A stretch of 36,211 nt of DNA from Novosphingobium sp. (GTDB lineage Bacteria > Pseudomonadota > Alphaproteobacteria > Sphingomonadales > Sphingomonadaceae): NCBI GenBank assembly GCA_029247785.1, contig JAQWKP010000215.1:1-36211 (forward strand). Direction: 5' to 3'. Position 1 is the first letter of the stretch; every line of letters starts with the position of its first letter. The translations under genes were made by a program, and so were the position numbers. The notes below the pieces were generated by a model. The model made no database searches. It worked only from the letters and a program-made list of their open reading frames with translations, and was not told where the DNA came from. Of the stretch, positions 1 to 36,211 are shown piece after piece.

Positions 1-1
1 T

Positions 2-379
2 GGTCTCGCTTGCTGCGCGGTCGAGATGATCCACGTCAACATGCCGCGCTATGATATGGAGCGCTTCGGCGTAGCCCCTCGCGCATCTCCGCGCCAGTCC
101 GATGTAATGATCGTCGCCGGTACGTTGTGCAACAAGATGGCCCCTGCGTTGCGCAAGGTTTACGACCAGATGTCGGACCCGAAATACGTCATTTCAATGG
201 GCAGCTGCGCCAATGGCGGCGGCTATTACCATTACAGCTATTCCGTCGTGCGCGGTTGCGATCGCATTGTTCCGGTCGATATCTACGTTCCGGGCTGTCC
301 GCCGACAGCCGAGGCGCTGCTCTATGGCGTGATGCAATTGCAACGCAAGATTCGCCGCGTCGGCACAGTAGAGCGTTGA
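2..379 (+). CDS. nuoB: NADH-quinone oxidoreductase subunit B (5'-truncated by window edge)
   Basis: Frame open from base 2 reads [48 protein letters not shown]...[14 protein letters not shown]...[11 protein letters not shown]; conserved NuoB Cys motifs. Confidence 0.97.
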
Positions 380-389
380 GGGCAGGTCA

Positions 390-1019
390 GTGACAGTCGT
401 CCATTCAGCCCCGAAAATCGCCTCCAACGATGGCGTGCAAGAGACGCTGACCGGCGCGCTTGACGATATGGTCATGGCTTCCAGCGAAGAACACGGTGAA
501 ATCATCATCACCGTGACGCGCGATCGGATCGAAGACGCTTTGCGCCTTCTGCGCGACGATCATGATTACCAGCAGCTGATGGAGATCGCCGGGGCGGATT
601 ACCCCGATCGGGCCGAGCGCTTCGAAGTGGTTTACATGCTGCTCTCGCTGACCAAGAACCACCGCATCATGGTCAAGGTGAACGCCGCGGAGAGCACTCC
701 GGTGCCGACGGTGACGACGATCTGGCCGGTCGCTGGCTGGCTCGAACGCGAAGTGTTCGACATGTATGGCGTGATCTTCGCCGGCAACCCGGATTTGCGC
801 CGTATTCTCACCGATTATGGATTTGAGGGTCACCCGTTCCGCAAGGATTTCCCGCTCACCGGCTATGTCGAATTGCGATATTCCGAGGAAGACAAGCGCG
901 TCGTCTATGAGCCGGTACAGCTTGCCCAGGATTTGCGCAGCTTTGACTTCATGAGCCCGTGGGAAGGCGCAGACTATATTCTTCCCGGTGATGAGAAAGC
1001 GGAGGAGGGCGACGCATGA
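390..1019 (+). CDS. nuoC: NADH-quinone oxidoreductase subunit C (GTG start)
   Basis: [50 protein letters not shown] motif; position in nuo operon. Confidence 0.96.
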
Positions 1020-2230
1020 GCACCTTCCAGATCGAGGAATCGCCGACCACTGGCGACGAGGTCATCTCCAACTACACGATCAATTTCGGGCCCCAGCATC
1101 CGGCGGCTCATGGCGTGCTGCGCATGGTGATGGAGCTGGACGGCGAGATCATCGAGCGTGTCGATCCGCATGTCGGCCTGCTCCATCGCGGCACCGAAAA
1201 GCTGATCGAGCACAAGACCTATCTCCAGGCACTGCCCTATTTTGACCGGCTGGATTATTGCTCGCCGCTCGCCATGGAGCACTCCTATGTGCTGGCCATC
1301 GAGAAGCTGCTGAATATCGAGGTGCCGGAGCGCGCCCAATATCTCCGGGTGCTGTTCGCCGAGCTATCGCGCATCTGCAATCACATGCTCAACCTCGGCA
1401 GTCATGTCATGGATGTCGGCGCGATGACGCCCAACCTGTGGATGTTCGAAATTCGCGAGGATTGCCTCAACTTCTTCGAGCGCGCTTCGGGTGCGCGGAT
1501 GCATATGGCCTGGTTCCGGCCCGGCGGGGTGCATCAGGACGTGCCGCTCAAGTTGCTGACTGACATGGCCGACTGGCTCGACACCCGGCTGCCCGAATTG
1601 TTCGAAGACGCGATGAGCCTGGTCGTCGACAATCGCATCTTCAAGCAGCGCAATGTCGATATTGCGGTGGTCAGCAAGGAAGACGCGGTGAGCTGGGGCT
1701 TTTCCGGCCCGATGATCCGGGGCGCGGGCATTCCGTGGGACCTGCGCAAGTCGCAGCCCTATGACGCTTACGCCAAGATGGATTTCGAAGTGCCGGTTGG
1801 CACCAATTCCGATTGCTACGACCGTTTCATGGTCCGCGTCGAGGAAGTGCGTCAGTCCGCCCGCATCATGAAGCAGTGCCTCGCTGAAATGCCCGAGGGT
1901 CCGGTGGCGAGCGACGACCGCAAGGTCACGCCCCCCAAGCGCGGCGAGATGAAGCAATCGATGGAAGCGCTGATCCACCACTTCAAGCTCTATACCGAGG
2001 GCTTTCATGTCCCAGCCGGCGAAGTCTATGTCGCCACCGAAAGCCCCAAGGGCGAATTCGGCGTCTATCTGGTCTCTGACGGCAGCAACAAACCCTACCG
2101 TTGCAAAATTCGCCCCACCGCTTTCAGCCACCTGCAAGCCATGGACATGATGTGCAAAGGCCACATGCTCCCCGACGCGACTGCCATATTGGGCGCGATC
2201 GACGTGGTGTTCGGGGAGTGTGACCGCTAA
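1016..2230 (+). CDS. nuoD: NADH-quinone oxidoreductase subunit D
   Basis: [22 protein letters not shown]...[17 protein letters not shown]; ends DVVFGECDR; 4-bp overlap with nuoC. Confidence 0.98.
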
Positions 2231-2898
2231 TGGCTAACCGTCATCTCACCCCCGACACTCCTGAACTGCGCGCCCGTTGGGGCCAATTCGTCTTTACGCC
2301 TGCATGGGACGCCAAGGCCAAGGCTGCCATCGCGCGCTATCCCGAGGGCCGCCAGCGTTCCGCTGTGATGGCGCTGCTCGATTATGCCCAGCGCCAAGTC
2401 GGCGAGGAAACTTCGACGCAGGGCTGGTTGCCGATTCCGGTAATGGAGTATGTCGCGGACTATCTCGACATGCCGATCATCCGCGTGCTCGAAGTTGCGA
2501 CGTTCTATTTCATGTATAACCTCGTTCCGGTTGGCAAATTTCACGTCCAGGTCTGCGGCACCACACCCTGCATGCTGCGCGGTTCGGACGATATCATGGA
2601 TGCCTGCAAGGCGCGCGGCATGGAGAAGGGCCACACCACAAACGATGGGCTGTGGACCCTCACCGAAGTCGAATGCATGGGCAATTGCGCGACCGCGCCG
2701 ATGGTCCAGATCAATGACGACAATTACGAGGACCTGACAGCGGAACGGCTCGACCACGTGCTCGATGAACTCGCCGCCGGTCGTCAGCCGAAGACCGGCA
2801 CGCAGGAGCCGGGTCGCCACACCAGCGAACCGCTCGGCGGGCCGACCACGTTGAAAGAGATGGTCACCGAAAACCACGACTACCGGGGGGAGTGGTGA
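2230..2898 (+). CDS. nuoE: NADH-quinone oxidoreductase subunit E
   Basis: Thioredoxin-like 2Fe-2S subunit: VCGTTPCMLRGSDDI...VECMGNCATAPMVQIND. Confidence 0.97.
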   Translation: MANRHLTPDTPELRARWGQFVFTPAWDAKAKAAIARYPEGRQRSAVMALLDYAQRQVGEETSTQGWLPIPVMEYVADYLDMPIIRVLEVATFYFMYNLVPVGKFHVQVCGTTPCMLRGSDDIMDACKARGMEKGHTTNDGLWTLTEVECMGNCATAPMVQINDDNYEDLTAERLDHVLDELAAGRQPKTGTQEPGRHTSEPLGGPTTLKEMVTENHDYRGEW

Positions 2899-2901
2899 GC
2901 C

Positions 2902-4188
2902 ATGGCTCTCGCTGACAAGGACCGCATCTTCACCAATGTCTATGGCTACCAGCCATGGAATTTGAAGGCTGCCCAAGCGCGCGGCGATTGGGACAACACC
3001 AAGGCGATCCTGGAAAAGGGCCGCGATGGGATTGTTGAGGAAATCAAGGCGTCCGGCCTGCGCGGTCGCGGCGGCGCGGGATTCCCGACCGGGCTCAAAT
3101 GGTCATTCATGCCCAAGGAGCCCAGCCCGGCAAAACCCGGCTTCCTGCTGATCAATGCTGACGAATCCGAGCCCGGCTCCTGCAAGGATCGCGAGATCAT
3201 CCGCCACGATCCGCACAAGCTGATCGAAGGCGCGCTGGTCGCCGGTTTCGCGTGCGGTGCGCGGGCGGCCTATATCTACATTCGCGGCGAGTATATCCGC
3301 GAAGCCGAGGTGCTGTTTGCTGCCGTCGAGGAAGCCTATGACGCTGGGCTGATCGGCAAGAACGCCTGCGGTTCGGGCTATGATTTCGATGTTTTCGTCC
3401 ATCGCGGCGCGGGCGCGTACATCTGCGGCGAAGAAACCGCGATGATCGAAAGCCTGGAAGGCAAGAAAGGCCAGCCGCGCCTCAAACCGCCATTTCCGGC
3501 AGGCGCAGGCCTCTATGGCTGTCCCTCGACGGTCAACAATGTCGAGTCAATCGCAGTTTCGCCAACGATCATGCGGCGCGGCGCGGCGTGGTTCTCCGGC
3601 TTCGGGCGCGAGAACAACCACGGTACAAAGCTGTTCCAGATCAGCGGCCATGTAGAAAAACCCTGCGTCGTCGAAGAGGAAATGGGCATTCCCTTCCGCG
3701 AGCTGATTGAAAAGCACTGCGGCGGGATTCGCGGCGGCTGGGACAATCTGCTGGCGGTGATCCCCGGCGGGTCATCCGTGCCGCTGGTCCCGGCAGCGCA
3801 GATCATGGACGCGCCGATGGATTTCGACGGGCTCAAGGAGTTGCAATCGGGGCTTGGCACGGCGGCGGTGATCGTGATGGACAAGTCGACCGACATCGTG
3901 CGAGCCATCAGTCGCCTCAGCTATTTCTACAAGCATGAAAGCTGCGGCCAATGCACGCCGTGCCGCGAGGGAACCGGCTGGATGTGGCGGGTGATGGAAC
4001 GCCTGCGCACCGGCGATGCCGCGGTGGAAGAAATCGACATGCTCCAGCAAGTCACCAAGCAGGTCGAAGGCCACACCATCTGCGCGCTCGGCGACGCTGC
4101 CGCTTGGCCAATCCAGGGGTTGATCCGCCACTTCCGACCGGAGCTGGAGCGCCGGATTGCCGATAATGTGATGGAGGCGGCCGAGTGA
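2902..4188 (+). CDS. nuoF: NADH-quinone oxidoreductase subunit F
   Basis: [66 protein letters not shown]. Confidence 0.98.
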
Positions 4189-4499
4189 AGACCGCGCTGA
4201 TCCTTGTTGCCTCCTGTGCCTCAATGGCCTTGGCTGCGCCCACTTTGGCCAAAGATGTGCCTGCACCGGCTGTGGAAGTGCCCAGCAGCGAGGTGAAATT
4301 CGCGCAATGCGTGTATGACAAGAATCCTACGCTTGCGGGCTCGATCAAGGATGCACCTTCGCAGGAAGCGTTTGTCGCGGCCCTCAAACAGGGTGCGACG
4401 TTATGCGAGACCGACGTTGATGGGATGAGCCTAGGCAGGTTTTTCACTGCCTTGAACAAGCTGGTGCCTGACTATGGCGAATCAGGGGGAGCGGAATAG
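4185..4499 (+). CDS. Small putative periplasmic/secreted protein inside the nuo operon (104 aa)
   Basis: Sec-type signal peptide [26 protein letters not shown] overlap with nuoF and 1-base overlap with nuoG; no family recognised. Confidence 0.8.
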
Positions 4500-6523
4500 T
4501 GCCCAAGCTCACCGTTGATGGCGTCGAACTCGAAGTTCCTGCAGGTGCAACCGTGCTGCAGGCCTGTGAACTCGCGGGCAAGGAAGTGCCGCGTTTTTGT
4601 TACCATGAAAGATTAAGTATCGCCGGTAACTGCCGGATGTGTCTAGTCGAAGTGAAGCCGGGTCCGCCCAAGCAGCAGGCCGGTTGTGCGATGCCGGCGG
4701 GTGAGGGACAGGAAATCCGCACCGATAGCGAAATGGTCAAGACCGCGCGCGAAGGGGTGATGGAATTCCTGCTCATCAACCACCCGCTCGATTGCCCGAT
4801 CTGCGACCAGGGCGGCGAATGCGATTTGCAGGATCAGGCGATGGCTTACGGGCGCGGTGCGACGCGCTATGAGGAGAACAAGCGCGCCGTCACTGAAAAG
4901 CACATGGGTCCGCTGATCAAGACGACTATGACCCGCTGCATCCACTGCACCCGCTGCGTGCGCTTCTCCGAGGAGATCGCTGGTGTCGACGAGATCGGCG
5001 CGCTGTTTCGTGGCGAGGACATGCAAATCACGACCTATCTCGAGCAGGCCGCCAGCCACGAATTATCCGCCAATGTCATTGATTTGTGCCCGGTCGGCGC
5101 CTTGACGTCACGCCCCTATGCCTTTGAGGCGCGGCCGTGGGAGCTCAAGAAAACCCTTTCGATCGATGTTTCTGATGGGATCGGCGCAAATATCCGCCTC
5201 GATAGCCGGGGCCGCGAAGTGCTGCGCATCCTCCCGCGCATCAATGATGACGTCAATGAGGAGTGGATCTCCGACAAGGCGCGCTATCAGGTCGATGGGC
5301 TGACCAAGCGCCGTATTGACCAGCCATGGGTCCGCAAGAAGGGCAAGCCCCAGCCTGCAAGCTGGGACGAGGCCTTTGCAGCCATCGCCAAAGCCAAACC
5401 GGGTAAGAGCATTGCGGCGATTGCAGGCGGTTTGGCCGATTGTGAGACGATGTTTGCGGCCAAGCAGCTGCTGGGCGCGTTGGGCTCCGAATTGCTGGAA
5501 AGCCGCCAGACTGGTGAGAGTTTCGATGTGTCGAACCTCGCGGCGATGACCTTCAATACGACGCTCGAAGGGATCGAAAGCGCAGATGCTGTACTGATCG
5601 TCGGCAGCCACGTCCGCTGGGAAGCGGCTTTGCTCAATGTTCGACTGCGCAAGGCAGCGGCGAGGGGCGGGGCGAAAGTATTTGTGGTCGGGCCCGAATG
5701 GGAAACGACCTACCCAGCGACCTTCCTCGGTGAGGACGCATCGGTTCTGCACAATTTCCCGCAGGATGTGAGCGACACCTTCGCCAATGCCGAACGGCCC
5801 GCGATCATTCTTGGTCATGGTGGACTGGCGGCAGGCGCGCTGCACCCGGCGCTGGCGCTTGCCGAAGACTGGAAACTTGTGCGTCAGCTTGAGGATGGCA
5901 CGCCTTGGAATGGCTTCAACGTGGTGCAAATGGCCGCCAGCCAGATCGGCGCGCTGATGTTGGGCTATGCCAAGAGCGGCGGGATTGCTGACATTTCGGC
6001 TGCTTCACCCGAAGTGCTGATTTCACTGGGCGGCGACGCGATTGATTACAGCCAATTTGAAGGATCGCTAAAGGTCTATATCGGCCATCACGGTGACCGA
6101 TCGATGCAAAGCGCCGATGTCGTCCTGCCCGCAGCAGCCTATACCGAAAAGGCCGGGACCTACGTCAACACCGAAGGCCGCGTACAATTTGCGGAAAAGG
6201 GCGTGTTTGCTCCTGGTGATGCCCGTGAGGACTGGACGATCCTGCGTGCGCTGGCCGATGCGCTGGGTGCCAAGGTCGATTTCGACAGCTTCGAGGAATT
6301 GCGCGCCGCAATGGTGGCCGAAGTGCCAGCGCTGGGCGAGGAAGCGCTGGCCGATGTCGGCGCGCTTCCGAAGGCCGACAGGGGCGCGAAGGCGTCCGGC
6401 GCGATCACATATCCGATCCGTGATTTCTACCTCACCAACCCCATCGCCCGCGCCAGCGCGACGATGCAGCGCTGTTCAGCCGAACTGCTGCATGGCGATG
6501 CGATTGCGGAGGCGGCGGAATGA
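4499..6523 (+). CDS. nuoG: NADH-quinone oxidoreductase subunit G (GTG start)
   Basis: [75 protein letters not shown]. Confidence 0.98.
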
Positions 6524-7566
6524 CTGCCTACTTCCAATCGCTGGGTATGTCCCATGACTGGGCGTGGTTCGTCGCTACGGTCTGCGGGATATTGCTGATT
6601 GCAGTGCCGCTGCTGGTGGCGGTGGCCATGACGATCTATGCCGACCGCAAGATCTGGGCGGCGATGGCACTGCGGCGTGGGCCCAATGTCGTCGGCCCCT
6701 GGGGGCTGCTGCAAAGCTTTGCCGATGGTCTCAAGGTATTCCTGCAGGAAACCATCGTTCCCTCTGCTTCAAACAAGGGCCTGTTCCTGATCGCGCCAAT
6801 CGTCACCTTCACTGTGGCGCTGCTGGCCTGGGCAGTGATACCGTTCAATTCCGGCGCAGTGCTGGCGGATCTCAATGTCGGGCTGCTGTATATCCTGGCG
6901 ATCAGCTCGCTGGGAATTTACGGGGTGGTGGTGGCCGGATGGGCCTCTAACTCAAAGTACCCCTTTTTCAGTGCGATGCGCGCGGCGGCGCAGATGATCT
7001 CTTATGAAGTCTCGATCGGCTTCATCTTGATCTGCGTGGTGCTTTGGGCTGGCAGCTTCAATCTCAATGACATTATTCTCGCGCAGCGGGGCCACATATT
7101 CGGCCTGCTGAACGGGTTCGCCTTCAACCCGCTGCTATTCCCGATGTGGGTGATGTTCCTGATTTCGGCGCTGGCCGAGACCGCGCGCGCGCCATTTGAT
7201 CTGACCGAGGTCGAAAGCGAGCTCGTCGCCGGCTACCAGACCGAATATAGCTCAATGGCCTTCGCAGCCTACTGGCTGGGCGAATATGCCAATGTCCTGC
7301 TGATGTGCGCGCTCAATGCCGTGCTGTTCTTCGGCGGTTGGCTACCCCCGCTGGACTGGGCACCGCTCTACTGGATTCCTGGCTGGATCTGGCTATTCGC
7401 CAAGATCGGTTTCTTCTTCTTCGTGTTTAGCTGGGTCAAGGCGACCGTGCCGCGCTATCGCTATGACCAGCTGATGCGTCTGGGCTGGAAAGTGTTTCTG
7501 CCGGTGAGCTTGTTGTGGGTGGTGCTGGTGAGCGGATACCTGATGCTAACGAGGTATGGCGTATGA
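6520..7566 (+). CDS. nuoH: NADH-quinone oxidoreductase subunit H
   Basis: [66 protein letters not shown]. Confidence 0.98.
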
Positions 7567-8048
7567 GTGTTGCCCAACTCATCAAGAGCTTCACCCTCTG
7601 GGAATTCCTCAAGGCGCACACCTTGACGCTGAAGTATTTCTTCAAGCCCAAGGCGACGATCAACTATCCGTTCGAGAAAAACCCGCTCTCCCCGCGCTTT
7701 CGCGGCGAGCATGCGTTGCGTCGCTATCCTAATGGAGAGGAACGCTGCATTGCATGCAAGTTGTGCGAAGCGGTGTGCCCGGCGCAGGCGATCACAATTG
7801 AAGCAGAGCCGCGTGAAGACGGCAGCCGACGGACCACGCGCTACGACATCGACATGACCAAATGCATCTATTGCGGCTTCTGTCAGGAGGCTTGCCCGGT
7901 GGATGCCGTGGTTGAGGGTCCGAATTTCGAATACGCCACCGAAACGCGCGAGGAATTGCTCTACGACAAGGCGAAACTGCTGGCCAATGGTGACAAGTGG
8001 GAGCGGGCGATTGCCGCGAACCTTGAAGCCGATGCGCCGTATCGGTAG
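7563..8048 (+). CDS. nuoI: NADH-quinone oxidoreductase subunit I
   Basis: Two 4Fe-4S motifs [16 protein letters not shown] and [19 protein letters not shown] at 7563 overlapping nuoH stop. Confidence 0.97.
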
Positions 8049-8064
8049 GGGCGGCGCGGGGTTC

Positions 8065-8682
8065 ATGATTCACATACTTGCATTCTACCTGTTCGCGGTG
8101 CTGACCATCGCATCGGGCGCGATCACCATATTGGCGCGTAATCCGGTGCATTCTGTGCTGTGGCTGATCCTTGCCTTCTTCAACGCGGCGGGGCTGATGG
8201 TGCTGGTTGGCGCAGAATTCATCGCGATGCTGCTTGTGATTGTCTATGTTGGTGCGGTCGCGGTGCTGTTCCTGTTCGTGGTGATGATGCTCGACATCGA
8301 TTTCGCCGAACTGCGCGCCGGCTTCATCAAAAACTTCCCGCTCGGCATTCTTATCGCGCTGGTGTTGCTGGCCGAGATCGTGCTTGGCGTCGGTGCCTAT
8401 CAGGCTGGCGCTATGCAGCTCGGCACTCCCGATGGCAGCGCGGCAACGCCCGTAGGGGCGAGCAATATCGAAGCAATAGGCGCGCTGCTTTACGGGCGGT
8501 ACCTGTTCCTGTTCGAGGCAGCGGGCATCATCCTGCTGGTCGCGATGATCGGTGCAATTGTGCTGACTCACCGACAGCGGACGGATGTGCGCGGCCAGGA
8601 TATCAGCAAGCAGATCGCCCGGCGACCGGATGAGGCGACCGTCAATACGCAGCCCGAGATCGGCAAGGGGGTTCAGCTGTGA
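8065..8682 (+). CDS. nuoJ: NADH-quinone oxidoreductase subunit J
   Basis: MIHILAFYLFAVLTIASGAITILARNPVHSVLWLILAFFNAAGLMVLVGAEFIAMLLVIVYVGAVAVLFLFVVMMLD; start placed at 8065 inside the longer ORF. Confidence 0.95.
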   Translation: MIHILAFYLFAVLTIASGAITILARNPVHSVLWLILAFFNAAGLMVLVGAEFIAMLLVIVYVGAVAVLFLFVVMMLDIDFAELRAGFIKNFPLGILIALVLLAEIVLGVGAYQAGAMQLGTPDGSAATPVGASNIEAIGALLYGRYLFLFEAAGIILLVAMIGAIVLTHRQRTDVRGQDISKQIARRPDEATVNTQPEIGKGVQL

Positions 8683-8702
8683 CCCTTCGGCAAGCTCAGG
8701 GT
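8682..8702. repeat. Short REP-like dispersed palindrome in nuoJ-nuoK spacer (ACCCTTCGGCAAGCTCAGGGT)
   Basis: Matches the widely dispersed bacterial element type CCCTTCGRCAAGCTCAGGG (recall); inverted arms ACCCT/AGGGT. Confidence 0.6.
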
Positions 8703-8728
8703 GAGCGGAGTTATGGAGTGCTTCGCAC

Positions 8729-9034
8729 ATGATCGGCATCGAACATTACGTCGTTGTCAGTTCGATACTTTTCGTGCTGGGCGTGCTTGGCATTTTTCTG
8801 AACCGCAAGAACGTCATCGTCATTCTCATGGCGATTGAGCTGATCCTGCTGGCAGTGAATATCAATCTTGTCGCCTTCAGCGCGTTTCTTGGTGACCTTA
8901 CCGGGCAGATCTTCGCGATGTTCGTGCTGACCGTTGCAGCGGGAGAGGCGGCTATCGGGCTTGCCATTCTCGTGATCTATTTCCGAGGTCGCGGCACTAT
9001 CGCGGTCGACGATGTTAATCGGATGAAGGGGTAA
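8729..9034 (+). CDS. nuoK: NADH-quinone oxidoreductase subunit K
   Basis: [62 protein letters not shown]. Confidence 0.97.
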
Positions 9035-9038
9035 GTTC

Positions 9039-11027
9039 TTGGACGATATCCTCCTCATCGTCTTTCTGCCGCTGCTTGCCGCCATCATCGGCGGGTTGGG
9101 CAACCGTGCGCTGGGCAACTTCGTCGTCAAACTGATCACGACCGTAGCACTGTTTGCCTCTTGCGCATTGTCCTGGCCAATCTTCCTCGAGTTCGTCGCC
9201 GGAAATGGCACGACAGAGGTCGTTCCGGTGCTGAAATGGGTGGAGTCGGGCACGCTAAGCTTCGACTGGGCGCTGAGCGTCGATGCGCTGACTGCAGTGA
9301 TGCTGGTTGTCATCACTACCGTCTCGGCCTTCGTTCATCTCTATAGCTGGGGCTATATGGAAGAAGACCCGGATCAACCGCGCTTCTTCGCCTATCTCTC
9401 GCTGTTCACCTTCGCCATGCTGATGCTGGTGACCGCCGATAATCTGGTGCAGATGTTCTTTGGCTGGGAAGGGGTGGGGCTGGCTTCCTACCTGCTGATC
9501 GGCTTCTGGTTCAAGAAACCCAGCGCCAATGCTGCAGCGATCAAGGCCTTCGTCGTCAATCGGGTTGGCGATCTTGGTTTCATGCTTGGCATATTCGGAA
9601 CTTTTCTTGTGTTCGGCACGGTTTCGATACCGGAAATCCTCGCCGCTGCGCCCGCGATGGCCGGATCGACCATCGGTTTTCTCGGCTACCGCTTTGACAC
9701 GATGACAGTGCTTTGCGTGCTGCTGTTTATCGGCGCGATGGGCAAATCTGCCCAGCTTGGCCTCCACACATGGCTGCCTGACGCGATGGAAGGCCCGACC
9801 CCGGTTTCGGCGCTGATCCACGCTGCGACGATGGTGACGGCCGGCGTATTCATGGTCTGCCGACTTTCGCCCATGTTCGAAACCAGCCCGACCGCGCTTG
9901 GCTTCGTCACTTTCATCGGCGCGGCCACCTGCTTCTTTGCTGCGACTATCGGCACCTGTCAGTGGGACATCAAACGGGTCATCGCGTATTCGACCTGCTC
10001 ACAGCTGGGCTATATGTTCTTTGCCGCTGGTGTGGGTGCCTATGGTGTGGCGATGTTCCACCTGTTCACCCATGCATTCTTCAAAGCGTTGCTGTTCCTC
10101 GGTGCCGGCTCTGTGATCCATTCCATGCATCATGAGCAGGACATGCGCTATTTCGGTGGCCTCAGGAAAAAGATCCCGCTGACGTTCTGGGCGATGATGG
10201 CGGGCACGCTGGCGATCACTGGTTTGGGTATCGTCGGCGCATTTGGTTTTGCCGGCTTCTATTCGAAGGACGCGATCCTTGAAGCGGCCTTTGCCAGCGG
10301 CACCGAACTGGGCGGCTTGGCCTTCTGGGCCGGGATTACCGCCGCGCTGCTGACCAGCTTCTATTCGTGGCGGCTGATGTTCCTGACATTCTGGGGCAAG
10401 CCGCGCTGGATCGAGTCTGAGCATGTTCAGCACAGCGTTCACAAGACGCCGGAGACTGCCGAGGATTCTACCGGCGGCTATCAACCGCATGAATCGCCCT
10501 GGACGATACTGGTGCCGCTAGGTGTGCTGAGCGTTGGTGCGATCTTTGCGGGATACGTGTTTCATCACGCTTACATCGAGGACGCAGCCTTCTGGGGCAG
10601 TTCGATCGCTTACAACGAACATCTGATGCACGCGCTGCACGAGGTTCCGACCTGGGTGAAATGGGCACCCTTCGCGGTCATGATCACCGGCTTTGCGATC
10701 GCGTGGTACGGCTATATCCGCAACACCGCCTTCCCGGCGCGTGTGGTGGAGCAAATCGAGGTCGTTCACCGCTTCGTGTTCAACAAATGGTATTTCGACG
10801 AGCTTTATGACTTCCTGTTCGTTCGCCCGGCATTCTGGGTCGGCCGGCTGTTTTGGCGGGCCGGAGATATCGGAATAATCGACCGCTTCGGTCCGAACGG
10901 TGCAGCATGGGCCGTGGCGCACGGCGCGGGATATGCGCAGAAATTGCAGTACGGCTATCTCTATTCCTATGCGCTGGTGATGCTCCTTGGGCTGGTCGGC
11001 GCTGTCAGCTGGATAATCGCAGGATAG
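9039..11027 (+). CDS. nuoL: NADH-quinone oxidoreductase subunit L (TTG start)
   Basis: [59 protein letters not shown] upstream of TTG. Confidence 0.97.
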
Positions 11028-11031
11028 ATTG

Positions 11032-12591
11032 ATGGCTGACTTTCCGATCCTGTCCCTGATGCTGGCCGTGCCGCTAGTCGCGGCGCTCATCTGTCTGTTT
11101 GTCGAGGCGAAGGGCGCGCGCACGATCGCGCTTGCTGCAACGCTCGTCGATTTCGCACTCGGCGTACTGCTCTGGGCCAATTACGACATTGGCGGCGCGC
11201 AATGGCAGTTCACTGAGCGAGTCGAGCTGTTTGCTGGTTTCTCCTATGCGCTGGGCATTGATGGCATCGCGCTGATGCTGATCATGCTATCGGTATTCCT
11301 CATGCCGATCTGTATCGGCGCGAGCTGGAAATCGGTCGATAACCGCGTTGGCGAGTACATGGGTTCATTCCTGCTGATGGAAACGCTGATGATCGGCGTG
11401 TTCACTGCGCAGGACCTGTTCCTGTTCTACATCTTCTTCGAGGCCGGCCTGATCCCGATGTATCTGATCATCGGCATCTGGGGCGGGGCCGAGCGGATCT
11501 ACGCCAGCTACAAATTCTTCCTCTACACCCTGCTCGGATCGGTACTTATGCTGATCGCGATGTTGTGGATGGTCAATGAGGCCGGGACGACCACTATCCC
11601 CGTGCTGATGGCTTATGATTTCCCGCCGGGTGCACAGACTTGGCTGTGGCTGGCCTTCTTTGCCAGCTTTGCAGTCAAGATGCCGATGTGGCCGGTCCAT
11701 ACCTGGCTTCCCGACGCCCACGTGCAAGCACCGACTGCCGGCTCGATCATCCTTGCGGGCGTGCTGCTGAAGATGGGCGGTTATGGTTTCATCCGCTTCT
11801 CGCTACCGATGTTTCCGGAAGCTTCGCTTGAGTTCGCCTGGCTGATCTTCGTGCTGGCGATGGTCGCGGTGGTCTATACCAGCCTCGTGGCGTTGGTGCA
11901 GCACGACATGAAGAAGCTGATCGCCTATAGCTCGGTCGCGCATATGGGCATCGTCACCATCGGGCTGTTCGCCTTCAATGTGCAGGGGATCGAAGGCTCG
12001 ATGCTCGTGATGCTGAGCCATGGTCTGGTTTCAGGCGCGCTGTTCCTCAGCGTGGGCGTGATCTACGACCGGCTGCATACGCGCGAGATTGACCGCTACG
12101 GTGGGCTTTCGATCAACATGCCGAAATATTCGCTGTTCTTCATGCTGTTCACCATGGCCTCGGTAGGCCTTCCGGGCACCAGCGGTTTTGTTGGCGAATT
12201 CCTCAGCCTGGCGGGTATCTACCAGGTGTCAACCTGGGTCACTCTGGTGGCGGCCACGGGGATCATCCTTGGCGCGGCTTACATGCTCTATCTTTATCGC
12301 CGGGTGATTTTTGGCGAGCAGAAGAATGAGGATGCGGCCAAGATGCCGGATCTCGATCTGCGTGAGTGGCTGATGATGGGGCCAATCGCCTTGGCGGTGC
12401 TGTGGATGGGGGTTTACCCCGAAAGCTTCCTGGCACCGATGCGCGCGGATATCGCGGCACTTGATGCAAGGGTGGCGCGGGTCAAGCCGGAAGGCGATTC
12501 ACTTTTGAAACTCGCGGAACCCGCAATTGAGGGTGAGGCCACGGAATCTGACGATCACGGCGAAGAGCCAGCGCATGGGGGGGCACACTGA
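11032..12591 (+). CDS. nuoM: NADH-quinone oxidoreductase subunit M
   Basis: FFEAGLIPMYLIIGIWGG, KMPMWPVHTWLPDAHVQAPTAGSIILAGVLLKMGGYG; ATG at 11032 preferred over TTG at 11029. Confidence 0.97.
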   Translation: MADFPILSLMLAVPLVAALICLFVEAKGARTIALAATLVDFALGVLLWANYDIGGAQWQFTERVELFAGFSYALGIDGIALMLIMLSVFLMPICIGASWKSVDNRVGEYMGSFLLMETLMIGVFTAQDLFLFYIFFEAGLIPMYLIIGIWGGAERIYASYKFFLYTLLGSVLMLIAMLWMVNEAGTTTIPVLMAYDFPPGAQTWLWLAFFASFAVKMPMWPVHTWLPDAHVQAPTAGSIILAGVLLKMGGYGFIRFSLPMFPEASLEFAWLIFVLAMVAVVYTSLVALVQHDMKKLIAYSSVAHMGIVTIGLFAFNVQGIEGSMLVMLSHGLVSGALFLSVGVIYDRLHTREIDRYGGLSINMPKYSLFFMLFTMASVGLPGTSGFVGEFLSLAGIYQVSTWVTLVAATGIILGAAYMLYLYRRVIFGEQKNEDAAKMPDLDLREWLMMGPIALAVLWMGVYPESFLAPMRADIAALDARVARVKPEGDSLLKLAEPAIEGEATESDDHGEEPAHGGAH

Positions 12592-14054
12592 TGGACTGGT
12601 CACAGTCACTGCGCCTTATCGCGCCTGAGGAAACGCTGACGATTGCCGGGCTTGTGCTGCTGCTGGTCGCCGCCTGGGCTGGAGACAAGGCTGCGCGGGC
12701 GATTACATGGGTTGCGGTTGCCGCCTTGGCTGGCGCGGCTGCCTTTGTCGTTCCGGCCCTGTGCAGCGGCGCAACCGGGCCAGACACCGTTGCCTTTCTC
12801 GGCCAATACCGGGCCGATGCTTTCGCCAGCTTCGCCAAGCTGCTGATCTATGGCGCTGCGGGAGCCTCGCTACTGATCGCGCCAGTTTTCTTTCAGCGCT
12901 ACCAGGCCTATCGCGCCGAATATCCGGTACTGATCCTGTTCGCCGCGCTTGGCATGGGGATGATGGTATCGGCCGGCGACCTGATTACGCTCTATATCGG
13001 CCTCGAGCTCAATTCTCTTGCTGCCTACGTTCTTGCGGCCTTCCTGCGTGCAGATGATCGTTCTGCCGAAGCGGGCCTCAAATATTTCGTGCTCGGCGCG
13101 CTGGCGAGCGGCATCCTGCTATTCGGCATGAGCCTGACTTATGGCTTTACCGGCACCACCAGCTTCGAAGGTATCCGCGCCGCGCTAGATGGTGATCTGG
13201 CGACGGGCGCATTGTTCGGCATTGTCTTCATGCTGGCGGGCCTGGCTTTCAAAATCAGCGCAGTGCCATTCCACATGTGGACACCGGACGTTTACGAAGG
13301 CGCGCCAACGCCGGTCACCACTTTCTTTGCAACCGCGCCCAAGGTGGCAGCTCTGACGCTCACCATGCGGGTTGCGCTCGATGCGTTCGGAGGTCAGGCG
13401 GACGCCTGGAGGCAGATCGTCATCTTCGTCGCGCTGGCCTCGATCGTGGTTGGTGCATTGGGCGCAATCGGCCAGTCGAACATCAAGCGACTGATGGCCT
13501 ATTCCTCGATCAACAATGTCGGCTTCATGCTGATCGGACTTGCCTCAGCGACGCACAGTGGCGCGTCGGCGATGCTGGTCTATCTTGCGATCTATGTCGC
13601 GATGTCGCTGGGCGGATTTGTCGGCGTGTTGATGCTCAAGCGAGAGGATGGCGAACAGGTTGAGGCGATTTCCGACATTTCCGGGCTTTCCAGCACCCGT
13701 CCGGGCCTTGCTGCCGCGCTGGCGATGATCATGTTCAGCCTTGCTGGTATTCCGCCCTTGTTTGGCTTCTGGGGCAAGTTCGTGGTGTTCCAGGCTGCGG
13801 TTCAGGCCGACCTGATCGCCCTGGCAGCGATCGGAATAGCCGCCTCGGTGATCGGCGCATTTTACTACATCAAGATCGTCAAGATCATGTATTTTGACGA
13901 GCCTGCCGATGTCGTGAAAGGCCGGAGCGACTGGATCCATCAAGGGCTGCTGTGTCTCACCGCGCTATTCATCTCTCCGCTTGGCTATTTTCTGACGATA
14001 TGGCTGGGCGGCCTGGCTGATACGGCGGCAAATTCGCTGTTCCCGGCGATTTGA
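12591..14054 (+). CDS. nuoN: NADH-quinone oxidoreductase subunit N
   Basis: YIGLELNSLAAYVLAAFLR, AEAGLKYFVLGALASGILLFG, FKISAVPFHMWTPDVYEGAPTPVTTFF. Confidence 0.97.
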   Translation: MDWSQSLRLIAPEETLTIAGLVLLLVAAWAGDKAARAITWVAVAALAGAAAFVVPALCSGATGPDTVAFLGQYRADAFASFAKLLIYGAAGASLLIAPVFFQRYQAYRAEYPVLILFAALGMGMMVSAGDLITLYIGLELNSLAAYVLAAFLRADDRSAEAGLKYFVLGALASGILLFGMSLTYGFTGTTSFEGIRAALDGDLATGALFGIVFMLAGLAFKISAVPFHMWTPDVYEGAPTPVTTFFATAPKVAALTLTMRVALDAFGGQADAWRQIVIFVALASIVVGALGAIGQSNIKRLMAYSSINNVGFMLIGLASATHSGASAMLVYLAIYVAMSLGGFVGVLMLKREDGEQVEAISDISGLSSTRPGLAAALAMIMFSLAGIPPLFGFWGKFVVFQAAVQADLIALAAIGIAASVIGAFYYIKIVKIMYFDEPADVVKGRSDWIHQGLLCLTALFISPLGYFLTIWLGGLADTAANSLFPAI

Positions 14055-14773
14055 TCCAAACGCTTACAGAAACCGGATCGACCAATGCGGACCTCGCTGC
14101 GCGCTTGAGTGCTGGCGAATATTTGCCGGAAGGTGACTGGCTTGTCGCTGATCGACAGGTGGACGGGCGCGGGCGGCAGGGACGGCAATGGCTGGACGGG
14201 CAGGGTAATTTCATGGGCTCGACCGTGGTTCACCTGCGCGATGGCGATCCGCCGGCCCAGACGCTTGCTCTGGCCACCGCAATCGCGTTGCATCAGATCG
14301 TCAGCCAATATTTGCCCCACAATCTCAAAGCCATGTTGAAATGGCCCAACGATATACTCGTGGATGGTGCCAAACTCGCCGGAATCCTTCTGGAGAGAGT
14401 CGCCGATTCACTAATCATTGGTGTCGGCGTGAATTTGAAATCTGCCCCCGATTTGCCGGATCGCCTAGCAATTGCGCTGTCGCAACTGGGCGACGTTCCG
14501 GATCGCCACGATTTCGCAACGAAGCTTGCAGACCAGTTCGATATCGAGCTTGATCGCTGGCGCAGCTATGGTCTCGCGCCTATCATCGCGCGATGGCTGA
14601 ATGCCGCTCACAGCCTCGGCACTCCTCTGGATGTGCAGACCCAGGACGAAACAAGGCTCAACGGTACTTTTGCCGGGCTTGAAAGCGACGGTAGCTTGCA
14701 ACTTCGCTTGGCGGACGGCACCACAACTGCCATTCACGCGGGCGAAGTTCTCCTGGCAGGCAATCGTGACTAA
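14051..14773 (+). CDS. birA: Biotin--[acetyl-CoA-carboxylase] ligase, catalytic form without N-terminal HTH (TTG start)
   Basis: ETGSTNADLAARL, DGRGRQGRQWLDGQGNFMGSTV, LKWPNDILVDGAKLAGILLE; TTGA overlap with nuoN. Confidence 0.92.
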   Translation: MIQTLTETGSTNADLAARLSAGEYLPEGDWLVADRQVDGRGRQGRQWLDGQGNFMGSTVVHLRDGDPPAQTLALATAIALHQIVSQYLPHNLKAMLKWPNDILVDGAKLAGILLERVADSLIIGVGVNLKSAPDLPDRLAIALSQLGDVPDRHDFATKLADQFDIELDRWRSYGLAPIIARWLNAAHSLGTPLDVQTQDETRLNGTFAGLESDGSLQLRLADGTTTAIHAGEVLLAGNRD

Positions 14774-14788
14774 GGATGTGAATGCGCC

Positions 14789-15568
14789 ATGCTGTTAGCT
14801 GTTGATGCGGGGAATACGAATGTCGTGTTTGCGGTCTATGAGGGGCGCAAATCCAAGGCGCGCTGGCGTATTGCCACCGATCCTCGCCGGACGGGTGACG
14901 AATATGCCGTCTGGCTGATGCAATTGCTCGAAATCCGGGGGCTGGAGCGCAGCGACATCACCGAGATCATCATTTCGACCGTAGTTCCGCGTGCGCTGCA
15001 TAATCTGGATGTGCTTGCGCGCAATTATTTCAATGTTGAACCGCTGATTGCTGGTTCTGGCGCCGCCGATTACGCGATTGCCATCGATGTCGACGAGCCG
15101 CGCTCGCTTGGTGCAGATCGGGCCGTCAATGCGGTCGCCGCCCATGACAAATATGGCGGCGACCTGATTATCGTCGATTTCGGCACTGCCACCACGCTGG
15201 ATGCGATCGATTTCAACGGGGCCTACAAAGGCGGGATCATCGCGCCGGGCATCAATCTTTCGCTCGATGCGCTGGTCGGACATACCGCGATGCTGCCGCG
15301 CATCGCCATTGATGTCCCCGAGACAGACAGCGTTATCGGGCGCAATACCGAGGACCAGATGCTGATCGGGGTATTCTGGGGCTATGTGGCGATGATGGAG
15401 GGGCTGATTGCACGCATGCGCGCCGAGATAGGCCGACCAGCCAAGGTGGTCGCAACAGGGGGGCTCGCAGTGCTGTTCGACCAGGCGAGCGACATATTCG
15501 ATGTCGTCGATGGCGATTTGACTCTCGACGGCCTGGCCCTGCTGGCTGAGCGGGCAGCTGGCCAGTGA
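14789..15568 (+). CDS. coaX: Type III pantothenate kinase
   Basis: [60 protein letters not shown]. Confidence 0.95.
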
Positions 15569-17190
15569 AACCAGGCAAGGAACTGCTGTTCTGCGCGCTC
15601 GGCGGCTCGGGCGAAATCGGCATGAACGTCAACCTGTATGGGTGTGACGGCAAATGGCTGATGGTCGATCTGGGCATGACCTTTGGCGCAAATGAATATC
15701 CCGGAACTGAATTGGTCTTTGCCGATCTCGATTTCATTGAGGAACGCCGCAAGGACCTTATCGGCATCGTGCTGACCCATGCCCATGAGGATCATATCGG
15801 CGCGGTGCCCTACTTCGCTGCCGAACTCGGCGTGCCGCTCTATGCAACGCCCTTCACGGCGAGGCTGGTGCAGGGCAAGCTGGATGAGGCCGGCATTGCC
15901 GATGAAATTGAGCTTCACGTGATCGAGCATCTAGATAGCTTCGATCTCGGCCCGTTCGGCGTGCGCTATGTCCCGCTCGCTCACTCGATCGCCGAGGGCA
16001 ATGCCTTGATGATCGAGACGCCCTATGGACAGATATTCCATACAGGTGACTGGAAGCTTGACGATGAACCCCTGATCGGCACGCCAGCGACCGAAGAAGA
16101 GCTTACCGCCATCGGCGATAGCGGCATTCTTGCGATGGTCTGCGATTCGACCAATGTCTTCAACCATCAGGCATCCGGCTCTGAAGGGGCTGTGCATCGC
16201 GAATTGCTGAAGGAAATGAAGAACCACAGCGGCAAGCGCGTGCTGGTGACGACCTTTGCATCCAATGTCGCACGGTTGCAGACTCTGGGCGAAGTGGCGA
16301 AGGCCAGTAGCCGCCAACTTTGCGTTGCGGGGCGCTCACTCGACCGGATCATCGCCACTGCCAAGGCCAGCGGCTATCTCAAGGATTTTCCTGAAACCGT
16401 CAAGTTTGAAGAGGCGATGGATATCCCGCGCGGCGAAATTATGATCCTTGCCACAGGAGGCCAAGGCGAACCCCGCGCCGCGCTCGCCCGCGTTGCCTCC
16501 GGCTCACACAAGATCAAGCTTGAATCAGGAGATGTCGTATTGTTCTCCAGTAGGCAGATTCCCGGCAATGAAGTAGCCATCGGTCGAATCCAGAACCAGC
16601 TGGCTGACCGCGGTATCCTCATCGTCACCGACAGGCAGAGCCCGATCCATGTTTCAGGCCATCCGGGCAGGCCGGAACTGGAAGCGCTCTATGGATGGTT
16701 GCGACCGGAGATCCTGGTCCCGGTGCATGGCGAGATCAGGCATATGCATGAGCAAGGCAGGCTGGGCCGGGACAATGGTATTGCCAAGGTCGTCGTTCAG
16801 AAAAACGGCGATCTTGTGCGGCTCGCGCCTGGAGAGCCGGGTAAGTTTGATGAAGTACGAGCGGGTAGGTTTGTGCTCGATGGTGACATCATTGCCCCTG
16901 CCGATGGCGAAGCGATCGTCATGCGCAGGCGGCTTGCTCATAGCGGGATTGTCAGCGTTGCCGTCGATGGCGAGGGCCAGGTCGAGATAGCAGCGATGGG
17001 CCTCCCGCTTGACGAGGATTACGATGATTTCGTTGCCGAGGCGTCGCGCGATGTGGCCAAGGCTCTATCGAAGCTTGGCAAGGCAGAACGTGCTGACCGG
17101 ATCGAGGCAGCTCGGCTCGCGGCCCGGCGTGCGGCCAATCGCTGGTGTGGAAAGAAGCCGCAAGTGCAGGTCCTGCTGGTCGGGCAATAG
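15565..17190 (+). CDS. rnj: Ribonuclease J (GTG start)
   Basis: [16 protein letters not shown], metallo-beta-lactamase motif [50 protein letters not shown]. Confidence 0.95.
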
Positions 17191-17192
17191 GG

Positions 17193-17486
17193 ATGAAGCT
17201 GACCTCGATCATCGCCATCTATTTGCTGTTCGTGGCGCTCAGCCTGTTCCTTGTCCTGCCATTCGGGATCAAGACTCACGACGAGGCGGGCATCGGAAAG
17301 GTCACTGGCCAGGCAGAAAGCGCGCCGGCCAATTTCAGGCCAGGACGCATTGCTCTGCGCGCTATGACTCTGGCTGCTGTCCTGTTCGGGCTGTATTATG
17401 CCAATTACGTCAATGGCTGGATCGGTGCCCAGGACCTGAATATTTTCGGCACGCCGCCCGGCTCCGAAGAAGTGGCCGGAGCTTGA
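17193..17486 (+). CDS. DUF1467-like small membrane protein
   Basis: MKLTSIIAIYLLFVALSLFLVLPFGIKT...; 2 predicted TM segments; characteristic short alphaproteobacterial protein. Confidence 0.75.
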   Translation: MKLTSIIAIYLLFVALSLFLVLPFGIKTHDEAGIGKVTGQAESAPANFRPGRIALRAMTLAAVLFGLYYANYVNGWIGAQDLNIFGTPPGSEEVAGA

Positions 17487-17503
17487 ACTACGAAGCTCAA
17501 GGA

Positions 17504-20500
17504 TCAGTCGCGGAGGCGTTCAATGCCCTGTGCCAGCGCGACGTAAAGCTTGCCCATATCCGACGATAGCAGTGTTACGCCCAGCGCATGACCGTCTCGC
17601 GTCGACAGCACCTGGCGCAGTATCGCCTCGAAATCGTGGACATAGCGGCTGACATGCTCGCGGAAATCCTGGTCGCGCTCGTAAACCTGCTGGATCGACT
17701 TGGCATCGCTGGAATCAATCAGGTTGACCGCACGTCTGGTAAAAATTCCCCGGTCTCCACGCAGATAGGCTGCCCATGACGTGTCCGATACTTCGGTGGA
17801 TAGCGCCTTGGCGATGTCGATTGAGTTGGAATTGAGCGTCTCGGTGATCAGCGCTACGCGGCGAGAGAAATCATTGTCGACCTGTTCTTCGGCACGCTCT
17901 CGCGCATGGGTGACCCGCTGCTCGAGATTGCCAACCAATTCGCTGACTGCTGCAAGCTGATCGCGCAGCTGGATAGTCGCTTCCCGACTCACTCCGGAGG
18001 CATGGGCGGCAGCCTGTTCCAGCTTGCCGGATGCTTCTGCGGTTGAGATGCGGATCGCTCGGTCGATCGCTTCGGCGCTTACCGCGCCAAGCCTTTCGGC
18101 CAGCGCATTTATGCTTGAGGCCCCGGTTTCATCGATTGCCGCCACCGTATCGCGGGCCGATTGCGAGAGTTTTTCGAGAGCCTGCGACAACTCGGCCTGG
18201 GCCTTGCCGGCGATCCGCTCGCTATGCTCATCCAGTTCCTCGAGTGAACGGAGGAGGGCGGCAAATGTCTCGTTCTGCTCAACACCGCGATCATTGAGCG
18301 TTTGATGCAGGGCCTCGGCCTGGGACGTCAAAGCGATCAAGGTTTCACCTGAACTCTCGATGCGATCGGCCATTGCATTGCCGGTGCCGCCTGCCTGTTC
18401 GAGCGCCTCGCCTAGATGTGCAATCCTGTTCTCGATCGTAGTGAGGCGCTCCTCGGAGAATTTCAGGGCTTCCGGCAACTCTGCGCGGCTGTTTTCGGCG
18501 CTGGCGTTGATCAACTCCAACAAACGAACGCTCGCATCGGTCAGGCTGGCAACACCCTCTTCGGCTCTTCCCAGCAATGATTGGGCGTGGAACACACCCG
18601 TTGTGATCGATTTCATTCCGTCTGAAATACTTTCTCGTGCCTCGTCGCCGCGCGAAGCAAGTTCGCCGAGGCGCTGGCCGGATGCTTCGAGTTCGGCAGT
18701 GACTTCGCCAGCGGTCTGTGAGATTTCCGCGCCTTGCTGCTGGTGCCTTGAGAGGCGGGTGCCAATTTCCGCGGCTAGGTGGGTGAGCAGCTTGCCCAGA
18801 CCGGCGACGGCCTGTTCCTCGCCTTCTGTCAATTCACTGCGCCTGCGTTCGATTTCCACGGAAATTGTCTGGCCGCGCCGGGTCGCCTCTTTATCGAGGG
18901 CTTCAAACCGCTCTGACAAATCCTTGATGAGGTTTGCGTGGCGATCCTCGAGCCTGCCCTGGTGCAGCGCAACTTGCGAAAGCATGGCGCTTGCTCTGTC
19001 CGACAGCTCGGCGTCGAGAGTTGCGCTCTTTTCCGAAAGCTCGGCCATGACCTGGACGTGGCGCGCTTGCAGAGCTTCCTGCTGCTGGTCCAGTTCCGTG
19101 CCAAGCACCTGTCCACGCCCGGCTATTTCGCGGGAAACAGCTTTGATCCGCTCGGACAGGCCGGTGATCCATTGGCTATTACTCACATCTGCGTCAATAC
19201 GAAGCTGCTCGAGTCCAGTAGAAAAGCTCTCGCTGCTTTGCACAAGTCGGGCTTCGATATTCTCCGCATCTCTCGCGAAATCTTGCAGTCTGGATTGTGC
19301 CGATGCAGCCAAATGCTCCTGTGCGTCTTGCATCGCTGAGAACACCTCGGTGTGGCCAGTTTCGAATGCGGCTAGCCCCGATTGCCATTCCTCGAGCGCC
19401 TGCTTCTCGCTTTCGAGTAGCGAGTCCGAGATCGCGGTTCCCTCGTAGCGCAATTCAGATAGCCGGGTCCTGAGCGAAGCGAGCCGCTCTTCCTCCTGTC
19501 TCTCGACTATCTCTTTCGCTTCGTCCAGCTCTTCGCCAAGCGCCTTGGCGCGACTGCGGATTGTTCCCAGCGCTTCGACCTCGCGCATCTCGAGCTGTGT
19601 ACGGAATTCGGCCCCCTCCTTGTTGAGCGCAGCAAAGTGAGTGGTGGCGACATTTGCCATCTGGTCGCAATGGCGCTGGAATTCCTCGATCGTCTCGCTG
19701 GTGTGTTTACGCAGCACGATAATTTCGCGACTGCACGCCTGACCGAACTCGTTCAAGCGGTTGAAGCCATCGATCATTTCCTCGATTTGAACTTTGGCGG
19801 TTCGTCCGGCGTTGGCGATATTGTTGGTTACGTCCTTGGCCGAGCTGGCGATCACTGGTAGTTGGCCGCGCAGCTTTTCCATGTTCTCAAGCGCGGCTTC
19901 GCTAACACTGCCGATCGCTTCAACACGTTCGCCATTGTCCTGGACAAGCTCTTGCAGCCGATCAGCATTATGGCTGAGCCGGTCGGAAGCCATGCGGCCA
20001 AGCGCTTCGAGATCGCGCGACTGGGAGGCAAGGAACTCGCGCGCAAGGCTCAATTCGCGATTGACAGTCAGCAGACGCGCTTCAAGTCGGCTTGATTCAT
20101 CTGAAAGTAGCCGAGCAGCATTTCCGAAGCGGTTTGATTCTCTACGGCTGTTTCGCATCAATAGCAGCCAACCCAAGCTTATCAGCATGATGGGAACGGA
20201 CCATTGCGTGATTAATCCCGCCCAACCGGCAGGAGTGAGCCCAAGCTGCAACTCGCTCCATCGCGCCCACCCGAAAAATCCCGTCCAGGAGATGGCAGCG
20301 ATTCCCGCGAGTGCGTGGGGGATCCAAGCGAGAAATGAATGGGAGCCACTTTCCTCTTCCAGGTCATCTGCTTCGACGGTCCAGTCTGATTCCTCGTCAA
20401 TGGTGTCGGTCAGCAGGAGTTCGCTTCCCTCCTCCATCTCGATTTGCGTACCCTCGGCAGGCGCTTTTTCGTCGCCAGAGCCGAATGCGATGATCCGATT

Positions 20501-20512
20501 TTGTCCCGTCAT
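17504..20512 (-). CDS. Large membrane-anchored coiled-coil protein (1002 aa), TipN-like architecture
   Basis: Acidic N-terminus, two hydrophobic segments (LAWIPHALAGIAAISWTGFFGWA and GLITQWSVPIMLISLGWLLLM), about 750 residues of heptad-rich helix, conserved-looking globular C-terminus (TSWAAYLRGDRGIFTRRAVNLIDSSDAKSIQQVYERDQDFREHVSRYVHDFEAILRQVL). Confidence 0.85.
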   Translation of the reverse strand: MTGQNRIIAFGSGDEKAPAEGTQIEMEEGSELLLTDTIDEESDWTVEADDLEEESGSHSFLAWIPHALAGIAAISWTGFFGWARWSELQLGLTPAGWAGLITQWSVPIMLISLGWLLLMRNSRRESNRFGNAARLLSDESSRLEARLLTVNRELSLAREFLASQSRDLEALGRMASDRLSHNADRLQELVQDNGERVEAIGSVSEAALENMEKLRGQLPVIASSAKDVTNNIANAGRTAKVQIEEMIDGFNRLNEFGQACSREIIVLRKHTSETIEEFQRHCDQMANVATTHFAALNKEGAEFRTQLEMREVEALGTIRSRAKALGEELDEAKEIVERQEEERLASLRTRLSELRYEGTAISDSLLESEKQALEEWQSGLAAFETGHTEVFSAMQDAQEHLAASAQSRLQDFARDAENIEARLVQSSESFSTGLEQLRIDADVSNSQWITGLSERIKAVSREIAGRGQVLGTELDQQQEALQARHVQVMAELSEKSATLDAELSDRASAMLSQVALHQGRLEDRHANLIKDLSERFEALDKEATRRGQTISVEIERRRSELTEGEEQAVAGLGKLLTHLAAEIGTRLSRHQQQGAEISQTAGEVTAELEASGQRLGELASRGDEARESISDGMKSITTGVFHAQSLLGRAEEGVASLTDASVRLLELINASAENSRAELPEALKFSEERLTTIENRIAHLGEALEQAGGTGNAMADRIESSGETLIALTSQAEALHQTLNDRGVEQNETFAALLRSLEELDEHSERIAGKAQAELSQALEKLSQSARDTVAAIDETGASSINALAERLGAVSAEAIDRAIRISTAEASGKLEQAAAHASGVSREATIQLRDQLAAVSELVGNLEQRVTHARERAEEQVDNDFSRRVALITETLNSNSIDIAKALSTEVSDTSWAAYLRGDRGIFTRRAVNLIDSSDAKSIQQVYERDQDFREHVSRYVHDFEAILRQVLSTRDGHALGVTLLSSDMGKLYVALAQGIERLRD
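18800..19159 (-). repeat. Three tandem degenerate 40-aa (120-bp) repeats within the coiled-coil gene
   Basis: Residues 452-491 LSERIKAVSREIAGRGQVLGTELDQQQEALQARHVQVMAE; 492-531 LSEKSATLDAELSDRASAMLSQVALHQGRLEDRHANLIKD; 532-571 LSERFEALDKEATRRGQTISVEIERRRSELTEGEEQAVAG. Confidence 0.7.
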
Positions 20513-20542
20513 TCCCCTGAAATACCAAATCTTACCAGGAGA

Positions 20543-20572
20543 TAAACCCTAGATTAACCATGAGCGGGTTAA
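20543..20572. promoter_or_regulatory. CtrA-like box (TAAA-N7-TTAAC) overlapping TTAACC-N7-GGTTAA dyad in the divergent intergenic region
   Basis: TAAACCCTAGATTAAC at 20543-20558, one mismatch to TTAA-N7-TTAAC; perfect 6-bp arms TTAACC (20554-20559)/GGTTAA (20567-20572). Confidence 0.4.
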
Positions 20573-20582
20573 GCAGCATCCC

Positions 20583-20885
20583 ATGGCATTCGAGTCAGGA
20601 ACCCTGGAAACGACCATCGCTGCTGCTGCTGGCGACGATCCGGCGCTGATTTCCGAGCTACGCGCTGCGTTTATCGAGAGTGTTGCGCGGCAGGTTGATT
20701 TGCTCTCGCGATCACGTTGCGACGGCAATTGGCATGTCGCTGCCATGCGGCTGAAAGGGCTTGCTGCAAGCTTTCATGTCGAAAAACTGATTGCCCTTTC
20801 CGAAGAGGCCTTGCAGGCTGCGCCCGGCGAGCCGGGCATTGTGCGGCATCTTCAAGCATTTGTGAAAGAATTCTCGGCAGATTGA
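20583..20885 (+). CDS. Hpt-domain-like protein lacking the phospho-acceptor His (100 aa)
   Basis: ISELRAAFIESVARQVDLLSRSRCDGNWHVAAMRLKGLAASFHVEKLIALSEEALQAA matches the Hpt helical pattern AHxLKGxAxxxG...L with Met at the His position. Confidence 0.65.
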   Translation: MAFESGTLETTIAAAAGDDPALISELRAAFIESVARQVDLLSRSRCDGNWHVAAMRLKGLAASFHVEKLIALSEEALQAAPGEPGIVRHLQAFVKEFSAD

Positions 20886-21039
20886 TTTCGATGCAGGCCA
20901 GGCAATTGCCTGTTCATGACCCAAAAAATTTGCTGTCGCGTCACTTTCTGCGGATAACCCGTTCCCACTTTTCCGCGCGATGCTATAGAACCTGAGCGCT
21001 GCTGCCTGGAGAAGCACGCTGCGGATCGCATTGCTCGCC

Positions 21040-22215
21040 ATGATGGACGACGGATCGTCGGGACAGGCCGTCCCGCGCGCGTTTCTGCGCATTGGTGGAG
21101 CTACCCTGGCCCAACACCAGCTGGGTGTGGCTCGGGCGCTCGGTTGCCAACATCTTGTTTGCCTTGCAGCCGGCATGGTCCCGGAATTGATTGCGCTCCA
21201 ACACGAGGTCGAAGCGTCGGGAATGAAGTTTCATATCCTCGCCGATGCCAGGGGTTTATCGGCCATTGTTGCAGCAGGTGATGAACTATTGGTGCTGAGC
21301 GCAGGCCTGTTGGCTGATCCCGAGACAGTTGCCAGCCTGATCGAAAGGCCGGTTGTGCTTGTGCAACCCGCCGAAGCGGCAGCCGAAGCAGGATTTGAGC
21401 GCATTGATCTCAACTACGCTTGTGCCGGGGCAATTCTCATTGCCGGCAATCTCGTCGAAGGTCTTCACGACATTCCATCCGATTGTGACGTTGCCTCGGC
21501 ACTGACCCGGCTAGCGCTTCAACAGGGCGTCCTGCGCCTCGAGGTGCCTGCCGGAAAGCGCGCGGGCACACGCTGGAGGATGGTGGAGAATGAATCCCAG
21601 GCACATGCGATCGAGAATGAATGGCTCAACCACGCGCTCGGCCCCAGACAAAGCAAGTCCCCGGGATTCTTTCTTGCCCGTACAGCCGCACTAACATTGG
21701 GTCCGTCGCTTCTTCACTCGGGCAATGGGGGAAGTGTCGCAGCCTTGTCGGTTCTTGCAGGATTGGCAATCGCTCTGGGAGCGGGATGGATCGGAATGGG
21801 TGCACTGGCATTCCTGGCTTGCGCAATTGCCTGGGTGCTGTTCGAACTCCACCGCTTGCTCGGCAAGGTGGAGCAGCAATTCTCAGGCTCTCCGGTTTCC
21901 GCACTTGTCCGGCTTGATGCGCTGGGTTGGTTATATGATTGCGCAGTCGTACTGCTGTTGACTTGGCTATCATCTCGCGGAGCAGGCACTCCTCTTGCAG
22001 AGCATGTCTTTGCCCCGATCATGCTGATTTTGATGCTGCGGATTGCGCCCCATAATCCGCGAGCCAGTCAGACGAATTGGATCAAGGATCGCGCGATTCT
22101 GGCAACGGCCCTTGCCGTGGCGGCCATTCTGGGGACAATTCCCTTAGTAGTCCAGATACTTGCAGTTGGTCTGGCCGTTGCAGCGATTGCCCTTCGGACT
22201 GGCCCGACAAAGTAG
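21040..22215 (+). CDS. Bipartite protein: N-terminal nucleotidyltransferase-like domain + C-terminal multi-TM domain
   Basis: PRAFLRIGGATLAQHQLGVARALGCQHLVCLAAG resembles sugar-NTP transferase strand-helix start; C-terminal about 180 aa has several TM segments; longer TTG start at 21031 possible. Confidence 0.6.
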   Translation: MMDDGSSGQAVPRAFLRIGGATLAQHQLGVARALGCQHLVCLAAGMVPELIALQHEVEASGMKFHILADARGLSAIVAAGDELLVLSAGLLADPETVASLIERPVVLVQPAEAAAEAGFERIDLNYACAGAILIAGNLVEGLHDIPSDCDVASALTRLALQQGVLRLEVPAGKRAGTRWRMVENESQAHAIENEWLNHALGPRQSKSPGFFLARTAALTLGPSLLHSGNGGSVAALSVLAGLAIALGAGWIGMGALAFLACAIAWVLFELHRLLGKVEQQFSGSPVSALVRLDALGWLYDCAVVLLLTWLSSRGAGTPLAEHVFAPIMLILMLRIAPHNPRASQTNWIKDRAILATALAVAAILGTIPLVVQILAVGLAVAAIALRTGPTK

Positions 22216-22219
22216 ACGG

Positions 22220-22235
22220 CTAACAAGTATTTAAC
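22220..22235 (+). promoter_or_regulatory. CtrA-like box CTAA-N7-TTAAC
   Basis: CTAACAAGTATTTAAC, one mismatch to TTAA-N7-TTAAC, immediately upstream of the 22258 ORF. Confidence 0.4.
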
Positions 22236-22257
22236 CATCAAGTTCTATGGCATTAGC

Positions 22258-23211
22258 ATGATCGACGCAGCTGTGAATTCCGTGAGCCTGGAATCTGTCG
22301 AGGCGGTCCTGCGCGAGGAATTGGCGCGGGGTGACGCCATGACCGATACCGTCGTGCCGATTTTGCGGCATTTGCTCGGCAATGACGGAAATTCCATCTT
22401 TAGCGATGAAGTGGTCGCCAGCGTGCGTGGCATGATGACCGATATTGCCTGCCAATTGCTCGATAAGTTGAACGAAGTGTCCGGAGACCAGCCTGACCCT
22501 GACGACATCAGTGCCCTGACTGACGCATTTATTACGAATGCGGCGCTTGTCGGTCATGTGCATGCACTCGCGCTGGAAACCCAATTTACCAACAGATTGC
22601 ATGCAAAGCTGGCGTTGGATCCGGTGCTTTCTCCCTTGCTCCAGGCGCTGATAGCGTCGCAGGACGAAGCGACGGCGAGCCTTGCCATGAAATTGCTCGC
22701 AGCGCAGGCGCGATTCTGCCAGTCACAGCGGCGTATGCAACTGCCTCTGAATGAGCTGCCAGGCGATTTGCTGCACAGTGCATTGCTCAGCATGCGGACA
22801 TTGGCGGGAACCGAACCCGAAGTTGATGAGCGGGCCGCAGCGGCAGAAGCACAGATCAGATTGGGCTATGATGAGGCCGCGACCCGGCTTGGACTGATTT
22901 CGCGTCTTGTCGAAGGGATGGCCAGCGGTGCGATTGCGGCGCTGGCGGTCCGCCATGCTGGCGCCTCGATATTCCTTTCCGCAGTGGCAATCGGATCGGG
23001 ACAGGATCGCGATACGGCAGTGTTTTCTACCGACGAAGCACAGGCCGCGCGCCTAGCCCTGGGGCTACGTGCCGCCGGGCTCAAGCAACAGGCGATCGAG
23101 GAGCAGTTCCTTGCGCTCCACCCCGAGGTCTGCCTTCCCGAGGGATTTGATCGGCTGACTTCTGACCGGTCTGCAGCAATCCTCTCCGTTGCCAGCTACC
23201 GCGGAGGATGA
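22258..23211 (+). CDS. Helical protein of unknown family (317 aa), co-transcribed with the kinase-like gene
   Basis: Long codon-consistent ORF; predicted all-helical; possibly DUF2336-like (low certainty); 4-bp overlap with next gene. Confidence 0.75.
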   Translation: MIDAAVNSVSLESVEAVLREELARGDAMTDTVVPILRHLLGNDGNSIFSDEVVASVRGMMTDIACQLLDKLNEVSGDQPDPDDISALTDAFITNAALVGHVHALALETQFTNRLHAKLALDPVLSPLLQALIASQDEATASLAMKLLAAQARFCQSQRRMQLPLNELPGDLLHSALLSMRTLAGTEPEVDERAAAAEAQIRLGYDEAATRLGLISRLVEGMASGAIAALAVRHAGASIFLSAVAIGSGQDRDTAVFSTDEAQAARLALGLRAAGLKQQAIEEQFLALHPEVCLPEGFDRLTSDRSAAILSVASYRGG

Positions 23212-24602
23212 GCATGGTGGCCGATGGGGCCATACTCTCCCGTGCCGTCAGCGACGCCGATGACAGGCTGGTCCTCGCCGATGAGCTGTTGGCGAGCTTG
23301 CAATTGCGCTGCGGTGGCGAGCTTCCCGGCACAATTGCCATTCCCTCGCTGCTTGAGGTTGTCCGCAAGGTTCGGCGCTATCAGCTGAAATTGGCGCGAC
23401 AGGTATCGGGCCAAGATCATGAGGAAGCCTTTGGGGCCTGGGTCGAAGTGGAACCGCGCAGCGATGGCGAAATCGGGTGCGAAATCTTTCTGCGCAGTAT
23501 CCGCAGATCCGCTCTTCCCGAAGAGGCTTCGGACAGGGCCGAGGAGCGGCGCATTGCGATAGATCGCCATCTCGCCGAATTGACGGCAAGGCTCGATGGC
23601 AGGCAACGCTTGCTCGCGGTCGAAAGCGATGCGGCTGATCTGGCTGAATTGCGCGAAACCATGCTCGACGGAATTGGCGAGCTGTGGACGAACTTTGTCA
23701 CATTCAACGCGAACAGCCACCATCAGCCGCTGCATTGGCGGTTGCTGGATGGCGCGCAGGTTACGGTGGCCGGCTCAGCGCGCAGCTGGCGGGCGACCCT
23801 TATTCCCACGCCGGCTCCGGGATCAGAGCCGTCGGGCTTTGAACTGTTGCTGGTTTCGGATGAACCACTGCAAAGTGGGCCCGTGCAATTGGTTCATGAT
23901 CTCGCTCCAGTGCCTCCGGCCTTGATCGGCGAGGATATCGCTCCAGTGCTGCGTCAACCGATTGAGCGCATCAAAGCGAATGCCGAGACGATTCGGACGC
24001 GACTGGCCGGTCCATTGTCGCAGGACTATGCAAATTATGCCTCGGAAATATCGGCAGCTGCAGAGCACCTGCTCGGGCTGCTTGACGACCTTTCGGACCT
24101 GGAAGTCGTCGAAGCCCAAGGGTTTCTGACAGCATCGGACCATATCGATCTCGCTGACGTGGCGCGGCAGGCAGCAGGGATCCAATCTGTGCGAGCACAG
24201 GAGAAACAGATCAGCATCGATGTGCCAAAACCAGGAGACAGCCTTCCAGCAATCGCCGAATTTCGCCGGGTCCTCCAGATCCTTTTGAATCTACTAGGAA
24301 ATGCAATCAATTATTCGCCCGAAGGTTCGTCCATCTGGATCCGGATCGAAGAAGTCGAGGATCGCTCGAGAATAATCGTCGCCGACCAAGGGCCGGGACT
24401 CTCACCAGAGGCCACTAGGGTAATTTTCGAAAAGTTTGAACGGCTCGGACGAAGCGGTGACGGTGGTTCTGGATTGGGACTCTATATATCACGCAAACTC
24501 GCCCGAGCGATGGGCGGCGAGCTCAGCGTTGATAGCGCGCCGGGACAGGGTGCCCGGTTCTTGCTTGAGCTACCGGGCGATGGCGACAAGAGCGCACTGT
24601 AG
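23208..24602 (+). CDS. Histidine-kinase-like protein with intact HATPase but degenerate DHp (His replaced by Pro)
   Basis: HATPase N/G1/G2 boxes: NLLGNAINYSPEGS, VADQGPGL, GSGLGLYISRKLARAMGGELSVDSAPGQGARF; DHp region APVLRQPIERIKANAETIRTRLAGPLSQDYANYASEISAAAEHLLGLLDDLSDLEVVEAQ. Confidence 0.88.
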   Translation: MSMVADGAILSRAVSDADDRLVLADELLASLQLRCGGELPGTIAIPSLLEVVRKVRRYQLKLARQVSGQDHEEAFGAWVEVEPRSDGEIGCEIFLRSIRRSALPEEASDRAEERRIAIDRHLAELTARLDGRQRLLAVESDAADLAELRETMLDGIGELWTNFVTFNANSHHQPLHWRLLDGAQVTVAGSARSWRATLIPTPAPGSEPSGFELLLVSDEPLQSGPVQLVHDLAPVPPALIGEDIAPVLRQPIERIKANAETIRTRLAGPLSQDYANYASEISAAAEHLLGLLDDLSDLEVVEAQGFLTASDHIDLADVARQAAGIQSVRAQEKQISIDVPKPGDSLPAIAEFRRVLQILLNLLGNAINYSPEGSSIWIRIEEVEDRSRIIVADQGPGLSPEATRVIFEKFERLGRSGDGGSGLGLYISRKLARAMGGELSVDSAPGQGARFLLELPGDGDKSAL

Positions 24603-24627
24603 GGCTGAAGCTTCAGGGGTTCGCCGG

Positions 24628-25914
24628 TCAACGCTTTCCGATGGGGGTGTAATCGCGCTTAACCGGCCCGGTATAGAGCTGGCGTGGGCGACCAATCTTC
24701 TGGGCTGGATCGGAGATCATCTCGTTCCATTGCGCAACCCAGCCAACAGTGCGCGCCAAGGCGAACAGCACGGTGAACATCGTAGTGGGGAAGCCAATCG
24801 CCGAGAGGATTATGCCCGAATAAAAATCGACATTTGGGAACAGCTTTTTCTCGATGAAGTACTCATCATTCAGCGCCAGCTCTTCAAGCCTGAGGGCCGT
24901 TTCGAACACCGGGTTCGTCACTTTCAGCGCGTCGAAAACCTCTCGAACGGTCTTCTGCATGACCGTCGCTCGTGGGTCATAATTCTTGTAGACGCGGTGA
25001 CCAAAGCCCATCAGGCGAAACGGATCGTTCTTGTCCTTCGCGCGCTCAATGAAGTGCGGGATCTTGTCGGGTGTGCCGATCTCGCGAAGCATGTTGAGTG
25101 CTGCCTCATTTGCTCCGCCGTGGGCGGGGCCCCAAAGGCACGCAATTCCCGCTGCAACACAGGCAAAGGGATTTGCCCCGGAGGACCCGGCAAGTCGCAC
25201 AGTGGAAGTGGAGGCGTTCTGCTCGTGATCTGCATGGAGAATGAATATGCGGTCCATCGCCTGCTCCACGGCCGGGTGCAGCTCATATTCCTCGGCGGGA
25301 ACACCGAATGTCATGCGCAGAAAATTGCCGGTGTAGGAAAGTGAGTTGTCCGGATAGAGGAAGGGCTGTCCGATCGAATATTTATAGGCAGCCGCTGCCA
25401 AGGTCGGCATCTTTGCGATCAGCCTGTGTGAACTAATCTTTCGATGTTCCGGATCGGCTATATCCGTGCTGTCATGGTAGAATGCCGAAAGCGCGCCGAC
25501 GACGCCACACATCACTGCCATCGGGTGTGCATCTCGTCGGAATCCGCGATAGAACTGAAGTAGTTGCTCGTGCACCATGGTATGGCGGGTAATCGTGGAG
25601 GAGAACTCGTCGAGCTCACCCTTGCCAGGCAGTTCACCGTTTAGGAGCAAGTAAGAGACTTCCATGAAGCTCGACTGCTCGGCGAGCTGGCCGATCGGAT
25701 AGCCACGATGCAGCAAGATGCCCTCTTCACCGTCGATATAGGTGAGCGCGCTTTCGCAGCTCCCCGTCGAAGTGAAGCCCGGATCAAAGGTGAACATCCC
25801 AGTTTGGCCATAGAGCTTGCGGATATCGATGACATCCGGCCCGACGCTGCCCTTCAGGACAGGAAAGTTGGTTACTGTCTCACCCGCACTTAATTTCGCT
25901 TGATCACCCACCAA
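24628..25914 (-). CDS. gltA: Citrate synthase
   Basis: [94 protein letters not shown]. Confidence 0.98.
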
Positions 25915-25925
25915 AAAATACTCCC

Positions 25926-27383
25926 CTAAATACGTGGCCCTGCCGGTGCGTTCGCCTGCGCGGCAATGCGCGCGAGGCTCTCGTCTCGTCCAAGCAGAAC
26001 CAGAACATCAAAAATTCCTGGCGAAGTCGTCTGACCCGTCAGGGCTGCGCGCATAGGCTGCGCTAGCTTGCCGAGGCCCACACCGAGCTCTTCGGCCTTC
26101 GATTTCAGACTGGCTTCCAGCGTTGCGCTTGTCCAGTCCGTTTGTGCATCAAGCAGTGCGTGAATGGTGGCGAGCCGTTCACAGGCCTCGTTGGTTAGCA
26201 ATCCTTCTGCCTTTTCGGTCAATTCTAGTGGCCGTGTGGCGAAAAGAAATGCTGATCCCTCAGCCAGCTCGTCGAGGTCCTTGGCGCGTGTCTTGAGAAA
26301 TGCCATCGCCTGCGTGAGCAATCCGACATCGGGCTCGCCAGTGACCCGCTTGGCGGCGAGTTCGGCCAATCGCGTATCGTCCGCCTCGCGAATGTACAGG
26401 CCATTGAGGTTCTGCAACTTGGCCAGATCGAACCGAGCCGGCGACTTCCCGACACCGTCCAGATCAAAGAGTCTGACCGCGTTGTCGCGCGATATCACTT
26501 CCGTGTCACCATAGCCCCAGCCAAGGCGAAGCAGGTAGTTGAACAGGGCTTCCGGGAGGACCCCCATCTCGTCTCGATAGGCCTCGACGCCAAGCGCACC
26601 ATGTCTCTTGGAAAGTTTTGCGCCGTCAGAGCCGTGAATTAGCGGGATATGGGCGTAGACCGGCTCGTACCATTTGCCCTCAATTCCATTCATTGCTCGG
26701 ATGATCGGCAATTGGCGAAAGGCGTTGTTGAGATGGTCATCGCCGCGGATGACATGGGTAACTCCCATATCGTGATCATCGACCACTGCGGCGAGCATAT
26801 ATGTCGGCGTGCCGTCCGAGCGTAAGATGATGTAATCGTCGATCTCGGCGTTGGCGACACGGACAGGGCCCTGGACGGCATCCTCAATGATCGCTTCACC
26901 ATCGCCCGGGGTTTTTAGACGAACAACGAAAGGTGCGCCGGGCGGTGCCTGCGATGGATCACGGTCCCGCCAACGGCCATCATAGCGCAGTGGCTGTTGT
27001 GCCGCGCGCTGTGCGGCGCGCATTTCCCCAAGCTCTTCCTGAGTTGAGTAGCAACGATAAGCATGATCATGCGCGAGCAGCAATTCGGCGACTTCAACAT
27101 GCCGGGCACCACGTTCTGACTGAAAGACGGGCGGTTCGTCCCAATCCATCCCAAGCCAGCCAAGGCCATCGATGATCGCATCGATGGCTTCCTGAGTTGA
27201 CCTTGCTCGGTCAGTATCCTCGATCCTGAGCAGTGCCTTGCCGCCATGATGGCGAGCAAACAGCCAATTGAAAAGGGCAGTCCGGGCCCCGCCAATATGA
27301 AGGAACCCAGTGGGCGAGGGCGCAAAGCGCGTAACGACGGGATGCTGTCGCACCGTTCCGCCTTTCTCGCCTGCGCTTGTCAT
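25926..27383 (-). CDS. gltX: Glutamate--tRNA ligase
   Basis: [53 protein letters not shown] motif. Confidence 0.97.
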
Positions 27384-27411
27384 TACCAGAACCTTCCTGT
27401 CCTATGGTCAC

Positions 27412-29661
27412 ATGGCTAGAGACGCCACGCAATCCGGGGGTATTCCCGACAATCTCACAGCTGACGCTGCACTGCAACATGGGCAATGGCGCAGGCCGGC
27501 CCGCTTGTCGAGACGTTTGGCCGGAATTGAACGAAATCTTGGTGAAGCAGGATTTGACCGCGCGCCATGGCTTGCCGTGGCTTTTGCTGCCGGGATTGCA
27601 GCGTGGATTGGGTTGCCTACACACTGGGAGTGGCTTGGTCTGGTCGCATTGTGCCTGGCACTGGCTCTCGCGACGACTGTCCTGCTGCGTCCCTCGGGTG
27701 AATATCCCTTTGTGCGGTCAGCAGCGATCACCGTGTCCCTGCTGGTAGCTGCTGGCTGTCTGACTGTCTGGGCAAAGTCCGAGCTGGTAGGGGCTGAACC
27801 GATAGATAGGCCGGGCGTCTCATGGCAGACCGCAAAGGGGCTCACTCGCCAGGAACGACCGGCCGAGGGCCGGGTTCGCCTAGTCGTGGCAGGGCGACTG
27901 GATGGCGGCAATGAGCAGCAACGAATGCGGCTTAACGTGCCTGATCGGTTTGATAATGTGGATATTACGCCGGGGTCTGTCGTACGTGTGAGAGCTCGGC
28001 TGATGCCACCGGCACCACCGATGTTGCCGGGAGGATATAATTTTGCGCGGACGGCCTGGTTTTCAGGTCTTTCAGCGACCGGGACAGTTATTTCACCGAT
28101 TGATGTCGTTGAGCGGGGGGAAGGCAGCGACTTTGTCGGGAGGCTCCAGACCAGGCTTGCTCGGCATGTCCGCGAGCAGCTTGATGGCTCTGCCGGCGGC
28201 ATCGCGGCGACGCTGGCGAGCGGTGACCGGGGCGGAATCGCAGAAGAAGACGCCGAAGCGATGCGCGATTCCGGACTGGCCCATCTCCTTGCGATCAGCG
28301 GATTGCATGTAAGCGCGGTTGTTGGAGCGGCCTATCTCCTCTCTGTGAAGCTACTGGCCGTCTGGCAGTGGCTCGCTCTCAGGGTCAGACTGCCCTTGAT
28401 GGGCTCAGCATTCGGAGCAATGGCGGGGATTGGATACACGCTGTTGACCGGCGCCCAAGTTCCAACCGTCCGTTCATGCATTGGCGCGATATTGGTCCTC
28501 ATTGCACTGGCACTGGGCCGCGAGGCGCTATCACTACGAATTCTTGCGGTCGCTGCTTTCGCTGTCCTCATGCTTTGGCCCGAATCACTTGTCGGGCCTA
28601 GTTTCCAGATGAGTTTCGCGGCAGTGATGGCAATCGTCGCGCTTAGTACCAGCGCTCCGGCGCGCAAGTTCCTGTCGCCGCGAGAGAAAGGTTGGTTGGC
28701 GCGACCGCTGCGCTATCTGGCCATGTTGTTCGCGACCAGCCTGCTGATCGAATTGGTGCTGATGCCGATCGCGCTATACCATTTCCATCGTTCGGGGGTT
28801 TATGGAGCGACTGCCAACCTCATCGCGATTCCATTGACGACACTAGTGGTTATGCCATTGATCGCTATCGCGCTAGTCCTTGATATTGGCGGGCTGGGTA
28901 CCCCTGCCTGGTGGCTGGCAGGCAAAGCGATCGAGGCAATGCTGGCGATGGCGCATTGGGTTTCAAACCGGCCTGGCGCCGTCACGATCCTGCCGCCGAT
29001 GGGTGCGGGCAGCTATGCTTTGTTTATTATTGGCGGATTGTGGCTTGCCTTATGGCGAAGCAAGATCAGGTGGATCGGGCTGGTGCCCGCGGTGATCGGC
29101 GTCATCAGTTTGTCGACACTGCGGCCTCCTGACATTCTCGTTTCCGGTGATGGTCGACATGTGGGCATCACTGGGCTGGTGGACGAAGAATTGCTTGTCT
29201 TGCGCGACAGTCGTTCAAGCTATGTCAGCGACAATCTTACCGAGTTGGCTGGAATGGACGGGAAGGTCCAGACGCTGGACCAGTGGCCCGGTGCGCAGTG
29301 CAGCCGTGAATTTTGTGCGATTTCACTGAACCGGGGAGATCGCCGATGGCATGTGTTGATGGCGCGCAGCCGCGCCCAGGTGCCGGAACGCGCCCTTGCT
29401 GCCGCGTGCCACAATTCAGATATCGTAATCGCCGACCGATGGCTCCCGCGGAGCTGTCGGCCGCGCTGGTTCAAAGCCGACCGGCGGTTTCTGGGGCAAA
29501 GCGGCGGGCTTGCCATCGATCTTGATGAGAGGAAGGTCCAAACCGTCGCTGATGGCCAAGGAGATCATGGCTGGTGGCAAGGTAACCGTAACAGAAAACC
29601 TAGGGGCAAGGACGCTGTGAAGCGGAACAAGCGGGCGGCACCCACCTTGCCTCGTCAATGA
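27412..29661 (+). CDS. comEC: ComEC/Rec2 family DNA-uptake membrane protein
   Basis: [55 protein letters not shown] competence-domain motifs; start ATG 27412 chosen. Confidence 0.92.
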
Positions 29662-30347
29662 TAACGACGCAGTAGTCCGGCAAGTTTGCCCTGAACGATC
29701 ACTTCATTTGGGGCAAAGAGCTGCGGATCATAGGCTGCATTGGCCGGATCGAGCCGGACCTGCCCGTTCTCGCGGCGCAGATATTTGAGCGTTGCTTCCT
29801 CATCCCGGACAAGTGCAACGACAATCTCGCCATCTCTTGCCGTGTCTGTCCGCCTCACCAAGGCAAAATCGCCGTCCAAAATTCCGGCTTCGATCATCGA
29901 GTCGCCAGAGACCTCCAGCGCATAGTGCTCACCAGAACCAAGGAGAGCGGCAGGGACGGGCAGGGTGCTCTGCCCTTCCAACGCTTCGATCGGGACGCCG
30001 GCAGCAATGCGTCCATGGAGCGGAATCTCTATAACATCATTTGCCGGCTGCGGCATTGTCTCAGGCGCTCGTGTCGCCGGACTCGTCGTGTTGGAGTTGG
30101 CTGCGCCTTGCTGCGACCGCGCGACGCTGACATCATCGGGTTGGCGAATGACTTCCAGCGCACGCGCCCGATTGGGCAAACGTCTGATGAAGCCGCGTTC
30201 CTCGAGTGCGGAGATTAGTCGATGGACACCAGATTTCGATTTGAGATCAAGCGCCTCCTTCATTTCTTCGAAGCTTGGAGAAATCCCGGATTTCTCTAGC
30301 CTAGCCTGAATGAAACGGAGCAATTCGTGCTGCTTTTTTGTCAACAT
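29655..30347 (-). CDS. lexA: LexA repressor
   Basis: [54 protein letters not shown]; Ala-Gly cleavage site RIAAGVP; catalytic SGDSM and downstream Lys; alternative start 30371. Confidence 0.97.
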
Positions 30348-30376
30348 CCCGGCTACCCTCCTTGGGAGCATTTAAT

Positions 30377-30391
30377 GAACGAATGCAGAAC
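30377..30391 (-). promoter_or_regulatory. LexA (SOS) box GTTC-N7-GTTC upstream of lexA
   Basis: Plus strand GAAC GAATGCA GAAC = reverse complement of the alphaproteobacterial SOS consensus GTTCN7GTTC. Confidence 0.92.
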
Positions 30392-30415
30392 AAGTAAGCA
30401 ACGAAATTGAGAACG

Positions 30416-31633
30416 TCAAGCGATTCCGCCATTTTCCAACAAGAACACCGATACTTCATCACCAACCATAGCTTCAGGGACGCCCGCGTGGCGGTCTATC
30501 AGTACGTTGCTTGCCGCTAAAGCTGCCAGCGCGCCACTGTCCTGAACTTGTTGAGGGCTAGCCGAACTGCCGTCCCAAGTTGCGCGAACGAACGTACGGC
30601 GTGAGCCATTTGCTGCAAGTGGTGCCCCCAATAATGTGGAGAATTGTCGTGGCAAGGGATCTGCCGCTCCCAGAATTGACCGAAGTAATGGAAGCAGGAA
30701 GAGATACGCTGTGACGTGGCTCGAGACCGGATTGCCAGGCAGACCAAGCACAATCTGTCTTCCCCTTGATCTTTCGCGCGTAGCCACGAGCAAGGGCTTG
30801 CCCGGCTTGATCGCCACGCGCCAGAAGTTGATCGTCGCGCCCCATGCCTCCAGAGCTGGTCTGATCAGGTCGTGGTCACCCACCGAGGCACCACCGCTGG
30901 TAACGACAACATCGGCGTCTTCGGCCCGGGCCAGTACATTGCCGAGCTGCTCCATGGTATCGCCAACCGGTCCTAGACGTTCGGCACCGCAAGATAGAGT
31001 GCGCACCATCGCTGCTAACATGGCTCCGTTACTAGCCGGGATCTGGTGCGGCTCACAACAATCCGCGTCGGAGGCAAGTTCATCCCCACTATCAATAACA
31101 GCGACTTTTGGGCTTCGTCTGACAGGGAGGTGCTTGTGCCCGGACGAAATAGCGAGTGCCGCCTGGGCCGCGCCTATCCGGCCCCCGGCGGGCAGCACCT
31201 GCTTACCTACTTTAAAATCCATGCCCTCGCGGCGGACATGCCGGTCTTGTGGCTGCGGGCCATCACCGCTCAGTTCGATCCGACCGTTATCCCTAGCGAT
31301 GTCCTCTTGGAGAATGACCGCATCGCCGCATTCCGGCATGACAGCGCCAGTTGCAATTCGCACTGCCTGACCGGGCTGGATTTTCCCAATAAAGGGATGA
31401 CCTGCCGCGCTTTCGCCAATAATCTGCCACGGACCCGTCACATCGTCGATCCGAACAGCGTAGCCGTCCATGGCCGACAGATCGAGGGCGGGTTGAGTGC
31501 GGCGGGCTGTCAGCGGTTCGGCAAGGTATCGACCTAGAGACCCTTCGATATCGACATGCTCGATCGGCTGCAGATCAGCGAGCGCCAGCAAGCGCGCCTG
31601 CGCCTCTTCGAGGGGAATGGGCGGCTGCTTCAC
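30416..31633 (-). CDS. moeA: Molybdopterin molybdenumtransferase MoeA (probable GTG start overlapping moaC stop)
   Basis: [72 protein letters not shown]. Confidence 0.95.
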
Positions 31634-32115
31634 TGACTCGTCTGCTCCCCCGCGCGCCATGTTCCAGATTTGCCACCGCGCTTTTCGAGCAGCCGGACAT
31701 CTTCGATGATCATGCCCTTGTCGAGCGCTTTGGCCATGTCATAGATCGTCACCAAGGCGAGGGACGTAGCTGTGATAGCTTCCATTTCTACGCCCGTCTT
31801 GCCGGTTAGCGATGCCGTGGCGGTGACTCGGATTGCGTCGTCCTCAAAGGCGAAATCGACCGTAACCGCATCAAGCGCAAGCGGATGGCATAGGGGAATT
31901 AGCTCGGCAGTTCGCTTCGCGGCCATGATCCCGGCGATGCGGGCGGTTGCCAGAACGTCGCCCTTGGGTGCGTTGCCCGCGCGGATGGCAGCAAGTGTCT
32001 CACAATTCATGCGGATCCGTCCCGAAGCTTTCGCAACGCGAGCTGATGCGGGTTTGTTACCGACATCAACCATCCGCGCATGTCCCTCATCGTCAATATG
32101 TGTGAGCTTGTTCAT
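31630..32115 (-). CDS. moaC: Cyclic pyranopterin monophosphate synthase MoaC
   Basis: [83 protein letters not shown]; start trimmed from ORF start 32331. Confidence 0.95.
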
Positions 32116-32319
32116 GGTGAATCGGCTTCTCCTCGGCGTCTTGCGCTTATCCCTGTAGTTGCCACAGCCGAACGGGGAAAATCCAGCCCGTTGCGGGCAA
32201 ACCTGCATGGGAAGGATAAAATCGGTTGAAACCGGAGAACTGGACCTCGTGGCTGCATTGTATTCACGATATGCTTCGCTGACCGACGAGGCATCCGGCG
32301 CGCTCACGGAGGGCGGATC

Positions 32320-33411
32320 ATGGAACAACACAAGAGCAGCGGATTTCGGCTTGAGGATGGCGGCCTTCTCGGTCTTGTCATTCTCGTTTCGCTGGCGTTT
32401 GCGTGGCTAGTCATGCCCTTTTTCGGGGCGATCCTGTGGGGATTGATAGCAGCTATTCTGTGTGCGCCAGTCTATAGCGATATTGTCGTGAGGACGGGGG
32501 GAAGGCGCAATCTGGCAGCTTCTCTTACCTTGGTACTGATAGTCGCACTTGTAATCTTCCCCGCAATCCTTCTCGGAGTCAGCCTGGTGCAGGAAGCAGC
32601 GCAACTCTATGCGCGCCTGCAGTCGGGCGACATCGATATCGCCAAATTCTTCATCCAGCTTCAGAAATCCTTGCCGCCTTGGGCCCTGGAGATGGTTAGT
32701 TCATCTGGTCTAACTGAATTCGAGACAGCTCGCGACATGTTGGGTAACAGTGTTGCCTCGATCCTGCAGAGCATCGCTTCGCGGGCCTTGTGGTTCGGCC
32801 AGGGCGCATTGCAACTGCTCGCGGCCCTCGGGATAATGCTTTATCTCACGTTCTTCCTGTTACGCGATGGTGAGCAACTTTCCGCAAAAGTACGGCGGGC
32901 GATGCCGCTTGATGCCAAGCTTCGTGACCGCCTTATCGATCATTTCATCGTAGTAATCCGGGCGACGATGAGAGGCACTGTGGTTGTGGCGATCCTGCAA
33001 GGCCTGGTCGGCGGAATCATTTTCTGGCTTCTGGGTATCGATGCTGCGGTCCTGTGGGGACTGCTTATGGCGCTGTTCTCGCTTGTCCCTGCCGTCGGCA
33101 CCGGGATCGTCTGGGTGCCGGTGGCGATCTATCTGCTTGCCACGGGTTCAATCCTGGAAGGCGTTGTCCTCGTCTTTTGCGGGCTTTTCGTAATCGGACT
33201 GATAGACAATGTTCTGAGACCGATCTTGGTGGGTCATGAGGCACGTTTGCCAGAATTTGTCGTGCTGATAGCAACTCTGGCGGGGTTGAACCTGATGGGG
33301 CTGACCGGGGTCGTCGTCGGTCCAATCATTGCAGCCCTATTCATGGCGATCTGGACCATCGTTGGAGAGCGGCATAACCCCCAGAACGTGATTGAGCCAG
33401 ATACAAGCTAG
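32320..33411 (+). CDS. AI-2E family transporter (UPF0118/PerM-like)
   Basis: Multi-TM protein; [102 protein letters not shown]. Confidence 0.92.
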
Positions 33412-34196
33412 CTGGTGAGGAGTTGGCGCGTTGCTGCTTCAACGTCATTCTGCCGCATCAGGCTTTCGCCGACGAGAAAGCTGCGGACGCCGCAATGTGA
33501 TAGCCGGTTGAGGTCATCATGGTTGGCGATGCCGCTTTCGCTCACCAGCAGCGTTCCTTGCGGTGCAAGTGGGGCGAGAAGCTCGGTAACGCCAAGATCA
33601 GTCACGAAGCGCTTGAGATCGCGATTGTTGACGCCAATCAGCCGCGATTTGAGGCTCGCCGCACGCTCCATTTCAGCCTCATTGTGGACTTCGACGAGCA
33701 CGTCCATGCTGCGTTCCAGGGCAGCTGCCTCGATTTCGGCCATTAGCGCATCATCCATTGCGGCGACGATGAGGAGGATGGCGTCCGCGCCGATCGCGCG
33801 AGATTCGGCGACCTGCCAGGGATCAACCATAAAGTCTTTACGCAGCACAGGAAGTGAGCAAGCCGAGCGAGCGGCAACGAGGTAATCCTCGTGGCCCTGG
33901 AAATAGGGCGCGTCCGTCAGCACGGAGAGGCAGGCTGCGCCACCTGCTTCATAGGCCTGGGCATGAGCGACCGGATCGAAATCGGCTCGGATCAAACCCT
34001 TGGAGGGTGAGGCTTTCTTTATCTCTGCGATCAGCGCGAAACCAGTATCCGCCCTGGCCTTCAACGCCGCGCGAAATCCGCGTGGAGCGGAGTGCCGGGC
34101 AGCGTCATGATCCAAAGCAGTGACTGAGCGCTCGGCTCGGCGCGCACCAACTTCCTCGCGCTTGGTGTCGCAGATTTCGGCTAGCTTGTCAGTCAT
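33408..34196 (-). CDS. trpC: Indole-3-glycerol phosphate synthase
   Basis: [85 protein letters not shown] start overlap with trpD stop. Confidence 0.97.
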
Positions 34197-35158
34197 CTGC
34201 AGGATTGGATCCAACAGTCTAGCAGCGCGTTGGCGAGCCCTTTGTCGATCACTTCTGCGGCGTCCTCGGCACCATCGCGTAGGTCACTGGCCTCACCGGC
34301 AATGATCAGGGCGGCTGCCGAATTGAGCAGCACCGCATCGCGATATGCGCCTTGCTCACCAAGCAACATACGCCGTAGCGCAGCAGCGTTATAAGCAGCA
34401 TCGCCGCCCCGCAGTTCGTCGAGCGGATGGCTGGCAAGCGCGGCATCGCCTGGGGTCACACGATCGCCGAGATTGGGGACGTTGATGGTTGCGATCCGGC
34501 TCGGTCCTTCGATCGACAGTTCGTCCAGGCCTTCTTCGCCTGAAGCGATCAGCGCCGCTTCGGTGTTAAGCAGTTCCATGGCATCGCGGTACAGTGACAC
34601 AAGGTCAGGCGAGGCAACGCCAACCAACTGACGTTTGACGCCAGCCGGATTGGCCAGAGGTCCGATCAGATTGAAGATCGTGCGCCGTCCGAGTTTCTTT
34701 CGGATCGGCATGACATGCTTCATCGCTGGGTGGTGCGCCTGGGCAAACAGGAAGGCAATTCCGATATCGACCAGCGTCTGTTCAGCGAACTCACTGGCCT
34801 TCGCGAGATCCAGCCCAAGCGCTTCGAGAGTGTCGGCGCCGCCCGCCTTGCTCGACGCGGCGCGGTTGCCATGCTTGGCGACAGGAACCCCGCAGGCGGC
34901 AATAACGATGGCTACTGCAGTAGAGACGTTGAGGCTATGCTGCCCGTCTCCGCCTGTCCCGCAGACATCGATTGCATTGGCAGGAGCTGAAATGCGCTGC
35001 ATACGCGCACGCATCGCCAGAGCCGCTCCGGCGATGTCCTCCGCAGTCTCGCCCCTGTCGGCGAGGTCTAAGAGTACCTTTTCAATCTCAGATTCTGCCA
35101 TACCGCCCTCAAGCATACGTCCGAACAGAGCTTCGCTGCTGGCGATCGCATCACTCAT
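34193..35158 (-). CDS. trpD: Anthranilate phosphoribosyltransferase
   Basis: [52 protein letters not shown]. Confidence 0.97.
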
Positions 35159-35739
35159 GCCGGTATCCTTGCTTCAATCCCGCAAACTTCCATAAAATTG
35201 GCAAGCAGCGCGTGGCCATATTCGGTGGCGATGCTTTCCGGGTGGAATTGCACGCCGTGGATTGGCAGGCATTCGTGGTGAAAGCCCATGACATGGCCGT
35301 CATCTGACGTCGCATTGACGATTAACTCTGCCGGAATCTCTTCAACTACCAGCGAATGATAGCGTGTCGCGGTGAACGGCGAAGGGAGACCCGCGAAGAG
35401 TCCGCTGCTGTCATGGCTGAGCGCCGAGGTCTTACCATGCATCAGCCCACCGCGCACGACCTTGCCGCCAAAATGCTGACCGATTGCCTGATGGCCAAGG
35501 CACACACCCAGCAAAGGTTTTTCAGCATCTGCACAAGCGGCGACGAGATCGAGGCTGATGCCGGCTTTGTTAGGCGTGCAAGGCCCAGGCGAAATTAGCA
35601 GGCCCTTCGCGTCACCGGAGACAGCCTGAACCGCCGAAATCGCGTCATTGCGTACAACTTCTACCTCGGCCCCGAGTTCCATCAGATAATGGACGAGGTT
35701 GAAAGTGAAGCTGTCGTAATTGTCGATGACGAGTATCAT
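35155..35739 (-). CDS. trpG: Anthranilate synthase component II (glutamine amidotransferase)
   Basis: MILVIDNYDSFTFNLVHYLMELGAEVEVVRND, LISPGPCTPNKAGIS, LLGVCLGHQAIGQHFGGKVVR, VQFHPESI. Confidence 0.97.
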   Translation of the reverse strand: MILVIDNYDSFTFNLVHYLMELGAEVEVVRNDAISAVQAVSGDAKGLLISPGPCTPNKAGISLDLVAACADAEKPLLGVCLGHQAIGQHFGGKVVRGGLMHGKTSALSHDSSGLFAGLPSPFTATRYHSLVVEEIPAELIVNATSDDGHVMGFHHECLPIHGVQFHPESIATEYGHALLANFMEVCGIEARIPA

Positions 35740-35746
35740 GTCGGCC

Positions 35747-36211
35747 TCACTGCCCGAATCCCGGTTCGCCCGCTACTTTTACCGCCTCGCGCGCCGCTGC
35801 AATCAGAGCGCTGGCTTTGGCTTCGCATTCGCGCTGTTCGTATTCAGGATCGGAATCAGCGACGATGCCGGCACCGGCCTGAACATGGAGCACACCATCC
35901 TTGAGCACGCCGGTTCGTAGCACAATGCAGCTGTCGACTGAGCCGTCTGGCGCGAAATAGCCAACGCCGCCAGCGTAGGCGCCGCGCGTTTCGGGCTCTA
36001 GCTCGGCGATTATCTCGCAGGCCCTGACCTTGGGCGCGCCGCTGACAGTTCCGGCCGGAAAACCAGCGAAGACCGCGTCGATGGCATCGTGCTTGTCCGC
36101 ATCAAGCCTGCCTTCGACATTGGAGACGATATGCATGACATGGCTGTAACGCTCAATGTCGTAGCTCTCGGTGACATGGACGCTGTTGGCAGACGCGACC
36201 CGGCCGACATC
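35747..36211 (-). CDS. trpE: Anthranilate synthase component I (C-terminal part; 5' end outside window)
   Basis: Frame open to window edge: DVGRVASANSVHVTESYDIERYSHVMHIVSNVEGRL...VFAGFPAGTVSGAPKVRACEIIAELEPETRGAYAGGVGYF. Confidence 0.96.
   Translation of the reverse strand, partial: DVGRVASANSVHVTESYDIERYSHVMHIVSNVEGRLDADKHDAIDAVFAGFPAGTVSGAPKVRACEIIAELEPETRGAYAGGVGYFAPDGSVDSCIVLRTGVLKDGVLHVQAGAGIVADSDPEYEQRECEAKASALIAAAREAVKVAGEPGFGQ

Follow-up and report, generated by a model that had tools for sequence, protein, structure and literature searches.

In alphaproteobacteria, DivL-type kinases and TipN-type coiled-coil landmarks tie the CtrA phosphorelay to cell polarity. Such pseudo-kinases, DivL of Caulobacter and RetS of Pseudomonas among them, are known singly. 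RgsE, the Sinorhizobium polar growth ring protein, has two N-terminal membrane segments. It is a 2,089-aa protein with apolipoprotein domains and a homologue of GPR (PMC7327166), whose C terminus is required for function (PMC8262873), and TipN has been described as analogous to GPR (PMC13170164). Promoters activated by CtrA usually have one site, located at -35 (PMC11264516), and a ctrA deletion in S. melonis is reported to cause no growth defect (PMC8116508). Sphingomonadales have kept CckA-ChpT-CtrA while DivJ-PleC-DivK has degenerated or been lost (PMC2877005), which leaves room for another input.

The window analyzed here, i.e., the whole 36,211-nt stretch of a Novosphingobium sp. contig, carries five neighboring genes between DUF1467 and gltA, and all five open reading frames of the original prediction are present. 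The order rnj-DUF1467-CC(-)-Hpt-NTM-DUF2336-kinase-gltA(-)-gltX(-), in which CC denotes a coiled-coil protein and NTM a nucleotidyltransferase-type membrane protein, recurs over dozens of genera of Sphingomonadaceae (60 loci, picked as kinase carriers and available as partial slices, so that gene-absence counts among them are not frequencies). The block is thus syntenic and lineage specific, as had been proposed. An orthologue of the kinase occurs in 125 of 151 genomes of the family, one apiece. Sphingomonas parapaucimobilis YK209 is a named example; its genes are annotated as "Hpt domain-containing protein" and "HAMP domain-containing sensor histidine kinase," and both products lack the His.

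The CC gene (17504..20512, minus strand) specifies a 1002-aa coiled-coil protein with a predicted membrane anchor. Its helical character agrees with the original prediction of a two-TM coiled coil; one clear hydrophobic segment (100-119) is preceded by a weaker one, making two membrane passes plausible. Against PF01442, the family of apolipoprotein-like helical repeats, CC scored 21.8 bits (E 1.7e-4), far below the cut-off of 90. Its most conserved part is a C-terminal domain of about 120 aa (17507..17902, minus strand) with 29 invariant columns in 21 sequences. This domain is found once, rarely twice, per genome in 123 of the 337 genomes of the class, the frames that contain it ranging from about 460 to 2750 aa, and a fold search with its helical model returned no PDB match. 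By BLASTP, CC aligned with a 2,089-aa S. meliloti protein at E 3e-20 (38% identity over 118 aa, both C termini); the same protein appeared at E 4e-16 in the collection-wide search, with the profile match at 1971-2087. It contains 12 PF01442 stretches (257.8 bits), and its gene has cytochrome bc1 genes as neighbors, along with a divergently oriented Hpt gene. On its length, apolipoprotein domains and C-terminal homology, we identify it as the putative RgsE. The shared C-terminal domain shows CC to be a predicted protein of the RgsE/GPR kind. The proposed link to a polar factor therefore holds through this domain, with the factor being RgsE/GPR-like by sequence.

The Hpt neighbor of CC has counterparts well beyond Sphingomonadaceae. 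Of 104 loci tested, 64 have a divergent Hpt gene no more than 2.5 kb from CC; among them are S. meliloti, Shinella and nearly every named locus of the Parvibaculum/Rhodobiaceae type. In S. meliloti Ak57 (L253), an Hpt with intact His (5105-5473) is divergent to the RgsE-type gene (6091-12360). Since the RgsE gene also has a divergent Hpt neighbor with His, the pair appears to be ancient, as far as these genomic neighborhoods tell. In many other families of the class (L130-L138, L169-L172 and others), no divergent Hpt was found near CC; the pairing, though widespread, is therefore not universal. Among named contigs, the scan recovered genomes of Parvibaculum and of the Rhodobiaceae type but no Caulobacter locus, and the literature searched contained no report of an RgsE/GPR-Hpt pairing. 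A different family has a gene for a kinase that weakly matches Hpt immediately upstream of, and co-oriented with, the gene for a 1,635-aa CC homologue (L167:11958-14591, L168:3-1844). Two records labeled as plasmids, CP090106.1 (pSymB, 3.7 Mb) and NZ_CP155749.1 (880 kb), bear chromosomal housekeeping genes and may be mislabeled or secondary chromosomes.

In the window, the gene divergent to CC encodes a 100-aa protein (20583..20885, plus strand). A Pfam search with this protein alone gave no match, nor did its own genome contain any match to PF01627 (Hpt). Among its orthologues, 22 of 38 match Pfam Hpt (best 1e-8), and the AlphaFold model (pLDDT 90) retrieved Hpt domains as all of its top 15 PDB matches, with weak E-values of about 0.35-1 and probabilities of 0.87-0.99. 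The structure prediction called for at the outset thus supports a four-helix Hpt fold. The essential His is lost, HxLKG having become MRLKG with Met55 in its place (codon 20745-20747). In core Sphingomonadaceae, His is absent from this position in 40 of 40 loci, which carry Met, Trp, Leu, Gln, Ala, Glu or Phe. Outside the core, every one of the 63 Hpts tested next to CC keeps it. So do two basal Sphingomonadaceae (G082, G145); G016 and several intermediate genomes lack the Hpt gene entirely.

The 464-aa kinase (23208..24602, plus strand) is soluble and shows an unambiguous ATPase domain (HATPase_c, 3e-27), whereas its HisKA match reaches 24.0 bits, below the Pfam cut-off of 26.9. Its H-box reads DIAPVLRQP, with Pro246 (codon 23943-23945) where the phosphoacceptor His belongs, in line with the proposed change from HELRTP to PVLRQP. 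The His is missing in 57 of 65 kinase loci, Pro being the commonest substitute; six basal loci preserve the canonical HELRTP, and two others on a long branch (L082 and L083, from G106 and G021) have a His at the aligned column within a noncanonical DHSFKPP box. By contrast with this variable position, the ATP-binding residues N365, D393, G395, G420, G422 and G424 are invariant in 59 of 59 core kinases, leaving the N, G1 and G2 boxes intact. Mean column identity in this set is 0.67 for the catalytic domain, 0.63 for DHp and 0.41 for the N-terminal part. In a FastTree phylogeny computed with the H-box masked beforehand, His-bearing kinases are basal (G038/G050/G054, G082/G145 and G011), and the loss of His maps to the branch leading to G016 plus the core. 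Judged from sequence, the window kinase descends from a local kinase that had the His and was paired with DUF2336.

Relatives outside the core give a picture of the former arrangement. In other families of Sphingomonadales, the order is CC, Hpt with His, and a receiver protein, with a DUF2336 gene close by. The receiver-domain gene is absent from 40 of the 47 genomes searched, all 40 being Sphingomonadaceae, and is retained in G050, G054, G038 and four outgroups. At L141, L144, L145, L151-L156, L160 and L163, a receiver with a conserved FGPDRRR tail adjoins CC or Hpt. What we take, by comparison with CheY, to be the phosphoacceptor Asp of this receiver is already Asn in most loci of other families (SNWDMSP), Asp being kept in L141 and L152 (SDWEMSP). 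The original prediction had counted relatives with His at both positions against itself; these are seen in basal genera only, and His is absent in all close relatives. His at both positions thus represents the ancestral state, which does not speak against a lineage-specific loss. From their proximity, we infer that kinase and Hpt worked as one relay before the His residues disappeared.

The two remaining proteins are more divergent. NTM (394 aa; 21031..22215, plus strand) is a degenerate NTP-transferase/CDP-alcohol phosphotransferase membrane protein. Nine of 34 orthologues match the MobA-like NTP_transf_3 family and 2 of 34 match CDP-OH_P_transf. The DxxDGxxAR motif is absent from the window protein and the core orthologues checked, and present in L086, L090, L161 and the outgroups. 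The suggested origin as a nucleotidyltransferase/membrane fusion therefore stands, while the catalytic motifs are gone in the window protein. In L086 (4981-10717) and L090 (1854-7135), genes resembling inositol-phosphate synthase and nucleotidyltransferases lie between NTM and DUF2336, and L086 has a CDP-alcohol-transferase gene likewise inside the island. These inositol-type genes in basal lineages suggest that NTM originated in inositol-lipid synthesis. The fourth gene (22258..23211, plus strand), previously described just as coding for a helical protein, can now be assigned through its orthologues to a probable, divergent DUF2336 protein of 317 aa. The window protein itself has no PF10098 match; 16 of 34 orthologues match DUF2336 (PF10098; best 4e-66), and a basal syntenic orthologue scores 178.6 bits. 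DUF2336 genes lie near CC in other families too, and literature searches for DUF2336 and SMc00191 yielded no papers.

Both promoter regions of the island contain CtrA-like boxes, whose earlier recognition we confirm as a sequence footprint with conserved position across loci. One, TAAACCC-TAGA-TTAAC, lies between CC and the pseudo-Hpt gene (20543..20558, plus strand), and the other, CTAACAAGTATTTAAC, upstream of the DUF2336 gene (22220..22235, plus strand). The window holds just two exact copies of TTAACCAT (20554 and 22231), one inside each of these promoters. An exact TTAA-N7-TTAA has no match in the window, so the box carries one changed base in a half-site. In 26 of 39 loci, the pattern [TG]AAAC-N6-TTAA precedes the Hpt start by 40-45 bases, compared with 16 of 19,500 random 80-mers (0.08%) that contain it. 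A related box precedes DUF2336 at 17 of the 53 loci (0.4% of random 180-mers have one) and is missing upstream of NTM (0/55) and of the kinase (0/58). The loci are related and their counts hence nonindependent, with widely diverged flanking sequence. In 15 outgroup or basal loci tested, the box upstream of Hpt was not found, save for a lone TTAACCAT in L173. These footprints suggest that CtrA may act on the module.

Taken together, the data make it probable that a polar-scaffold phosphorelay was turned stepwise into a phosphate-free, presumably CtrA-expressed module, kept for binding and allostery. The evolutionary part of this reading is well supported; the mechanism is one that we infer. A divergent Hpt gene goes along with the CC gene from Sinorhizobium via Parvibaculum-type bacteria to Sphingomonadales. 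Toward core Sphingomonadaceae, the receiver gene, the His residues of Hpt and kinase, and the CDP-alcohol-transferase motif were lost, and CtrA-type boxes appear at both promoters. In the proposed mechanism, predivisional cells would express the module under CtrA. Its pseudo-kinase would bind ATP and dimerize via its intact DHp helices, and would act as a conformational switch gated by a nucleotide or ligand. Together with the DUF2336 protein, and with the pseudo-Hpt as adaptor, it would govern how the CC scaffold at the growing pole assembles or which clients it takes, and it may do so by docking on kinases of the CckA type or on receivers that would pass it no phosphate. The phosphotransfer-independent polarity module originally envisaged is upheld in its lineage, synteny, His losses, Hpt fold, polar-factor link and boxes, and altered in the DivL and TipN parallels. 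The fullest version of this scenario can be advanced more tentatively, at somewhat short of even chances: a complete relay of kinase, Hpt and receiver that was coupled to a scaffold for polar growth would have become a phosphate-free complex whose ATP and docking surfaces are under selection and whose expression was handed to CtrA, against a class-wide RgsE/GPR-Hpt background.

Alternatively, the kinase might be a DivL-type regulator that docks on CckA and tunes CtrA, its CC neighborhood being secondary. A pseudo-kinase with an intact ATP domain, CtrA-type boxes at the promoters and the retention of CckA-ChpT-CtrA in Sphingomonadales (PMC2877005) would all fit. However, the solved DivL structure 4q20 ranks far under canonical kinases in a sequence search (1.7e-13 versus 2.9e-25), the protein is soluble with a degenerate PAS and has Pro instead of Tyr, and it originates in the local DUF2336-paired kinase with His. 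We regard this alternative as unlikely. Orthology to DivL as such is ruled out by solubility, by Pro in place of Tyr and by the local His-containing ancestor.

Slightly less credible still is that the genes are relics of a relay that lost its output, drifting toward loss, with the missing His a mark of decay. Among the kinase-selected loci, several core genera have lost the Hpt gene outright. In one genus (g19; L157 and L158), a natural deletion has removed Hpt, NTM, DUF2336 and kinase alike, and CC is retained directly beside gltA; the parts are thus dispensable there. NTM and DUF2336 are also poorly conserved, with median identities to the window (29 loci) of 29.8% and 32.4%, compared with 37.6% for CC, 44.7% for the kinase, 53.3% for DUF1467 and 57.6% for Hpt. 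Nonetheless, open frames are retained throughout the family, the promoters are conserved, the ATP-site residues are invariant, and the pseudo-Hpt has the highest median among the island proteins and exceeds even the neighbor DUF1467. Given the invariant ATP-binding residues and the best-conserved pseudo-Hpt, the island proteins look like predicted repurposed components and not decaying genes.

That the module still moves phosphate by another residue or by partners encoded elsewhere is very improbable. In its favor, the catalytic domain is complete, and at least 93% of core kinases share His287, which lies in the second DHp helix. Against it, the equivalent position is also His in the His-containing basal kinases (AGRHLL in L090), the lost kinase position varies among Pro, Arg, Ala, Lys, Glu, Gly and others without a phosphorylatable consensus, and the Hpt position holds Met, Trp or one of the other substitutes given above. 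We therefore rejected phosphotransfer via His287, which occurs in relatives with a normal H-box His and is thus no replacement phosphoacceptor.

If the repurposed-relay reading is true, the island is a natural experiment on what a phosphorelay is capable of without phosphate. A neighboring kinase and Hpt have lost their phosphate residues in one lineage, both remain constrained, and His-containing relatives exist. It would also tie Hpt signaling to polar-growth proteins of the RgsE/GPR type in Rhizobiales, where the neighboring Hpt retains His, within a class-wide pairing that had previously gone unremarked.

Compared with known systems, CC resembles Caulobacter TipN in size and layout. With GPR of Agrobacterium and RgsE, it has in common the C-terminal domain, the divergent Hpt neighbor and a long helical architecture, for which a membrane anchor and apolipoprotein-like repeats are predicted in CC; it differs in being half as long, in its subthreshold PF01442 score and in an Hpt devoid of His. 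The pseudo-Hpt model has the same fold as the Hpt phosphotransfer protein ShpA of Caulobacter (2ooc; TM 0.64), but none of the 40 core loci offers a phosphorylatable His. Like DivL and RetS, the island kinase represents a kinase fold with an intact ATP domain used without normal His phosphorylation. Unlike them, it has Pro rather than Tyr, is soluble, is partnered by a pseudo-Hpt and a DUF2336 protein, and has a separate origin.
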